Part shown: positions 1-59,559 of the stretch, piece by piece
How positions within the stretch are numbered: the stretch's first letter is position 1
Layout of the letters: each line of letters begins with the position of its first letter
DNA from: an uncultured Prevotellaceae bacterium
Lineage (GTDB): Bacteria; Bacteroidota; Bacteroidia; Bacteroidales; Bacteroidaceae
Reading direction: 5' to 3'
DNA: 59,559 nt
Assembly (NCBI GenBank): GCA_946407325.1
Contig: CAMJNN010000001.1
Location: forward strand, 1 to 59,559
Notes under the pieces: generated by a model
Databases searched by the model: none
Told to the model about the DNA's origin: nothing
Seen by the model: only the letters and a program-made list of their open reading frames with translations
Program-made: the position numbers and the translations under genes

Positions 1-1
1 G

Positions 2-244
2 GTTTGTGACCGTGCTTCGCGTGACGAAGAACCGGTATATGGCTATGATGTACTGAAAAAGCCGTCATTATATCCACGTAAGCACCGCTATTTGTTGCAT
101 GCTATTGTGCAAGTCAAACTCGGTTTGAATTTTCACCAAGTGAAGTTGAGCATGATTGACGATGCCTATAGCGTTGCTTTCCCGCTGAGTACACCAATTA
201 ATATTGAGAAGAAGAGAAGAAAAAAAAACAATGAATTATGTTAG
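2..244 (+). CDS. C-terminal part of an unidentified protein (cut by window start)
   Basis: An open frame runs from the window edge through 80 codons to a TAG at 242-244. It is mostly hydrophilic and ends in a lysine/arginine-rich tail (IEKKRRKKNNELC). I do not recognise the family. The stop lies beyond the ATG at 238 of the next gene, so the two overlap by 7 bases, an arrangement that usually reflects translational coupling. The N-terminus is outside the window, so length and domains cannot be judged. Confidence 0.5.
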   Translation, partial: VCDRASRDEEPVYGYDVLKKPSLYPRKHRYLLHAIVQVKLGLNFHQVKLSMIDDAYSVAFPLSTPINIEKKRRKKNNELC

Positions 245-723
245 ACAAAACAAGACACCTCTCCGAGCATTTTTCGCTCGGAGAGTTAACGAAAACGAGC
301 TTCAAGACAGAAGACAATAACGACCCACCCTTGGAGGTGGTAGAGAATCTGATTGACCTCTGCGAGAACTGGTTAGAGCCTTTGCGCGAGCGTTATAACA
401 GACAGTGCGGCGTAAATAAAGGCATCATTATCAACCAGGGCTTCAGGTCCTACCAAGTGATGCTCGCCATGAAGAAAGCAGGCTATCATCCCAGCCCCAA
501 CAGCAACCACATGAAAGGTTGTGCGGTAGATATAGGCTGTACTGACAAGCAGCAGGCGCGGCAATACATGCAGATCCTGCTAGACATTGCCAAAGACCAG
601 CACCAGGATTTCGACGAGCTGCTGGAAGAGCGTATGTTCAAACAAGGCAACTATGTCTATTGGGTGCACTTTGCCGCAAGGCCGGAAAACAACAGGTGCC
701 ATATAAAGTATATCTTAAAGTAG
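238..723 (+). CDS. Peptidase M15-type (D-Ala-D-Ala carboxypeptidase / endolysin-like) protein
   Basis: 161 residues, matching the small Peptidase_M15_3 family, zinc enzymes that cut peptidoglycan peptide bonds. The zinc-site pattern is visible: His91 and Asp98 in SNHMKGCAVDI (family pattern SxHxxGxAxD) and His144 in YWVHFA. There is no signal peptide, so the product is cytoplasmic or, as in phage-type enzymes, released by another route. It overlaps the preceding unknown gene by 7 bases and probably shares its transcript. In Bacteroidales such genes often sit in prophage-like or remnant modules, but no other phage gene is visible here. The family assignment is fairly sure; the biological role is not. 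Confidence 0.8.
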   Translation: MLDKTRHLSEHFSLGELTKTSFKTEDNNDPPLEVVENLIDLCENWLEPLRERYNRQCGVNKGIIINQGFRSYQVMLAMKKAGYHPSPNSNHMKGCAVDIGCTDKQQARQYMQILLDIAKDQHQDFDELLEERMFKQGNYVYWVHFAARPENNRCHIKYILK

Positions 724-818
724 GATAGGGTGGCAAGGGGGAAACCTTTAGTTAGATCTTTCTGAATAAGCTTTTTTGCAATAGTTTTTGGTAAGAATGG
801 TACCTCTTAAAAAAAGTA

Positions 819-870
819 GGACTCCCGAATGTTAAGTAATTTCCTAACCATCGGGAGTCCTTATAGTTTT
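819..870. terminator. Bidirectional intrinsic terminator
   Basis: Inverted repeat GGACTCCCGA (819-828) / TCGGGAGTCC (851-860), with an inner GTTA/TAAC pairing. It is preceded by an A-run (809-815) and followed by TTATAGTTTT. It lies between the convergent M15 peptidase and dnaJ genes and can serve both. Confidence 0.75.
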
Positions 871-877
871 GGCATGA

Positions 878-2047
878 TTAATCAAACATGCTCTTGAACT
901 TCTTGAAGATGCGTTCTTTGACAGAACCTGACGGACGGAAATTGTCACTGTCTTGCATATCCTCCAGTGCCTTTTTCTCGTCACGGCTCAAGGTCTCTGG
1001 GATATAGACACTGACATTGACCAGCAGGTCGCCTGTGCCGTATCCATTGACATCAGGCAATCCCTTGCCACGCAGACGCAATACCTTGCCAGGTTGTGTT
1101 CCAGGTTCAATCTTCACCTTCACCTTGTTATCCACTGTAGGAATCTCTACGGTGCCACCCAAGGTCGCCGTAGGCACACTCAGTAGCAGATTATATACTA
1201 AATCGTTCTCATCACGAATCAAGTCCTTGTCCTTTTCTTCTTCCACCACAATGAGCAGATCGCCAGGAATGCCGTTGTGCTTACCCGCATTACCCTTGCC
1301 ACTCATAGAGAGCTGCATGCCTTCAGCCACACCAGCAGGAATCTTGACGGTTACGGTTTCTTCACCCATGATGATGCCATCGCCGCCACAGTGGGTACAT
1401 TTGTTCTTGATGACATGACCTTCGCCACCGCAGGTAGGGCAGGTGGTTTGTGTCTGCATGGTGCCTAAGATGGTTTGCTGGGTACGGATGACGGTGCCGC
1501 GTCCCTTGCAGGTAGGACAGGTCTCGGTGCCACCATTTCCTTCGGCACCACTGCCATGACAATGTGGACATGCCACGTATTTCTTTAGCTTGAACTTCTT
1601 CTCTACGCCTGTTGAGATTTCTTTCAGGTTCAGCTTCACACGCACACGAAGGTCGGAGCCACGGAACTTGCGTTGCTGACTACCGCCACCGCCTCCGAAG
1701 CCGCTGAAGCTTCCGAAACCGCCACGTCCACCGAAGATATCGCCAAACATGCTGAAGATATCGTCCATTGACATGCCGCCACCGAAACCGCCACCAAATG
1801 GACCGCCATTGCCGGCAGCACCGCTTACGCCTGCCTTACCAAACTGGTCGTAGCGCTGACGCTTGTCGGGGTCAGACAGAACGCTATAGGCCTCGGCAGC
1901 TTCCTTGAACTTCTCCTCAGCCTCTTTGTCGCCTGGGTTACGGTCGGGGTGATACTGAATGGCCTTCTTCTTATAGGCCTTCTTAATCTCATCGGCCGAA
2001 GCATTTTTCTCAACGCCTAATATCTCGTAGTAGCTTTTTTCTTCCAT
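878..2047 (-). CDS. dnaJ: Chaperone protein DnaJ (Hsp40)
   Basis: 389 residues, the usual full length. The J domain occupies about residues 1-70 with HPD at 33-35. A Gly/Phe-rich linker spans about 75-128. Four CxxCxGxG-type zinc motifs lie between residues 160 and 224 ([32 protein letters not shown]), followed by the substrate-binding C-terminal domains. DnaJ stimulates DnaK ATPase activity and delivers unfolded clients to it in the cytoplasm. It follows grpE by 13 bp on the same strand, so the two co-chaperones are cotranscribed; dnaK itself is not in the window. The gene ends at a shared bidirectional terminator. Confidence 0.98.
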
Positions 2048-2060
2048 TTGTTTAGTCTAT

Positions 2061-2675
2061 TTATTTGCCTACCACCACTTTTGCGTGGCGAATTACTTTA
2101 TCATTCAATGTATAGCCTGTCTCTACACAGTCTAATATCTTACCTTTCAACTCCTCAGATGGCGCATCGATAATGGCGATGGCATCGTGGTAGTCGGTAT
2201 CCAGTTCCTTTTCCTTGGTATCCATGGCTTGTACGCCATTCTGACCAAGTATCTGTATGAACTTGTTATAAATCAGTTCAACACCTTCTTTAACAGCCTC
2301 TACATCGGTGGCTTTCTGCATGGTGGCCAATGCTCTTTCCATATCGTCAATCACAGGCAGAATGGCTTTGAAAGCTTTTTCACTACCATTCAGAATAAGT
2401 TCGGCTTTTTCCTTCATGGTGCGCTTGCGGTAGTTGTCGAACTCAGCAGAAAGACGCAAGTATTTGTCTTTCATCTCTTCCTGCTCTTTGGTCAGTTCGT
2501 CCACCTGTGCTTGCAATTGTTCCTCGGGTGTGAGTTCTTTTGCTGGTTCTTCTGCTTCCTGTGTTGCCTCGCCTTCTACAGGTGCTTCTGTCTCTGGGGT
2601 AGGCTGCTCAACGGTGTTCTCAGTTGTTTCATCCACCTCTTTCTTCATCTCTTCTTTCTGTTCTTCTGAGTTCAT
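2061..2675 (-). CDS. grpE: Nucleotide exchange factor GrpE
   Basis: About 204 residues from the ATG at 2675. GrpE is the DnaK ADP/ATP exchange factor. The N-terminal ~70 residues are strongly acidic and Pro/Glu-rich. They are followed by the long helical region (QAQVDELTKEQEEMKDKY) and the family signature FDNYRKRTMKEK. The C-terminal beta domain ends in VIRHAKVVVGK, typical of GrpE. The start is uncertain: in-frame ATGs at 2720 and 2765 would add 15 or 30 residues. I prefer 2675 because the added residues are basic and AT-rich, unlike the acidic GrpE N-terminus. The gene is transcribed just ahead of dnaJ. Confidence 0.95.
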   Translation of the reverse strand: MNSEEQKEEMKKEVDETTENTVEQPTPETEAPVEGEATQEAEEPAKELTPEEQLQAQVDELTKEQEEMKDKYLRLSAEFDNYRKRTMKEKAELILNGSEKAFKAILPVIDDMERALATMQKATDVEAVKEGVELIYNKFIQILGQNGVQAMDTKEKELDTDYHDAIAIIDAPSEELKGKILDCVETGYTLNDKVIRHAKVVVGK

Positions 2676-2785
2676 ATTGGTTCTTTGCTTTTTATACTTA
2701 TGTAGGTTTATCTTTTTCATATTGGTAATCTTTGTTTGCTTGTTTGTCTGCAAATAGTTTGCCACGACTGAATTATGCCAGTATG

Positions 2786-4213
2786 TCAGCTATTTTTCCT
2801 ATACCAATGGCAGAACCAACCTGTAGCAACGACTACTGCCACTGCACCTGCAATATAGGCGATGGTCTTGTCCAAGCCGAAAGCAATAGGTGATAGCAGC
2901 AGGAATGATACTGTTACAGTTGTCATAAACATAGCTGGTATCAATGTGATATAGAAGTTTTTCCGTTGTTTTACTAAATAAACTGTTTCAGTCCATAATA
3001 CGATAGTAGCGAGCGACTGGTTAGCCCATCCGAAGTAGTTCCAGATGACATTGAAACCATTCTCATCCTCGATATTGAACCACAACAGACCTAATGCTGC
3101 CATGAACAGAGGAATGCAAATCATGAAACGATTGACAATCTTCTTCTGATTCAAGTGAATGAACTCAGAGATGATGAGTCGTGCACTGCGGAACGCTGTA
3201 TCGCCGCTGGTAATAGGTGCTGCTACCACACCCAACAGGGCGAGGACACCACCTAACGTACCTAACCAGCCTTCAGAAACCGCTGTTACTACTTGTGGAG
3301 CACTTGCTTTGAGCGAAGCACCCAATGCTTCTGCAGCACCACCGTAGAAGAAATAGGATGAAACAGCTGCCCAGATAAGTGCCACCACACCTTCGGCAAT
3401 CATAGCACCGTAGAAGATGGGGCGACCTTGTTTCTCATGCTCGATGCAGCGAGCCATCAACGGACTCTGGGTAGCGTGGAAGCCACTCAGCGCACCACAG
3501 GCGATGGTGATGAACAAGCAAGGGAAGATAGGACCAGCACTGGGTTTCAGATTATCCAGTCCGTCCCACACTTCAGGAATAGCTGGCATATCGATGAGCA
3601 ATACCCCACACAGGGCTATGGCCATAAACATCAATGAGAATGCGAAAATAGGATAGATGCGTGCTATGATCTTGTCGATAGGTAGCATCGTAGCGATGAT
3701 GTAATAGAAAAAGATAATGAGGCACCAAATCATCACCATCTGGGTATCACCACCCATCTTCTCGCCCAAAATAATGGCTGGGCTATATACGAATACCGTA
3801 CCCACCATCAGCAGCAGGAATACGGAGAATGCCAACATAATCTTCTTGGGGGTATTTCCCAGATACGTACCTACCAGTTCGGGCACACCCACACCGTCGT
3901 GGCGTACGGACAGCATACCACAGAGGTAATCGTGTACGGCACCGGCAAAGATACAGCCAAACACTATCCACAGATAGGACGATGGACCAAACTGGGCACC
4001 CATGATGGCACCGAAGATAGGTCCTGTACCGGCTATGTTCAGGAACTGGATCATAAATACCCTCCAGCCCGATAGGGGGATATAATCTACACCGTCTTGT
4101 TTAGCATAGGCAGGGGTGGGGCGGTCGGTAGGCCCGAAAATGCGTTCAACAATCTTGCCATACACTAAATAACCGACCAGTAATGCCACCAAGGCAATAA
4201 AAAAAGATACCAT
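2786..4213 (-). CDS. cstA: CstA-family carbon starvation protein (short form, membrane transporter)
   Basis: 475 residues with many membrane segments. The N-terminal family block is clear (GYLVYGKIVERIFG, then FLNIAGTGPIFGAIMGAQFGP). CstA-family proteins of enterobacteria (CstA, BtsT) import pyruvate or peptides; substrate specificity here is not known. The protein is much shorter than E. coli CstA (about 700 aa) but matches the short form common in Bacteroidota. It is divergently transcribed from the CPBP protease gene across 75 bp holding back-to-back promoter motifs. It lies upstream of grpE-dnaJ on the same strand, but the gap contains no obvious terminator. Confidence 0.92.
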   Translation of the reverse strand: MVSFFIALVALLVGYLVYGKIVERIFGPTDRPTPAYAKQDGVDYIPLSGWRVFMIQFLNIAGTGPIFGAIMGAQFGPSSYLWIVFGCIFAGAVHDYLCGMLSVRHDGVGVPELVGTYLGNTPKKIMLAFSVFLLLMVGTVFVYSPAIILGEKMGGDTQMVMIWCLIIFFYYIIATMLPIDKIIARIYPIFAFSLMFMAIALCGVLLIDMPAIPEVWDGLDNLKPSAGPIFPCLFITIACGALSGFHATQSPLMARCIEHEKQGRPIFYGAMIAEGVVALIWAAVSSYFFYGGAAEALGASLKASAPQVVTAVSEGWLGTLGGVLALLGVVAAPITSGDTAFRSARLIISEFIHLNQKKIVNRFMICIPLFMAALGLLWFNIEDENGFNVIWNYFGWANQSLATIVLWTETVYLVKQRKNFYITLIPAMFMTTVTVSFLLLSPIAFGLDKTIAYIAGAVAVVVATGWFCHWYRKNS

Positions 4214-4233
4214 AGTACTTTTATTTTACGAAT

Positions 4234-4272
4234 TTGTGTGCAAAGTTAAAGATTTATTATCTTTGTAACCAA
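4234..4272. promoter_or_regulatory. Overlapping divergent promoters for cstA (-) and the CPBP protease (+)
   Basis: Plus strand: TTG (4234-4236), 21-nt spacer, TATCTTTG (4258-4265). Minus strand: TTG (complement of 4270-4272), 21-nt spacer, TAACTTTG (complement of 4241-4248). Both fit the Bacteroidota TTG-N19..21-TAnnTTTG pattern and physically overlap, so the two polymerases would compete. Confidence 0.6.
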
Positions 4273-4288
4273 AATAAACCCAAATATT

Positions 4289-5206
4289 ATGAAGAAATAT
4301 CTGATTTTACTGGCCAAGCTGATCGTATTTGCGTTAGCGACAGCTTTCTTTATGGCAGCTTTGATGGTTCCATTCGCCTTTTCAGGTGTGGTGGATGTAA
4401 ACAATCCTGCACGTTGGGCGGTATTGGCCATCGAAGGCATTCAATTGGTGTCCGTTCTGCTGGCCGCATGGTTGATTATCCATTATTGGGATGAGTTGTC
4501 GTTTGTCGATGACATGGGTTACCGATGGCAGTTTAAGGGCAAGGACTTGCTTTGGGGTTTTATCGTAGCAGCTGCCATTTATGCGGTAGGTTTTATCGTG
4601 TCGCTGTTAGCAGGATGGATAAGCGTGGAAGGTGTTCACTTCGATTTTACTTACCTGCTTTTGCAATTCCTGCTCTACATACTGGTAGCTTTGATGGAGG
4701 AGTCGATGATGCGTGGTTTCGTACTGGGTCACATGCTCGATGTGGGCATGAATAAGTTTCTGGCACTACTCATCTCGTCGTTCCTGTTTGCATGTCTGCA
4801 CTTGGGCAATCCAGGCATCACGAACTTTGCCTTGTTGAACCTCACATTGGCAGGCATATTGCTGGGTGTGGCCTATATCTATACACGCAATCTGTGGTTC
4901 CCCATCTTCCTGCATCTGTTCTGGAATTTTATTCAAGGTCCGATACTGGGTTACGAAGTAAGTGGTACAGGAGGCAAGAATACCCTGCTGAAGCTCGGTA
5001 TCTCCGACAATACCCTGATGAATGGTGGTGACTTCGGCTTTGAAGGTTCGTTGCCTTGCACTATCCTGATGATCGTGGCCACAGGCTTGATTATTTACTG
5101 GTTTGAAACAAAAAAGACTACATATGAAGAAGCAACTGTTTTGGTGGATGAGTCTGTTAATGATGGGCCCGATGATAACGATGGCACAGGAACAGCAGTT
5201 GGTTGA
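4289..5206 (+). CDS. CPBP-family intramembrane glutamic protease
   Basis: 305 residues with several membrane helices. The three conserved motifs of the CPBP (Abi/CAAX protease-like) family are present: EExxxR at 137-142, FxxxH at 167-171 and HxxxN at 209-213. The family holds intramembrane proteases acting on prenylated or other membrane substrates and bacteriocin self-immunity proteins; the substrate here is unknown. The last ~28 codons (NDGPDDNDGTGTAVG end) overlap the start and signal peptide of the downstream 5'-nucleotidase gene by 83 bp in another frame, which is unusually long. The polar, acidic tail after the last helix looks dispensable, so the stop may have drifted downstream. Confidence 0.9.
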   Translation: MKKYLILLAKLIVFALATAFFMAALMVPFAFSGVVDVNNPARWAVLAIEGIQLVSVLLAAWLIIHYWDELSFVDDMGYRWQFKGKDLLWGFIVAAAIYAVGFIVSLLAGWISVEGVHFDFTYLLLQFLLYILVALMEESMMRGFVLGHMLDVGMNKFLALLISSFLFACLHLGNPGITNFALLNLTLAGILLGVAYIYTRNLWFPIFLHLFWNFIQGPILGYEVSGTGGKNTLLKLGISDNTLMNGGDFGFEGSLPCTILMIVATGLIIYWFETKKTTYEEATVLVDESVNDGPDDNDGTGTAVG

Positions 5207-6866
5207 GCTGAAGGTGATAGAAACCAGCGATGTGCATGGTAGCTTCTATCCCTACGACTTTATCGACAGAAAAGACGTAAAGGGAAGCTTGGCACGCGTG
5301 CATACCTATGTTGAAGAACAACGTAAACAGTATGGCGACAGGGTGTTGCTGCTCGACAATGGCGATATCCTGCAAGGACAACCTTCGGCCTATTACTACA
5401 ACTATATCGACCAGCAGTCTCGCCATCTGGCTGCAGAGATGCTGAGCTACATGGGCTTTGACGCAGGCAATATGGGCAATCACGATGTGGAGGTGAGCCG
5501 TCCTGTATTCGACCGTTGGGCGGCAGATTGCGATTTCCCCATACTGGGAGCCAACATCATAGAAACAGACACAGGAACCCCCCATTTCAAGCCCTATGTA
5601 GTTTTCGAGCGTGGGGGTATTAGAATAGCCGTATTGGGAATGATTACTCCAGGCATCCCTGCTTGGTTGTCGGAAAACCTGTGGGAAGGCTTGCGCTTTG
5701 ACGATATGGAAGAAACTGCTCGCAAATATATGCCCATCCTGAAGAATCAGGAAAAGGCCGATGTGGTCATAGGTCTGTTTCATACAGGTGATGAGGCCCA
5801 GTGGCTGAGTGGCATCTATCGTGAACATGCTGCTCAAGAGGTAGCCGAGCGAGTACCTGGCTTCGATGTGGTGTTGTTTGGACATGACCACAGCCGTGAT
5901 TGCCATAAGATAGTCAATGTCGAGGGCGATAGCGTGTTGCTCATCAACCCAGGCAATGCGGCACATATGGTGTCGGATGTCACCATTAAGTGCGTAGTAG
6001 AGAATGGGAGAGTGATTTCGAAACAGGTGGAAGGAGAGTTGGCTTCGGTGGATGACCTCCCTGTGAGCGAGGCATTCATGCAACAATTCTCTAAGCAGTA
6101 TGACGCAGTTACGCAGTTCATCTCCAAGAAGATAGGTCATTTTGCTGCCACCATTACCACACGTCCTGCATACTTCGGACCATCTGCCTTTATCGACCTC
6201 ATTCATTCCCTGCAACTGACCCTCACCGGAGCCGACATCTCCTTTGCCGCTCCGTTGTCGTATGATGCTCAGATCAAGGAAGGCGATGTATATGTGAGCG
6301 ATATGTTCAACCTCTATAAGTATGAAAACATGCTCTATACGATGGACCTCACAGGTCGTGAAATTTTGGGTGCATTGGAGTACTCCTATGGCCTTTGGAT
6401 CAACGAGATGAAGTCGAAAAACGACCATGTGCTGCTGATGGATCTGTCACAAGACAATGCAGGAGATGGACGAGCCAAGTTCCTGCATCCGATGTTCAAC
6501 TTCGACTCAGCTTCAGGCATCATCTATACGGTGGATGCCACAAAGCCAGCAGGACAGAAAGTAAAGATTGAGAGCATGGCCGATGGTACGCCTTTCGACC
6601 TCGACAAGCACTATAAGGTAGCTGTAAACTCCTATCGAGGCAATGGTGGAGGTGAGCACCTCACCAAAGGTGCCGGCATTGCCCACGACGACCTTATTAA
6701 GAGAGTGATTGTCTCTACCGATAAGGATTTGCGCTATTACCTCATGGAGTATATCGAGCAGCATCCTGACGTTAATCCACAACCGCTGAACCAATGGAAG
6801 CTTGTTCCAGAGGAGTGGACCAAGCCTGCCATTGAGCGGGACTACAAATTGCTGTTTGACCGCTAA
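5124..6866 (+). CDS. Exported 5'-nucleotidase / 2',3'-cyclic phosphodiesterase-like metallophosphatase
   Basis: 580 residues from the ATG at 5124; the upstream in-frame TTG at 5103 is less likely because the signal peptide begins MKKQLFWWM and is cleaved near MAQEQ. The N-terminal metallophosphoesterase domain has D36/H38 in TSDVHG, GD81xxQG, GNHD at 118-121, and later LFHTGDE and LFGHDH motifs. The C-terminal 5'-nucleotidase domain carries NSYRGNGGGEHL, which forms part of the nucleotide-binding pocket in the UshA family. It probably dephosphorylates nucleotides in the periplasm or at the surface for nucleoside and phosphate scavenging. It starts inside the CPBP gene, so the two are likely cotranscribed. 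Confidence 0.92.
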   Translation: MKKQLFWWMSLLMMGPMITMAQEQQLVELKVIETSDVHGSFYPYDFIDRKDVKGSLARVHTYVEEQRKQYGDRVLLLDNGDILQGQPSAYYYNYIDQQSRHLAAEMLSYMGFDAGNMGNHDVEVSRPVFDRWAADCDFPILGANIIETDTGTPHFKPYVVFERGGIRIAVLGMITPGIPAWLSENLWEGLRFDDMEETARKYMPILKNQEKADVVIGLFHTGDEAQWLSGIYREHAAQEVAERVPGFDVVLFGHDHSRDCHKIVNVEGDSVLLINPGNAAHMVSDVTIKCVVENGRVISKQVEGELASVDDLPVSEAFMQQFSKQYDAVTQFISKKIGHFAATITTRPAYFGPSAFIDLIHSLQLTLTGADISFAAPLSYDAQIKEGDVYVSDMFNLYKYENMLYTMDLTGREILGALEYSYGLWINEMKSKNDHVLLMDLSQDNAGDGRAKFLHPMFNFDSASGIIYTVDATKPAGQKVKIESMADGTPFDLDKHYKVAVNSYRGNGGGEHLTKGAGIAHDDLIKRVIVSTDKDLRYYLMEYIEQHPDVNPQPLNQWKLVPEEWTKPAIERDYKLLFDR

Positions 6867-6878
6867 AGTTCGTGAGCA

Positions 6879-7025
6879 ACCTTTCTGGGGCAGCGTGTGC
6901 AAAGTTATGCTTGCTTGAGCTATGCCAAGCCTATATGGATGTGTGTAGGCGGCATATCTGCTCGCAGTCAGCCGCCGGCACATCCATATAGCGAAGATCA
7001 GGGGCACTCGTTGCTCCGAAAAAGT
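6879..7025. repeat. Palindromic repeat element (inverted pair around a long hairpin)
   Basis: Between two convergent genes. The outer arms 6879-6900 and 7004-7025 are inverted copies of each other (16 of 22 positions by eye). The centre is a strong hairpin: TATATGGATGTG (6932-6943) with CACATCCATATA (6979-6990), plus GGCGGC (6948-6953) with GCCGCC (6971-6976). The stretch 6909-6930 matches, inverted, 19 of 22 bases at 19274-19295, so this is a member of a dispersed repeat family. It may also terminate both genes, though no T-run follows. Confidence 0.65.
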
Positions 7026-7030
7026 AATCG

Positions 7031-9100
7031 TTAATCAGCGTAAGTCAATTCATTCAATAACCACTGTGCATGGCCAATCCTCTCTACCACGAACAGCAGA
7101 TACCTGATATCCAGTGAAATGTTACGGCAGAATTCAGGGTCAAAGGCCAAGTCGCTCATGGTTCCTTCCCATACTCGGTCAAAGTTGATGCCTATCAGTT
7201 CACCGTTGGCATTGAGGACAGGACTTCCTGAGTTGCCTCCTGAGGTGTGGTTGGTAGCCAGGAAGCATACGGGCTGGTCGTCATGACCTCCTTCGGCATA
7301 GATGTCGCGCAAGGTCTGCGGAATGTTGTAGTCGAAGATATCGGGATTGTCCTTCTCGATGATGCCCTTGAGGGTGGAGATGGGAGCGTAGGAGATGGCA
7401 TCGGAGGGGTTATAGCCTGCTACCTGACCATAGGACACGCGTAGCGTGCGGTTGGCGTCAGGATAGAATGTCTTGTCGGGCTGGAACTCCATCTGTGCTT
7501 TCATGTATCGGCGATTAGCCAAACTAATTTCCTGTCCCAGACGGCTCACCACAGGCTGCAGATCCTTGCGGTACCACAGGTTGTAAGCATTATACATCTC
7601 GTAGGCTGGATCGGCCTCTATTTTCGGGAGATCCTCTTTGGTAAGACGCAACACCTTGGCCTTGTCAGTGAAGATGGAGCGTGCAAACACGTCGTTTCGC
7701 CATGCTTCCAGACTACCATATTGAGCCAGTTTCTGCGAGTGGTATGCCGGCTTGAACTCTGCGCTGAGCTGTTTGTCGAAAGCGCCCATCATAGCCACGA
7801 AAATCTCTTCGTCTATAGGCTGGTAGTAGTCCTTGTAAAAGTCATCGGCCACATCCTGTACAGGTTTTCCATCCTTCAGTGCCGAGTGGATTCTGCTGGC
7901 AAATGACAACAACTCTATGGTAGATACTGTTTCGTTATAATATTCCTGTGCGCGGAAGTAGGGGTTACGTCGCTCATAGAGTGAAGAAATCTGTTCCAGC
8001 AGTCCCTTGTATTCATTCCCTTCTGCCCACTTGCGGAATCTGTCTTCAAAATCCAACTTCGACTCCACCGTTTTTCTGCGAGCCAAACCTTTGGATTCTC
8101 CTTGCCATTTCTTCCAGGCATTAGATACGCCGGCATTCTTGGATGAATACTGGATGCGTACTGCCTGGTCCTGCAACATATACTTCTTCTGGATATCCAA
8201 ACGCAATGTACGCAGAGCTATCTTCTCAGGGTCAGACACCTCGCCAGTATAGCGCACCTCGTCGGAAGTGACATACTCCTTGGTAGTACCAGGAAAACCA
8301 TACACCATCGTGAAGTCACCCTCTTTCACACCTTTGCGGGAGATGGTGAAATAGTGCTTTGGCTTATAAGGCACATTGTCCTTGGCGTATTCGGCAGGTT
8401 CGTTGTTTTTGTCAGCATAGATGCGGAAGATAGAGAAATCTCCCGTATGCCTGGGCCACATCCAGTTGTCGGTATCGCCACCGAACTTACCGATGGAAGA
8501 GGGGGGAGCACCCACCAGTCGCACATCGGAATAGATCTTATAGACAAAGAGGAAGTACTGGTTGGCTTGGTAGAGACCCTCCACCGTTGAGCGGATACCC
8601 TTTCCCTGCTTATTGATAGGCTCGGTGATGATTCTGGAATTGGCCTGCACCAAAGAATCGCGCTGACCGTTGGTCATAGAAGGCACATAGCCCTTCAAGA
8701 CCTTGTCGGTTACATCCTCCATACGCTGCAAGAAGCTCACGGTAAGTCCTGGATTCGGTAGTTCCTCCTCAAAACTCATCGCCCAGAAGCCATCTTTCAG
8801 GTAGTCGTGCTCCACGGTGCTGTGCTCCTGAATCTGTCCATAACCACAGTGGTGGTTGGTAAAGAGCAGTCCGTCTGGAGAGACCACCTCACCTGTACAG
8901 CCACCGCCAAAACGCACTACGGCATCCTTCAGTGAAGCGTTATTCACACTATAGATATCCTCGGCCGTGAGTCGGAAACCCTTAGCTTGCATGTCATTTA
9001 TTCGATTAGAGATCAGAAGTGGCAGCCACATGCCCTCATCCGCCTTCACTGGCAACAGACCTGTGAGCAGTACTAGAAAGAGTAGAAATGATTTTTTCAT
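7031..9100 (-). CDS. S46-family dipeptidyl-peptidase, Asp/Glu-specific (DPP11-like)
   Basis: 689 residues with a signal peptide (MKKSFLLFLVLLTGLLPVKA). S46 enzymes are periplasmic serine exopeptidases that release dipeptides from oligopeptides. The catalytic triad is visible: His in FTNHHCGYG (83/84), Asp221 in RHTGDFSIFR, and Ser624 in GGNSGSPV. The residue 18 positions after the serine is Arg642 (FDRVWEG). In the family, Arg there marks DPP11 (acidic P1) while Gly marks DPP7 (hydrophobic P1), so acidic specificity is inferred. It ends a five-gene minus-strand run starting at pyrC, 20 bp after the metallophosphoesterase. Asaccharolytic relatives use such enzymes to feed on peptides. Confidence 0.93.
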   Translation of the reverse strand: MKKSFLLFLVLLTGLLPVKADEGMWLPLLISNRINDMQAKGFRLTAEDIYSVNNASLKDAVVRFGGGCTGEVVSPDGLLFTNHHCGYGQIQEHSTVEHDYLKDGFWAMSFEEELPNPGLTVSFLQRMEDVTDKVLKGYVPSMTNGQRDSLVQANSRIITEPINKQGKGIRSTVEGLYQANQYFLFVYKIYSDVRLVGAPPSSIGKFGGDTDNWMWPRHTGDFSIFRIYADKNNEPAEYAKDNVPYKPKHYFTISRKGVKEGDFTMVYGFPGTTKEYVTSDEVRYTGEVSDPEKIALRTLRLDIQKKYMLQDQAVRIQYSSKNAGVSNAWKKWQGESKGLARRKTVESKLDFEDRFRKWAEGNEYKGLLEQISSLYERRNPYFRAQEYYNETVSTIELLSFASRIHSALKDGKPVQDVADDFYKDYYQPIDEEIFVAMMGAFDKQLSAEFKPAYHSQKLAQYGSLEAWRNDVFARSIFTDKAKVLRLTKEDLPKIEADPAYEMYNAYNLWYRKDLQPVVSRLGQEISLANRRYMKAQMEFQPDKTFYPDANRTLRVSYGQVAGYNPSDAISYAPISTLKGIIEKDNPDIFDYNIPQTLRDIYAEGGHDDQPVCFLATNHTSGGNSGSPVLNANGELIGINFDRVWEGTMSDLAFDPEFCRNISLDIRYLLFVVERIGHAQWLLNELTYAD

Positions 9101-9120
9101 GGTGTTATGTATTTTAATAA

Positions 9121-10290
9121 TTAGCGATGCAGGGTGATGACCGTTATTTCAGGCCATGCGCCAAATCGGAAAGGCAAACCTACATAACCTATGCCCAAAC
9201 TGACATACAATGCTTGTGAGCCTTCTTGATACATGCCTCCCCATTCGTCATATAGCCATGCAGCAGGCGACCAACCGAAGAGCATGAACTGTGTCCCATG
9301 GGTGTGACCAGCCAGCATGAGGTCTATGTCAGTAGTAGGCAACACCTCCCTGCGCCAGTGGGTGGGGTCGTGGCTCAACAAGATGCGGAACATCCCCTCT
9401 GTGCCCTCAGATGCTTTAGGCAAATCGGCATATTGTGGGAAGGGCGGATTACCGTCGTTCTCGACTCCAATTACCGCAATGCTATCGTTATTTCTGTAAA
9501 TTATATCATGTTGGTTCTTAAGTAGTTTCCAACCTATATTAAATTCTTGCTTCTCCAAATGTTCTTGATTGAGTTCCTCGTCACCAGGCTGTGCCCAACG
9601 GTAATATCTTCCATAATCGTGGTTGCCTAAAATGGAATAAACGCCATCGGGAGCATGCAACTTACTCAGTACATCAACAAACTGATCCACCTCTTTAGAA
9701 CGTTGGTTCACTAAGTCGCCCGTAAAGAAAACCACATCGCCTTGCTGCTCGTTGGTAAGCTTTACCAGCTTCTCCATAATGTCAGGACGATCCTTGTAGC
9801 TGCCTGAATGGACATCGGATATCTGCACGATGCGATAGCCATCAAAACCTTCTGGAAGACGAGGCGAGGTGTAGGTCACTTGTTTCACTTGAAAATGACT
9901 AAGTCCGAGCGTACTGCCATATAAGGCTATGCAGAAGAAACCGACAGCCAGGATAATGCCCAGCCAAGTGAACCATCGCACGGAGATGGGTTTGATGATA
10001 GCGTGCAGGATGCGACCAATCAGATCTACCAGCATGAAAAAGAGTTTGGGCATACCTATACAAATGAGGAAGATGCCCAGCCAAGCAATGATGCTCTGGC
10101 GCTCAACCAAAGGGTTTTGCGTACCGATGTATTCGGCACTGATAAAGCCAGCTGCCAGAATGATAGAAGGCAACCACCACAAGATTCTAACCCACTGTGC
10201 TTTATTCCATTTCCTGATGTATAACCAGTAGATATAAGCATCAGGGATAAAAATCAACAATACGAAAATGAATGCAAGTCTTTGTAACAT
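9121..10290 (-). CDS. Membrane-anchored metallophosphoesterase
   Basis: 389 residues from the ATG at 10290; a longer frame to 10392 would run into the preceding gene and is rejected. Four hydrophobic segments fill about the first 140 residues, followed by a calcineurin-like phosphoesterase domain with QISDVHSG, FTGDLVNQRS, LGNHDYGRY, LLSHDPTHW and LAGHTHGTQ. This architecture matches the YkuE/YaeI-like group of membrane phosphoesterases, some of which act on lipid phosphates; the substrate is unknown. The start is only 4 bp after the stop of the MetH activation-domain gene, indicating one transcript. Confidence 0.88.
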   Translation of the reverse strand: MLQRLAFIFVLLIFIPDAYIYWLYIRKWNKAQWVRILWWLPSIILAAGFISAEYIGTQNPLVERQSIIAWLGIFLICIGMPKLFFMLVDLIGRILHAIIKPISVRWFTWLGIILAVGFFCIALYGSTLGLSHFQVKQVTYTSPRLPEGFDGYRIVQISDVHSGSYKDRPDIMEKLVKLTNEQQGDVVFFTGDLVNQRSKEVDQFVDVLSKLHAPDGVYSILGNHDYGRYYRWAQPGDEELNQEHLEKQEFNIGWKLLKNQHDIIYRNNDSIAVIGVENDGNPPFPQYADLPKASEGTEGMFRILLSHDPTHWRREVLPTTDIDLMLAGHTHGTQFMLFGWSPAAWLYDEWGGMYQEGSQALYVSLGIGYVGLPFRFGAWPEITVITLHR

Positions 10291-10294
10291 AGTA

Positions 10295-11182
10295 TTATAA
10301 GTTTGCTGCCAAGAACTTGCGCATGTTTTCAACAGGCAGTCCTCTGCGTTGTGAATAATCAATAAGTTGGTCTTCGCCAATCTTTCCCACACTGAAATAG
10401 CGAGCTTGCGGATGCGCCAACATCAGTCCGCTGACAGAAGCATGAGGATGCATCGCCCCGTTCTCCGTGAGGGTGATGCCGATGCTCCCAAGATGGATCA
10501 GTTCATCGATGATGAAATTAACCGACTGATCGGGTAGGGAGGGATAGCCCACTGCTGGTCGTATGCCTTGAAACTTCTCCAATAGCAGGTCGGTCATGCT
10601 GAGTTGTTCATCAGGCGCATAGCCCCACGCCTCTTTCCTGACATACAGGTGCAACTTCTCCACAGAAGCCTCCACCAAACGGTCGCACAGCGTTTGCACC
10701 AACAGCTTGCGATAAGCATCGTCCGTTTCTAACAAAGCCGAATCGTCGATGGTGGCCGCAAACACTCCTACTTTGTCGGGTATTCCCATTTCCACAGGTC
10801 GCACGAAGTCGCTCAGACAGAGATACGGCTCTCCTTCTCGAGTCATACGCTGCTGACGGAGCAATGGGAATAAAACGCCGTTAATCAGTAGGTTATCACC
10901 CGATGCATTTGCCTCAAACAGCTGAAAAGCACATTTGCAAGTCAGCTTGCCCTCCAACTCGCCCAACAATTTACGGGCATCGTTCATCAGCTTGACGGCT
11001 TCACGAGCCTTGGCTTGTTCCTCCTCAGAAAAACTATTTACCCAAGTGGTTTGGCAACCTATACAGTCGTGCACCTGGGCAATAGCGGCGAAGCGTGGAG
11101 CAAAACCCCACGCATGGAAGAAGTAGAGCCAGTTCACAAACTCTGCTACTTCACCAATGCTGTATATATTAACAATGCTCAC
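10295..11182 (-). CDS. Stand-alone MetH activation-domain protein (cobalamin-dependent methionine synthase reactivation domain)
   Basis: 295 residues. The sequence matches the C-terminal activation domain of B12-dependent methionine synthase: NWLYFFHAWGF near the start and RPAVGYPSLPDQS in the middle (family RPAxGYPxxPDH, an S-adenosylmethionine-binding loop). In MetH this domain binds AdoMet for reductive remethylation of oxidised cobalamin. The catalytic homocysteine, folate and B12-binding modules are absent, so it would have to act in trans with a separate MetH. I place the start at the GTG at 11182, which overlaps the TGA of the upstream gene as GTGA; a TTG at 11194 is also in frame. Confidence 0.82.
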   Translation of the reverse strand: MSIVNIYSIGEVAEFVNWLYFFHAWGFAPRFAAIAQVHDCIGCQTTWVNSFSEEEQAKAREAVKLMNDARKLLGELEGKLTCKCAFQLFEANASGDNLLINGVLFPLLRQQRMTREGEPYLCLSDFVRPVEMGIPDKVGVFAATIDDSALLETDDAYRKLLVQTLCDRLVEASVEKLHLYVRKEAWGYAPDEQLSMTDLLLEKFQGIRPAVGYPSLPDQSVNFIIDELIHLGSIGITLTENGAMHPHASVSGLMLAHPQARYFSVGKIGEDQLIDYSQRRGLPVENMRKFLAANL

Positions 11183-12024
11183 GCCAATTGGCAAACCGCT
11201 TTCATATAACCATATGACTCGGCAATGCCCAGGAACGGATTATCCATATCCTTCTCGTACTCCAGGCTGCACATGCCCTCGTAGCCCACTTTACGCATCA
11301 TGCGCACGAAAGCAGGGAAGTCAATCTTGCCACGTCCCATCTCGATGCACTTGCCCTCTTTCGAGTTGTCCGTCTCATCCTTGATGTGCATGTCAAACAC
11401 ACGCGTATGGTACTTCTCTAGGTCGGCCACAGGGTCGGCACCGTTGCGGAAATCATGACCAATATCCAAACACATACCGATGTTAGGATCGAGGTCCTTC
11501 ACCTTATCCCAAATCACCGTAGCATCCTGATACACGTCCAAGTCAGGTCCATGCAAGTGGATGGCATATTTTATTTCAGGATATTCCTTGATTTTCTTGT
11601 CCACGTAAGGCAACAGTTCGTAGGGGGGAACTGACAACATGACCTTAGCACCTACTCTGCGAGCATAGGCAAAGGCTTTGTCCACTTCCTCTTCGGTGTT
11701 CTGGTAGATAGGACCTACACCGTAGCCTGTTACGCCATATTCAGCGCACTTGGCGTGGAACGCCTTGATTTGTTCGTCAGTAGCATCCAGTGGTAAATGG
11801 AAATCCTTGATGCAAAGATAATGGATATCGCACTTCTGCAATGTCTGGAGAGCTGTGTCGATGTCGAAATTGTGGAAAGTCCAATCTGCGCAACTCAAAT
11901 GAAACTTGTTGTCGGCAGCAGTGGTCTTAGCCTCTTCCTCCTTTGCAGGAGCAGCGTTGCAACTGCTCATAGCTAAAGCAGCACCACCTACCAAACCAGT
12001 CATGATAAAAGATCTTCTTTTCAT
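11179..12024 (-). CDS. Secreted lipoprotein, sugar phosphate isomerase/epimerase-like TIM barrel
   Basis: 281 residues. The N-terminus MKRRSFIMTGLVGGAALAM carries a twin-arginine-like pair and a lipobox ending at Cys22 (AMSSC). The remainder is a xylose-isomerase-like TIM barrel; candidate metal ligands are Asp187/His190 (CLDIGHD), His213 (DMHIKDE) and Glu255 (SLEYEKD), while strand five carries HLHG instead of a clear glutamate. Exported members of this family occur beside glycoside-degrading genes in Bacteroidota and may act on keto-sugars; the substrate here is unknown. It lies 24 bp after pyrC and overlaps the MetH activation gene by 4 bp. Its neighbours give little hint of function. Confidence 0.85.
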   Translation of the reverse strand: MKRRSFIMTGLVGGAALAMSSCNAAPAKEEEAKTTAADNKFHLSCADWTFHNFDIDTALQTLQKCDIHYLCIKDFHLPLDATDEQIKAFHAKCAEYGVTGYGVGPIYQNTEEEVDKAFAYARRVGAKVMLSVPPYELLPYVDKKIKEYPEIKYAIHLHGPDLDVYQDATVIWDKVKDLDPNIGMCLDIGHDFRNGADPVADLEKYHTRVFDMHIKDETDNSKEGKCIEMGRGKIDFPAFVRMMRKVGYEGMCSLEYEKDMDNPFLGIAESYGYMKAVCQLA

Positions 12025-12048
12025 AATATATCAGTTGTTATTTATTCT

Positions 12049-13383
12049 TCATTTAATTCTCAATTCTTCCCCTCTGATCCCTTCTCTCGGAGCGCCATCA
12101 GCAAATGCCAGTTTACCGTTCACAAACGTCCTTTCAACTTTCCAATTGAAGCCATGCCCCTCAAGAGGACTCCACCCACATTTGCTCTGGATGACCTCTG
12201 GCGTAACTTCCCAGGTGGTGTTTGGCCTCACTAATACCAGGTCGGCCTGATAGCCAGGACGGATAAACCCACGCTTTTCGATGCGATAGAGCAGGGCAGG
12301 GTTGTGGCACATCTTCTGCACCACCGTCTCGAGACTGATAATGCCCTTGTCCACCAATTCCAGCATGCAGTTCAGCGAGAACTGAATGCTAGGCATGCCC
12401 GACATTGCCTTCAGGGCACCCCCCTGTTTCTCACTCAGCAAGTGCGGAGCATGATCGGTAGCCACCGTATCAAGCCGTTGGGTATTCAAAGCCTGTTGCA
12501 AAGCCAGTTGGTCGCCCACGCTCTTTACGGCAGGGTTACACTTTATCTTAGCTCCTAATGTTTGATAATCAGTATCGTTAAACATCAAGTGAGAGATACA
12601 AACCTCCCCTGTAATGCGTTTCTGTGTCAATGGCTCATCAGACAGTAACGCCAATTCGCGAGCTGTAGAAATATGAGCGATATGCAGACGAGCCCCCGTT
12701 TCCTGCGCCAACTCTACCGCCAACTTCGACGAGAGCCAGCAAGCCTCTTCTGAGCGTATCATAGGATGCAAACCGATAGGTGCATCACCATCATCCCCCT
12801 TGTATTTTGCCATATTCTCACTGATGGTATGCTGGTCCTCGCAATGCGCCATAATCAGCATATCAGTACCCCCAAAGATATGGCGCAGACTCTCTTTCCT
12901 GTCCACCAGCATATTGCCTGTGCTCGAGCCCATGAACAGCTTGATGCCAGGCACACGATGCTTGTCCAGCTTGTCGAACAAGTCGTAGTTAGTGTTGGTC
13001 GCTCCGAAATAGCAACTGTAGTTCACCAGACTATGCTGAGCAAAGTTCTCCATCTTCGCCTCCCATGCCTCCAGCGTAGTGGTCTGTGGGTTCGTATTTG
13101 GCATATCCATCACCGATGTCACACCCCCAGCTACAGCAGCCTTGCTCTCAGAAGTGATGTCCGCCTTGTGTGTCAGCCCGGGATCACGAAAATGCACATG
13201 CGAGTCAATAACGCCAGGCAACAGGTAGCACCCCGTACCATCCATCACAGTGTCGAAGTCCTCCAAATTATAGACCTCACCCTCTACGATGGCCGAAATC
13301 ACTTCCCCCTCTATGATGACAGCACCCTTGAATTGTCTGCCCTCATTCACTATCGTCACATGATGTATCAGTGTCCTTTGCAT
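12049..13383 (-). CDS. pyrC: Dihydroorotase
   Basis: 444 residues. This amidohydrolase-superfamily enzyme interconverts carbamoyl-aspartate and dihydroorotate, third step of pyrimidine synthesis. Visible metal and active-site motifs are DSHVHFRDPG (His62, His64), IMAHCED, LHIAHIST and ATDHAPH. Length and motifs fit class I dihydroorotases rather than allantoinase, though the two families are close. It heads a five-gene minus-strand run, and a TATCTTTG promoter box lies 28-35 bp upstream of the start. Confidence 0.95.
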   Translation of the reverse strand: MQRTLIHHVTIVNEGRQFKGAVIIEGEVISAIVEGEVYNLEDFDTVMDGTGCYLLPGVIDSHVHFRDPGLTHKADITSESKAAVAGGVTSVMDMPNTNPQTTTLEAWEAKMENFAQHSLVNYSCYFGATNTNYDLFDKLDKHRVPGIKLFMGSSTGNMLVDRKESLRHIFGGTDMLIMAHCEDQHTISENMAKYKGDDGDAPIGLHPMIRSEEACWLSSKLAVELAQETGARLHIAHISTARELALLSDEPLTQKRITGEVCISHLMFNDTDYQTLGAKIKCNPAVKSVGDQLALQQALNTQRLDTVATDHAPHLLSEKQGGALKAMSGMPSIQFSLNCMLELVDKGIISLETVVQKMCHNPALLYRIEKRGFIRPGYQADLVLVRPNTTWEVTPEVIQSKCGWSPLEGHGFNWKVERTFVNGKLAFADGAPREGIRGEELRIK

Positions 13384-13410
13384 AGTTATCTATCTTATTC
13401 TTTCAAAAGC

Positions 13411-13418
13411 CAAAGATA
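13411..13418 (-). promoter_or_regulatory. pyrC -7 promoter box
   Basis: TATCTTTG on the minus strand, 28 bases before the pyrC ATG, matches the Bacteroidota TAnnTTTG element. No convincing TTG was seen at the -33 position. Confidence 0.45.
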
Positions 13419-13598
13419 CACTATATAATTTGAATAATGAAAGAAACTTTGAAAAAACTAATAACCATTTGTTTTATTATTCCTTACCATGTAAGCTATT
13501 GTTCTCGGTATTTGCAAGGGATATTTTTCACTTTTGTAAGATAGTTGAGCAACAACGCACAACAAACCTGCATACAAAACGACGGTAGTTTGCAACAG

Positions 13599-13681
13599 CA
13601 AAACAACTTGTTTTGGTACCGTTAAGATGCTTCCTTCATGCCTTAAACTACTAGTTAACAACACCAAAACAACTTGTTTTG
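13599..13681. repeat. Two copies of a 17-bp palindrome, 66 bp apart
   Basis: CAAAACAACTTGTTTTG occurs identically at 13599-13615 and 13665-13681. Each has 8-base complementary arms around a central C. The flank AACA-C in front is also shared. This could be a tandem operator for a dimeric regulator or a small repeat remnant. Confidence 0.6.
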
Positions 13682-13874
13682 CATGTAGAGTAGGCAGTGT
13701 AACTTTCTGAAGAAGTTACACTCACTCCAAGCCGTTAAGGCTCAATCGTTTAAAAGGGGTAGTGTAACTATGTATGTAAAAGCGTTATAATTTATAGTGA
13801 GAATGATAGATTGAAATTGTATGCAAGGGTGGAAATAACTTAAAAGAAAAACTTGCCAGTATTTTCTTGTTCTG

Positions 13875-14909
13875 TCAGCGTTCAGCAGCAATAATCAATC
13901 CAATCACCTCCGAGTAGCTCTTCCTTCCAGCCTTCACCTTGTTATATTTCAAGTACATGTCGTATAGATAGTCTTGCACCTTGCCAAACGATTCGTTGTA
14001 TTTCGCTTGCCAATAAGCCTTATCAGACGCTAACAGTGACTTTATCTCTGGCCGCAGGTCCTCATACAACGATTTATACTCATCCTCGCTCAGCAATACT
14101 CTGGCATTGTTGAACACATGCCCTAAGATGGAGTAATACCCACTGAAGCGGATGCCTTTGTCCGTCGATTGCGTGGTAGCCAGATAAGCGTAGAAGTTCG
14201 CCTCACCCTCCGAAGTGATGCCCTGCAAGTGTGCATATTCATGCGCATAGGTAGCTGCGTAGTTGTGAGGTAGCACATCTCCGTTCAAGGTAAACTCACA
14301 GAAGAACGGTGCCATGCTTCCTGTTACTCCCACCATCGATGCCAAAGGTGTGTAGAGCATGGTCTTTACCTGTGGATTTACGACGTGTATGCGGTTGAAT
14401 CCTTGCAGCTTGTATGCTGCCATTACATTCTCCTTTATTTTCTCCACATCTTTTGTTTCTACCAATGTATAGTTGCTGTTCAGTGACTCGATATATCGTT
14501 TGGTAAAATTTTTGAACATCTGTTTGTCGAAAGCCACAGGTGGCGTGTTGGTACGTTGGTAGTAGTTGGGTTGTCCATAGTTCAACCCCCATGCCCAGTA
14601 GAACCACACAAACAGCCAAAGCAAGTACTCCACCACATTCCCCATCGCCCTCCAGAACTTCTTCTTGGGATGCACCAAGGCATAGAGAGGGTAGAGCACT
14701 ATCCATGCGATGCTCAGCATCACCAGCACCTCACTGATGCTGAAAGGAATCCACGACGAGAGGTTCGCCAATGCCGTACCCACCCAAGGATAGATATGCT
14801 TAGCATACAGCTCGTTGCCCCCTGGCACCACCATCATTGCTATGGTAAGCACCAGCAAGATCCCCAATATCCATCTCCTATAGTTAGTTTTATGCTGTTT
14901 GCTTTTCAT
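13875..14909 (-). CDS. DUF3810 membrane protein with a zincin-like HExxH motif
   Basis: 344 residues from the ATG at 14909 (the frame opens further upstream, but the promoter box lies at 14963-14970). Three hydrophobic segments at about residues 13-30, 57-79 and 91-110 are followed by a soluble domain. That domain contains HEYAH at 223-227 and Glu234/Glu236 shortly after (TSEGEANFY), the layout of a gluzincin-type metalloprotease. DUF3810 is a conserved Bacteroidota family of unknown function; the motif suggests an envelope protease. It is divergent from the C1 peptidase gene. Confidence 0.85.
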   Translation of the reverse strand: MKSKQHKTNYRRWILGILLVLTIAMMVVPGGNELYAKHIYPWVGTALANLSSWIPFSISEVLVMLSIAWIVLYPLYALVHPKKKFWRAMGNVVEYLLWLFVWFYWAWGLNYGQPNYYQRTNTPPVAFDKQMFKNFTKRYIESLNSNYTLVETKDVEKIKENVMAAYKLQGFNRIHVVNPQVKTMLYTPLASMVGVTGSMAPFFCEFTLNGDVLPHNYAATYAHEYAHLQGITSEGEANFYAYLATTQSTDKGIRFSGYYSILGHVFNNARVLLSEDEYKSLYEDLRPEIKSLLASDKAYWQAKYNESFGKVQDYLYDMYLKYNKVKAGRKSYSEVIGLIIAAER

Positions 14910-14962
14910 ACTTTCTGTCCTTGTTTTCGTATTGTTAGTCGAATATGATGATTCTTTTTTTG

Positions 14963-15010
14963 CAAAGATAGAAATAAATGAGGAATAATTGCAGGAAATT
15001 ACTATTTTTG
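14963..15010. promoter_or_regulatory. Divergent promoter region, DUF3810 (-) and C1 peptidase (+)
   Basis: Minus-strand -7 box TATCTTTG (complement of 14963-14970) faces the DUF3810 gene; plus-strand -7 box TATTTTTG (15003-15010) lies 47 bp before the C1 peptidase start. -33 elements are not clear for either. Confidence 0.5.
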
Positions 15011-15056
15011 CAGCAAGCACAGTAGTGACCATATCTGTGTGTAATCAAACAGAGCT

Positions 15057-16241
15057 ATGAACATCATGAGAACATTGACAATCATTGCCGTAGGGTTGTT
15101 CATGACAACAGCATCGGCACAAAAGAACGTGCAGCCACAGGTTATCTTATCATACGGAGGCAAGACCGTTACAACTGAAGGAAAGACCTTTACAACGCTG
15201 AAGGTAATTCCGATAACGAGTGTGAAGAACCAGTATCGCAGTGGTACGTGCTGGGATTTCGCTACACTGGGCTATCTGGAGAGCGAGATACTGCGGAAGA
15301 CAGGCAAGACCTACGACCTGTGCGAGATGTTTGTGGTGAACAAGGACTATATGGACTGCGCCACGCATTATGTGCGCATGCATGGCTATAGTCAGATTTC
15401 CGAGGGTGGCTCATGTGAAGATGTGCTCGAGGTGATTCGCCAGCATGGCATCTGTCCTGAGGAAGCTATGCCAGCTCCAGGCTCGCTGACGGGCGACTCG
15501 CTGGCCAACTTCAAGGTGTTTTTCCCCGAATTGGAACGTACTGTCAGCAGCATCGTGTGGAGCGAGGGAAAGCCCGAACTGAACCGATTTACCACAGAAG
15601 AGCAGGCCCCTTTGAGAAACCCAGCACCCAAGCCACATTGGCAAGACAGCGTGCAAGCCGTCATCGACCAGTATGTAGGAGCATGTCCCGACACATTTGT
15701 TTATGAAGGAAAGAGCTACACTCCGAAGACCTTCGCAGAAAGCCTTGGCCTCGACCTCGACGACTATGTGAGTCTGACCAGCTACACCCATCATCCTTTC
15801 AACCAGTGGTTTGTCATCGAGTCACCCTATAAATGGCGACTCAAACCCAGTTACAACATCCCCATCGATCAACTGATGGATGTCTTAGACAAAACGCTGG
15901 ATGCAGGTTATACAGTAGCATGGGGAGGCGATGTCTCAGGCGATTTCTATCGCAACCAGTCATTGGCCTACTTGCCCGACGGAGTGACACCTACCCAGGA
16001 AATGCGTCAGGAGCAGTGGAACGACTGGGAGTTTACCTACGACCACGTAATGCTGATCTATGGCAAGGCTGTCGACGAGCAAGGCAAGCCCTATTATTTG
16101 GTCAAGAACTCTTGGGGAACGAACTATCCTTACAAGGGCACCTGGTACATGTCGCGCGACTACATCGCACTTAACACTACCTACCTGTTCTTAAACCGTC
16201 ATGCCCTTTCAGCAGATCTCCAGAGAGCAGTAGCGCAATAG
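15057..16241 (+). CDS. Exported C1-family cysteine peptidase (PepC/bleomycin-hydrolase-like)
   Basis: 394 residues with a signal peptide (cleavage near TTASAQ). The papain-type active site is complete: Gln59 and Cys65 in NQYRSGTCWDF, His330 in TYDHVMLIYG, and Asn351 in LVKNSWGTNY. The large insertions between Cys and His fit the C1B aminopeptidase C / bleomycin hydrolase group, here in an exported form common in Bacteroidales. It probably trims peptides in the periplasm. An alternative start is the ATG at 15066. The next gene begins 56 bp downstream. Confidence 0.9.
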   Translation: MNIMRTLTIIAVGLFMTTASAQKNVQPQVILSYGGKTVTTEGKTFTTLKVIPITSVKNQYRSGTCWDFATLGYLESEILRKTGKTYDLCEMFVVNKDYMDCATHYVRMHGYSQISEGGSCEDVLEVIRQHGICPEEAMPAPGSLTGDSLANFKVFFPELERTVSSIVWSEGKPELNRFTTEEQAPLRNPAPKPHWQDSVQAVIDQYVGACPDTFVYEGKSYTPKTFAESLGLDLDDYVSLTSYTHHPFNQWFVIESPYKWRLKPSYNIPIDQLMDVLDKTLDAGYTVAWGGDVSGDFYRNQSLAYLPDGVTPTQEMRQEQWNDWEFTYDHVMLIYGKAVDEQGKPYYLVKNSWGTNYPYKGTWYMSRDYIALNTTYLFLNRHALSADLQRAVAQ

Positions 16242-16297
16242 AGACCGGTAAAGTGTCATTGAAAAGAATATTTAAGTTTAACTAAATAGTTGTTATT

Positions 16298-16879
16298 ATG
16301 AAAAAAATATTGATTTTTAGCCTTTTGCTTGCGATGGCATCATCTGTTTTCCCCCAGGTAGGCAATGAGTGGAAAGAAATAAAGCCAGAAGAGATTGGTA
16401 TAAACCCCATCAATTTGTTTAAAGACGGATTGGCACTCACTGTACAGGATGGCGAGAAAGCTAACTCTATGATGCTGACGATGGGAACCTTGGGTTATTT
16501 CCGCGGAAAAGGCATGCTTGCCATGTATGTAAACGAAAGTCGCTATACTTATGACTTGCTGATGAAGAATCCTTATTTTACGGTTGAAGCATTCCCTGAG
16601 GCATATAATGAGCATCTGCGCTATTTGGGCACACATTCGGGTAGGGACGGCTCCGACAAGATTAAAGATGCCGGACTGACGGCCAGCAAAACAGCAGAGG
16701 GAACACCTTATATTCTTGAGGGCAACCTGCTTATCGAGTGCCGTCTGGTCTATACTGGCTCATGGGATGAGGATAAGTTGGATGATAGCATCAAGGCTTC
16801 TTATTACCGAGACGGTGTTCGTCGCCCCATGCACCAGCAACTGCTTGCTGAGATCCTCCATGTTTGGGTGAAGGAATGA
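16298..16879 (+). CDS. Exported flavin-reductase-like (FMN-binding split-barrel) protein
   Basis: 193 residues with a signal peptide (MKKILIFSLLLAMASSVFPQ). The rest resembles the flavin reductase / NADH:flavin family: NPINLFKDGLALTV, GTLGYFRGKGMLAMYV, RYTYDLLMKNPYFTVEAFPE and YLGTHSGRDGSDK are the usual conserved blocks. Cytosolic relatives bind FMN; the function of an exported version is unknown. It lies between the C1 peptidase (same strand) and a convergent glycosyltransferase. Confidence 0.8.
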   Translation: MKKILIFSLLLAMASSVFPQVGNEWKEIKPEEIGINPINLFKDGLALTVQDGEKANSMMLTMGTLGYFRGKGMLAMYVNESRYTYDLLMKNPYFTVEAFPEAYNEHLRYLGTHSGRDGSDKIKDAGLTASKTAEGTPYILEGNLLIECRLVYTGSWDEDKLDDSIKASYYRDGVRRPMHQQLLAEILHVWVKE

Positions 16880-16919
16880 ATGTTTAGCAACGACAATAGA
16901 GAACTGAGACAGTGTGATA

Positions 16920-17651
16920 TTATTTCTTGAACAGAGAATCCCACTTCAGCTGGATGACGCCGAACATGGCTTCGCCAAAGATGCTGCTGTTCATCTTGGA
17001 GGTGCCTTCCTTGCGGTTGACGAAGATAACGGGCACTTCCTTGATGCGGAAACCTAATTGCCATGCGGTGAACTTCATCTCTATCTGGAAGGCATAGCCC
17101 TTGAAACGGATCTTGTCGAGGTCCATCATCTGCAACACTTCCTTGCGATAGCAAACAAAGCCTGCAGTGGTGTCGTGTACTGGGATGCTGGTGATGAGAC
17201 GTACATACTTGGAGGCGCAATAGCTCATCAATATACGACTCATAGGCCAATCTACCACATTGACACCAGATACATAGCGGGATCCAATGGATACATCGGC
17301 TCCCTCAAGGGAACAGGTGTCATATAATCGGGGTAAATCGTCAGGGTTGTGACTGAAGTCGGCATCCATCTCGAAAATATAGTCATAGTCGTGTTCCAAC
17401 GCCCACTTGAAGCCTGCTATATAGGCTGTGCCAAGTCCTAACTTGCCTGTACGCTCTATCATGTACAGACGCTCGGGAAACTCGTCCTGCAGGCGCTTTA
17501 CAATAGCTGCGGTGCCATCGGGAGAGTTGTCTTCAACGACCAGAATGTGAAAGCCGTGCTCCAGGGCAAAGACGGCCCTGATGATCTTCTCGATGTTCTC
17601 GCACTCGTTGTAAGTGGGGATGATTACTATGCTGTCGTTTACTTTATGCAT
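16920..17651 (-). CDS. Polyprenol-phosphate mannosyltransferase-like glycosyltransferase (GT2)
   Basis: 243 residues from the ATG at 17651; the ATG at 17678 would start upstream of the likely transcription start. The GT2 fold is clear: IVIIPTYNECENI at the N-terminus, VVEDNSPDGTA, the metal-binding MDADFSHNPDDLP, and SIGSRYVSGV. It fits the single-domain dolichyl/polyprenyl-phosphate mannose synthase type, which moves a hexose from a nucleotide sugar to a lipid carrier on the cytoplasmic membrane face. There is no C-terminal GtrA-like membrane domain. Donor sugar and acceptor are inferred only from the family. Confidence 0.88.
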   Translation of the reverse strand: MHKVNDSIVIIPTYNECENIEKIIRAVFALEHGFHILVVEDNSPDGTAAIVKRLQDEFPERLYMIERTGKLGLGTAYIAGFKWALEHDYDYIFEMDADFSHNPDDLPRLYDTCSLEGADVSIGSRYVSGVNVVDWPMSRILMSYCASKYVRLITSIPVHDTTAGFVCYRKEVLQMMDLDKIRFKGYAFQIEMKFTAWQLGFRIKEVPVIFVNRKEGTSKMNSSIFGEAMFGVIQLKWDSLFKK

Positions 17652-17675
17652 GTTAGTTTTTTGGTTTATCGGTGA

Positions 17676-17754
17676 CAAATGTAGCCATTTTTGTTTTACT
17701 TACTCCATTATTCGGCTGTTTTTTCACTTATTTTAGAAAAAAATGGTATATTTG
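17676..17754. promoter_or_regulatory. Divergent promoters, glycosyltransferase (-) and TIM-barrel protein (+)
   Basis: Minus strand TACATTTG (complement of 17676-17683) lies 25 bp before the glycosyltransferase ATG. Plus strand TATATTTG (17747-17754) lies 35 bp before the ATG at 17789. Both match the -7 element; -33 elements are weak. Confidence 0.5.
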
Positions 17755-17788
17755 CATCAATAACATAACTAATAAATGAAAGACATTT

Positions 17789-18781
17789 ATGAAAGATAAT
17801 TCTATTTCTAGAAGAAACTTCCTGCGTGGTGCTTCTGCTGTGGCTATGGCCAGTGTCTTGCCTGGATCGGTGATGGCTGCTGAGAAGGAGGCTGCTGTGG
17901 CCGATACAACTGCAAAGGCAGCTGCTCGCAAGGGCCCGAAGAGGGGTGTTTCGTTCTATAGCTATTCAGCCGAATTCGGCTTCGAGAAAACCTTGGAAGA
18001 TTGCTTCGAGGATGTGCATGACATGGGTGCTCATGGCATCGAGATCTTGGCCAATGCGCATATTGCCAACTATCCATACCCTACAGAGGAGTGGGTGAAC
18101 AATTGGTGGGCACTGTGCAAAAAGTACGAGATTGAGCCTGTAGAGTATGGCCATTGGTTGGATTGCAGGTTGTATCAGGACCGTTTGCTGGATGTGGATG
18201 AGGCTGTGGATTTCCTGAGTCGTGACTTGCATCTGGCTCATCGTCTGGGGTTCAAGTTCCTGCGTACCAAGATGACGGTGAAGGATGGTCAGTTGGCACC
18301 TATTGACAATTGGCAGGACATCATTCTGAAGGCGTTGCCGTTGGCAGAGCGCCTGGGACTGGTGATGTTGCCTGAAATACATACGCCATCGAGCTTGACG
18401 GAGGGCTTTATCAACGATTATGTGGACTTTATCAAGAAGACGGGTACCAAAAACTTTGGCTTGAACATCGACTTCAGTGTGTTCCGTACAACTCGTGGTC
18501 GTGAAACGCCAGGGCAGACTGCTTATTACAGCAAGCCTGAGGACATTATTCCTCTGCTGCCTTACATCTATTGCTGTCACGCTAAACTGTTCCATATGAG
18601 CGACGATTTCCATGAAACTGAGATCCCATACGAAGAGGTGCTGAAAATCATGATTGACCACAACTGGGACGGCTACCTGCTGAGTGAATATGAGGGTAGC
18701 GACAAGTACGATCAGGGATACGAAGTGGGTCAGACCTTGCGCAAGCAGCACATCATGATGAAGAGAATTTTGGGTGATTAA
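17789..18781 (+). CDS. TIM-barrel protein with Tat signal, probable C-glycoside deglycosidase alpha-like subunit
   Basis: 330 residues. The N-terminus has a classical twin-arginine signal (SRRNFLRG at 7-14, hydrophobic stretch to about residue 30). The remainder is a xylose-isomerase-like TIM barrel with the expected metal quartet: Glu196 (LPEIHTP), Asp228 (LNIDFS), His264 (CCHAK) and Glu300 (LLSEYEG). The next gene, 19 bp downstream, encodes a DUF6379 protein. A TIM-barrel/DUF6379 pair is the layout of C-glycoside deglycosidases, where the barrel carries Mn and the active site and cleaves the C-C bond of 3-oxo-C-glycosides. Export of the alpha subunit is not part of the standard description. 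The oxidoreductase needed to make the 3-oxo substrate is not in this window. Confidence 0.8.
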
Positions 18782-18800
18782 AAGCGTTGGAGGAAACATT

Positions 18801-19241
18801 ATGGAGAAACAAGTTATACAATCTGTAGGATTTAGGAATATCAGCGAAGGGGGCAAGGTAACTGGCTTCCAGGTGAAGATCCGTCTGCCTTATTACAGAG
18901 GCGTGTTCTTGAGTCAGGTAAAGGTGGGCTCTATCGTGGTGGATGGTGAGGAAATCACCAAAGACCATATTCTGTGGCGTCTGAATGGTGCCGACTATAC
19001 TTGGCAGGAGATGCTGAAGTCGGGTAACGTGCACTGGAATCCTCTGGAACTGGTGACGCTGATCGTGGATAAACCAGGTGGTTTGAAGCAGGGGTATCAC
19101 GACCTGAAATACAGCTATGCGTGCACCCACTCGTATATGCCACCAATCATGGAGGACTTGATGCAACCGGATAAGGAGGAGACTGTGTATCTGGTGGAAT
19201 TTGGTCATATCCACAACACCCGTCGACTGATTATTGTGTAG
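18801..19241 (+). CDS. DUF6379 protein, probable C-glycoside deglycosidase beta-like subunit
   Basis: 146 residues from the ATG at 18801 (an upstream TTG at 18774 overlaps the previous gene). The beta-sandwich-type sequence carries RLPYYRGVFLSQV, SIVVDGEEI and FGHIHNTRRLI, which I read as the DUF6379 family of small subunits that pair with a TIM-barrel alpha subunit in C-glycoside deglycosidases. It has no signal peptide, while its presumed partner has a twin-arginine signal. If the two form a complex, the beta subunit could be carried out of the cytoplasm with the folded alpha subunit, or the complex could be cytosolic. A repeat and terminator follow. Confidence 0.75.
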   Translation: MEKQVIQSVGFRNISEGGKVTGFQVKIRLPYYRGVFLSQVKVGSIVVDGEEITKDHILWRLNGADYTWQEMLKSGNVHWNPLELVTLIVDKPGGLKQGYHDLKYSYACTHSYMPPIMEDLMQPDKEETVYLVEFGHIHNTRRLIIV

Positions 19242-19260
19242 GTCAGAAATTGACTACGTC

Positions 19261-19325
19261 CTATTTCGTCGCGACTCGGCATAGTTCAAGCAAGCTTGAC
19301 TCTGCCCTCGCTGCTTCGAAAAGTG
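19261..19325 (+). repeat. Dispersed repeat copy
   Basis: This stretch contains GGCATAGTTCAAGCAAGC and then GCTTGACTCTGCCCTC followed by CGCTGCTTCG. Positions 19294-19324 match 24413-24443 at 27 of 31 positions, and 19274-19295 match the inverted 6909-6930 at 19 of 22. All copies sit at gene ends. Confidence 0.65.
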
Positions 19326-19337
19326 ATAATAATATGC

Positions 19338-19370
19338 GAAGCTCCTCATTTAGTGGGGAGCTTCCTTTCT
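19338..19370 (+). terminator. Intrinsic terminator after the DUF6379 gene
   Basis: Stem GAAGCTCCTCA (19338-19348) / TGGGGAGCTTC (19354-19364), one G-U pair, 5-nt loop, followed by CTTTCT. It separates the TIM-barrel/DUF6379 pair from the GH30 gene. Confidence 0.65.
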
Positions 19371-19391
19371 AAATCAATCATTTAACAAGTT

Positions 19392-20825
19392 ATGAATAAA
19401 AGGCTGATATTAATAGCGTTGTGCGTTGTGTGTTTTGGCGTATCTGCGCTGGCTCAACAGGTGGTAAGCTACACCACTGACGTTACACGTACATGGGACA
19501 TGACCTTGGGTCAAGCCACACTGGGAACCTCGAAAAGTGGGGTGCCTGAAATACAAATCAACCCTTCGGTGCGCTATCAGGAAATCGATGGATTCGGGGC
19601 TGCTATCACTGGTTCTACGGCTTACAACCTTTCGCTCATGCCTGCTGAGGCAAGACACCAGTTCCTGCAAGAGACCTTTGCTCCTGACAAGTTTGGTTTC
19701 AGCTATGTGAGGGTGAGCATAGGGTGCTCGGACTTCTCGCTGAGCGAATATACCTTGTGCGACGAGCCTGGCATTGAACATTTCGCATTGACGGTGGAGG
19801 AGACCAAGTATGTGATTCCTGCACTGAAGGAGATTTTGGCCATTAATCCTGCGCTGAAGATCATGGGCACGCCTTGGACGTGTCCGAAGTGGATGAAGGT
19901 AAAGGACCTCGATTCGCTTGAGCCTTTCGACTCGTGGACGAGCGGACAACTGAATCCTGCCTACTATGACGATTATGCGCAATATTTCGTGCTGTGGATA
20001 CAGGCGATGCAACAGGCTGGGGTGCCTATCTACTGTGTGACGCCTCAGAACGAGCCGTTGAATCGTGGTAATTCGGCTTCGCTGTTCATGGGTTGGAAAG
20101 AACAACAAGCCTTTGTGAAGCAGGCATTGGGCCCTGCTTTGCGCAAAGCTGCGTTGCCTGTAAAGATATATGCTTTCGATCATAACTACAACTATGACAA
20201 TATGGCTGACCAGCAGCAATATCCTTTGCATATCTACGAAGATGCGGAAGCTGCAAGGTTCTTTGCTGGGGCGGCATATCACAACTATGGGGGCCAACCT
20301 GCTGAATTGTTGCGCATACAGCGTGAGGCGCCTGATAAGGAGTTGGTGTTCAGCGAGGCGAGTATTGGTACGTGGAACAACGGCAGGGACTTGGAGAAGT
20401 CGCTCTTGAGGGATGTAGAACAATTGGGTCTGGCCACCGTAAATGGCTGGTGCAGAGGCTCTGTGGTGTGGAACCTGATGCTGGACAACGATCGTGGTCC
20501 GCATCGTGGTGAAGGGGCTTGTGCCACTTGTTATGGGGTGGTGGACATTGATAATACTGACTACACCACCATTACACGCAACTCGCATTTCTATGCGATG
20601 GCGCACATGAGTGTGGCTGCAAAGCCTGGGGCTTATCGTATTGCGACCAACGAGCATGCTGGTGAGGGACTGACTTATGCAGCTTTCATCAATCCTGACG
20701 GCTCCTACGGTTTGGTGGTGAGCAATCGTGGGGAGGCTCGACAGGTGAATGTAAAACTGAATGGGGACGCTGCTTTTGTGGCTGACTTACCAGAAAAAGC
20801 TGTGGTATCGTATAGGTGGAGATAA
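19392..20825 (+). CDS. GH30-family glycoside hydrolase (exported)
   Basis: 477 residues with a signal peptide cleaved near SALAQQ. The GH30 (beta/alpha)8 barrel signatures are present: IDGFGAAITGS near residue 65, acid/base Glu221 in TPQNEP and nucleophile Glu322 in VFSEASIGTW. A C-terminal beta domain follows. Family activities include glucosylceramidase, beta-1,6-glucanase and beta-xylosidase or xylanase; the subfamily cannot be fixed by eye, though a beta-1,6-glucanase or glucosidase type fits the length. It follows the TIM-barrel/DUF6379 pair on the same strand after a terminator-like hairpin, so it may be functionally linked without being strictly cotranscribed. Confidence 0.9.
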   Translation: MNKRLILIALCVVCFGVSALAQQVVSYTTDVTRTWDMTLGQATLGTSKSGVPEIQINPSVRYQEIDGFGAAITGSTAYNLSLMPAEARHQFLQETFAPDKFGFSYVRVSIGCSDFSLSEYTLCDEPGIEHFALTVEETKYVIPALKEILAINPALKIMGTPWTCPKWMKVKDLDSLEPFDSWTSGQLNPAYYDDYAQYFVLWIQAMQQAGVPIYCVTPQNEPLNRGNSASLFMGWKEQQAFVKQALGPALRKAALPVKIYAFDHNYNYDNMADQQQYPLHIYEDAEAARFFAGAAYHNYGGQPAELLRIQREAPDKELVFSEASIGTWNNGRDLEKSLLRDVEQLGLATVNGWCRGSVVWNLMLDNDRGPHRGEGACATCYGVVDIDNTDYTTITRNSHFYAMAHMSVAAKPGAYRIATNEHAGEGLTYAAFINPDGSYGLVVSNRGEARQVNVKLNGDAAFVADLPEKAVVSYRWR

Positions 20826-20835
20826 TATTTTTTTG

Positions 20836-20843
20836 TATCTTCG
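20836..20843 (+). promoter_or_regulatory. Possible mfd -7 promoter box with a very short leader
   Basis: TATCTTCG (one mismatch to TAnnTTTG) ends 9 bases before the mfd ATG at 20853, which would give an almost leaderless mRNA. No TTG at -33 is evident, so this is tentative. Confidence 0.3.
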
Positions 20844-20852
20844 CACCCTGAA

Positions 20853-23800
20853 ATGAAGATTGATGAACTGCAACAACTGTTGGTGAAGCATCCGCAGGTA
20901 GCGGCCATGAGCCAACTGATTGAACAAGGAAAAGTAAAACACATTTATTGCGGAGGTCTGAAGGCTTCGGCTTCTTCTGTGTATGCCTCTGCCTTAATAG
21001 GAAACACGCATTGTCCCTTTGTGTTTATTTTAGGAGACCTCGAAGAAGCCGGTTATTTTTACCATGATCTTACTCAAATATTGGGCGACGAACAGGTGCT
21101 GTTTTTCCCTTCGTCGTTCCGCAGGGCCATCAAATATGGTCAGAAGGATGCTGCCAACGAGATATTGCGCACTGAGGTGCTGAGCCGTTTACAGAAGAAT
21201 GTGGCCAATCTGTTTGTGGTGACCTATCCTGATGCGCTGGCCGAGAAGGTGATAGCGCGTAAGGAGCTGGATGAGAAGACGCTCAAGATCAGGGTGGGCG
21301 ACCAATTGGATATGAAGTTTGTGACCGACTTGCTGCAGCAATATGGTTTTCAATATACTGATTATGTCTATGAACCAGGACAGTATGCTCAGCGTGGCAG
21401 TATCATCGATGTGTTCTCGTTTTCTTCAGAATATCCTTACCGAATAGACTTCTTTGGCGATGAGGTGGACAGTATCCGTACCTTCGAGATAGAAAGTCAG
21501 CTGTCGAAAGAGAAGAAAGACAGTGTGGTGATTGTACCTGACCTCAGTGCGGGCTTGTCGCGCAAGGGGGATGGGGGTATGGTGTCGTTCCTTGACTTCC
21601 TACAACCTGAGACAATGATGGTGATGCGTGATTTGTTCTGGTTGCGTGAACGCATTCAGCAGGTGCATGATGAAGCCCTTTCTGAACAAGCCGTAAAGGC
21701 GCGAGAGGCGGAAGAGCAGGGGATGCTGGTGCTCGATGGGAAGATTATCGATGGCGAGGACTTTATGCGCAAGGTGTTGCAATACCGCAGGATGGAGATT
21801 GGCGTCAAGCCTACTGGTACGCCTGATGCTTCACTGATGTTTGATACGGATGTGCAACCTATCTTCCACAAGAATTTCGACTTGCTGAGCGAGCGTTTGC
21901 AGCAATATATGCAGGATGGCTATCGTTTGTTTATCTGCAGTGACAGTAAGAAGCAGACGGAGCGTATCAAGGCGATATTCGAAGATAGGGGTGACAACAT
22001 TGAATTTACTGCTGTTGAGAAGACGATTCATGAGGGGTTTGTTGACCATCAGCAACGCATTTGTGTGTTTACCGACCACCAGATATTCGACCGTTTCCAT
22101 AAGTATAATCTGAAGAGTGACAAGGCCCGTAGTGGTAAGATTACACAGAGTCTGAAGGAGCTGAACGAGTTTCAGATGGGTGACTATGTGGTGCATACCG
22201 ATCATGGTGTGGGGCGTTTTGCTGGGTTGGTGCGCATTCCTAATGGCAACACTACACAAGAAGTGATCAAGCTGGTGTATCAGAACGAGGATGTGGTGTT
22301 TGTGTCTATTCATTCGTTGCACAAGGTGTCGAAATACAAGGGCAAGGACGGTGAACCACCCCGACTGAATAAATTGGGCTCTGGGGCTTGGGAACGCATC
22401 AAGGACAGAACCAAGACCAAGATAAAAGACATTGCTCGCGATTTGATAAAATTGTATGCTGCCCGTAGGGATGAAAAGGGTTTCGCCTATAGTCCTGACA
22501 GTTTTATGCAGAAGGAGCTGGAGGCTTCTTTCCTTTACGAGGATACACCTGACCAGAGCAAGGCTACTGCTGATGTGAAGGCCGATATGGAGAGCGATCG
22601 TCCTATGGATCGCTTGGTGTGTGGGGATGTGGGCTTTGGTAAGACGGAGGTGGCTATCAGAGCGGCTTTCAAGGCGGTGAGCGACAACAAGCAGGTGGCT
22701 GTGTTGGTGCCTACTACCGTGTTGGCTTACCAACATTATCAGACATTCAAGGAACGTCTCAAGGATATGCCTTGCAGGGTGGAGTACCTCAGTAGGGCTC
22801 GTTCGGCGAAGGACACCAAGCAGATTATTAAGGACTTGGCAGAGAACAAGGTGAACATTCTGATTGGTACCCACAAGATTTTGGGTAAGGAGGTGAAGTT
22901 TAAGGACCTGGGCTTGCTGATTATCGATGAGGAGCAGAAGTTTGGTGTTAGCACGAAAGAGAAGTTGCGTCAACTGAAGGTGAATGTGGATACCCTCACC
23001 ATGTCGGCCACTCCGATACCCAGAACTTTGCAGTTCTCACTGATGGGGGCACGTGACCTGTCTGTTATTCAGACGCCTCCTCCTAACCGTTATCCTATAC
23101 AGACCGAGGTGCATACCTTCAACGAGGAACTGATAGCTGATGCCATCAATTTCGAGATGAGCCGCAACGGACAGGTCTTCTTTGTCAATAACCACATCTC
23201 TAACTTGGATATGCTGAAGGCTTTGATACTGAAACATATACCTGATTGTCGTGTAGCTATTGGACATGGACAGATGGATCCTGTGGCCTTGGAGGAGATT
23301 ATCCTGGGCTTTGTGAATTACGACTACGATGTGCTGCTTTCTACTACCATCGTGGAGAATGGTATCGATATTCCGAATGCAAACACCATCATCATTAATG
23401 ATGCACAGAACTTCGGATTGTCCGACCTGCACCAGATGCGAGGCAGGGTGGGGCGAAGCAACAAGAAGGCGTTCTGTTATTTGTTGGCTCCTCCGTTATC
23501 GACGCTTACACAGGAGGCACACCGTCGTCTGCAGGCTATCGAGAACTTTGCAGGTTTGGGCAGTGGTATTCATATTGCTATGCAGGATCTTGATATTCGT
23601 GGAGCAGGTAATATGCTGGGTGCCGAACAGAGTGGCTTTATTGCCGATGTGGGTTATGAAACCTATCAGAAGATTCTGGGTGAGGCCGTTCACGAACTCA
23701 AGATGGATGAGTTCAGCGAACTGTTTGCTGAAGAAAACTATAGGAACGAAGCTGACAAGGGTGAGCACTATGTGGATGAGTGCCAGATAGAGAGCGACCT

Positions 23801-24233
23801 TGAATTGCTGTTGCCGGCCAGCTATGTGACGGGTAGCAGCGAACGTATGTTGTTGTATCGTGAGCTCGATAATCTGTCAACTGATAAAGATGTAGAAGAT
23901 TTCAAAATCAAATTGTTAGATAGATTCGGTCCGATACCTCAAGAAACGGAGGAGTTGTTACGCATTGTTCCTCTTCGTAAGTTAGCTGCACGATTGGGTG
24001 TCGAGCGCATCTTCCTGAAAGGTGGTCGAATGACGTTGTTCCTGGTGTCGAATCCTGAGAGTCCTTACTACAAAGGTGCTGTGTTTGGCAAGCTCATCGA
24101 CTATATGATGAAATATACTCGTCGTTGCGAACTCAAAGAGCGCAATGACCATAAGCGTTCGATGCTGGTGAAGGATGTAACAAGTGTGGAGCAGGCGCTC
24201 TACGTTCTTCGAGAAATTTACGCTATGGCTTAA
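20853..24233 (+). CDS. mfd: Transcription-repair coupling factor Mfd
   Basis: 1126 residues, close to the family length. Mfd removes RNA polymerase stalled at DNA lesions and recruits the UvrA-containing repair machinery. The N-terminal UvrB-like region has SFRRAIKYGQ and QYGFQYTDYVYEPGQYAQRG. The RNA-polymerase-interaction (CarD-like) domain starts at GDYVVHTDHGVGRF. The helicase has Walker A GDVGFGKTEVA near residue 590 and DEEQ near 690, and a TRG motif-type segment follows. The C-terminal domain is intact. It starts 27 bp after the GH30 gene. Confidence 0.98.
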   Translation: MKIDELQQLLVKHPQVAAMSQLIEQGKVKHIYCGGLKASASSVYASALIGNTHCPFVFILGDLEEAGYFYHDLTQILGDEQVLFFPSSFRRAIKYGQKDAANEILRTEVLSRLQKNVANLFVVTYPDALAEKVIARKELDEKTLKIRVGDQLDMKFVTDLLQQYGFQYTDYVYEPGQYAQRGSIIDVFSFSSEYPYRIDFFGDEVDSIRTFEIESQLSKEKKDSVVIVPDLSAGLSRKGDGGMVSFLDFLQPETMMVMRDLFWLRERIQQVHDEALSEQAVKAREAEEQGMLVLDGKIIDGEDFMRKVLQYRRMEIGVKPTGTPDASLMFDTDVQPIFHKNFDLLSERLQQYMQDGYRLFICSDSKKQTERIKAIFEDRGDNIEFTAVEKTIHEGFVDHQQRICVFTDHQIFDRFHKYNLKSDKARSGKITQSLKELNEFQMGDYVVHTDHGVGRFAGLVRIPNGNTTQEVIKLVYQNEDVVFVSIHSLHKVSKYKGKDGEPPRLNKLGSGAWERIKDRTKTKIKDIARDLIKLYAARRDEKGFAYSPDSFMQKELEASFLYEDTPDQSKATADVKADMESDRPMDRLVCGDVGFGKTEVAIRAAFKAVSDNKQVAVLVPTTVLAYQHYQTFKERLKDMPCRVEYLSRARSAKDTKQIIKDLAENKVNILIGTHKILGKEVKFKDLGLLIIDEEQKFGVSTKEKLRQLKVNVDTLTMSATPIPRTLQFSLMGARDLSVIQTPPPNRYPIQTEVHTFNEELIADAINFEMSRNGQVFFVNNHISNLDMLKALILKHIPDCRVAIGHGQMDPVALEEIILGFVNYDYDVLLSTTIVENGIDIPNANTIIINDAQNFGLSDLHQMRGRVGRSNKKAFCYLLAPPLSTLTQEAHRRLQAIENFAGLGSGIHIAMQDLDIRGAGNMLGAEQSGFIADVGYETYQKILGEAVHELKMDEFSELFAEENYRNEADKGEHYVDECQIESDLELLLPASYVTGSSERMLLYRELDNLSTDKDVEDFKIKLLDRFGPIPQETEELLRIVPLRKLAARLGVERIFLKGGRMTLFLVSNPESPYYKGAVFGKLIDYMMKYTRRCELKERNDHKRSMLVKDVTSVEQALYVLREIYAMA

Positions 24234-24299
24234 TTACACTTTCTTTTTGATGATAAAACTGTCTGAGTTTCTTTCACTAAAAATCACTCACGTTTTCCT

Positions 24300-24341
24300 A
24301 AAACGCAAAAAAACATAGCGCTCTGCCCTGTTTGCGTTTTT
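24300..24341 (+). terminator. Intrinsic terminator after mfd
   Basis: Perfect 10-bp stem AAAACGCAAA (24300-24309) / TTTGCGTTTT (24331-24340) with one further T. The flanking A-run means it may work for the convergent ygiQ transcript as well. Confidence 0.65.
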
Positions 24342-24412
24342 ATACGGAAAACTTTCCCGATTTTCTATACGCTGCAGAAACATAGGCCAGTTTTATTCAT
24401 CAAAAATCGAAT

Positions 24413-24443
24413 GCTTGACTCTGCCCTCATTGCTCCAAAAAGT
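24413..24443 (+). repeat. Dispersed repeat copy between mfd and ygiQ
   Basis: GCTTGACTCTGCCCTC followed by ATTGCTCCAAAAAGT; 27 of 31 positions agree with 19294-19324. It ends one base before the ygiQ stop codon. Confidence 0.65.
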
Positions 24444-24444
24444 T

Positions 24445-26247
24445 TCAACGCTTTCCGTAGAGTTTGTCGATTAAGTCGGGGCGATGGATGCGACGAAGTT
24501 CGTTGATGATTTCGCGTCGTTGCTCTGGCTGGTACCAGAAGAAGAAAAGGCGCTGAGCCAGTTTCTCGCGTTGCGTGCGAGCGCTGAACACAGGTTCTAA
24601 GGTGTAGGGATGAAATCCAGTGTACCATGTTTCCGTTGATACAGTCATAGGTGTAGGGGTGAAGTCTTGCACCTGTTCCAAATGAAAATCCAACCGTTTT
24701 GTGATTACTGCCAGTTCGGCCATATCTTCCTCCTTACAGCCTGGGTGACTGCTAATGAAATAAGGAATGAGTTGTTGTCGCAGGTTTTCTTGTGTGTTAA
24801 TACGGTCAAATATCTTCTTGAACTCCTCGAACTGCTTGAATGAAGGTTTGCGCATCAAGTAGAGCACATCGTCGCTGGTATGTTCTGGAGCTACCTTAAG
24901 TCGTCCGCTAACATGTTTGGTAATCAATTCTTTAGTATATTGACGATTAGCTTTGTTTATCTCCTCGTTATCATTGCGGTGTAGCAGTAAGTCGTAGCGT
25001 ACACCACTACCAATAAAGCTTCTCTTGATTTCTGGAAGCGCATCTACTGCATGGTAGATATCCAGTAGCGGACGATGGTCGTTGTTCAAGTTCTTGCATA
25101 CTGTGGGGTGGGCACATGAAGGGCGTTTGCACTTCTTGCACAACTCCAAGTTCTTGCCGTGCATGCGATACATATTAGCTGACGGGCCACCCAAGTCGCT
25201 GAGGTATCCTTTGAAATCGGGCATCTGTATCACCTTCTTTACCTCCTTCAAGATGCTTTCCTTACTGCGACTTACGATAAACTTTCCTTGGTGGGCCGAA
25301 ATGGTACAGAAGGCACAACCCCCAAAGCAACCTCTGTGCAGGTTGATGCTGAACTTAATCATGTCGTAGGCAGGTATGCGCTTGCCCTTGTACTTGGGAT
25401 GCGGCAATCGGGTATAGGGCAGGTCGAACGAGTGGTCGAGCTCTGCTTCCGTCATAGGCGGATAGGGTGGGTTTACCACTACAGTCTGTTTACCAGTACG
25501 TTGCAAGATACGCTGGGCAGACCATTTGTTGCTTTCCTCCTCGATATGTCTAAAATTGGCCGCTTCTTTCTTTTTGTCCTTCAGACATTCCTCATGTGAA
25601 TAAAGTACGATGTCAGTATCTTGTGGCTGGATGTCGTTTGTCAGATAAGCAATCTGTGGGGTGTCGGTCAATGGTTCTCCATGCTCAAGTTTGTGAGCAA
25701 CCTCCACCACAGTTTTTTCTCCCATGCCATACATCAACAAGTCGGCCCCACTATCCACCAGGATACTGGGGCGCACGCGGTCCTCCCAATAGTCGTAATG
25801 GGTGAGACGACGCATACTGGCCTCGATGCCCCCTAAGAACACAGGGGTATCAGGAAACAACTGTTTGAGTATTTTGGTATAAACGATGCTGGGGTAATCA
25901 GGGCGCATATCTGTACGACCATCAGGTGTATAGGCGTCTTCATGACGAATGCGTTTGTTGGCTGTGTATTTGTTGACCATACTGTCCATGCATCCCGGAC
26001 TGACACCGAAGAACAAACGAGGCTTGCCCAGTTTCTTAAAGTCGCGCAAGTCGTCTCGCCAGTTGGGCTGTGGCACAATGGCTACCTTTAGTCCTTCAGC
26101 CTCAAGTATTCGACCGATAACAGCTGCCCCAAACGAAGGGTGGTCCACATAAGCGTCACCGCTGAACAGTATCACGTCCAGTTCGTCCCATCCCCTCAGT
26201 TCTACCTCTTTTTTGGTAGTAGGGAGCCAGTCTGTTAAGTTGCTCAT
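24445..26247 (-). CDS. YgiQ-family radical SAM protein
   Basis: 600 residues, full length for the YgiQ group. The N-terminal region has LFSGDAYVDHPSFG and GVSPGCMDSMVNKYTA. The radical-SAM 4Fe-4S motif CxxxCxxC is in HRGCFGGCAFC near residues 312-320. The middle contains LGGPSANMYRM, and a family-typical C-terminal region follows. The reaction of YgiQ proteins is not established. The first 11 codons of this gene also occur, with many silent differences, 81 bp upstream (start at 26328) ahead of a stop codon, so the gene appears to have lost its original coupling to the 110-residue protein gene. Confidence 0.93.
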   Translation of the reverse strand: MSNLTDWLPTTKKEVELRGWDELDVILFSGDAYVDHPSFGAAVIGRILEAEGLKVAIVPQPNWRDDLRDFKKLGKPRLFFGVSPGCMDSMVNKYTANKRIRHEDAYTPDGRTDMRPDYPSIVYTKILKQLFPDTPVFLGGIEASMRRLTHYDYWEDRVRPSILVDSGADLLMYGMGEKTVVEVAHKLEHGEPLTDTPQIAYLTNDIQPQDTDIVLYSHEECLKDKKKEAANFRHIEEESNKWSAQRILQRTGKQTVVVNPPYPPMTEAELDHSFDLPYTRLPHPKYKGKRIPAYDMIKFSINLHRGCFGGCAFCTISAHQGKFIVSRSKESILKEVKKVIQMPDFKGYLSDLGGPSANMYRMHGKNLELCKKCKRPSCAHPTVCKNLNNDHRPLLDIYHAVDALPEIKRSFIGSGVRYDLLLHRNDNEEINKANRQYTKELITKHVSGRLKVAPEHTSDDVLYLMRKPSFKQFEEFKKIFDRINTQENLRQQLIPYFISSHPGCKEEDMAELAVITKRLDFHLEQVQDFTPTPMTVSTETWYTGFHPYTLEPVFSARTQREKLAQRLFFFWYQPEQRREIINELRRIHRPDLIDKLYGKR

Positions 26248-26253
26248 GTGTTA

Positions 26254-26328
26254 TTACTTATGTAAGCAGAGCAAAATAACTTTGCTCTGTTTTTTAGCAG
26301 TAGGGAGCCAATCGGTCAAATTACTCAT
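26254..26328 (-). CDS. 24-codon partial duplicate of the ygiQ start (leader-like ORF)
   Basis: ATG at 26328 opens a frame reading MSNLTDWLPTAKKQ and ending at TAA 26254-26256 after 24 residues. Its first ten residues are identical to the YgiQ N-terminus (MSNLTDWLPT), yet five of these codons differ silently; the 11th residue is Ala instead of Thr. The start overlaps the stop of the upstream 110-residue protein gene as ATGA, the position where ygiQ itself would be expected. It may be a remnant of duplication or recombination, or a leader peptide. Confidence 0.55.
   Translation of the reverse strand: MSNLTDWLPTAKKQSKVILLCLHK
26267..26295 (+). terminator. Terminator-like hairpin inside the ygiQ leader
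   Basis: CAGAGCAAA (26267-26275), loop ATAAC, TTTGCTCTG (26281-26289), then six T on the plus strand. It has the form of a plus-strand terminator although both flanking genes run on the minus strand. On the minus strand the hairpin follows an A-run and lacks a U-tail. Confidence 0.5.
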
Positions 26329-26657
26329 GCTTCGGTGTTGTCAAGAGCTGCTTCTTCGACAGGGTGTTGCTCATTCCAAGTAGCGTAGAGTGTCATCAGC
26401 TTTTGCAAGCCAAAAGCTTTCATGTTATCGTGATAGATCACATCGATACATAAGGTCAACAGGTCTTTAATATCACCGTTTTCAGCAGCAATAAGTGATC
26501 GTACGCCGAGTTTTAGTTTCTCGAGTACGTTCTCGTCCACAAAACCGTTGCTGTCGGTCAGGTTGTTGAATAACCCATATTTACGAATGGTGGCCAGGTG
26601 CTCGTCACTGATCTGCATAGAGCGTGTGCCACTTTGGTTAGTCTGTATGGTGTACAT
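26325..26657 (-). CDS. Conserved-looking hypothetical protein, 110 aa
   Basis: Family not recognised. The protein is soluble, without signal peptide or membrane segment, and mainly helical in character, with a Glu/Ala-rich end (EEAALDNTEA). A good promoter (TTG-N19-TATATTTG) precedes it. Its TGA stop overlaps the ATG of the duplicated ygiQ start (ATGA), which suggests it was translationally coupled to ygiQ. Confidence 0.7.
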   Translation of the reverse strand: MYTIQTNQSGTRSMQISDEHLATIRKYGLFNNLTDSNGFVDENVLEKLKLGVRSLIAAENGDIKDLLTLCIDVIYHDNMKAFGLQKLMTLYATWNEQHPVEEAALDNTEA

Positions 26658-26680
26658 GTCTTTATTGATTTAATTCTGCA

Positions 26681-26710
26681 CAAATATACACATATTATTT
26701 GAATTATCAA
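26681..26710 (-). promoter_or_regulatory. Promoter of the 110-aa protein / ygiQ transcript
   Basis: Minus-strand TTG (complement of 26708-26710), exactly 19-nt spacer, TATATTTG (complement of 26681-26688). The -33 element lies across the patB stop codon region. Confidence 0.7.
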
Positions 26711-27870
26711 CCCACTGCCTGTTTCAATTGTTGCAATGCCTGCTGTAACACGCTACGAGGACATCCTACATTCAGGCGCATAAAGCCTTCACCCTGTTTG
26801 CCAAACATGGTGCCATCGTTCAGTGCCAGATGGGCCTTGTCAACAAACAAGTTCACCAACTTTTCCTGCGTTAATTCCAGTTGACGACAATCCAGAAATA
26901 CCAGATATGAGGCCTGTGGTTTGAGCATACTGACGGAAGGTATGTTTTCTTTCAGGTATTGTTCGGTAAAGTCAATGTTATCTTGCACGTAGGCAAGCAT
27001 TTGGTTTAGCCAGTCTTCTCCATGTGCATAGGCAGCAGCACAAGCCGAATAAGCAAACATATTGCCCATAGACAGTTCGCTCGACTCCATATATTTATTG
27101 AACTTATCGCGCAGTTCGGGGTTGAAAATCAAACTGTAAGAGCTACTCAATCCAGGCATGTTGAACGCTTTGCTGGGTGCCATAAAGGTCACGCTGTTCA
27201 TGCGAGCTTCCTCTGATACAGTAGGGAACGGGTGATGCTTATATCCAGGTAGGGTTAGGTCGGCATGAATCTCATCGCTCACCACCAGAGTGCCGTTCTT
27301 TTTACAAATTTCAGCTACCCGTTGCAGCTCTTCCTCCTTCCACACCCTGCCTCCAGGGTTGTGAGGATTGCAGAGAATGAACAGCTTGCAGTCCTTGATG
27401 TCCTGTTCGAACCGCTCGAAATTGATATGTACCTGTCCGTCGTGAATGTCAAGAGGGCTATACACTACCTGGCGGTTGTTGTGCTCGGTTACTAAGAAAA
27501 AAGGATGATACACAGGAGGTTGTACCATTACCTTGTCACCTGGCTGGGTGAAACAGTTCACGGCAAAGGCGATGCCTCTTACAATACCTGGTACGAAACA
27601 GATGTCCTTTTGTTCCACCTTCATTCCGTGGCGTTTGCCTACCCATTTTATAATGTTGTCGTACCATCTCTGACAGGGCTGTGTGTAACCCAGAATTCCT
27701 TGCTCCAATTGCTTACGTATCGAGTCAACAATAAAAGGCGGTGTTCTGAAATCCATATCTGCCACCCACATGGGCAGCAAGTCGTCGCGCCCCCAATTCT
27801 CTTTCACTGCATCGTATTTTACGCAGTCGGTGCCTTTGCGTGTTATTATTTCATCAAAATCGTAATTCAT
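26707..27870 (-). CDS. patB: PatB/MalY-family PLP aminotransferase, probable cystathionine beta-lyase
   Basis: 387 residues, fold type I PLP enzyme. The PLP lysine is Lys234 in APSKAFNMPG, with Asp199 in VVSDEIHADL and Asn in CNPHNPGGR. The opening MWVADMDFRTPP and the overall pattern match PatB/MalY enzymes, which split cystathionine or cysteine conjugates to pyruvate, ammonia and a thiol. It lies in front of the 110-aa gene on the same strand, but that gene has its own promoter. A TAACTTTG box (complement of 27903-27910) precedes patB. Confidence 0.9.
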   Translation of the reverse strand: MNYDFDEIITRKGTDCVKYDAVKENWGRDDLLPMWVADMDFRTPPFIVDSIRKQLEQGILGYTQPCQRWYDNIIKWVGKRHGMKVEQKDICFVPGIVRGIAFAVNCFTQPGDKVMVQPPVYHPFFLVTEHNNRQVVYSPLDIHDGQVHINFERFEQDIKDCKLFILCNPHNPGGRVWKEEELQRVAEICKKNGTLVVSDEIHADLTLPGYKHHPFPTVSEEARMNSVTFMAPSKAFNMPGLSSSYSLIFNPELRDKFNKYMESSELSMGNMFAYSACAAAYAHGEDWLNQMLAYVQDNIDFTEQYLKENIPSVSMLKPQASYLVFLDCRQLELTQEKLVNLFVDKAHLALNDGTMFGKQGEGFMRLNVGCPRSVLQQALQQLKQAVG

Positions 27871-27902
27871 TTCTGAAGGTTAGTATTTTTTCTATGATAA
27901 TG

Positions 27903-27910
27903 CAAAGTTA
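27903..27910 (-). promoter_or_regulatory. patB -7 promoter box
   Basis: TAACTTTG on the minus strand, 33 bases before the patB ATG; no clear -33 TTG. Confidence 0.4.
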
Positions 27911-27923
27911 GATTTTTTCCACA

Positions 27924-27962
27924 TAATAAAAAAGCCCCAAAGCAATAAAGCTTCAGGGCTTT
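27924..27962 (-). terminator. Intrinsic terminator after the RNase G gene
   Basis: Read on the minus strand: stem AAAGCCC / GGGCTTT (27956-27962 with 27931-27937) with an inner AAGC/GCTT pairing, followed by a T-rich tail (complement of 27924-27933). Confidence 0.75.
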
Positions 27963-27970
27963 CTTTAAAG

Positions 27971-29539
27971 TTAAGCATCTTGTTTTTCCTGCATGTCAAT
28001 TTCTTCACCTTTCTTGTCGTAGAACTTATACTGCAAGAAAGCGAGACTTTGATTAGGAATAACGCTGATGCCAAATCCATACTTCATCTGCCATTGCCTC
28101 TTGAGCGACAGCAATCCTTTGTTGACGTAGGCCGCCACATAAGGATGTACATGTAGTGAGAATTTGGACATCTTCACCTTGTTCACCAGGTAGTCGATCT
28201 TGCTCTCCAGAGAGTCTGTAAAGAGGATAGATGGGCGAATCTGGCCCTTGCCGAAACAGGTTGGACATGTTTCCATTGTGTCTATGTCCAGTACAGGTCT
28301 TACCCTCTGTCGGGTAATCTGCATCAGTCCGAATTTGCTCAGTGGCAAGATTTTATGCCTTGCCCTATCTTTTTGCATATTCGCGCACATCCTCTCATAC
28401 AGCTTCTGACGGTCTTCCGCCAGCGCCATATCGATGAAGTCCACCACAATGATGCCACCCATATCACGCAGTCTGAGCTGTCGTGCTAATTCGTCAGCGG
28501 CACCCAGGTTCACTTCCAATGCGGTCGTTTCCTGATTGTCGGTCTTGGTACGGTTTCCGCTATTCACGTCAACTACGTGCAAAGCCTCCGTATGTTCAAT
28601 AATCAGGTAGGCGCCATTTTTATAGGAGATGGTACGCCCAAACGACGACTTGATTTGCTTGGTCACTCCAAAGTTGTCAAAGATAGGTAGTTCGCCTTTG
28701 TACAGCTTCACGATTCCTGCCTTCTCAGGGGCTATGATTGATACGTAATCCTTGATCTCGTTATATTCGGCTTCATCGTTTACATAGATGTGCTCGAAGT
28801 CAGGATTGAACAAGTCGCGCAACATACCAACGGCACGGCTTGTTTCTTCGTAAATCAGTGTCGGAAATTTCGTGGCCTTCTGCACTTTTAGCATGGCGTC
28901 GTCCCATCTCTTCAGCAAGACTTTAAGTTCTGCGTCGAGCTCAGCTACACGTTTTCCTTCAGCTACCGTCCTGACAATTACCCCAAAGTTTTTTGGTGTT
29001 ATACTCATCAGCAACTGCTTGAGGCGTGCACGCTCTTCACTCGATTTAATCTTTTGCGATACAGAAACCTTATCATCGAAAGGCATGAGTACCAGATACC
29101 TGCCGGCAAACGACAGTTCTGTGGTCAGTCTTGGCCCTTTTGTTGAGATAGGTTCCTTGACAATCTGCACCACCACTTCTTGTCCCACTTCCAGGTAATC
29201 AGAAATAGATCCATCCTTTGGTAGGATAGGCATTATGGATGCCTTGCTCACGGGGTTCAGTTTCTTCTTGTTGCTTAATACTTGCTTGACATACTTGTTT
29301 GCTGAGCTGAATTTCTCACCCAAGTCCAAGTAGTGAAGAAATGCTTCCTTCTCGTATCCCACATCTACGAAGCATGCATTGAGTCCGGGCATTAATTTCT
29401 TAACGCGTCCCAAATAAATGTTACCCACGTTGAAAGCTGTGTTGTTTCCTTCTTTTTGAAATTCTACCAACTGCTTGTCTTCCAACAGGGCGATGGAAAC
29501 CTCCTTAGGTTTCACATCCACTACAAGTTCGTTAGTCAC
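27971..29539 (-). CDS. rng: Ribonuclease E/G family protein
   Basis: 522 residues. It cleaves single-stranded RNA in rRNA maturation and mRNA decay. An S1-like RNA-binding domain lies in about residues 35-145, with a large family-typical insertion. The catalytic Mg ligands are Asp324 (VVDVNSGN) and Asp367 (VVDFIDM). The Zn-link CPTC is at 425-428 (CPTCFGKG). It lacks the long RNase E scaffold tail, as in RNase G. It lies downstream of HU and the 29-aa protein on the same strand but a hairpin terminator separates them; such rng-HU-mutY neighbourhoods are common in Bacteroidales. Confidence 0.95.
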   Translation of the reverse strand: MTNELVVDVKPKEVSIALLEDKQLVEFQKEGNNTAFNVGNIYLGRVKKLMPGLNACFVDVGYEKEAFLHYLDLGEKFSSANKYVKQVLSNKKKLNPVSKASIMPILPKDGSISDYLEVGQEVVVQIVKEPISTKGPRLTTELSFAGRYLVLMPFDDKVSVSQKIKSSEERARLKQLLMSITPKNFGVIVRTVAEGKRVAELDAELKVLLKRWDDAMLKVQKATKFPTLIYEETSRAVGMLRDLFNPDFEHIYVNDEAEYNEIKDYVSIIAPEKAGIVKLYKGELPIFDNFGVTKQIKSSFGRTISYKNGAYLIIEHTEALHVVDVNSGNRTKTDNQETTALEVNLGAADELARQLRLRDMGGIIVVDFIDMALAEDRQKLYERMCANMQKDRARHKILPLSKFGLMQITRQRVRPVLDIDTMETCPTCFGKGQIRPSILFTDSLESKIDYLVNKVKMSKFSLHVHPYVAAYVNKGLLSLKRQWQMKYGFGISVIPNQSLAFLQYKFYDKKGEEIDMQEKQDA

Positions 29540-29596
29540 GGGTTACTTTTCTAAAAATGTTAAAGATCTCTTTGTTACATTGTTGATTGATATAAA

Positions 29597-29645
29597 TAAA
29601 AGGACAAACTTGAACAAGAAACACTCAAATTTGTCCTTTATATTT
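29597..29645 (-). terminator. Intrinsic terminator after the HU / 29-aa gene pair
   Basis: Stem AAAGGACAAA (29599-29608) / TTTGTCCTTT (29630-29639); on the minus strand a T/A-rich tail follows. It lies between the 29-aa gene and rng, so rng may have separate transcription or partial read-through. Confidence 0.6.
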
Positions 29646-29669
29646 ATCTCAATTCAGACCAAGAAATGT

Positions 29670-29759
29670 TTACTTGCTCTTATGCCTGTTCTTTCTCAGT
29701 CTTTTCTTACGCTTATGCGTAGCCATTTTATGTCTTTTTTTCTTCTTTCCGCTTGGCAT
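29670..29759 (-). CDS. 29-residue basic protein, AURKAIP1/COX24 (mS38-like) ribosome-associated type
   Basis: ATG at 29759 to TAA 29670. The sequence is almost all Lys/Arg/His: MPSGKKKKRHKMATHKRKK at the start, ending RLRKNRHKSK. This matches the tiny proteins annotated as AURKAIP1/COX24-domain in Bacteroidota, related to mitochondrial small-subunit protein mS38. It is probably a structural ribosomal component, inferred from the family. It follows the HU gene by 29 bp on the same strand and is followed by a terminator. It is easily missed because of its length. Confidence 0.85.
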   Translation of the reverse strand: MPSGKKKKRHKMATHKRKKRLRKNRHKSK

Positions 29760-29788
29760 AGCTTTTGAAAAATTAAAGGGTTAATAAA

Positions 29789-30064
29789 TTATTTCTTTAC
29801 CTGCAGTGTGAAAGTCTTAGCTGGCTTGAAAGCAGGAATGTTATGCTCTGGGATAATCAGGGTAGTGTTCTTAGAAATGTTACGAGCGGTCTTCTGAGCG
29901 CGCTTCTTAACAATAAAACTACCAAAACCACGGAGATAAACGTTCTCTTCGTTCTCCAAAGAATTCTTAACTGCAACCATGAATGCTTCAACAGTAGCGG
30001 CAACTGACTTCTTATCTACGCCAGTGCTCTTTGCGATTTCGTTAATGATATCAGCTTTAGTCAT
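29789..30064 (-). CDS. hup: HU-family DNA-binding protein
   Basis: 91 residues, normal HU length. HU bends and compacts DNA as a dimer. It starts MTKADIINEIAKSTG, has VYLRGFGSFIVKKRAQKTARN as the beta-arm base and ends PAFKPAKTFTLQVKK. A consensus promoter sits directly upstream, and the 29-aa ribosome-type gene follows in the same transcript. Confidence 0.96.
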   Translation of the reverse strand: MTKADIINEIAKSTGVDKKSVAATVEAFMVAVKNSLENEENVYLRGFGSFIVKKRAQKTARNISKNTTLIIPEHNIPAFKPAKTFTLQVKK

Positions 30065-30102
30065 TTCTTTATAATTTTAAGTATGTTAGTTATTTCGGAC
30101 TG

Positions 30103-30132
30103 CAAATATACTACCTATTTTCTAAATCCCAA
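30103..30132 (-). promoter_or_regulatory. HU gene promoter
   Basis: Minus-strand TTG (complement of 30130-30132), 19-nt spacer, TATATTTG (complement of 30103-30110): full Bacteroidota consensus, 38 bp before the ATG. Confidence 0.75.
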
Positions 30133-30205
30133 AATAGGAATGCGCTTTTTTTTTATAAAAACTCGTATTTTGAGCAAATTAGGTGTTTTCTTCCCTTGTT
30201 TTTAC

Positions 30206-30213
30206 TATTTTTG
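30206..30213 (+). promoter_or_regulatory. mutY -7 promoter box
   Basis: TATTTTTG, 23 bp before the mutY ATG at 30237. It also argues against the longer frame beginning at 30183. Confidence 0.5.
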
Positions 30214-30236
30214 CAGGCGGATTGGTCAATAATTGC

Positions 30237-31373
30237 ATGAGTACCTTTAGTAACTATATATTAATATGGTATAGAACCCACAAGCGCGATTTGCCTTGGC
30301 GTAATACAACTGACCCTTATCGCATCTGGATATCAGAGATTATCCTACAACAGACGCGCGTGAGTCAGGGTTATGACTATTTTCTGCGTTTTATGGATCG
30401 TTTTCCTACTGTGCAGGCATTGGCCGAGGCTCCAGAGGATGAGGTGATGCGCCTTTGGCAAGGACTGGGTTACTATTCACGTGCCCGTAATCTGCATGCA
30501 GCTGCAAAGAGTATTTGTGGCAATCAGCTGGATACGTCAGATGCGCATTCCCCTAATAACTCGTCCGATGAGTTGAATGGTGATATGCCCCTTCAAATCA
30601 GAGAAAAGGCAAGGGGAGGTATTCTGTTTCCCCGAACGTTTGACGAAGTCCGAGCTCTCAAAGGAGTAGGGGATTACACTGCTGCAGCTATCTGCTCGTT
30701 TGCCTACAATTTGCCCTATGCTGTGGTGGATGGCAATGTCTATCGTGTCTTGGCCCGCTATTTCGGCATTCATGAGCCTATTGACACTACCCAGGGGAAG
30801 AAATTGTTTGCCGCATTGGCACAAGATCAGTTGGATGCTTCATGTCCAGCTGATTACAACCAGGCCATCATGGATTTTGGGGCTTTGGTATGCACCCCAT
30901 TTTCCCCTTCGTGTACTTCTTGTCCTTTGGCTGAGGGTTGCGAAGCATTGCGTAGCGGACAAGTCGATGAGTTGCCACAAAAACAAAAGAAGCTTACGCC
31001 GAAAACTCGCTATTTCCACTACCTATGGGTAAAAGCTGGGGATACAACCTTTATTCGCAAACGCACCGAGCGTGATATCTGGCAGAACCTTTACGAGCTG
31101 CCTCTTGTGGAGAGCAATCACCAACTATCGATACCTGAGTTGCTGCAAGCCATCCAACCTATGTTGGCCGATGGCGAAGAGCCACAGCTCACCCTTATCC
31201 GTCAGGGGGTAAAGCACGTGCTTACTCATCGTATCATTTGGGCCGATTTCTATCAACTTACCTTACCTTCAGCCACTTGCTCGTTTCCTACCTACCAACG
31301 GATAAAGATAGAACAATTGGCCGACTATGCCTTCCCACGACTTATCACACTTTTTTTAGATAAATCATCCTAA
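30237..31373 (+). CDS. mutY: A/G-specific adenine DNA glycosylase MutY, with an in-frame insertion
   Basis: 378 residues from the ATG at 30237. MutY removes adenine mispaired with 8-oxoguanine. Catalytic Glu34 (WISEIILQQT), the helix-hairpin-helix LKGVGDYTA, Asp165 (VVDGNVYRV) and the iron-sulfur pattern C-x6-C-x2-C-x5-C (CTPFSPSCTSCPLAEGC) are all present, and a NUDIX-like C-terminal domain follows. Residues about 96-127 (HSPNNSSDELNGDMPLQI and neighbours) form a hydrophilic insertion of about 30 residues where other MutY proteins go almost directly from AAA.. to GG.FPRT. The DNA of this insertion can fold into hairpins. The gene heads a mutY-ssb-gldE series. Confidence 0.94.
   Translation: MSTFSNYILIWYRTHKRDLPWRNTTDPYRIWISEIILQQTRVSQGYDYFLRFMDRFPTVQALAEAPEDEVMRLWQGLGYYSRARNLHAAAKSICGNQLDTSDAHSPNNSSDELNGDMPLQIREKARGGILFPRTFDEVRALKGVGDYTAAAICSFAYNLPYAVVDGNVYRVLARYFGIHEPIDTTQGKKLFAALAQDQLDASCPADYNQAIMDFGALVCTPFSPSCTSCPLAEGCEALRSGQVDELPQKQKKLTPKTRYFHYLWVKAGDTTFIRKRTERDIWQNLYELPLVESNHQLSIPELLQAIQPMLADGEEPQLTLIRQGVKHVLTHRIIWADFYQLTLPSATCSFPTYQRIKIEQLADYAFPRLITLFLDKSS
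30522..30618 (+). repeat. Hairpin-forming in-frame insertion within mutY
   Basis: The extra segment of mutY contains AACTC (30558-30562) / GAGTT (30570-30574) and CCCCTT (30588-30593) / AAGGGG (30611-30616) inverted repeats. It resembles a small palindromic element that inserted without breaking the frame. Boundaries are approximate. Confidence 0.45.
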
Positions 31374-31378
31374 AAAAC

Positions 31379-31409
31379 TTGCAAGATGCAATAATTTACT
31401 TTACTTTTG
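31379..31409 (+). promoter_or_regulatory. ssb promoter
   Basis: TTG (31379-31381), 20-nt spacer, TACTTTTG (31402-31409), 31 bp before the ssb ATG. Confidence 0.6.
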
Positions 31410-31440
31410 TGCCGGACAATTAATTTTTATAATAACAGTT

Positions 31441-31872
31441 ATGAATAAAGCGATTTTAATTGGTAACGTTGGTAGAGATCCCAACGTAAGATACTTTGAA
31501 GGCGGACGTGCTGTAGCACAAGTGACATTGGCAACAACCGAGCGTGGGTACACCTTGCAGAACGGCACTGTTGTACCCGATCGTACGGAGTGGCACAACC
31601 TGGTGTTCCGTAATGGTATGGCACAGACAGTAGAGAAATACGTTCACAAGGGCGACAAGCTCTATGTTGAAGGTAAGATATTTACTCGTAGCTATGATGA
31701 CCAAAGTGGCATCAAACGCTATGTCACCGAAATTTATGTCGACGAGATGGAAATGCTTACGCCTAAGTCTAACCAGTCGGCATCAGCGGCACCACAGTCA
31801 GTTGCTCCTTCAGCTCAGCCAGCAGCACCAGCACAGCAGGTAGCTGAACCAACGGACGACTTGCCGTTTTAA
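31441..31872 (+). CDS. ssb: Single-stranded DNA-binding protein
   Basis: 143 residues. It has an N-terminal OB fold starting MNKAILIGNVGRDPNVRY, with EWHNLVFRN and LYVEGKIFTRSY, then a Ser/Ala/Pro/Gln-rich linker and the conserved acidic tip DDLPF that binds repair and replication partners. It lies between mutY and gldE with its own promoter. Confidence 0.97.
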   Translation: MNKAILIGNVGRDPNVRYFEGGRAVAQVTLATTERGYTLQNGTVVPDRTEWHNLVFRNGMAQTVEKYVHKGDKLYVEGKIFTRSYDDQSGIKRYVTEIYVDEMEMLTPKSNQSASAAPQSVAPSAQPAAPAQQVAEPTDDLPF

Positions 31873-31899
31873 CAACATGTTTAACTAATTTGTAATTCT

Positions 31900-33231
31900 T
31901 TGGACTCAGACTCATTTTTATCTCAGCTAACAGCTGTATTTAATGAAATCACTATCCAGCAGCCATCAACAGCGGCCATTGTAGCCATTGTTGTGGCTGC
32001 TTTTCTGTTGCTTTTTTCTGCCTTTGCTTCGGCTTCTGAGATTGCTTTTTTTTCACTTTCTCCTGCTGATCTTAATATCATTGAGGAGAAGAAGAACCCT
32101 GCCGATCAACGTATTACACGCCTGCTGGGAGACAAAGAAAGGTTGTTGGCTACCATCCTTATTACCAACAACTTCGTCAATGTCACCATCATTTTGTTAT
32201 GCAACTATTTCTTTATGCAGGTGTTTAACTTTGCCTCACCTTTGGCAGAGTTCATCATCCTCACCGTGGTACTGACTTTCCTCTTGCTGCTCTTCGGTGA
32301 GATCGTACCTAAGATTTATTCGGCCCAGAATACCCTGCAATTCTGTCGTTTTGCTGCACCAGGCATCAGCTTTTGCAGTTCACTGTTCAAGCCATTTGCC
32401 AAGTCTCTTGTTCATAGTACGTTCTTCTTGAACAAATATTTCTCTCCCAAGAAGCACAATGTGTCTGTTGACGAACTGGAACAGGCGCTTGAGTTGACCG
32501 ACAAAAAAGAGATTTCTGACGAGAGTACCATTCTTCAAGGCATCATCCGCTTTGGTGGTGAGACTGCCAAAGAGGTGATGACTTCACGCATGGATATGAT
32601 TGCCCTCGACATCCGTACACCTTACAAGGATGTGATGCGTTGTATCATAGACAATGTCTATTCACGTATCCCTATCTATCAGGGCACGGTGGATAGCATC
32701 AAGGGTGTGCTATACATTAAAGACCTTCTGCCTCACTTAGGTAAGGCAGACAATTTCCATTGGCAGTCGTTGATTCGTCCTGCTTACTTTGTGCCAGAAA
32801 CGAAAAAGATTGATATGCTGCTTAAGGACTTCCAGACCAGCAAAGTGCACATCGCTATTGTGGTGGATGAGTTTGGTGGTACATCGGGTTTGGTAACGAT
32901 GGAGGACATTATCGAGGAGATAGTAGGGGAGATTCGCGACGAGTACGATGACGAGGATCGCTCATTTGCAAAAATCAACGACCATACATGGGTGTTTGAG
33001 GCTAAGACCTTACTTACCGACTTCTATAAAATTACCCAGTTGGACGAAGATACTTTCGAAGAGGCTTCTGGCGAGAGCGACACTGTAGGAGGCTTACTTT
33101 TGGAGCTCAAGGGTGAATTTCCGAAAGTCCACGAAAAGATTATCTACCAAGGATATGAGTTCGAAGTGCTTTCGCTCGATAAACGTCGCATCCTGAAAGT
33201 CAAGTTCACTATACTTCCGAAAGAACAATAA
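31900..33231 (+). CDS. gldE: GldE-type CNNM/CBS-domain membrane protein
   Basis: 443 residues with a TTG start (31900); the frame has no upstream ATG after the in-frame TAA at 31882. The N-terminal DUF21/CNNM membrane domain spans about residues 20-195, then a CBS pair (EVMTSRMDMIALD; VVDEFGGTSGLVTMEDIIEEI) and a CorC_HlyC domain at the C-terminus. It resembles GldE of gliding Bacteroidota and CorC/HlyC-type ion-efflux proteins. Its position after mutY-ssb is the conserved gldE site, but gldD is not downstream here; a terminator follows at once. Confidence 0.9.
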   Translation: MDSDSFLSQLTAVFNEITIQQPSTAAIVAIVVAAFLLLFSAFASASEIAFFSLSPADLNIIEEKKNPADQRITRLLGDKERLLATILITNNFVNVTIILLCNYFFMQVFNFASPLAEFIILTVVLTFLLLLFGEIVPKIYSAQNTLQFCRFAAPGISFCSSLFKPFAKSLVHSTFFLNKYFSPKKHNVSVDELEQALELTDKKEISDESTILQGIIRFGGETAKEVMTSRMDMIALDIRTPYKDVMRCIIDNVYSRIPIYQGTVDSIKGVLYIKDLLPHLGKADNFHWQSLIRPAYFVPETKKIDMLLKDFQTSKVHIAIVVDEFGGTSGLVTMEDIIEEIVGEIRDEYDDEDRSFAKINDHTWVFEAKTLLTDFYKITQLDEDTFEEASGESDTVGGLLLELKGEFPKVHEKIIYQGYEFEVLSLDKRRILKVKFTILPKEQ

Positions 33232-33232
33232 A

Positions 33233-33264
33233 AAAAAGAGCTGCTTAATTGAGCAGCTCTTTTT
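33233..33264. terminator. Bidirectional terminator between gldE and sulP
   Basis: GAGCTGCT (33238-33245) / AGCAGCTC (33252-33259), flanked by A-run and T-run, an almost perfect palindrome. A further hairpin GCATCAC (33273-33279) / GTGATGC (33299-33305) follows. Confidence 0.85.
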
Positions 33265-33312
33265 ATGGCCTTGCATCACTGCCGGCACATGCTTTTTGGT
33301 GATGCGGCGTAT

Positions 33313-35010
33313 TTATCTTCCTAGAGAGCGAAGGAAAGATGTACAATCCTCGAATGTCTTGAAGGTATGTTCCTCCGGCACGAGGTCAGGGATCACATCC
33401 ATTGTCTTCAGCATATACATAGGCTGAGGCTGAATGATTGTCATCAGTACCATAGCTCCGTGCGACTGAATATCCTTGATGGCCGTCTCCATCGCATACA
33501 GACCGCTCTGGTCCATAAAGCTCACCAGTCGCATACGGATGATCACAATCTTCGCATCAACAGGAACATCGTTCATCACGCTTTGAAACTTAGTGATAGA
33601 TCCAAAAAAGATGGGACCGTTCAGGCGCTGAATATAAATATGGTCTTTCAAGCTTTCAGGTATACCACCCTCGTCAGCCCAAGGACTCTCCTTGTCGAAG
33701 TTAGTCATTACCGACGAACTGTAGCCACCCTCTACCAGGTCGCTCATACGTTTCATAAATAACACGCTGGCAATCACCATACCAATGCCCACAGCGGTCA
33801 GTAGATCCACCAGCACCGTCAGGCCGAACACAATCAGCAATACGCTGGCATCAGCCTTAGGAATCTTCAGCAAGTCCCTGAAACCCTTGAAGTCGATGAT
33901 GCCCCAACCAACGGTAATCAGAATACCAGCCAATACTGACAGAGGAACATAACGAACCAGTCCGCCCAAACCTAACAGAATTGCCAGCAGGAACAGAGAG
34001 TGGATCATACCGCTGATTTTGGTACGACCGCCACTCTTCACATTCACGACCGTACGCATCGTAGCACCTGCACCGCCAATACCACAGAACAAGCCACCCA
34101 TCATGTTGCCGATACCCTGACCTATCAGTTCCTGGTTACTGTTGTGATGCGTCTTCGTAATGTTGTCCGCCACCACCGAAGTCAGCAAGGTGTCTATGCT
34201 ACCCAGACCGGCTAATGTCAAGCCCGGCACGATGGCCACCTTGAGCGTTTCATACCAGTCGATACCCGCTAACAAGATGCTGCTGTTAGCGAAAAAAGGC
34301 ATCGGCAAACCTCCAGGGATAGCGCCAATCAGCAGGCGGTCTTCCATCTTGAAAAACAGCGATGCCACCGTCATCACCAACAGTGCCACCAGTGTAGCAG
34401 GTACCTTCTTGGAAATCTTAGGCATCAGCCAGATAATGACAATAGTACCCAAACCTAACAGCAAAGCTTCTAATGATATGCCACCCGATAAGCGCTCAGG
34501 CAGTTCCATAATCATATCTACCGTCAGCACAGGTGATTTTAAGCCAACCATCGCATAAAGCTGTTGCAGAATAATAATCACACCGATACCACTCATGAAG
34601 CCTGATAGAACAGGATAGGGGATGTATCTCACATACTTACCAATCTTGATGACGCCAAAAAGAATTTGGAACAAGCCGCAGAACAAACCTGCCATCGACA
34701 TACTGATAAGTACGGCACTTAGCGAGTGTTGCGATGCCCATACACCGCTGATCAATGTGGCTGTGATGACCGTCATAGGTCCTGTAGGACCACTTATCTG
34801 TGAATGTGTTCCTCCAAATAATGATGCAAAGAAGCCCAACAATGTGGCGCCTACCAGTCCGGCCAACGCTCCCATAGAGCTGGCGGCAGGGTCGTCAATA
34901 CTTCCAAATGCCTGAATACCAAAGGCAAGAGCCAAAGGTAAGGCGACAATTCCAGCTGTAATTCCACCGAAAATGTCGCCCTTTAAATTGTTTGTTTCAA
35001 TAAATGCCAT
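33313..35010 (-). CDS. SulP-family anion transporter with STAS domain
   Basis: 565 residues. The N-terminal 10-14 membrane helices include GDIFGGITAGIVALPLALAFG and ISGPTGPMTV, typical of SulP (SLC26-like) sulfate/bicarbonate transporters. The last ~120 residues are a STAS domain (IVIIRMRLVSFMDQSGLYAM). The substrate (sulfate, bicarbonate or a dicarboxylate) is not determined by the sequence. It stands alone between two convergent or divergent neighbours with its own consensus promoter. Confidence 0.93.
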   Translation of the reverse strand: MAFIETNNLKGDIFGGITAGIVALPLALAFGIQAFGSIDDPAASSMGALAGLVGATLLGFFASLFGGTHSQISGPTGPMTVITATLISGVWASQHSLSAVLISMSMAGLFCGLFQILFGVIKIGKYVRYIPYPVLSGFMSGIGVIIILQQLYAMVGLKSPVLTVDMIMELPERLSGGISLEALLLGLGTIVIIWLMPKISKKVPATLVALLVMTVASLFFKMEDRLLIGAIPGGLPMPFFANSSILLAGIDWYETLKVAIVPGLTLAGLGSIDTLLTSVVADNITKTHHNSNQELIGQGIGNMMGGLFCGIGGAGATMRTVVNVKSGGRTKISGMIHSLFLLAILLGLGGLVRYVPLSVLAGILITVGWGIIDFKGFRDLLKIPKADASVLLIVFGLTVLVDLLTAVGIGMVIASVLFMKRMSDLVEGGYSSSVMTNFDKESPWADEGGIPESLKDHIYIQRLNGPIFFGSITKFQSVMNDVPVDAKIVIIRMRLVSFMDQSGLYAMETAIKDIQSHGAMVLMTIIQPQPMYMLKTMDVIPDLVPEEHTFKTFEDCTSFLRSLGR

Positions 35011-35032
35011 AGTTGTACAAAATTTGAGGCTG

Positions 35033-35062
35033 CAAAAATACTACTTTTTCCTCAAACAACAA
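35033..35062 (-). promoter_or_regulatory. sulP promoter
   Basis: Minus-strand TTG (complement of 35060-35062), 19-nt spacer, TATTTTTG (complement of 35033-35040), 22 bp before the ATG. Confidence 0.7.
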
Positions 35063-35149
35063 TATAAATAAAGAAAAATCATTTATGGTTACTTTTAAGA
35101 TTGAATCTGAATAGTCAATGGTGTATCACCAAATTCTTGAGGTCTGTGT

Positions 35150-35425
35150 TTATTCAATAATTGATATAGTTACATGAACCATGTCTCCTGGTTGCTTGTT
35201 TAGTTGCTTACGTATTTCTTTCAACATACCTAGTATGTAGCAAACAGAGCCATCTTTATTTTTCACACCCATGTTGACAATGCTTCCATCGTAAGGAATT
35301 CCATCAAAAGTGGCATGTACTTTGAGGCGTCCTTTGCCAAACATCTGCTTAATGTCATACGGGAAGCGTACATACGATCCACCTTTTTCAGGCACAGGCT
35401 CAATTAGTGCATCAAACTGAATCAT
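35150..35425 (-). CDS. DUF1905-domain protein
   Basis: 91 residues. The sequence (FDALIEPVPEKGGSYVRFP, then GRLKVHATFDGIPYDGSI and ILGMLKEIRKQLNKQPGD) fits the DUF1905 beta-barrel family, often fused to a YdeI-like domain elsewhere; here it stands alone. Function unknown. It is the last gene of a murQ-mazG-DUF1905 minus-strand series, 21 bp after mazG. Confidence 0.8.
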   Translation of the reverse strand: MIQFDALIEPVPEKGGSYVRFPYDIKQMFGKGRLKVHATFDGIPYDGSIVNMGVKNKDGSVCYILGMLKEIRKQLNKQPGDMVHVTISIIE

Positions 35426-35446
35426 TGTTTGAGTTGGCGTTATAGA

Positions 35447-36241
35447 TTATTGTTTATTCTTATTAAATATCTTTGCCTCTTCCCAAAGCTTATCCATTTC
35501 CTCTAACGTCATATCTTTGAGGTTGCGTCCCTGCTTGATGCTATGCTCCTCCACATAGTTGAAGCGGCTGATAAACTTTTGGTTGGTATGCTCCAAGGCA
35601 TTATCTGGATTGATGTGCAGCAAGCGGGCAGCATTGATCAGACTGAACATCACATCGCCAAACTCGGCCTCCGCCTCCTCCTTGGTCATATCTTTCGATG
35701 CTTCTTCAAACTCGGCAATCTCCTCCTTCACCTTCTGCCAAGCCCCAGAGGTATCCTCCCAGTCGAACCCCACGTTGCGAGCCTTGTCCTGTATGCGATA
35801 CGCCTTGATGAGGGTGGGGAGTGAGGCTGGCACGCCACTCAACACCGTCTTGTTGCCCCCCTTCTCCTTCATCTTCAGTTGTTCCCAGTTTTGCAACACC
35901 TGACCTACATTTTCTGCCACAGCATCACCATAAATATGTGGGTGACGGTATATCAGTTTGTCGCACAAACGGTCGCACACATCCTTGATGTCAAACTGTC
36001 CCTTCTCGTCGCCAAACTTCGCATAGAAGCACACATGCATCAGCACATCGCCTAGCTCTTTGCATATCTCTTGGTCATCGTTTTTCATCAAGGCTTCGCA
36101 TAACTCATATGCCTCCTCAATCGTGTTCGGTCGCAAACTCTCGTTCGTCTGCTTCCTGTCCCAAGGACACTTCTCTCTCAGCTCGTCAATGATGTCGAGC
36201 AGTCGGCCAAAAGCCGCCATTTTTTCTTCTTTACTATGCAT
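35447..36241 (-). CDS. mazG: Nucleoside triphosphate pyrophosphohydrolase MazG
   Basis: 264 residues from the ATG at 36241 (an ATG at 36274 overlaps murQ). MazG hydrolyses (d)NTPs to monophosphates and pyrophosphate as a house-cleaning enzyme. Two MazG domains are visible: EEAYELCEAL with KELGDVLMHVCFYAKF in the first half, and KVKEEIAEFEEA with EAEFGDVMFSLINAA in the second, carrying the ExxE / ExxD metal-binding pattern. It sits 23 bp after murQ in the same operon. Confidence 0.94.
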   Translation of the reverse strand: MHSKEEKMAAFGRLLDIIDELREKCPWDRKQTNESLRPNTIEEAYELCEALMKNDDQEICKELGDVLMHVCFYAKFGDEKGQFDIKDVCDRLCDKLIYRHPHIYGDAVAENVGQVLQNWEQLKMKEKGGNKTVLSGVPASLPTLIKAYRIQDKARNVGFDWEDTSGAWQKVKEEIAEFEEASKDMTKEEAEAEFGDVMFSLINAARLLHINPDNALEHTNQKFISRFNYVEEHSIKQGRNLKDMTLEEMDKLWEEAKIFNKNKQ

Positions 36242-36264
36242 TATCAATTCTCCATTCTCCATTC

Positions 36265-37083
36265 TCATAAGCACCTGCTCACGCTTCCTGCTTCCAGTAA
36301 CCGTTTGTGCGCCTCCTCGTAACTCAGTCCCAAAGACTCCTGCAGCATCCTCGTACCCCGATTAATCAACTTGTCATTCGTCAACTGCATATTCACCATA
36401 CGGTTGCCCTTCACACGCCCCAAACGAATCATCAAGGTAGTCGATATCATGTTCAGCACCATCTTCTGAGCTGTGCCGCTCTTCATGCGGCTTGAGCCCG
36501 TCACAAATTCAGGTCCCACAATAGTCTCGATAGGATATTCCGCCTCCTGTGCCAACAGTGTATCGGGGTTGCTCGTGATGCAGCCTGTCAGCAAACAGTT
36601 CTGGCGAGCATGACGGATAGTACCCACTACATAAGGCGTTGTACCAGAGGCTGCTATTCCCAGTACGCTATCGTCTTTTGTAGGGTTGTGTGCTTGCAAG
36701 TCTTTCCATCCCTGCTCCGAAATGTCTTCAGCGCGTTCCACCGCATGACGCAAAGCTTGATCGCCTCCAGCAATAATGCCCATCACCCATGTTTCTGGTA
36801 CCCCAAAAGTAGGGGGTAATTCACTGGCATCCAGCACACCTAATCGCCCGCTTGTACCAGCACCGATATAGAACAGTCGTCCGCCCCTTCTCATTCTGGG
36901 CTCGATAGCCTCCACCAAAGCCTCTATCTGCGGAATTGCCTGGTTTACTACCATCGCCACGCTTCGATCCTCCTCGTTGATGTGCTGTAGCAGTTCAAGT
37001 ACTGACATCTCCTCCAGGTGGTCATAATGAGATGGCTGTTCCGTAATCAGTTCGTCATTTCTTATGCTTCTTTCTTCTTCCAT
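36265..37083 (-). CDS. murQ: N-acetylmuramic acid 6-phosphate etherase
   Basis: 272 residues from the ATG at 37083. It cleaves the lactyl ether of MurNAc-6-phosphate in cell-wall recycling. The N-terminal ITEQPSHYDHLEEMSVLELL and the SIS-domain loop RLFYIGAGTSGRLGVLDASE are typical, and TSNPDTLLAQEAEYPIE and GSSRMKSGTAQKMVLNM follow. The C-terminus NRGTRMLQESLGLSYEEA is complete. It leads the murQ-mazG-DUF1905 series. Confidence 0.96.
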   Translation of the reverse strand: MEEERSIRNDELITEQPSHYDHLEEMSVLELLQHINEEDRSVAMVVNQAIPQIEALVEAIEPRMRRGGRLFYIGAGTSGRLGVLDASELPPTFGVPETWVMGIIAGGDQALRHAVERAEDISEQGWKDLQAHNPTKDDSVLGIAASGTTPYVVGTIRHARQNCLLTGCITSNPDTLLAQEAEYPIETIVGPEFVTGSSRMKSGTAQKMVLNMISTTLMIRLGRVKGNRMVNMQLTNDKLINRGTRMLQESLGLSYEEAHKRLLEAGSVSRCL

Positions 37084-37087
37084 ATTG

Positions 37088-37149
37088 CAAATATACGAAT
37101 AATTTGGATACTCCTGATATGGATAATTCAATTTCTTTTCTTACATTTG
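37088..37149. promoter_or_regulatory. Divergent promoter boxes, murQ (-) and secreted unknown protein (+)
   Basis: Minus-strand TATATTTG (complement of 37088-37095) is only 4 bp before the murQ ATG, which would make the murQ leader very short; plus-strand TACATTTG (37142-37149) is 38 bp before the ATG at 37188. -33 elements are not clear. Confidence 0.4.
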
Positions 37150-37187
37150 CCAAAATAAAAGAAAGTAGTAGAAAGATTATTATAATT

Positions 37188-37850
37188 ATGAATACATTAA
37201 TCAAAGTCCTGAAAATAGGAATAGAAAATCGGATGGTACATATTGCTTTATTGTGTTTGGTAGGATGTTGCTATGTTTCATCTGTCTATTCTCAGAAAGT
37301 GTATGTGTGGCAGCCAAAAGAACAAGGTGTAGGTCGTAGGGCTGGTTATACTAACAAAGATACGGTGGATGTGACTGTCTATGACACTAGAAAGTTCCCT
37401 GCCAAAGCAAAAATTGAATGTTCATCTAGAGAAGTAGTGGCTGAAGTTGCGAAGGTAGTACGACAAGCTTTTGACGGAGCCACCGTGAGAATTGTGAATG
37501 TATCTGATTATAAGAACCCTATTGCCAATCATATTACTGTTAGAATAGGCATCGGAGGCTATAGCGCTGGTTTTGGTACTGATGCCAAGATGGGTGTGGG
37601 TGCTGTTGGACATCAATTCTCGTCGAGTGCATTCCCCGTTGGCAAGTGGACAGCTGTAACATCTTTTTATGTAAGGACATATGACAGAAGAGGAAGAGGA
37701 CTTGTCTCTAATGATAAAGAGGTTTATAAGACTGTAACTAAAGCCAATTCATTGGGCATTACAACTGCCAGGAGAGCGCTGAATGAGTCATGGACTGATG
37801 CCATTCCTGCACTAATGGTGGCTATCGATAACGCTATCTTGAACAAATAG
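37188..37850 (+). CDS. Secreted protein of unknown function
   Basis: 220 residues from the ATG at 37188. After a short basic N-terminus a hydrophobic segment (MVHIALLCLVGCCYVSSVYS) probably acts as a signal peptide. The mature part is basic, with predicted alternating strands and helices (VTVYDTRKFP, VVAEVAKVVRQAFDG, HITVRIGIGGYSAGFG, MVAIDNAIL). I do not recognise the family; the shape recalls small envelope lipoproteins such as LptE or YajG but no signature supports this. It is a single-gene unit between murQ and valS. Confidence 0.7.
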   Translation: MNTLIKVLKIGIENRMVHIALLCLVGCCYVSSVYSQKVYVWQPKEQGVGRRAGYTNKDTVDVTVYDTRKFPAKAKIECSSREVVAEVAKVVRQAFDGATVRIVNVSDYKNPIANHITVRIGIGGYSAGFGTDAKMGVGAVGHQFSSSAFPVGKWTAVTSFYVRTYDRRGRGLVSNDKEVYKTVTKANSLGITTARRALNESWTDAIPALMVAIDNAILNK

Positions 37851-37908
37851 TCTAAAAATCCTGGCTACGATTCTATCTCCTAATTTATCACTGTTTATTT
37901 CTTTCTGC

Positions 37909-37940
37909 TTTGGCATTTGTAATTATTTTATGTAACTTTG
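37909..37940 (+). promoter_or_regulatory. valS promoter
   Basis: TTTG (37909-37912), 20-nt spacer, TAACTTTG (37933-37940), 38 bp before the valS ATG. Confidence 0.65.
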
Positions 37941-37977
37941 CACCCTAAATTAAAATAAAGTAAAGAATTAAGATAAA

Positions 37978-40662
37978 ATGGAGTTAGCAAGTAAGTACAG
38001 TCCCGCAGAAGTGGAGGGGAAATGGTATCAGTATTGGACTGATCATAAGCTTTTTAGTTCGAAACCAGATGGTCGTGAACCTTATACCATCGTTATCCCA
38101 CCACCTAATGTCACTGGCGTGTTGCACATGGGACACATGCTGAACAATACCATTCAGGATATTCTGGTGCGTCGTGCCCGCATGGAGGGCAAGAATGCTT
38201 GTTGGGTACCTGGTACCGATCATGCTTCTATCGCTACTGAGGCTAAGGTGGTGAAGAAACTGGCGGGAGAGGGCATCAAAAAGCGCGACCTCACTCGTGA
38301 ACAGTTCCTGGAACATGCTTGGGCTTGGACACATGAGCATGGTGGCATCATCTTACAGCAGTTGCGTAAGTTGGGTGCATCATGCGACTGGGATCGTACG
38401 GCCTTTACGATGGATGAGGAGCGTAGCAAGAGTGTGATCAAGGTGTTTGTTGACCTCTATAACAAGGGCTACATCTATCGTGGTCTGCGTATGGTGAACT
38501 GGGACCCGAAGGCATTGACGGCTCTATCAACCGAAGAGGTGATCTATAAGGAGGAGCAGAGCCATCTGTTCTATCTGAAATATTATGTAGCTCCTGAATG
38601 TCAAGATACTATCGACGAGAGCGGTGAGGGTAACGTGATTCACAAAGATGAGCGTGGCTATTATGCTGTGGTGGCTACCACACGTCCTGAAACCATCATG
38701 GGTGATACGGCTATGTGTGTGAACCCCAAAGACCCCAAGACTCAGTGGCTGAAGGGTAAGAAAGTGATTGTGCCGTTGGTGAACAGGGTAATTCCTGTGA
38801 TTGAGGACCGCTATGTGGATATCGAGTTCGGTACAGGCTGTCTGAAGGTAACACCTGCTCACGATACCAACGACTATATGCTGGGTAAGACGCATAATCT
38901 GGAAACCATTGATATTTTCAATCCTGATGGTACCATCTCTGAACAGAGTACTTTGTATGTGGGAATGGATCGCTTTGATTGCCGCAAGGTGATTGCCAAA
39001 GACCTGCAAGATGCTGGTTTGATGGAGAAAGTGGAAGACTATACCAACAAAGTGGGCTACTCTGAGCGTAATCCTGATACTGCCATAGAGCCTCGTCTCT
39101 CATTGCAGTGGTTCCTGAAGATGGAGCACTTTGCTGAGATAGCACTCAAGCCTGTGATGGAGGGCGAGATGCACTTCTACCCACAGAAGTATGTGAATAC
39201 CTATAAGAACTGGTTGGAGAATATTCAGGACTGGTGTATCAGTCGCCAGTTGTGGTGGGGCCATCGTATTCCTGCATACTACTACGATGCTGATGATGAT
39301 TTCGTGGTAGCGGAGACGGCTGAAGAGGCTTTGGTGCTGGCTCGCAAGGCCAGTGGCAATGCTGACTTGCAGCTCTCAGATTTACGTCAGGATGAGGATG
39401 CCCTCGATACTTGGTTCAGCTCTTGGTTGTGGCCTATCTCACTGTTTGGTGGCATCAACAACCCAGGCAACGAGGAAATTAAGTACTATTATCCTACCAG
39501 TGACCTGGTGACGGCTCCTGATATCATCTTCTTCTGGGTGGCCAGGATGATTATGGCGGGTGAGGAGTATTTGGGTACTTATCCGTTTAAGAATGTGTAT
39601 TTTACAGGTATCGTGCGCGACAAAATGGGTCGTAAGATGTCGAAGTCGTTGGGCAACTCACCTGATCCATTGGAACTGATTGACAAATATGGTGCCGATG
39701 GTGTGCGTATGGGTATGATGCTCTCGGCTCCTGCTGGTAACGATATCCTGTTTGACGATGCATTGTGCGAGCAAGGACGTAACTTCTGCAACAAGATATG
39801 GAATGCCTTCCGACTGATTCAGGGATGGGAGGTAGCTGATATTGAGGTACCTGAGGCTTCGGAGATAGCTATGAAGTGGTTCGAGAGCAAGCAGAACGCT
39901 GTGGCACTTGAGGTGGCCGATCTTTTTAGCAAGTATCGCTTGAGCGAGGCCCTGATGGCAGTGTATAAGCTGTTCTGGGACGAGTTCTCGGCTTGGTATC
40001 TGGAACTGATTAAGCCTGCTTATCTGCAACCTATACCTCGTAAGGTGATGGAGAAGACCATTGAGTTCTTCGATGTACTGTTGCACTTGTTACATCCGTT
40101 CATGCCATTCATAAGCGAGGAACTGTGGCAACACATCACCGAGCGCCAGGAGGGCGAGAGCCTGATGGTGAGTCCGATGCAACCTGTGGGTAAGGTGGAT
40201 GAGCAACTGCTGAAGCAGGTGGAAGCTGTGAAGGAAGTGATCAGTGGTATTCGTGCCATCCGTGTACAGAAGAACATTGCCCAGAAGGAGCAACTGACCT
40301 TGCAGGTGGTGGGTGAGAATCCTGTAGCTGACTTCAACTCTCTGTTGAATAAGATGTGTAATCTGTCGGCTATCGATATAGTGGATGCTAAGGCAGAAGG
40401 TGCTTCTAACTTTATGGTGGGCACTACGGAATATGCCGTACCGCTGGGTAACCTGATTGATGCTGAAGCTGAGATTGCCCGTATGGAGAAAGAGTTAGCT
40501 GCCAAGGAAGGATTCCTGAAGGGCGTGCTTGCCAAACTGAACAACGAGCGCTTCGTGGCTAATGCTCCAGAAGCTGTGGTGGCTTTGGAACGCAAGAAGC
40601 AACATGATGCAGAGAGCATCATCGCTTCGCTCAAGGAAAGCATCGCGGCTTTGAAGAAATAA
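37978..40662 (+). CDS. valS: Valine-tRNA ligase
   Basis: 894 residues. Class I synthetase: HIGH-type motif [14 protein letters not shown] near residue 41, KMSKS in [14 protein letters not shown], the CP1 editing domain in between ([12 protein letters not shown]), an anticodon-binding domain and a C-terminal coiled-coil arm typical of ValRS. It charges tRNA-Val in the cytoplasm. The HxlR regulator gene starts 5 bp later, so transcription probably continues into it. Confidence 0.98.
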
Positions 40663-40667
40663 TAGCG

Positions 40668-41045
40668 ATGGAAGAGAATCTGCAAGAAATAGCGGAAAGA
40701 ATTAGGAACAACGACTGTCCTGATATCCGGAAGAACATCGTGTTCGTGCAGGATGCGCTCGATGTGCTGCATGGAAAGTGGACGGTACCTATCCTGTGGG
40801 CTATATTCAAAGGCAACTATCGCTTCAAGGATATTCAGCGTTTCGCCCCAGGTCTCTCCGACAAGATTCTCTCGCAGAAGCTCAAGCAGATGATGGAGGA
40901 TAAACTGGTGGAAAGGATAGAGTATCAGACATTTCCTCCTTCTGTGGAATATCATCTTACAGAACACGGGGTTTCGCTCTATAAAGTGCTGGCCCTGTTG
41001 ATGGAGTGGGGAGGAGAGCATCGGAAACTCATGCTTGAAAAATAA
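40668..41045 (+). CDS. HxlR-family transcriptional regulator
   Basis: 125 residues with the HxlR winged-helix pattern: VLHGKWTVPILWAIFKGNYRFKDIQR, LSDKILSQKLKQM and EYHLTEHGVSL. HxlR proteins often sense redox or electrophile stress and control neighbouring oxidoreductases. Cys residue in NDCPDIRKN near the N-terminus may be a sensor. It lies 5 bp after valS and immediately ahead of two flavodoxin-family genes and a nitroreductase, which are likely targets. A perfect palindrome at 41066-41083 is a candidate operator. Confidence 0.9.
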   Translation: MEENLQEIAERIRNNDCPDIRKNIVFVQDALDVLHGKWTVPILWAIFKGNYRFKDIQRFAPGLSDKILSQKLKQMMEDKLVERIEYQTFPPSVEYHLTEHGVSLYKVLALLMEWGGEHRKLMLEK

Positions 41046-41062
41046 ATACTAACCAAAAAGTG

Positions 41063-41094
41063 AGTGCTTACCAAATGGTAAGCATTCTTTTTTT
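41063..41094 (+). terminator. Hairpin with T-run after the HxlR gene; possible operator
   Basis: GCTTACCA (41066-41073) AA TGGTAAGC (41076-41083), extended by outer pairs, then CTTTTTTTG. It can terminate the valS-hxlR transcript; the same palindrome could be the HxlR binding site upstream of the promoter box at 41111. Confidence 0.6.
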
Positions 41095-41110
41095 GTCTTC
41101 TCTTATTACC

Positions 41111-41118
41111 TACCTTTG
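41111..41118 (+). promoter_or_regulatory. -7 promoter box of the flavodoxin-family genes
   Basis: TACCTTTG, 20 bp before the ATG at 41139 and 27 bp after the palindrome. A TTG lies at 41093-41095 with a short (15-nt) spacer. Confidence 0.5.
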
Positions 41119-41138
41119 CAACGAAAAAAACTGAAAGT

Positions 41139-41798
41139 ATGAAAATAGTAGTTGTTAACGGTAGTCCGCGTAGGACCAAAAATACGGCTACCTTGCTGGA
41201 GAAAGCCATTGAGGGAGCTCGTGAGAAAGGTGCCGAGATAGAGAGAATCAATCTCTATGAGCATGATTTCAATGGTTGCAAGAGCTGCTTCTCGTGCAAG
41301 TTGGCTGGCTTGGGTAATAACCGTATATGCGTAATTAAAGATGATGCCAAACCCTTGCTGGAAAAATGCCTCCAGGCAGATGCCCTCTTGTTTGGCACAC
41401 CAATCTATTATGACAATATCACGGGCGTAATGCGCTCATTCCTAGAACGTCTGTGGTATCCTATTGACTCTAATAAGTTTACGGAAGACCGCAAACCAAT
41501 ACGCTACATTGACAGGACTATTCCTGTGGGTTTCATCTATACGATGAACTGTCCGGAGGACTGGCGTGAGAACCTGTATGGCTATCTGTTCCGCTCGATG
41601 CAGAACCGCATGACTGATTTCTTTGGTCATTATGAGGCGGTCTATTCTTGTGATACCTATCAGTTTGATGATTACTCCAAGTACTACTCCAATATGTTCA
41701 ATGCGGAAAAAAAAGCCGAACACAGGGAGAAGCAATTGCCGATTGATTTAGAGAATGCTTATCAGTTAGGAAAGAATTTAGCGACATTTGGTAAATAA
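41139..41798 (+). CDS. Flavodoxin-family NAD(P)H-dependent reductase (iron-sulfur-flavoprotein-like), cytosolic
   Basis: 219 residues. It starts MKIVVVNGSPRRTKNTATLL, the FMN phosphate-binding loop, followed by GCKSCFSCK and a fourth Cys after ten residues (C-x2-C-x2-C-x10-C), then FGTPIYYDNITG for the flavin ring. The Cys pattern resembles iron-sulfur flavoproteins but with longer last spacing, so an iron-sulfur cluster is uncertain. No signal peptide. It is first of a three-gene group and about half its sequence matches the next gene, showing tandem duplication. Confidence 0.88.
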   Translation: MKIVVVNGSPRRTKNTATLLEKAIEGAREKGAEIERINLYEHDFNGCKSCFSCKLAGLGNNRICVIKDDAKPLLEKCLQADALLFGTPIYYDNITGVMRSFLERLWYPIDSNKFTEDRKPIRYIDRTIPVGFIYTMNCPEDWRENLYGYLFRSMQNRMTDFFGHYEAVYSCDTYQFDDYSKYYSNMFNAEKKAEHREKQLPIDLENAYQLGKNLATFGK

Positions 41799-41802
41799 TA
41801 AA

Positions 41803-42582
41803 ATGGTGGAAGAAGATATGAACAGAAGAGAAGCGATAAAGGCTGCCGTGCTGGGTTTGGGAAGTATGGCTGTTATGGGATCAGGCGCTATGCTGGCATC
41901 GTGCTCAGGCAGAAAGCCTAAGGTGGTGGCCATCAACGGAAGTCCACGCAGGGACATGAATGTGGCGAAGCTGTTGGAGAAAGCGATGGAAGGGGCTGAG
42001 AGCCAGGGAGCTGAAACTGAGATTTTTCATCTTTACGGCTATAAGTTCAAGGGATGCATGAGCTGCTTCAGTTGTAAAAAGAAAGTGGGCAACAGTAATG
42101 GCAAGTGTGTGATACACGATAGCCTGGCGGAGGTGCTGAAAGCTTGCAGAGAAGCTGATGTCCTGTTGTTCGGAGCTCCCATCTATTATGACAATGTGTG
42201 TGGCACCATGCGTAAGTTCTTGGAGCGACTGATGTTCCCAATTGATCCTTATACAGTGAATCAGGAAACAGGAGAACGCGAGCGTTTCCTCACGAAGACC
42301 ATGCCTGTGGGATTTGTCTATGCGATGAACGCCCCAGAGAATATGCGGAAGGATTTCTATGGTCCGATGTTCAATTCGATAGAAGGGTATATCCGTCATA
42401 TCTTCGGTTCGTGTGATGCTGTTTATGCCACTAATACTTATCAGTTTAAGGACTACAACCGTTATGACGTAAACCTTTTCCGTGAGGAAGACAAACGAGC
42501 GTGGCGTGATAAGCAGTTCCCCATCGATTTGCAGAATGCTTATGATATGGGAGCAGGATTGATTAAAAAGATTCAGTTATAG
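41803..42582 (+). CDS. Exported lipoprotein paralogue of the flavodoxin-family reductase (twin-arginine signal)
   Basis: 259 residues from the ATG at 41803; ATG 41818 (MNRREAIKAA) is an alternative. The N-terminus has a twin-arginine motif NRREAIK, a hydrophobic stretch and a lipobox ending at Cys34 (MLASC). The remainder is collinear with the preceding cytosolic protein, with VAINGSPRRDMNV, GCMSCFSCKKK plus a fourth Cys after ten residues, and FGAPIYYDNVCG. Tat export would allow the protein to leave the cytoplasm folded with cofactor. Only 4 bp separate it from the upstream gene. Confidence 0.88.
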   Translation: MVEEDMNRREAIKAAVLGLGSMAVMGSGAMLASCSGRKPKVVAINGSPRRDMNVAKLLEKAMEGAESQGAETEIFHLYGYKFKGCMSCFSCKKKVGNSNGKCVIHDSLAEVLKACREADVLLFGAPIYYDNVCGTMRKFLERLMFPIDPYTVNQETGERERFLTKTMPVGFVYAMNAPENMRKDFYGPMFNSIEGYIRHIFGSCDAVYATNTYQFKDYNRYDVNLFREEDKRAWRDKQFPIDLQNAYDMGAGLIKKIQL

Positions 42583-42585
42583 GAC

Positions 42586-42615
42586 TTGCAACATCAATGA
42601 TTATTATTAACTTTG
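42586..42615 (+). promoter_or_regulatory. Promoter of the nitroreductase-family lipoprotein gene
   Basis: TTG (42586-42588), exactly 19-nt spacer, TAACTTTG (42608-42615), 12 bp before the ATG at 42628. It also argues against the TTG at 42613 as start. Confidence 0.7.
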
Positions 42616-42627
42616 CCAAAAAAAGAG

Positions 42628-43233
42628 ATGAAAAAGCTTAGTATGAAAATGATTCCAGTGGTTTTGTTTATGCTGACCACTTTAGGAAGTTGCAGTGATG
42701 GCACGGCGTTTGACCAGTTGGTGAGCCAGCGTAGAAGCGTGAGAAGTTATGACGCTACTAAGAAGGTGACCGAAGACGAAGTGCGTACTATTATTGCCAC
42801 AGCTCAGGAAGCACCTTCGTGGGCCAATGTGCAAAGTACCCATTATTATGCGGTGATGAGCGAAGAGAAACTGAATGCACTACAACCCCTTATGGGACAG
42901 AACGCCAAGAATACGGCAGATGTGAATGTGGTGATAGTGACCACCTATAAGCAGGGCGAGTCGGGCTTCTTCGACGGAAATGCGAGCAATGAGATAGGTG
43001 ATGGCTGGGGAGCTTTCGACAATGGTCTGAGCAATGCCTTTCTGATTCTGAAAGCTAAGGATATGGGCTTTGACACTTTGATTATGGGGCTACGTGATGC
43101 CAATGGTTTACACAGGTTGCTGGATATTCCGAGCGATGAGGTAGTGACTTCTGTCATTGCTTTGGGTTATGGCAAAGCAGTGCCCAATCGTCCTGTCCGT
43201 AAACAACTGCATGAGATACTTCGAATATTCTAG
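42628..43233 (+). CDS. Nitroreductase-family lipoprotein
   Basis: 201 residues from the ATG at 42628. The lipoprotein signal MKKLSMKMIPVVLFMLTTLG ends at Cys22 (LGSCS). The mature part is a nitroreductase-fold FMN enzyme: SQRRSVRSYDATKKVTEDEV at the N-terminus and SVIALGYGKAVPNRPVR near the C-terminus. Export of a nitroreductase-type protein is unusual. It has its own promoter but follows the two flavodoxin-family genes closely. Electron donor and substrate are unknown. Confidence 0.88.
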   Translation: MKKLSMKMIPVVLFMLTTLGSCSDGTAFDQLVSQRRSVRSYDATKKVTEDEVRTIIATAQEAPSWANVQSTHYYAVMSEEKLNALQPLMGQNAKNTADVNVVIVTTYKQGESGFFDGNASNEIGDGWGAFDNGLSNAFLILKAKDMGFDTLIMGLRDANGLHRLLDIPSDEVVTSVIALGYGKAVPNRPVRKQLHEILRIF

Positions 43234-43256
43234 TGGTCTGTAATCACGAATTATGT

Positions 43257-43287
43257 AATCCCTCCTGTAAAAAGGAGGGATTTTTTT
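43257..43287 (+). terminator. Intrinsic terminator after the nitroreductase gene
   Basis: AATCCCTCCT (43257-43266) / AGGAGGGATT (43273-43282) with a run of seven T from 43281. Confidence 0.85.
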
Positions 43288-43316
43288 GTTTAAATACATA
43301 CTATTTTTTATCTTTG
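43286..43316 (+). promoter_or_regulatory. Promoter of the fructan operon
   Basis: TTG (43286-43288), at the tail of the preceding terminator, 20-nt spacer, TATCTTTG (43309-43316), 22 bp before the first ATG. Confidence 0.65.
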
Positions 43317-43338
43317 CCTTAAATAAAACCATGAAGGC

Positions 43339-44496
43339 ATGAAGAGGATCAAGATAGGATTGTTGCCACGCATTTTGATAGCAATTGTGTTGGGCATCAT
43401 TATTGGTCAGGTGTTTCCACTGGGACTGGTAAGGGTGTTTGAAACATTCAACGCTATCTTCAGTCAGTTCCTGGGCTTCTGCATCCCTTTAATCATTGTG
43501 GGATTGGTCACTATCGCCATTGCCGACATAGGGAAGGAAGCAGGCAAGATGTTGCTCGCTACCGTGATACTGGCCTATGGCTTCACTCTTTTGGCAGGTT
43601 TCCTTTCTCTCTTTACGGGGCTTTCTCTGTTTCCGTCGCTCATCACATCAGGCATTCCTTTGGAGGAGATTTCAGAGGCACAAGGTGTGGAACCCTATTT
43701 CAGCGTGAAGATTCCCCCATTGATGGATGTAATGACTTCGCTGGTACTGGCTTTTGTGTTGGGCTTGGGAGCCGCTTCGATGGACAGTGACTACTTGAAG
43801 AATGTGGCGCGTGATTTCCAACAGATCATCATCAAGACCATCAGCAGTGTGATTCTGCCTTTGTTGCCGCTTTATATCTTCGGTATCTTCCTGAATATGA
43901 CGCACACCGGACAAGTGTTCTCCATACTGATGGTGTTCATCAAGATCATTGGTATTATATTTGCATTGCATATCTTCTGGCTGGTGATGCTCTATGTAAT
44001 AACCGGCACTATGGTGAAGCGCAATCCGTTTAAGTTGCTGTGGACCATGCTTCCTGCCTATTTTACGGCATTAGGAACACAGTCGTCGGCAGCTACGATA
44101 CCAGTAACCCTGGAACAAGCGAAACGTAATGGGGTGAGCAACGAGGTGGCTGGCTTTGTGATACCTCTTTGTGCTACCATCCATTTGTCGGGCAGTATGC
44201 TGAAGATTGTGGCTTGTGCCTTAGCCCTGATGATTATGCAGGGAATGCCCTATACGATAGGTATGTTTGCCGGCTTTATCTGCATGTTGGGTATCACGAT
44301 GGTCGCAGCTCCAGGTGTGCCAGGAGGCGCTATCATGGCGGCATTAGGCGTATTGCAGTCGATGTTGGGTTTTGATGATGCAGCACAGGCATTGATGATA
44401 GGTCTGTATATTGCGATGGATAGTTTCGGTACGGCTTGTAATGTGACGGGTGATGGAGCTATTGCTTTGCTGATAGATAAATTTAAAAACAAATAA
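43339..44496 (+). CDS. Dicarboxylate/amino-acid:cation symporter
   Basis: 385 residues, about eight membrane helices plus re-entrant loops. Family marks: LLPRILIAIVLGIIIGQVFP, the serine-rich loop GTQSSAATIPVTL and the late membrane motif MDSFGTACNVTGDGAIALLI, as in GltP/GltT/SstT-type (DAACS) sodium- or proton-coupled carriers of glutamate, aspartate, serine or C4-dicarboxylates. It is the first gene of the fructan operon, 2 bp ahead of the GH32 gene. Its role there is not obvious. Confidence 0.92.
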   Translation: MKRIKIGLLPRILIAIVLGIIIGQVFPLGLVRVFETFNAIFSQFLGFCIPLIIVGLVTIAIADIGKEAGKMLLATVILAYGFTLLAGFLSLFTGLSLFPSLITSGIPLEEISEAQGVEPYFSVKIPPLMDVMTSLVLAFVLGLGAASMDSDYLKNVARDFQQIIIKTISSVILPLLPLYIFGIFLNMTHTGQVFSILMVFIKIIGIIFALHIFWLVMLYVITGTMVKRNPFKLLWTMLPAYFTALGTQSSAATIPVTLEQAKRNGVSNEVAGFVIPLCATIHLSGSMLKIVACALALMIMQGMPYTIGMFAGFICMLGITMVAAPGVPGGAIMAALGVLQSMLGFDDAAQALMIGLYIAMDSFGTACNVTGDGAIALLIDKFKNK

Positions 44497-44498
44497 AT

Positions 44499-46304
44499 AT
44501 GAAAAGACTGTTGTTTTGTTTGTTGAGCGTATTGGCATTGACGGCCTTTGCTTCAGGAGGCGATGTTGAAGTTGTTGACCTGGGCGATGGTCATGGGATG
44601 GTACGCATCAACCCTACGCAGAAATATCTGATTCTACCAGTGGAAGATACAGCACCTGATGTAAGCATTAGTGTAATGGCTGACAACATGCAGGTGGAAA
44701 CCTTTACCGTTCGTTTGGCTGTCAACAAGGTGGATTATACGGTGCCCTACGACCTGTCGAAAGTGGCCGGCAAGCATGTAGTGCTTCGCTTTGCCATGAG
44801 TCCGTTGGAGAGAGGGAAGGACCGTCCGAAAGTGAATGAATCGGCGTTCAGCTCTCGTCTCACTTTGGCGAATAACTTTGATGCCAGCAACAGAGAGACT
44901 TTGTGGCGCCCTGTATATCATTTCTCTCCCCAATACGGTTGGATGAACGATCCCAACGGTATGGTATATAAAGATGGTGAGTATCATCTGTTTTATCAGT
45001 ATAACCCTTATGGATCGCGTTGGGGTAATATGAACTGGGGACATGCCATCAGTCGTGATCTGGTATCATGGGAACACTTGCCTGTAGCTATCTCTCCTGA
45101 CGGATTGGGAACTATTTTCAGTGGTTCGGCAGTGGTGGATAAGAACAATACCGCTGGCTTTGGTGTCGGTGCCATTGTGGCATTCTATACCCAAGCAAGT
45201 GCTCGACAAATGCAGAGTATCGCCTATAGTACCGATAATGGCCGCACGTTTAAGAAATATGCCGGCAACCCTGTGCTGACGGGCGAAATAGCTGATTTTC
45301 GTGATCCTAAAGTGATATGGCATGAAGGCTCTCAGAAATGGATTATGGCTTTGGCCGTGCAGCAGGTGATTCGTTTCTATTCATCGCCTAACTTGAAAGA
45401 CTGGACTTATGAGAGCAACTTCGGCGAAGGACAAGGTGTTCATGATGGTGTGTGGGAGTGCCCTGACCTGTTTGAGTTGCCTGTAGCTGGTACCAACCAG
45501 AAAAAATGGGTGCTGGTGGTGAATATCAACCCAGGTGGACCATTTGGAGGAAGTGCTACACAGTATTTTGTGGGTTCGTTCGACGGACACAAGTTTGTAA
45601 ATGAATCGCCAAAGGTTACGAAATGGATGGACTTTGGTAAAGACCATTATGCTACGGTGACTTGGAGCAATGCACCACAGAACCGTGTGATTGCGTTGGC
45701 GTGGATGAGTAATTGGCAGTATGCTAATGACGTGCCTACCATGCAGTTCCGTAGTGCCAACTCGGTGCCTCGCGACCTGCAGCTGTTCCAGTTGGATGGT
45801 GAGACATATATGCAATCGGCTCCATCGCCAGAGCTGTTGAAGCTTAGAGGCGAGAAGGTGATGAGCAAGTCGTTCAGCGTGGGTAAGGAATATAGCATTG
45901 AGAAACTGATGGATAACAATGCTGGAACCTACGAGATAACAATGACGGTGCGTCAGAAGAAACAGGGAAGTCTGACTTTCCGCTTGATGAACCAGCAAGG
46001 TGAGGAGATAGAATACCGCCTGGATATGGCAAAGCGGGAGCTGACCTGCATTCGTGATAAGAGTGGGGTAGCAGACTTTAGCAAAGACTTCATTACTTCT
46101 ACGGTGACACAAGTAGAGGGGGGCGACTTGCAACTGAGGTTTATCGTGGATCGTTGCAGTGTGGAGGCCTTTGTGAACGATGGTCGCTTTGTGATGACCA
46201 ATCTGGTATTTCCCCATACTCCTTATAATAAGGTGGTTCTGAATGCTACTGGTGGTAGTGTGCAGGTTAAGAATTTCACGGTGTATAATCTTAAAACTAA
46301 TTAA
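44499..46304 (+). CDS. GH32-family fructanase (levanase/inulinase-type)
   Basis: 601 residues with a signal peptide (MKRLLFCLLSVLALTAFASG). An N-terminal beta domain of about 115 residues precedes the GH32 five-bladed propeller. Its motifs are GWMNDPNG with nucleophile Asp151, FRDPK near residue 267 and WECPDLF near 319 with the acid/base Glu; a C-terminal beta-sandwich follows. It hydrolyses beta-fructosides such as levan, inulin or sucrose; exo or endo action is not decided by sequence. Directly followed by a sugar transporter and fructokinase. Confidence 0.94.
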   Translation: MKRLLFCLLSVLALTAFASGGDVEVVDLGDGHGMVRINPTQKYLILPVEDTAPDVSISVMADNMQVETFTVRLAVNKVDYTVPYDLSKVAGKHVVLRFAMSPLERGKDRPKVNESAFSSRLTLANNFDASNRETLWRPVYHFSPQYGWMNDPNGMVYKDGEYHLFYQYNPYGSRWGNMNWGHAISRDLVSWEHLPVAISPDGLGTIFSGSAVVDKNNTAGFGVGAIVAFYTQASARQMQSIAYSTDNGRTFKKYAGNPVLTGEIADFRDPKVIWHEGSQKWIMALAVQQVIRFYSSPNLKDWTYESNFGEGQGVHDGVWECPDLFELPVAGTNQKKWVLVVNINPGGPFGGSATQYFVGSFDGHKFVNESPKVTKWMDFGKDHYATVTWSNAPQNRVIALAWMSNWQYANDVPTMQFRSANSVPRDLQLFQLDGETYMQSAPSPELLKLRGEKVMSKSFSVGKEYSIEKLMDNNAGTYEITMTVRQKKQGSLTFRLMNQQGEEIEYRLDMAKRELTCIRDKSGVADFSKDFITSTVTQVEGGDLQLRFIVDRCSVEAFVNDGRFVMTNLVFPHTPYNKVVLNATGGSVQVKNFTVYNLKTN

Positions 46305-46308
46305 TATA

Positions 46309-47475
46309 ATGAGTAATCAAAATCAATCTCAGATGGCGAAGCTGGTACCTGTGATGCTCTGCTTCTTCGCTATGGGCTTTGTCGATTTAGTGGGCATCGC
46401 CTCTAACTATGTAAAAGATGATTTGCAACTGACGGATTCTGTGGCCAACATTTTTCCGTCGTTAGTGTTCTTCTGGTTCCTTATCTTCTCTGTGCCTACG
46501 GGCATGTTGATGAACAAGATTGGGCGCAAGAAGACGGTGATGCTGTCACTCATCGTTACGGTATTGTCATTATTGTTGCCGTTGTTTGGCAATAACTTCG
46601 GCATCATGCTGGTGGCATTCTCGTTGCTGGGCATTGGCAATGCCTTGATGCAGACATCCCTCAATCCGCTAGTGTCTTCCATCATCGGTGGAAAGAACCT
46701 GGCATCTACGCTGACTTTCGGACAGTTTATCAAGGCCATCGCTTCGTTCATTGCTCCTTATCTGGCTATGTGGGGAGCCACACATGTTATCCCTGATCTG
46801 GGTTATGACTGGCGTGTGCTGTTTGCTATCTTCTTGGTGGTGGGTGTCATCGCTACGTTGGCGTTGGGTGTTACAAAGATTGAGGAAGAGCCTATTGAAG
46901 GAAAGGCTTCTACTTTTGTTGAGTGTCTGCAACTGTTGGGCAAGCCCATCGTACTGCTCTCGTTCTTCGGCATCATGTGTCATGTGGGCATTGATGTGGG
47001 TGTGAACACTACTGCCCCGAAGATTCTGATGGAGCGTTTGGGCATGACGCTCAACGAGGCTGCTTTCGCTACCAGTCTGTATTTCATCTTCCGTACGTTA
47101 GGATGTCTCACAGGCTCGTTCTTCTTGCGTATTTTGAAGACGCGCACTTTCTTTATTATCAGTGTGGTGATGATGGCACTCAGTATGGCATTGCTGTTTA
47201 CAGGACAGGCCCAGTGGATGCTTTATGCAGGTATTGCTCTGGTGGGTTATGGTAACTCCAATATCTTCCCCATTGTGTTCAGTCAGGCATTACTCTCCGT
47301 ACCCGACAAGCAGAACGAGGTGAGCGGACTGATGATTATGGGTTTGTTTGGTGGTACCATCTTCCCGTTGATCATGGGCTTTGCCAGCGATGCTATCGGA
47401 CAGGCTGGTGCTGTACTGGTGATGGCTATTGGCGTAATTTATCTGTTATCGTTTATCAAGCAAGTTAAAGCATAA
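46309..47475 (+). CDS. MFS sugar transporter, probable fructose permease
   Basis: 388 residues from the ATG at 46309, 12 membrane helices. The GlcP/FucP-type MFS pattern is visible (MLCFFAMGFVDLVGIASNYVKDDL; MNKIGRKKTVMLSLIV). Fructose specificity is inferred only from position between GH32 and fructokinase. Spacing to both neighbours is 4-5 bp. Confidence 0.9.
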   Translation: MSNQNQSQMAKLVPVMLCFFAMGFVDLVGIASNYVKDDLQLTDSVANIFPSLVFFWFLIFSVPTGMLMNKIGRKKTVMLSLIVTVLSLLLPLFGNNFGIMLVAFSLLGIGNALMQTSLNPLVSSIIGGKNLASTLTFGQFIKAIASFIAPYLAMWGATHVIPDLGYDWRVLFAIFLVVGVIATLALGVTKIEEEPIEGKASTFVECLQLLGKPIVLLSFFGIMCHVGIDVGVNTTAPKILMERLGMTLNEAAFATSLYFIFRTLGCLTGSFFLRILKTRTFFIISVVMMALSMALLFTGQAQWMLYAGIALVGYGNSNIFPIVFSQALLSVPDKQNEVSGLMIMGLFGGTIFPLIMGFASDAIGQAGAVLVMAIGVIYLLSFIKQVKA

Positions 47476-47480
47476 ATAAT

Positions 47481-48368
47481 ATGAAAGATATAGTTGTAGG
47501 AATGGGTGAGGCATTGTTCGATTGCCTGCCTGAAGGTAAGAAGATAGGTGGCGCTCCTGCTAATTTTGCCTATCATGTGTCGCAGTTTGGCTTCAAGAGT
47601 TGTGTGGTGAGTGCTGTAGGCAATGATGAGGATGGTGACGAGATTATGCGCATTTTCAACCAGCGTGGATTGAACACACTGATTGAGCGTGTGCCGTTCC
47701 CTACAGGCACCGTGCAGGTGACACTGGATGAGAAGGGTGTTCCTTCCTATGAGATTAAGAAAGAAGTGGCTTGGGATAATATTCCTTTTACTGATGAGTT
47801 GAAGGAGTTGGCACATAATGCCCGTGCCGTTTGTTTCGGTTCACTGGCTCAACGTAGTGCTACAAGTCACGAAACCATAGTTAAGTTCTTAGAGGAGATG
47901 TCAGCAGACGATGATACCTTGAAAATATTTGATATCAACCTGCGTCAGCGCTTTTATACGCCTGATTTGTTGGAAGAGTCAATGGGACGTTGCAATATCC
48001 TGAAGATTAATGATGAGGAACTGGAACTTGTGAGCCGTTTGTTTGGCTTCCATTCTATCTCACAAGAAGATAAGTGCTGGATTCTGTTGGCTAAGAATGG
48101 CTTGAAGATGCTCATTCTTACTTGTGGTACTGAAGGAAGCTATGTGTTCACGCCAGGAAAGGTTTCATATCAGCCCACACCTCGTGTTGTTGTAGCTGAC
48201 ACCGTTGGTGCAGGCGATAGCTTTACAGGAGCCTTTACTGCTGCTATCTTAGCAGGCAAGCCTGTTGAAGAGGCACATAAGTTGGCTGTGGAAGTCAGTG
48301 CTTTTGTATGCACACAGAGTGGCGCGATGCCAGTATTGCCTGATGAGCTGAAGGCACGTCTGGCTTAA
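47481..48368 (+). CDS. PfkB-family carbohydrate kinase, probable fructokinase
   Basis: 295 residues. The ribokinase/PfkB fold is clear: VGMGEALFDCLPEGKKIGGAPANFAYH at the N-terminus (substrate-binding GGAPANxA) and DTVGAGDSFTGAF near the C-terminus with the catalytic Asp. It probably makes fructose-6-phosphate from imported fructose. Last gene of the operon. Confidence 0.92.
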   Translation: MKDIVVGMGEALFDCLPEGKKIGGAPANFAYHVSQFGFKSCVVSAVGNDEDGDEIMRIFNQRGLNTLIERVPFPTGTVQVTLDEKGVPSYEIKKEVAWDNIPFTDELKELAHNARAVCFGSLAQRSATSHETIVKFLEEMSADDDTLKIFDINLRQRFYTPDLLEESMGRCNILKINDEELELVSRLFGFHSISQEDKCWILLAKNGLKMLILTCGTEGSYVFTPGKVSYQPTPRVVVADTVGAGDSFTGAFTAAILAGKPVEEAHKLAVEVSAFVCTQSGAMPVLPDELKARLA

Positions 48369-48386
48369 TTAGCTCACCTATTATAA

Positions 48387-48416
48387 AAGAGCGCTCACCA
48401 TTTGGTGAGCGCTCTT
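48387..48416. terminator. Bidirectional terminator after the fructan operon
   Basis: AAGAGCGCTCACCA (48387-48400) / TGGTGAGCGCTCTT (48403-48416), perfect 14-bp arms around TT. It separates the kinase gene from the convergent acidic protein gene. Confidence 0.8.
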
Positions 48417-48439
48417 ATTGTTTAACCCAATGTCGTGAT

Positions 48440-48883
48440 TTAATCTGATAACAGATCTTTTAAGAACTCGTTAAGTTCTTCGTCCAAGCCTTTGAGCAAC
48501 CCATCTGTGACAATCAGTGTATCATCATCCATTAGCAGTAGCTCGGCAATGGTCTCTTTATCCTCGTCCACATACACGAAAGAGTAGGGCTGCATAATCT
48601 GCACCTTTGCAAAATCGCCAGCATCTTTCATTTCCTGTAGGATGGCAGTAAGAGTATCTGTTACCATTTCTTCGAAATCATCACCATCGTATTCCACCCA
48701 TTCCTTAACAGAGGTGCGCCCTAGCTCATTATCATCGTCATCTATCAAGCTGACAGTACCTGTCTGAGGATTGGCCTGTATGTGCAAATCGGTAACAAAG
48801 GTCTCGTCCTCGACAGTGAATTTGCCGATAGCCTTGCGTAGGGTAGCCTTAAGCTGTGCGGATGATGAATCGTTCAGTTTCAT
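48440..48883 (-). CDS. Acidic conserved-type hypothetical protein, 147 aa
   Basis: Family not recognised. It is very acidic (LIDDDDNELG, LLMDDDT, ending EELNEFLKDLLSD), with no signal peptide or membrane segment. Alternating strands and helices suggest a compact soluble domain. A minus-strand TATATTTG box (complement of 48906-48913) lies 22 bp before the ATG. It is monocistronic between the fructan operon and the DUF6340 gene. Confidence 0.7.
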   Translation of the reverse strand: MKLNDSSSAQLKATLRKAIGKFTVEDETFVTDLHIQANPQTGTVSLIDDDDNELGRTSVKEWVEYDGDDFEEMVTDTLTAILQEMKDAGDFAKVQIMQPYSFVYVDEDKETIAELLLMDDDTLIVTDGLLKGLDEELNEFLKDLLSD

Positions 48884-48905
48884 ATATCAACGAATAATTA
48901 TCGGG

Positions 48906-48913
48906 CAAATATA
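48906..48913 (-). promoter_or_regulatory. -7 promoter box of the acidic protein gene
   Basis: TATATTTG on the minus strand; no clear TTG at -33. Confidence 0.4.
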
Positions 48914-48945
48914 AGCATTTTTTGTAAAAGTGTTCATGCTATTGC

Positions 48946-50004
48946 CTAAAAATCTTCATTAAAACGCTGCATCTGCATCTTAACGCTGGCATAACTCTGC
49001 TTTCTGGTGTTTAACTGCTGGAGATATATGCTTGTAAATTGCGCCACCTCGCCTTGGTTGGCTTGCAGGGCATATTGCTGTGCTTTGGTAGCCCACTCAA
49101 TGGCTTGGTCGATATCATCCAGCATCTCATGACCCAGTGCCAGGTTGTAAGATGCATACATTTTCTTCTTGTTGCTCTTGCTCTCGTCATAAGCTTGTTG
49201 CCATAACTTCATAGCCTCATCCCACTTGTCTTCTTTTACGAGTACCGCAGCATCACGCATCGATACAGAGCCGTTGGTAAAATAGTAACGGGTGGCTGTT
49301 TCCCAATAGGGTACGAAGGTCTTGGCGATAAACTCACCTGCATAATTACTGGCTTCGCTCACGATGCTTTGGTTAGTGGGTAATTCGCGTACCGACTCGG
49401 TAATATCCTCTCCAAAGCCTTGCCAGAAGATGCTATCTACCTTGTTGATTGGCGCGCGTACAGCCTGTTGTAGCAGATACACACGTACAGTGGGTGCCAC
49501 TTTAACATCTGTATTGGCTACATAAAAGCCTGTATAATAATCAGGAGCTGCTTTCGTCTCTGTACGTAGCTCAAGTCCCTCAAGGGCAATCAGGAAATCG
49601 ACACCCAGTTGCTGGGTCAGTTCGTTCACCTCATCGCGAGTGAGTGTCTGACGGCGTTCTTCCCTGTCACCTGCACGCAAGGCAGAGTCGCAGATGATGA
49701 CGGTATCGAAATAATCACCATCAGCCAATGCCTGAGCCAATGATTCTGTAGCTGCCTTACTGTCACCTGATAAATATTGCGTCTTGCGGTACTGCGTGCG
49801 CATGTTTACATCAGGCTCGTCAGAAAACTGTCTGGGCAGTTGGGTAGGAGTGCCTTCCACCACATTATTTACCACTGCCACCTTCCTGAGTTCGTTAGGG
49901 AAACTCATTTGAGCAGGAAGTAAATAGTCGATAGAGAGATAGTCAACACTCTGGCAGCCCCAAAGCACTACCAAACCAAACAATATCAGTAATACCTTCC
50001 TCAT
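48946..50004 (-). CDS. DUF6340-type lipoprotein
   Basis: 352 residues from the ATG at 50004. The signal MRKVLLILFGLVVLWG ends in a lipobox Cys (LWGCQS). The mature N-terminus VDYLSIDYLLPAQMSFPNE followed by KVAVVNNVVEG is typical of a conserved Bacteroidales lipoprotein family that I read as DUF6340. The C-terminal third has TPR-like helical repeats (EAMKLWQQAYDESKSN; AIEWATKAQQYALQA). Function unknown. It starts 14 bp after secA and is probably cotranscribed. Confidence 0.8.
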   Translation of the reverse strand: MRKVLLILFGLVVLWGCQSVDYLSIDYLLPAQMSFPNELRKVAVVNNVVEGTPTQLPRQFSDEPDVNMRTQYRKTQYLSGDSKAATESLAQALADGDYFDTVIICDSALRAGDREERRQTLTRDEVNELTQQLGVDFLIALEGLELRTETKAAPDYYTGFYVANTDVKVAPTVRVYLLQQAVRAPINKVDSIFWQGFGEDITESVRELPTNQSIVSEASNYAGEFIAKTFVPYWETATRYYFTNGSVSMRDAAVLVKEDKWDEAMKLWQQAYDESKSNKKKMYASYNLALGHEMLDDIDQAIEWATKAQQYALQANQGEVAQFTSIYLQQLNTRKQSYASVKMQMQRFNEDF

Positions 50005-50018
50005 TCTATGGTTCACGA

Positions 50019-53000
50019 TTATAGCCCTTTCCCGTGGCAATTCTTGAACTTCTTGCCACTACCGCATGGACATGGATCGTTACGACCCACGGTCTTTGGT
50101 GCGACGTACGGCGTTCTCTGTTGCTCACGTGTATCATGTGCTGCAGCAGCCTGTTGTGCAGGGTCACCGCCCGATAATGAACCGGCATCACGTTTGTTCT
50201 CACGCATCTGACTCATATCTTGGCGTCTCTCAGGAGCAGCTTGCTGCACTTGCTGTGGTTCCTGCAAAGGAATCTGTCCACGCATTAAGATAGAAATGGT
50301 GTCATTGTTGATGACTTCAACCATGTCGTCAAACAGCTTAGCAGAATCGAGTTTATAGAGCACCAATGGGTCTTTCTGCTCGTAGCGAGCATTCTGCACA
50401 GAATTACGCAGTTCGTCAAGGCAGCGCAGGTTCTCTTTCCATTCCTCATCGATGACATGCAGCAGGATAGACTTCTCAAACTGCTTGACAATCGCCTTAC
50501 ATTCGGTCTCGTAAGCCTCCTTGAGGTTGCAAGAGATGTTGTACATCTTACGACCATCGGTAATAGGAATAAGTATGTTCTCGTACATCTGACCCTGGGT
50601 CTCATACACCTGCTTGATGACAGGATATGCGATTTCAGCCATGTGGTCGGTGCGCTGCTTGAAATGAAGCATTGCATTATCGAAAATCATGCCAGCCAGA
50701 TCTTCCTTATTCTTGTTCATGAAGTCGTTCTCGTCGAATGGTGTCTCCAAAGCAAAAGTCTTGAGTACTTCCATCTTGCAGTCATCGTAGGTAGCCAACT
50801 GGGTAGCATTGAAGCAACGCTCCCAAATCATATTGGCAATATCCATGCCGATACGTTCACCCATGAGGGCATGACGGCGTTTCTCATAGATTACAGTACG
50901 CTGCTTGTTCATCACATCATCGTAGTCGAGCAAGTGCTTACGGATACCGAAGTTGTTTTCCTCCACTTTCTTCTGAGCGTTCTCTATAGAGCGGGTGATG
51001 AGGCTGTGTTCCAGTACTTCACCATCCTTGAATCCCATGCGGTCCATGAGACGAGCTACCTTCTCAGAAGCGAACTTACGCATCAGGTCATCTTCCAAAG
51101 ATACGAAGAATACAGATGAGCCTGGGTCACCCTGACGACCGGAACGGCCTCGCAGCTGACGGTCAACTCGGCGTGACTCATGGCGCTCAGTACCGATGAT
51201 GGCCAAACCACCAGCCTCACGTACCTCCGGACTTAGCTTGATATCGGTACCACGACCAGCCATGTTGGTGGCGATGGTAACGGTACTTGTCTGACCTGCC
51301 TGTGCCACAATCTCGGCCTCACGCTGGTGCAGCTTTGCATTCAGCACGTTGTGCTTGATCTTGCGCATGGCCAGCATACGGCTCAAGGTTTCAGATATTT
51401 CAACCGAGGTAGTACCTACCAATACAGGACGACCTTGGTTGACCATATTTTCTATCTCCTCGATAACAGCCTTATATTTCTCGCGTTTGGTCTTATAAAC
51501 GCGGTCGTTCATATCCTTACGGATTACTGGACGGTTGGTAGGAATTACCACTACCTCCAGTTTGTAGATATCCCAGAACTCGCCTTCCTCTGTCTCAGCC
51601 GTACCGGTCATACCTGCCAGTTTGTGATACATACGGAAGTAGTTCTGTAAGGTAATGGTAGCGAAGGTTTGTGTAGCACCTTCAATCTTCACACGCTCCT
51701 TAGATTCAACAGCCTGGTGCAATCCATCCGACCAGCGACGGCCTTCCATGATACGGCCCGTCTGCTCATCCACAATCTTCACCTCACCATTCAACACTAC
51801 ATAGTCAACATCAATCTCAAACATGGTGTAAGCTTTGAGCAACTGTATCAGTGTGTGCACGCGCTCAGCCTTGGTAGAGTAGATGTTCAGCAACTCATCT
51901 TTCTTTGCCAAGCGCTCTTCATCGTTCAAGCTCTTGTCGTTCTCCAGCTCGGCCAACTGTGTCACAATGTCAGGCAGCACGAAGAAGCTGGGCTCAGAGG
52001 TGTAGCTACTCAGTTCGTCGAAACCTTTGTCGGTCAGCTCCACACTCTTCAGCTTTTCATCAATCACGAAGTAGAGTGGGTCGGTCACCTCGTGCATGCG
52101 CCTCATGTTCTGCTCCATATAGATCTCCTCGGTAGCCAGCATACCCGTCTTGATGCCCTGCTCGCTGAGGAACTTGATCAATGGCTTGTTCTTTGGCAGT
52201 GCCTTATGACTGCGGTAGAGGGCCAGGAAGCCTTCTTCCACCTCTTTCTTGTCCTCAGAGTAAATCAGCTTGCGGGCTTCTGCCAGGTATTTGGTAGCCA
52301 GGTCGCGCTGCTTAGCCACGAGGCGTTCTACATACGGACGGAAATCCTCGAACAACTGCGTATCGGCATTCTGAGGAATAGGACCAGAGATGATAAGAGG
52401 GGTACGTGCATCGTCAATCAGCACAGAGTCCACCTCATCGACAATGGCGTAGTTGTGTTTGCGCTGCACCAGGTCTTGTGGACGAATGGCCATGTTGTCG
52501 CGCAGGTAGTCGAAACCAAACTCATTGTTGGTACCGAAGGTGATATCTGCCAGATAGGCATTTCGACGTGGAATTGAGTTCGGCTGATGCTTGTCGATGC
52601 AATCGACACTCAGTCCGTGGAACATGTAGAGCGGACCCATCCACTCGGCATCACGCTTAGCCAGGTAGTCGTTCACTGTTACCACATGTACACCGTTGCC
52701 TGTTAAGGCGTTAAGGAATACAGGCAGGGTAGCCACCAACGTCTTACCTTCACCTGTTGCCATTTCGGCTATCTTGCCTTGATGCAGTACCACACCACCA
52801 ATGAGCTGTACATCGTAGTGCACCATGTTCCAGGTCACCTCGTTACCACCAGCCATCCAATGGTTCTGATAGATAGCCTTGTCATCCTCAATACGTACAA
52901 AGTCGTGTGAAGCCGCCAGCTCACGGTCAAAATCAGTAGCTGTCACCACAATCTCTTCGTTCTCAGAGAAACGCTTGGCAGTTTCCTTCACGATGGCAAA

Positions 53001-53330
53001 TACCTGAGGTAATACCTCATTCAGCTTCTCTTCAAAGAGGTCGAGAATCTCTTTCTCTATTTTATCGATTTGTGTGAAGATCGGTTCGCGGTCTTCCAGT
53101 TCGGTTACTTCAATCTTAGCTTTCAGCTCGTCAATCTTGGCACGCTTTTCAATGGCAGCGTCTTGTACGTAACGCCTAATCTCTTGTGTCTTAGCACGCA
53201 GTGCATCGTTGTCAAGTTGTTCAATTTCTGGTGAGGCAGCCTTTATTTTGTCTATCCAAGGCTTTATTTCCCTCATGTCTTTCTGCGACTTGTTGCCGAA
53301 GATTTTGGTCAAAAAATCATTAAATCCCAT
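50019..53330 (-). CDS. secA: Preprotein translocase ATPase SecA
   Basis: 1103 residues, longer than E. coli SecA (901) as usual in Bacteroidota owing to insertions in the N-terminal region (about residues 60-150). SecA drives protein export through SecYEG. Walker A is MATGEGKT (190-197); other marks are [50 protein letters not shown] and [13 protein letters not shown]. The SEC-C zinc tail [17 protein letters not shown] is present. A consensus promoter precedes it. Confidence 0.98.
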
Positions 53331-53387
53331 TATGTTATTATTTTAATTTCTTGTTGATAAAAAAGCACAATACATGCTTACGGGGTG

Positions 53388-53417
53388 CAAAGGTAAGCAA
53401 AATCGAGTGCAGAACAA
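53388..53417 (-). promoter_or_regulatory. secA promoter
   Basis: Minus-strand TTG (complement of 53415-53417), 19-nt spacer, TACCTTTG (complement of 53388-53395), 57 bp before the secA ATG. Confidence 0.7.
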
Positions 53418-53452
53418 AAAGAATTTATTCTTTTTTGTTTAAAACACATTCT

Positions 53453-54937
53453 TTATTCTGCCAACGGAGAGAGAGAACAGCCGTTGGGGGCACGGATGTG
53501 GATAGCGTTGGCAAGGGTAGGAGCGATGCGTTCAGCCACCACGGGAGTAGCGATAGTTGCAGCCTTGAATGCTGGGTGGAGTATGATGAGTGGAGTAGGC
53601 GTAACTGCCTGACTCACAACTTTTTTAGTCTGTGTATGTTCGTCAACAATCTGCCATCCGGGTAACACTTCGATGACAAGGTCGCCCGAACGTTTACGGT
53701 GGTAACCGTTACGACTGCGTTCGATACGCTCTGTATAGGGGGCCAACAGCAAACGGTTGGCGGAATATACTTCACTTACACCACTGAATTGCACCAAGAA
53801 CTCAGATGCTTTCTGCTGGATGTCAGCCATATCAAGGTGTTTGTCCTCAATCAGTTTATGGTTGAGGTATATCTGCTGGTCGTAGTAATGTTCTACATAA
53901 TTCCCTTCACCATAGGTGGCCATCAGGAACATGTTCAGCAAGGTGGCACAGCGGTTGAGGTAGAATTCTCCTGTAGGAATGTTGTAGGCAGAGATATCCT
54001 GATATATCGGGTCGGTGTATCCTGTAGAACTGATGCATAACAGTACATGATTCATACCAACCTGGCGCTCCAGTAGGTTGAGCAGGTTGGCCAAACAGGC
54101 ATCGATATGGGTATAAACTGTCTGCATTTCTTGTTCAACCGTTTGTAGAGGTTGATGCTGGTAAGTGCCTGCGTAATAGGTAAGTGAGAGGAAGTCAACA
54201 ACCTCATCTTTTCCCAGTTCGCTTTGCTTGAGCAACTCTTCCGTCAAGAGGTTCACCTCATTGTTTACGGCAGGGGTGGTGAGCAAGCGACGATAGCGGT
54301 TTACACGGTCTTTATCCTTCACCCTAAGGTCAGGACCTTGCTGGGTATTATAGTTGTCTAGCCATAACGGGAAATCTTTGTAGTAGGTGGTGCTGCACCA
54401 CTTGCCTGTCTCGGGGTTAATCCAGAAGGCACAGTTGGCAGCATGACCGGCCGATAAAATGGCAGCATCACGGAACGGTGACACAGCATATACCAAAGCT
54501 TGGTTATTGGTAGCTATCTTCAATTCATCGGGCAGGGTAGAAGTAAGCAGCCATGCAGCCGACGAGTTTTCGTTGGTGTTGTTGCCCATAAATGCAGCAT
54601 CATCTACACAGTTCTGCTGTCGGCCCGTAGTGCGATCCAGCCATTGACTGCCAATAATGCCATTAACAGATGGGGTAGTACCCGTATAGATGGCAGCTAT
54701 GGCAGATGCCCTGTCTTTATTGTCAAAGGAAAACTGCACCTGTTGGTACACTTTGCCTTCGCGCATGAGGCGTTTAAAGCCCTGTGAGCCGTAGAAGGGC
54801 GAGAAAGTATTGATATAGTCACTGCGCAGCTGGTCAATGGTGACCGACACCACCAAACGAGTTTGTGCCGATGCCTCTTGCATCTGCCAGCCTCCTATTG
54901 TCAGGACTAATATGGTTGCCAAAAACTCTTTTTTCAT
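53453..54937 (-). CDS. Alkaline-phosphatase-superfamily (PafA-like) protein with a degenerate active site
   Basis: 494 residues with a signal peptide (cut near EASAQT). The fold is recognisable by VVSVTIDQLRSDYI (Asp35), IYTGTTPSVNGIIG and a C-terminal ERIAPTLANAIHIRAPNG. Compared with PafA-type phosphatases, the nucleophile Thr stretch reads DNKDRASAIAAIYTG, the metal segment that is usually TDYVGH reads AGTYQH (256-261), the TADHG metal motif reads ISSTG (302-306), and DTHIPL reads TPTPL (446-450). Most metal ligands and the nucleophile seem lost, so it is probably a pseudoenzyme. It follows the DUF4105 gene by 9 bp. Confidence 0.8.
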   Translation of the reverse strand: MKKEFLATILVLTIGGWQMQEASAQTRLVVSVTIDQLRSDYINTFSPFYGSQGFKRLMREGKVYQQVQFSFDNKDRASAIAAIYTGTTPSVNGIIGSQWLDRTTGRQQNCVDDAAFMGNNTNENSSAAWLLTSTLPDELKIATNNQALVYAVSPFRDAAILSAGHAANCAFWINPETGKWCSTTYYKDFPLWLDNYNTQQGPDLRVKDKDRVNRYRRLLTTPAVNNEVNLLTEELLKQSELGKDEVVDFLSLTYYAGTYQHQPLQTVEQEMQTVYTHIDACLANLLNLLERQVGMNHVLLCISSTGYTDPIYQDISAYNIPTGEFYLNRCATLLNMFLMATYGEGNYVEHYYDQQIYLNHKLIEDKHLDMADIQQKASEFLVQFSGVSEVYSANRLLLAPYTERIERSRNGYHRKRSGDLVIEVLPGWQIVDEHTQTKKVVSQAVTPTPLIILHPAFKAATIATPVVAERIAPTLANAIHIRAPNGCSLSPLAE

Positions 54938-54946
54938 TGCTTAAAA

Positions 54947-56161
54947 TCAATGAAATTTTAAGGATATAATCATGTTGCTTATACAGCGTACTAACAAACA
55001 CAGTGCCAAAGGAAGTACGGCGAGCGGAAAACTTTGTGGAATGACCGCCCACAATATAATAAATAATGTTAATTCTATGGCCAGTGCTAACAGATAGCGG
55101 CTTCTCTTCAGCTCTTTCACTTTGCGTATGAACCACGGAAGCAGTAACAGGTGCAGTGGTTGGAAGAGCAACAACAGGTAGTTGGGACTCACTGTAGGAT
55201 GCTCTGAGAACGATGCCAGAAAAGTGAGGAGGCACCCCGCAATACCTGCAGTGGCAAACAACACCAGATCAAGTCCCCATAGACTCTTGCGGTGCTTGAT
55301 GCCATAGATGGTAAATGCCACTACCACAATAAACAACAGCGTGAAGCATCGGAACGGAGTGAAAGGCGTGTCCGGATGCAACCTATCGGCTTCAGGAATG
55401 AACACTACCTGACTGCTTTCAGCCACCAATGGCAGGGTAGCGGGGAGTAAAACAGCACTGTCAAAGTATTGTTCCAGATACAGCGGAATGAACATCATCA
55501 TGCGCTTGGAGATAGGGCGGTCGGCTTCACTACCCAGGCACAGGTCGATGCCAAACTGCGACCAGGCATTGTTGGCAGTAAACTGGTGGACAACACTTCT
55601 AAACGATTCTCCTGTATCGGTAGTTGTCATATCGTCAGCATATTGCAGCTGATTGTCCAAACATTTCTCTATCAAATCCCTGGGCCGTGTGGCACAGTTG
55701 TCATAAAAGTAATTATACCGATACACACGGTGCTGCGGCAGGTAGTTCTCGTTCAGTAAAGCGATAAGCCTGTTTTTCTCCTCGACACTCAGGTTCAGCA
55801 CCTGCTCCCTTACCTCCCTGTTGCAGTAGGCATACCAGTCAACGAAATCTTGATAGTACTGAATGCCCAACTGATAGTCGGTTTGTCCCAAGGTGAATCG
55901 CAGGGCGAAGTTGGGCGTGTTGAAACTGAAGATACCATAATTATAAATGAGGTCGATGTCGCGCGAATCGTTCTTCATTCGTATGGCTGAATGCCCAAAC
56001 TGGTTATACACCTCCACACCAGGACCGCAGGTAATGAGGCTCACCTGCCAGGTGTCGGCCGTGTCGGTGGGCAGTGTTAATGTTTGGTTCTCTGCCTGCA
56101 TCTCAAGCACTCCCCAAAGCATCAGCAACCATAAGCCATATTTCACAAGAATTCGTCTCAT
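54947..56161 (-). CDS. DUF4105 (Lnb N-terminal periplasmic-like) membrane protein
   Basis: 404 residues from the ATG at 56161. Signal peptide, then the periplasmic domain with GPGVEVYNQFGHSAIRM and YNYFYDNCATRPRDLI, the conserved His and Cys of DUF4105, a papain-like/NlpC-type fold. About five membrane helices fill the C-terminal 150 residues. Function unknown; Lnb homologues elsewhere act as lipoprotein acyl-transfer enzymes, which the conserved His/Cys pair would allow. It heads a two-gene transcript with the phosphatase-like gene. Confidence 0.82.
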   Translation of the reverse strand: MRRILVKYGLWLLMLWGVLEMQAENQTLTLPTDTADTWQVSLITCGPGVEVYNQFGHSAIRMKNDSRDIDLIYNYGIFSFNTPNFALRFTLGQTDYQLGIQYYQDFVDWYAYCNREVREQVLNLSVEEKNRLIALLNENYLPQHRVYRYNYFYDNCATRPRDLIEKCLDNQLQYADDMTTTDTGESFRSVVHQFTANNAWSQFGIDLCLGSEADRPISKRMMMFIPLYLEQYFDSAVLLPATLPLVAESSQVVFIPEADRLHPDTPFTPFRCFTLLFIVVVAFTIYGIKHRKSLWGLDLVLFATAGIAGCLLTFLASFSEHPTVSPNYLLLLFQPLHLLLLPWFIRKVKELKRSRYLLALAIELTLFIILWAVIPQSFPLAVLPLALCLLVRCISNMIISLKFH

Positions 56162-56168
56162 TTGGCTA

Positions 56169-56176
56169 CAAAGATA
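56169..56176 (-). promoter_or_regulatory. -7 promoter box of the DUF4105 gene
   Basis: TATCTTTG on the minus strand, 8 bp before the ATG at 56161, giving a very short leader if used. Confidence 0.4.
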
Positions 56177-56239
56177 ATGCAAAGCAGAGAATTTTTATAC
56201 CACTTTTGTTTTTTTAACGGCATTAAGGGCAAAAAACTT

Positions 56240-56269
56240 TTGATACGTGAAATAAAAGTTGCATCTTTG
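56240..56269 (+). promoter_or_regulatory. Promoter of the outer-membrane protein gene
   Basis: TTG (56240-56242), 19-nt spacer, CATCTTTG (56262-56269; one mismatch to TAnnTTTG), 50 bp before the ATG. Confidence 0.55.
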
Positions 56270-56318
56270 CAAACGAATTTGTAATTTTGATGAATTGTGT
56301 ACGAATATTAAGATTAAA

Positions 56319-57599
56319 ATGAGATATAGAAAAACGCTTTTGATGCTGATGTCCTTCCTGATGGCAGGAGTGGCTTTTGCGCAAAACAACACAAATTCGC
56401 CGTATAGCCGCTATGGTTATGGACAGTTAGCCGACCAGGGGGCAAGCAATAGCAAAGCTATGGGTGGTGTGGCTTATGGCCTGAGAGACAAGCAACATAC
56501 TAATTTTGCCAACCCGGCATCCTATACGGCTGTTGACTCGCTGACCTTCATTTTCGAGGCCGGTATGTCGCTGCAGAATACTAACTTCGACAATGGTACC
56601 CTCAAGACGAATGCCAAGAATACCAGTCTTGACTATCTGTCCATGCACTTCCGTGTGGGTACTCGTTTTGGCATGAGTTTGGGCTTGCTGCCTTATGCCA
56701 ATGTGGGTTACGACATGCAAAATTTGATCAAGAACACGGCGGATGCAAGCAAAACTTACGCTATTAACTATTACGGTGAGGGTGGTTTGCACCAGGCTTA
56801 TGTAGGTTTGGCATATAAAATTAACCGAAAATTTTCAATTGGTGCAAATATTTCTTATCTTTGGGGTGCCGTAGAGCATGCCATGATGCTTACCTTCCCT
56901 TATAATGACGAAGCATTCGGCTTTATGACACGTGAACATGTGGGCATCAATAGCGTGAAGTTTGACTTTGGCGCACAATACTCCTATCAGTTTGGCAAGA
57001 AACATTTTGCCACTTTTGGTGCAGTATTCTCGCCGGGATATAATTTAACTAATACAACCTACTTCCAAGAAATAATAGGAAGTACCACTGCTATTACAGG
57101 TGGGAGTAGCAGCGGACTTACCGTCAAGGAAACTGATTTGAATGTGAAGAGTGGTATTCCTATGACATTTGGTGCAGGTGTTGCTTATATTTACGATGGC
57201 AGGCTTACAGTAGGACTGGATCTCACTTACCAGGCGTGGAGCAAGGTGTCGTTTATGGGCAATGAAGACGCGTTCGTTGACAGAACAAAGGTGGCAGTTG
57301 GAGCAGAATACTTGCCCGACCCAATAGGCAGAAGTTTCCTGCAAAGAACCAAGTACAGGATAGGTGCCTATTACAATGCTCCCTATTATAAGATGGATGA
57401 TGTGAGTGCGTCGAAAGAGTGGGGCGTGTCGGCAGGTTTCTCTATACCAATATTGAGGTCGCGTTCTTATTTTAATATCTCTGGACAGTATGCCAGGGTG
57501 AAAGGTCAGACCGCCGACTTCATCCATGAGCACCAGCTGAGGGTGAACATAGGTGTTACGTTCACCGAACGATGGTTCTACAAGACGAGAGTTAATTGA
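56319..57599 (+). CDS. Outer-membrane beta-barrel protein (FadL/OMPP1-like)
   Basis: 426 residues from the ATG at 56319. Signal peptide cleaved near VAFAQN. The sequence opens SPYSRYGYGQLADQ and GGVAYGL, followed by NFANPASYTAVDSL, the common N-terminal pattern of FadL-type barrels in Bacteroidota; alternating amphipathic strands follow to a terminal aromatic-containing strand (FTERWFYKTRVN). Such proteins sit in front of TPR and lptC genes in this phylum. The transported substrate is unknown. Confidence 0.88.
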   Translation: MRYRKTLLMLMSFLMAGVAFAQNNTNSPYSRYGYGQLADQGASNSKAMGGVAYGLRDKQHTNFANPASYTAVDSLTFIFEAGMSLQNTNFDNGTLKTNAKNTSLDYLSMHFRVGTRFGMSLGLLPYANVGYDMQNLIKNTADASKTYAINYYGEGGLHQAYVGLAYKINRKFSIGANISYLWGAVEHAMMLTFPYNDEAFGFMTREHVGINSVKFDFGAQYSYQFGKKHFATFGAVFSPGYNLTNTTYFQEIIGSTTAITGGSSSGLTVKETDLNVKSGIPMTFGAGVAYIYDGRLTVGLDLTYQAWSKVSFMGNEDAFVDRTKVAVGAEYLPDPIGRSFLQRTKYRIGAYYNAPYYKMDDVSASKEWGVSAGFSIPILRSRSYFNISGQYARVKGQTADFIHEHQLRVNIGVTFTERWFYKTRVN

Positions 57600-57641
57600 A
57601 AATTGAGAATTAAATAAATTAATAATAACACTTTAAATTTA

Positions 57642-58967
57642 ATGGCAATGAAAATTAAGAATTTACTTGCAATCGCCCTCCTCGCTGGAGGTTTCAGCAC
57701 TGCTTTCGCTCAGAGCCAGGAGTGCATCACCAATAGCTCTATTGGTCATGAGGCTGTTAAGGCTAAGAATTATGCAGATGCTTATGAGCCTACCAAGGCT
57801 GTCATCAAGGAATGTCCTACGATGAAGTATTACACCTTCACCGATATGATCGACATTCTCCACTCATTCCTGAGCACCAACCAGAAGGGTTCTGCAGAGT
57901 ATCAGAAGTATTTCGACGAACTGATGAACGTATATGACCTGCGTGCTAAGTACCTGCCTGAGTTCAGAGCTAAGACCCGTGGTATCAAGTCTGATGCAGC
58001 TGCTTTGGCTGACAAGGCTGTTGACTACATGACCTATGCTCCTAACCTGAACCATAAGATTGCTTATCAGTGGCTCAAGGAGTCAGTACAGAGCGACGGT
58101 ATCAACACCAAGGCTTCTACCATCATGAACTTCCTGAACGAGTCATTGGCTATCATGAAGGAAGATGCTAGCATGAGCCAGCAGTTCCTGGATGACTATC
58201 TGTGGACTTCTGACCTGACTGATGAGGCTATCGCTAAGTCTGAGGATGAGAAGGTAAAGGCTAATATGGAAGCTGCTAAGGAGAACGTGTTGGCTGTGTT
58301 CATCAACAGTGGTATGGCTGACTGCGAGACCCTGCAGAACGTATTTGGTCCTCAGGTAGAGCAGAACAAGAGCAACGAGGCATTCTTGAAGAATACCATC
58401 GCTATCCTGCGCATGATGAAGTGTAACGAGAGCGAGGTTTACTTCACCGCATCTGACTATATGTATCGCATCAACCCAACAGCTGACGCTGCTAACGGTG
58501 TGGCTTACATGTACTTCAAGAAGGGTGACTACGAGACCGCTATCAAGTATTTCGACGAGGCACTGCAGCTTGAGTCTGACAACTCAAAGAAGGCTGAGAT
58601 TGCTTACGCTATAGCAGCTTCTCTGTCAACCATCAAGCAGTGGAGCAATGCCAAGAGATATACTCAGCAGGCTATCAGCTTCCGCGACGACTGGGGTGCT
58701 CCTCACATCCTGATGGCTCAGATCTATGCAGCTAATCCTAACTGGAGCGATGAGCGTTCACTGAACTCTTGCACCTATTATGTATGCGTTGACCGCTTGC
58801 AGCGTGCCAAGACTTTGGATCCAAGTTGCGCTGAGCAGGCTGATGAGTTGATCCGCACTTACTCTCGCTACTTCCCGAAGTCAGAAGACCTGTTCATGCA
58901 GGGCCTGAAGAAGGGTGACCGCGTGACTGTTGGTGGCCTCATTGGTGAGACTACTACCATTCGCTAA
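57642..58967 (+). CDS. Exported TPR-repeat protein
   Basis: 441 residues; ATG 57648 is an alternative start. Signal peptide (LLAIALLAGGFSTAFAQ). Helical throughout; a clear TPR unit is ANGVAYMYFKKGDYETAIKY followed by FDEALQL. Codon choice is strikingly uniform (AAG, GCT, CTG, AAC), more than in neighbouring genes, which suggests high expression. It lies 42 bp after the outer-membrane protein gene and 8 bp before lptC. A scaffold role at the envelope is inferred from the repeats. Confidence 0.85.
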   Translation: MAMKIKNLLAIALLAGGFSTAFAQSQECITNSSIGHEAVKAKNYADAYEPTKAVIKECPTMKYYTFTDMIDILHSFLSTNQKGSAEYQKYFDELMNVYDLRAKYLPEFRAKTRGIKSDAAALADKAVDYMTYAPNLNHKIAYQWLKESVQSDGINTKASTIMNFLNESLAIMKEDASMSQQFLDDYLWTSDLTDEAIAKSEDEKVKANMEAAKENVLAVFINSGMADCETLQNVFGPQVEQNKSNEAFLKNTIAILRMMKCNESEVYFTASDYMYRINPTADAANGVAYMYFKKGDYETAIKYFDEALQLESDNSKKAEIAYAIAASLSTIKQWSNAKRYTQQAISFRDDWGAPHILMAQIYAANPNWSDERSLNSCTYYVCVDRLQRAKTLDPSCAEQADELIRTYSRYFPKSEDLFMQGLKKGDRVTVGGLIGETTTIR

Positions 58968-58975
58968 TGTAGCAA

Positions 58976-59559
58976 ATGTTTATGCAACTACCCATAGTTC
59001 GCATACATCAACCTATCTGCATAACCACTGTCTTCGTGGCAGTGGTTATGCTTCTTTTTTTCTCTGCATGCTCGGGCAGCGGAAAGCAGATGGGAGGTGC
59101 TGTCACCAACCGCGATTCATTGCCTGCACTGGAGACCCACGATGTGACGACACTGATATCCGACTCGGGTGTCATCCGTTATCGCATCACCACACCCCTC
59201 TGGCTGGTGTACGACAAACTCAAGCCGTCGCGCTGGTCGTTCGAAGAGGGTGTCTATGTTGAAAACTTCGACGAGAACAACGACGTGATGGCCGAGATCA
59301 AGGCCGACACCGCCTATTACTACGACAAGGAGAAACTGTGGGAACTGCGTGGACACGTCGATATCAAAAACCAGCAGGGTGAGCGTTTCAATACGGAGCT
59401 GCTCTTCTGGAACCAGGACACACAGAAAGTGTATTCCGACAAGTTTATCCGTATTGAACAGATTGACAGAATTATCACCGGACACGGTTTTGATTCCAAC
59501 CAGCAGTTCACAGTCTATACCATCCACCAACCAGAAGGCATCTTCTATGTGGATGAGGA
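58976..59559 (+). CDS. lptC: LPS export protein LptC, lipoprotein form (cut by window end)
   Basis: The open frame runs 194 codons from the ATG at 58976 to the window edge. The N-terminus has a hydrophobic segment and a lipobox ending at Cys32 (LFFSACSGSG). The following beta-jellyroll matches LptC: ALETHDVTTLISDSGVIRYR, VYVENFDENNDVMAEIKAD, YYDKEKLWELRGHVDI, and LFWNQDTQKVYSDKFIRI with GHGFDSNQQF. LptC passes lipopolysaccharide between the inner-membrane LptBFG and periplasmic LptA. It overlaps no gene and follows the TPR gene by 8 bp. The C-terminus lies outside the window. Confidence 0.9.
   Translation, partial: MFMQLPIVRIHQPICITTVFVAVVMLLFFSACSGSGKQMGGAVTNRDSLPALETHDVTTLISDSGVIRYRITTPLWLVYDKLKPSRWSFEEGVYVENFDENNDVMAEIKADTAYYYDKEKLWELRGHVDIKNQQGERFNTELLFWNQDTQKVYSDKFIRIEQIDRIITGHGFDSNQQFTVYTIHQPEGIFYVDE

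Follow-up and report, generated by a model that had tools for sequence, protein, structure and literature searches.

The 59,559-nucleotide stretch of DNA analysed here (the window), part of a rumen-type Bacteroidales genome, carries a gene pair that, by all sequence features examined, is a member of the C-glycoside deglycosidase (CGD) family, in the EuCGD (DfgAB) branch. The pair probably constitutes a EuCGD/DfgAB-type 3-oxo-C-glycoside lyase that has moved to the cell envelope, where the beta subunit would arrive by hitchhiking on a Tat-exported alpha subunit and the 3-oxo-substrate would be supplied by a Tat-exported oxidoreductase. The enzyme family is already known; what is new is the likely site of action, probably the periplasm. 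For this envelope reading we infer the export, the hitchhiking, the substrate and the electron partner.

The alpha gene (17789..18781, + strand) encodes 330 residues and is followed, 19 bases later, by the beta gene (18801..19241, + strand, 146 residues), exactly as placed in the first-pass annotation. Alpha matches the AP_endonuc_2 family (PF01261, 1.2e-15), consistent with a TIM barrel, and its best PDB match is DfgA (7bvs_A, 1.1e-135, 455 bits). This match spans residues 47–330, indicating that homology starts at the end of the leader and linker; the linker between signal and barrel (residues 31–47; 17879..17929, + strand) is variable and gapped in an alignment of 21 sequences. The best PDB match of beta is DfgB (7bvs_B, 1.2e-54, 188 bits), over all 146 residues. 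Matches of alpha and beta to both subunits of one solved complex, at 1e-135 and 1e-54, mean that the pair is not a product of chance.

Alpha residues were mapped onto the numbering of PMC8563793, H198 through the alignment with PuCGD His143 and the others through the shared order of motifs. The available text of that paper gives Glu147, Asp179, His269, Lys271, and Glu305 as metal ligands of AgCGD2 alpha, His149 as the base and Glu307 as a helper, and names PuCGD His143 as the equivalent of His149. The corresponding residues in the window alpha are E196, D228, H264, K266, and E300 as ligands and H198 as base, plus E302, and all seven are invariant in the 21 aligned alphas and in six further ones. 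The metal set proposed earlier from the sequence (Glu196/Asp228/His264/Glu300) was thus correct in all four residues and incomplete, K266 being a ligand as well.

Beta matches the Pfam family 'C-glycoside deglycosidase beta subunit' (PF19906) at 4e-36 and 123.7 bits, against a cut-off of 27.6, and carries no leader, which confirms the earlier description of a DUF6379-type partner without a signal. Some solved PF19906 relatives are still labelled DUF6379, and no NCBIfam model matched beta at E <= 0.1. Residue Y32 of beta aligns in the PDB alignment with Tyr39 of PuCGD beta, reported as critical to C–C cleavage (PMC10628242), and its equivalent is kept in all eight further betas aligned. The accessible portions of the literature further describe the CGD active site as lying between the alpha and beta subunits (PMC8563793) and PuCGD alpha without beta as inactive on 3-keto-C-glucosides (PMC10628242; PMC13273386).

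The first 30 residues of alpha (17789..17878, + strand) read as a Tat signal peptide with the motif SRRNFLRG, an Ala-rich h-region and no lipobox; cleavage would probably follow VMA-30 or A31. Residues 6–25 match PF10518 (TAT_signal) at 23.1 bits, 0.4 bit over the cut-off of 22.7, and the NCBIfam model TAT_signal_seq scores 15.4 bits, 1.3 under its cut-off of 16.7. Together with the PF01261 match, this bears out the xylose-isomerase-like barrel with an SRRNFLRG signal described at first pass. Loci were scanned in one genome per species, which yielded 217 pattern matches and 182 relatives. The best 80 of these relatives were retained; by their records they comprise 13 Bacteroidota loci (L001–L012 and L015) and 67 Clostridia-type loci. 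An RRxFL leader is present on alpha in all 13 Bacteroidota loci and in 0/67 Clostridia-type loci among these best 80 of 182. All 12 complete Bacteroidota betas among the best 80 loci lack a leader and start at MEKxVIQSVGFRN or near it (L008 ends inside beta, leaving 12 complete betas from 13 loci), and leaderless betas also occur in L126, L147, L148, L158 (two), and L159.

According to the mechanism we propose, alpha and beta would fold and join in the cytosol, and the Tat signal of alpha would then take the folded, assembled unit through the inner membrane, with the signal-less beta riding along. Once in the periplasm, the site between the subunits would take the C2 proton of a 3-oxo-C-glucoside, with H198 as the base, E302 holding a water, the metal bound by E196, D228, H264, K266, and E300, and the aglycone oxyanion stabilised by Y32 of beta. 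The aglycone would then be eliminated and 2-hydroxy-3-keto-glucal would remain. The 3-oxo-substrate would be provided by a NAD-bound Gfo/Idh/MocA oxidoreductase, itself exported by Tat and encoded elsewhere in the genome, and 3-oxo-glucose formed from 2-hydroxy-3-keto-glucal could re-oxidise the bound NADH. Forage C6-glucosyl flavones in their 3-oxo form are the likely substrates. Docking models in the accessible text of PMC8563793 place Leu128 of EuCGD alpha and Pro115 of EuCGD beta in a clash with the C8-glycoside orientin; these two residues align with L169 (alpha) and P114 (beta) of the window, and from their retention we guess at a C6 preference.

A search with 12 query proteins found no Gfo/Idh/MocA ORF in the 59.5-kb window, in agreement with the earlier remark that the partner oxidoreductase is missing near the pair, and none was found in the examined flanks of L001–L012 (0/12). 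In Catenibacillus, dgpA is reported to be unlinked from dgpBC (PMC11170127), so the missing linkage is no strong objection. Among the Clostridia-type loci, 28 of 67 have such an ORF within ~3 kb (25/48 when loci with complete flanks are counted), and 0/60 of the Gfo/Idh/MocA ORFs found in the 67 loci carry an RR leader; RR motifs were flagged in seven of the 60 but are not leaders, since six fall inside the Rossmann start and the seventh belongs to an extended start. Genome G001 has an alpha with 98% identity to that of the window and encodes 12 Gfo/Idh/MocA proteins, six of them with an RRxF leader. One of these Tat-leader proteins (L119:4677-6236) matches the dehydrogenases 8tdf (2e-91) and 8tdh (3e-89); another is encoded at L119:7599-9080.

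Two other Bacteroidota lineages have a Tat-leader oxidoreductase beside alpha. L015 encodes a 500-residue Tat-leader Gfo/Idh/MocA protein (PF01408, 5.5e-15) divergent to alpha and ~1 kb off, a distant match of which is the glucuronide-3-dehydrogenase 8tdi, an entry whose code neighbours 8tdf and 8tdh. L158 (genome G1105), a 4.3-kb contig in which a binning error is possible, carries on one strand, in this order, two betas, an alpha with an NRKQFI leader and a 525-residue Gfo/Idh/MocA-like protein; the last of these has an SRRNFL leader and shares 54.5% identity with the L015 oxidoreductase. The idea of an envelope version, raised at first pass, therefore gains sequence support from the conserved Tat leader on alpha, its absence on beta, the presence of tatC in the genomes of all 13 Bacteroidota relatives and the Tat-leader oxidoreductases beside alpha in L015 and L158. 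As to the electron partner, a periplasmic glycoside 3-dehydrogenase, BT2158, is described for B. thetaiotaomicron (PMC11300592), and D3DgpA is reported to retain close to one NAD(H) through purification and to follow ping-pong kinetics with 3-oxo-glucose (PMC11239390), which suggests that such an enzyme could run without free NAD.

The exported complex could instead assist a general 3-keto-glycoside pathway in the Bacteroidales periplasm, acting mainly on 3-keto-O-glycosides or hydrating 2-hydroxy-3-keto-glucal, with C-glycosides no longer its main substrate. PuCGD is reported to act on 3-keto-phlorizin, an O-glucoside, at 1.25 U/mg, above the 0.64 U/mg for 3-keto-nothofagin (PMC13273386). The relatives' genomes are rich in the 3-keto-disaccharide hydrolase family PF06439, present in all eight genomes reported among the 13, and in L159 (genome G1141), where a split alpha frame is followed by beta, a lipoprotein farther on, two genes from beta, reads like a PF06439 protein. 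We nevertheless regard this reading as unlikely, since both beta and its Tyr are kept and both matter above all for C–C cleavage, and since EuCGD, the closest characterised pair, was characterised on C-glycosides in the available text of PMC8563793. The conserved Tyr of beta likewise weakens the alternative of a different keto-glycoside offered in the first-pass annotation.

That the complex is cytosolic, its leader a relic or skipped by an internal start and its RR motif without a role, appears improbable. The solved close relatives are leaderless and the Tat profile scores are borderline, both of which would fit a cytosolic enzyme; PF10518 is listed in the precomputed Pfam domains of just 4/21 RR alphas among the best 120 of 856 relatives, and Pfam gave no PF10518 match on the RR alphas of L015 and L147. 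The leader itself argues against a cytosolic location. RRxFL is kept in 13/13 loci while the linker drifts, and the RR pair is encoded by six different codon pairs across 15 alphas (the window, the 13 loci and L126), which points to selection on the amino acids of the leader. Leaders also occur independently in a second clade, described below. In addition, a TAnnTTTG box (TATATTTG; 17747..17754, + strand), which we take to be the Bacteroidota -7 promoter element, lies just upstream of the full-length start, 42 bases before the alpha ATG. Such a box, 35–47 bases ahead of the alpha start codon, is shared by the window and 11 of the 12 loci L001–L012 (absent in L005, also in L015), compared with a base rate of 0.057 per 120 bases of window. 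A one-off misannotated start was ruled out by this conservation, the codon variation and the promoter position. Hydropathy over the first 60 residues was tried as a test for leaders and left unused, given that the leaderless L149 (1.67) did not separate from the window (1.71).

Hitchhiking of signal-less partners on Tat substrates is established (PMC4273604), and hetero-oligomeric Tat substrates are reported to cross after assembly (PMC13323110). EuCGD is an alpha4beta4 octamer in solution (PMC8563793, available text); for the mature window proteins, the computed mass of such an octamer is 206 kDa and that of an alpha-beta unit 52 kDa. An octamer of this size is large for Tat, and export of a smaller unit would be more likely. 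A version in which alpha alone is exported and acts outside as a weak 3-keto-O-glycoside eliminase, beta remaining cytosolic, seems very improbable to us. It would account for a beta without a signal, and isolated PuCGD alpha is reported to retain ~1.4% activity on an O-glycoside (PMC10628242), but the active site lies between the subunits, assembled substrates are what Tat translocates in the hetero-oligomeric cases, and the two genes are kept 16–19 bases apart in 12/12 complete Bacteroidota loci among the best 80 (17 in L126). Export of an unfolded alpha through Sec, with beta leaving by another route or staying behind, is the most remote reading, for although the Pfam and NCBIfam Tat scores lie near their cut-offs and RE and RK leaders occur among relatives, the leader of the window alpha conforms to the S-R-R-x-F-L-K consensus and has an Ala-rich core, and a two-subunit metal enzyme would be poorly suited to Sec.

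CGD beta subunits are rare in the Bacteroidota phylum. PF19906 was counted in 2/301 genomes of the G001 family, 8/99 of the G001 genus and 4/395 of the G001 phylum, and in 2/117 genomes of the family and 3/393 of the order of G013, each count including the centre genome (G001 or G013). Ruminant stomach is the stated source for seven of the 12 loci L001–L012. Among the Bacteroidota-grouped alphas with a visible start, 18 carry an RR, RK or RE leader (L001–L012, L015, L126, L147, L148, L158, and L159) and two, those of G583 and G423, do not, this tally leaving out a second alpha-like ORF of G423 with an ambiguous start and G320 (L128), whose alpha start lies off the stretch. The CGD pairs of G583 and G423 belong to a far subfamily in which neither subunit has a leader, indicating that the CGDs of this phylum are not always exported. 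G719 has just a beta-like stretch within a 516-residue protein.

Two sets of relatives differ in the leaders they carry. For the window alpha, the best 120 of 856 relatives divide into 21 with an RR leader, 97 with none and two that are cut or ambiguous. The best 120 of 792 relatives of the L147 alpha comprise 74 with [STN]RK, five with RR, three with RE, 34 with none and four cut or ambiguous, as classed by a script and by manual reading of unplaced rows, some of those with 'none' probably being cut. In a tree of 96 rows, the window RR clade (17 rows, support 100/100) lies far from the RK rows and is nested within leaderless Clostridia-type rows (98/88 with P0015, 100/97 with 24 rows), which suggests that the window leader was gained or regained after transfer. 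Leader labels change at least nine times on the tree. A single origin of all leaders was rejected, forcing the 52 signal-bearing rows into one clade at a cost of 384 log-likelihood units (p-AU 3.6e-5), in a test chosen after the tree was seen and with leader labels fixed in the tree-building script. The tree includes two very long outgroup rows and two 'none' rows in the RK clade (P0298, P0306) that resemble truncated gene calls, and excludes L158 and L159.

The named sources of the RK rows include Bacteroidales, Woeseiaceae, and Steroidobacteraceae MAGs, with one leaderless Steroidobacteraceae row (P0351). Six RK rows were compared with the Pfam TAT_signal model; three scored 13–17 bits and three gave no score, all below the cut-off of 22.7. 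For the Tat system of E. coli, even conservative lysine changes are described as poorly tolerated, while a more hydrophobic h-region can offset a twin-lysine (PMC5539426, available text). The sub-cut-off scores and the poor tolerance of lysine in E. coli mean that the RK clade is not a settled Tat family, and a literature search found no paper on arginine-lysine Tat motifs. We consider the chances roughly even that Tat export of CGDs with a riding beta arose at least twice in diderms, once with the Bacteroidales RR leaders, following the transfer of a leaderless enzyme of Clostridia type, and a second time in a deeper Bacteroidota/Gammaproteobacteria clade with mostly [STN]RKxF(L/I/M) leaders, which would be a natural arginine-lysine Tat family; both would place C-glycoside breakdown inside an envelope 3-keto-glycoside pathway. 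With its RK leaders, this second clade is a natural setting in which to gauge the strictness of the twin-arginine rule.

Among characterised systems, EuCGD of Eubacterium cellulosolvens (DfgA-DfgB; 7bvs/7dre/7exb) resembles the window pair in full-length matches, in metal and catalytic residues and in the two specificity residues of the docking models. The solved DfgA chain of 290 residues, however, begins with the barrel itself, whereas 46 residues of leader and linker precede the barrel in the window alpha, and no oxidoreductase gene was found within the window. PuCGD/PuCGE (DgpC-DgpB of strain PUE, with DgpA) has the two-subunit lyase chemistry in common with the window pair, its His143 and beta Tyr39 aligning with H198 and Y32, but is a distant sequence relative (131 and 58 bits); in the published extracts it is C8-selective, has a lid domain in alpha and leaderless solved chains, and has dgpA in the same operon.

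Within Bacteroidales, the periplasmic 3-keto-glycoside system BT2156–BT2160 of B. thetaiotaomicron shares with the window's relatives the Tat-leader Gfo/Idh/MocA proteins, PF06439 and exported AP_endonuc_2 barrels, all of which are present in those relatives. The BT2156–BT2160 cluster is not known to include a CGDB subunit. Available text on the BT2156–BT2160 system states disaccharides and glucosinolates as its substrates (PMC11300592, PMC11501099). The FAD glycoside 3-oxidoreductases of Rhizobium, Agrobacterium, Stenotrophomonas, and Sphingobacterium are like the proposed system in pairing oxidation with elimination in diderms and in having a Tat-annotated protein beside the oxidoreductase; they are described as flavin enzymes acting on O-glycosides, however, and their Tat-annotated protein accompanies the oxidase as its small partner and was interpreted as a chaperone, not as a lyase subunit (PMC4650693, PMC10628242). 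The Tat hitchhikers PaoABC and hydrogenase-2 HybOC of E. coli have, like the window pair, a signal on one subunit and a partner without one (PMC4273604). Both of these are cofactor-containing redox enzymes, whereas no organic cofactor is known for the window pair, a Mn-type lyase.

Few plant glycosides are as stable as the C-glycosyl flavones. The characterised enzymes that open them come from Firmicutes and Actinobacteria, with no mention of export found. More broadly, open-licence literature, including the accessible parts of PMC8563793, PMC10628242, PMC11170127, and PMC11673046, yielded no CGD described as having a signal peptide, as exported by Tat or as periplasmic, which is a weak negative. 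Should the envelope version hold, Bacteroidales could strip the sugar without importing the aglycone, which would stay outside the cytosol. It would also link C-glycoside lyases to periplasmic 3-keto-glycoside metabolism and offer a simple Tat hitchhiker system of two genes, for which no organic cofactor is known.

Downstream of beta, the window encodes a GH30 protein (19392..20825, + strand) that matches the NCBIfam endo-1,6-beta-glucanase model at 715 bits (cut-off 700), as the first-pass annotation had it. As a constant part of the system, GH30 did not hold up: it follows beta in three of the nine loci among L001–L012 that have >=5 kb downstream (L001, L004, and L005) and is absent in L002, L007, and L009–L012, each likewise with >=5 kb. 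We accordingly rejected GH30 as a constant partner on these 3/9 loci, a rejection made less firm by L003, in which GH30 also follows beta and the contig ends inside it. Between beta and GH30 lies a tentative terminator hairpin (19339..19365, + strand), read by eye, with a perfect 8-bp stem (GAAGCTCC/GGAGCTTC), an 11-base loop and a weak T tail; a terminator scan with a loop limit of 8 did not call it. Beside the hairpin is a 32-base repeat-like stretch that occurs as a single copy in the window.

An additional, more distant beta subunit of C-glycoside deglycosidase (CGD) was encoded within the analysed stretch of seven Clostridia-type loci (L026, L052, L058, L059, L066, L071, and L078), accompanied in L052 and L071 by a second alpha, which suggests adjoining CGDs with differing specificity. 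In L158, from a genome grouped with Bacteroidota, a 4.3-kb contig (L158:1-4303) carries two tandem beta genes, alpha, and a Tat-leader Gfo/Idh/MocA-like gene, in that order and all on one strand; the tandem betas may differ in the aglycones they serve.

The alphas of L158 and L159 are grouped with a deep clade (proteins P0242-P0359) with a conserved leader motif, [STN]RKxF, which has a single arginine where the Tat motif has two; it is present in 74 of the best 120 of 792 relatives of the L147 alpha. RE replaces RK in three further proteins among these best 120 of 792 and in L148, and a lipobox is present in some RE-leader alphas. The L159 alpha gene (L159:7350-8480, minus strand) is broken across two frames, reflecting either a frameshift or an assembly error.

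A second xylose-isomerase-like barrel with an RR leader and lipobox (MKRRSFIMTGLVGGAALAMSSC) matched Pfam PF01261 at 11179-12024 of the window (minus strand), and counterparts were found in the Bacteroidota loci L002, L003, L004, L006, L008, and L012. The stretch L119:4677-9080 in the closest relative's genome (G001) holds a candidate envelope 3-keto-sugar cluster: a lipoprotein-like barrel of this type, also with an RR leader, has a Tat-leader Gfo/Idh/MocA gene on either side.

At window 20825-20853, the GH30 gene gives way directly to a gene that reads as Mfd-like; the two are separated in L001, L004, and L005 by a gene whose product, 342-374 aa long, resembles glycerate kinase as judged by its start.
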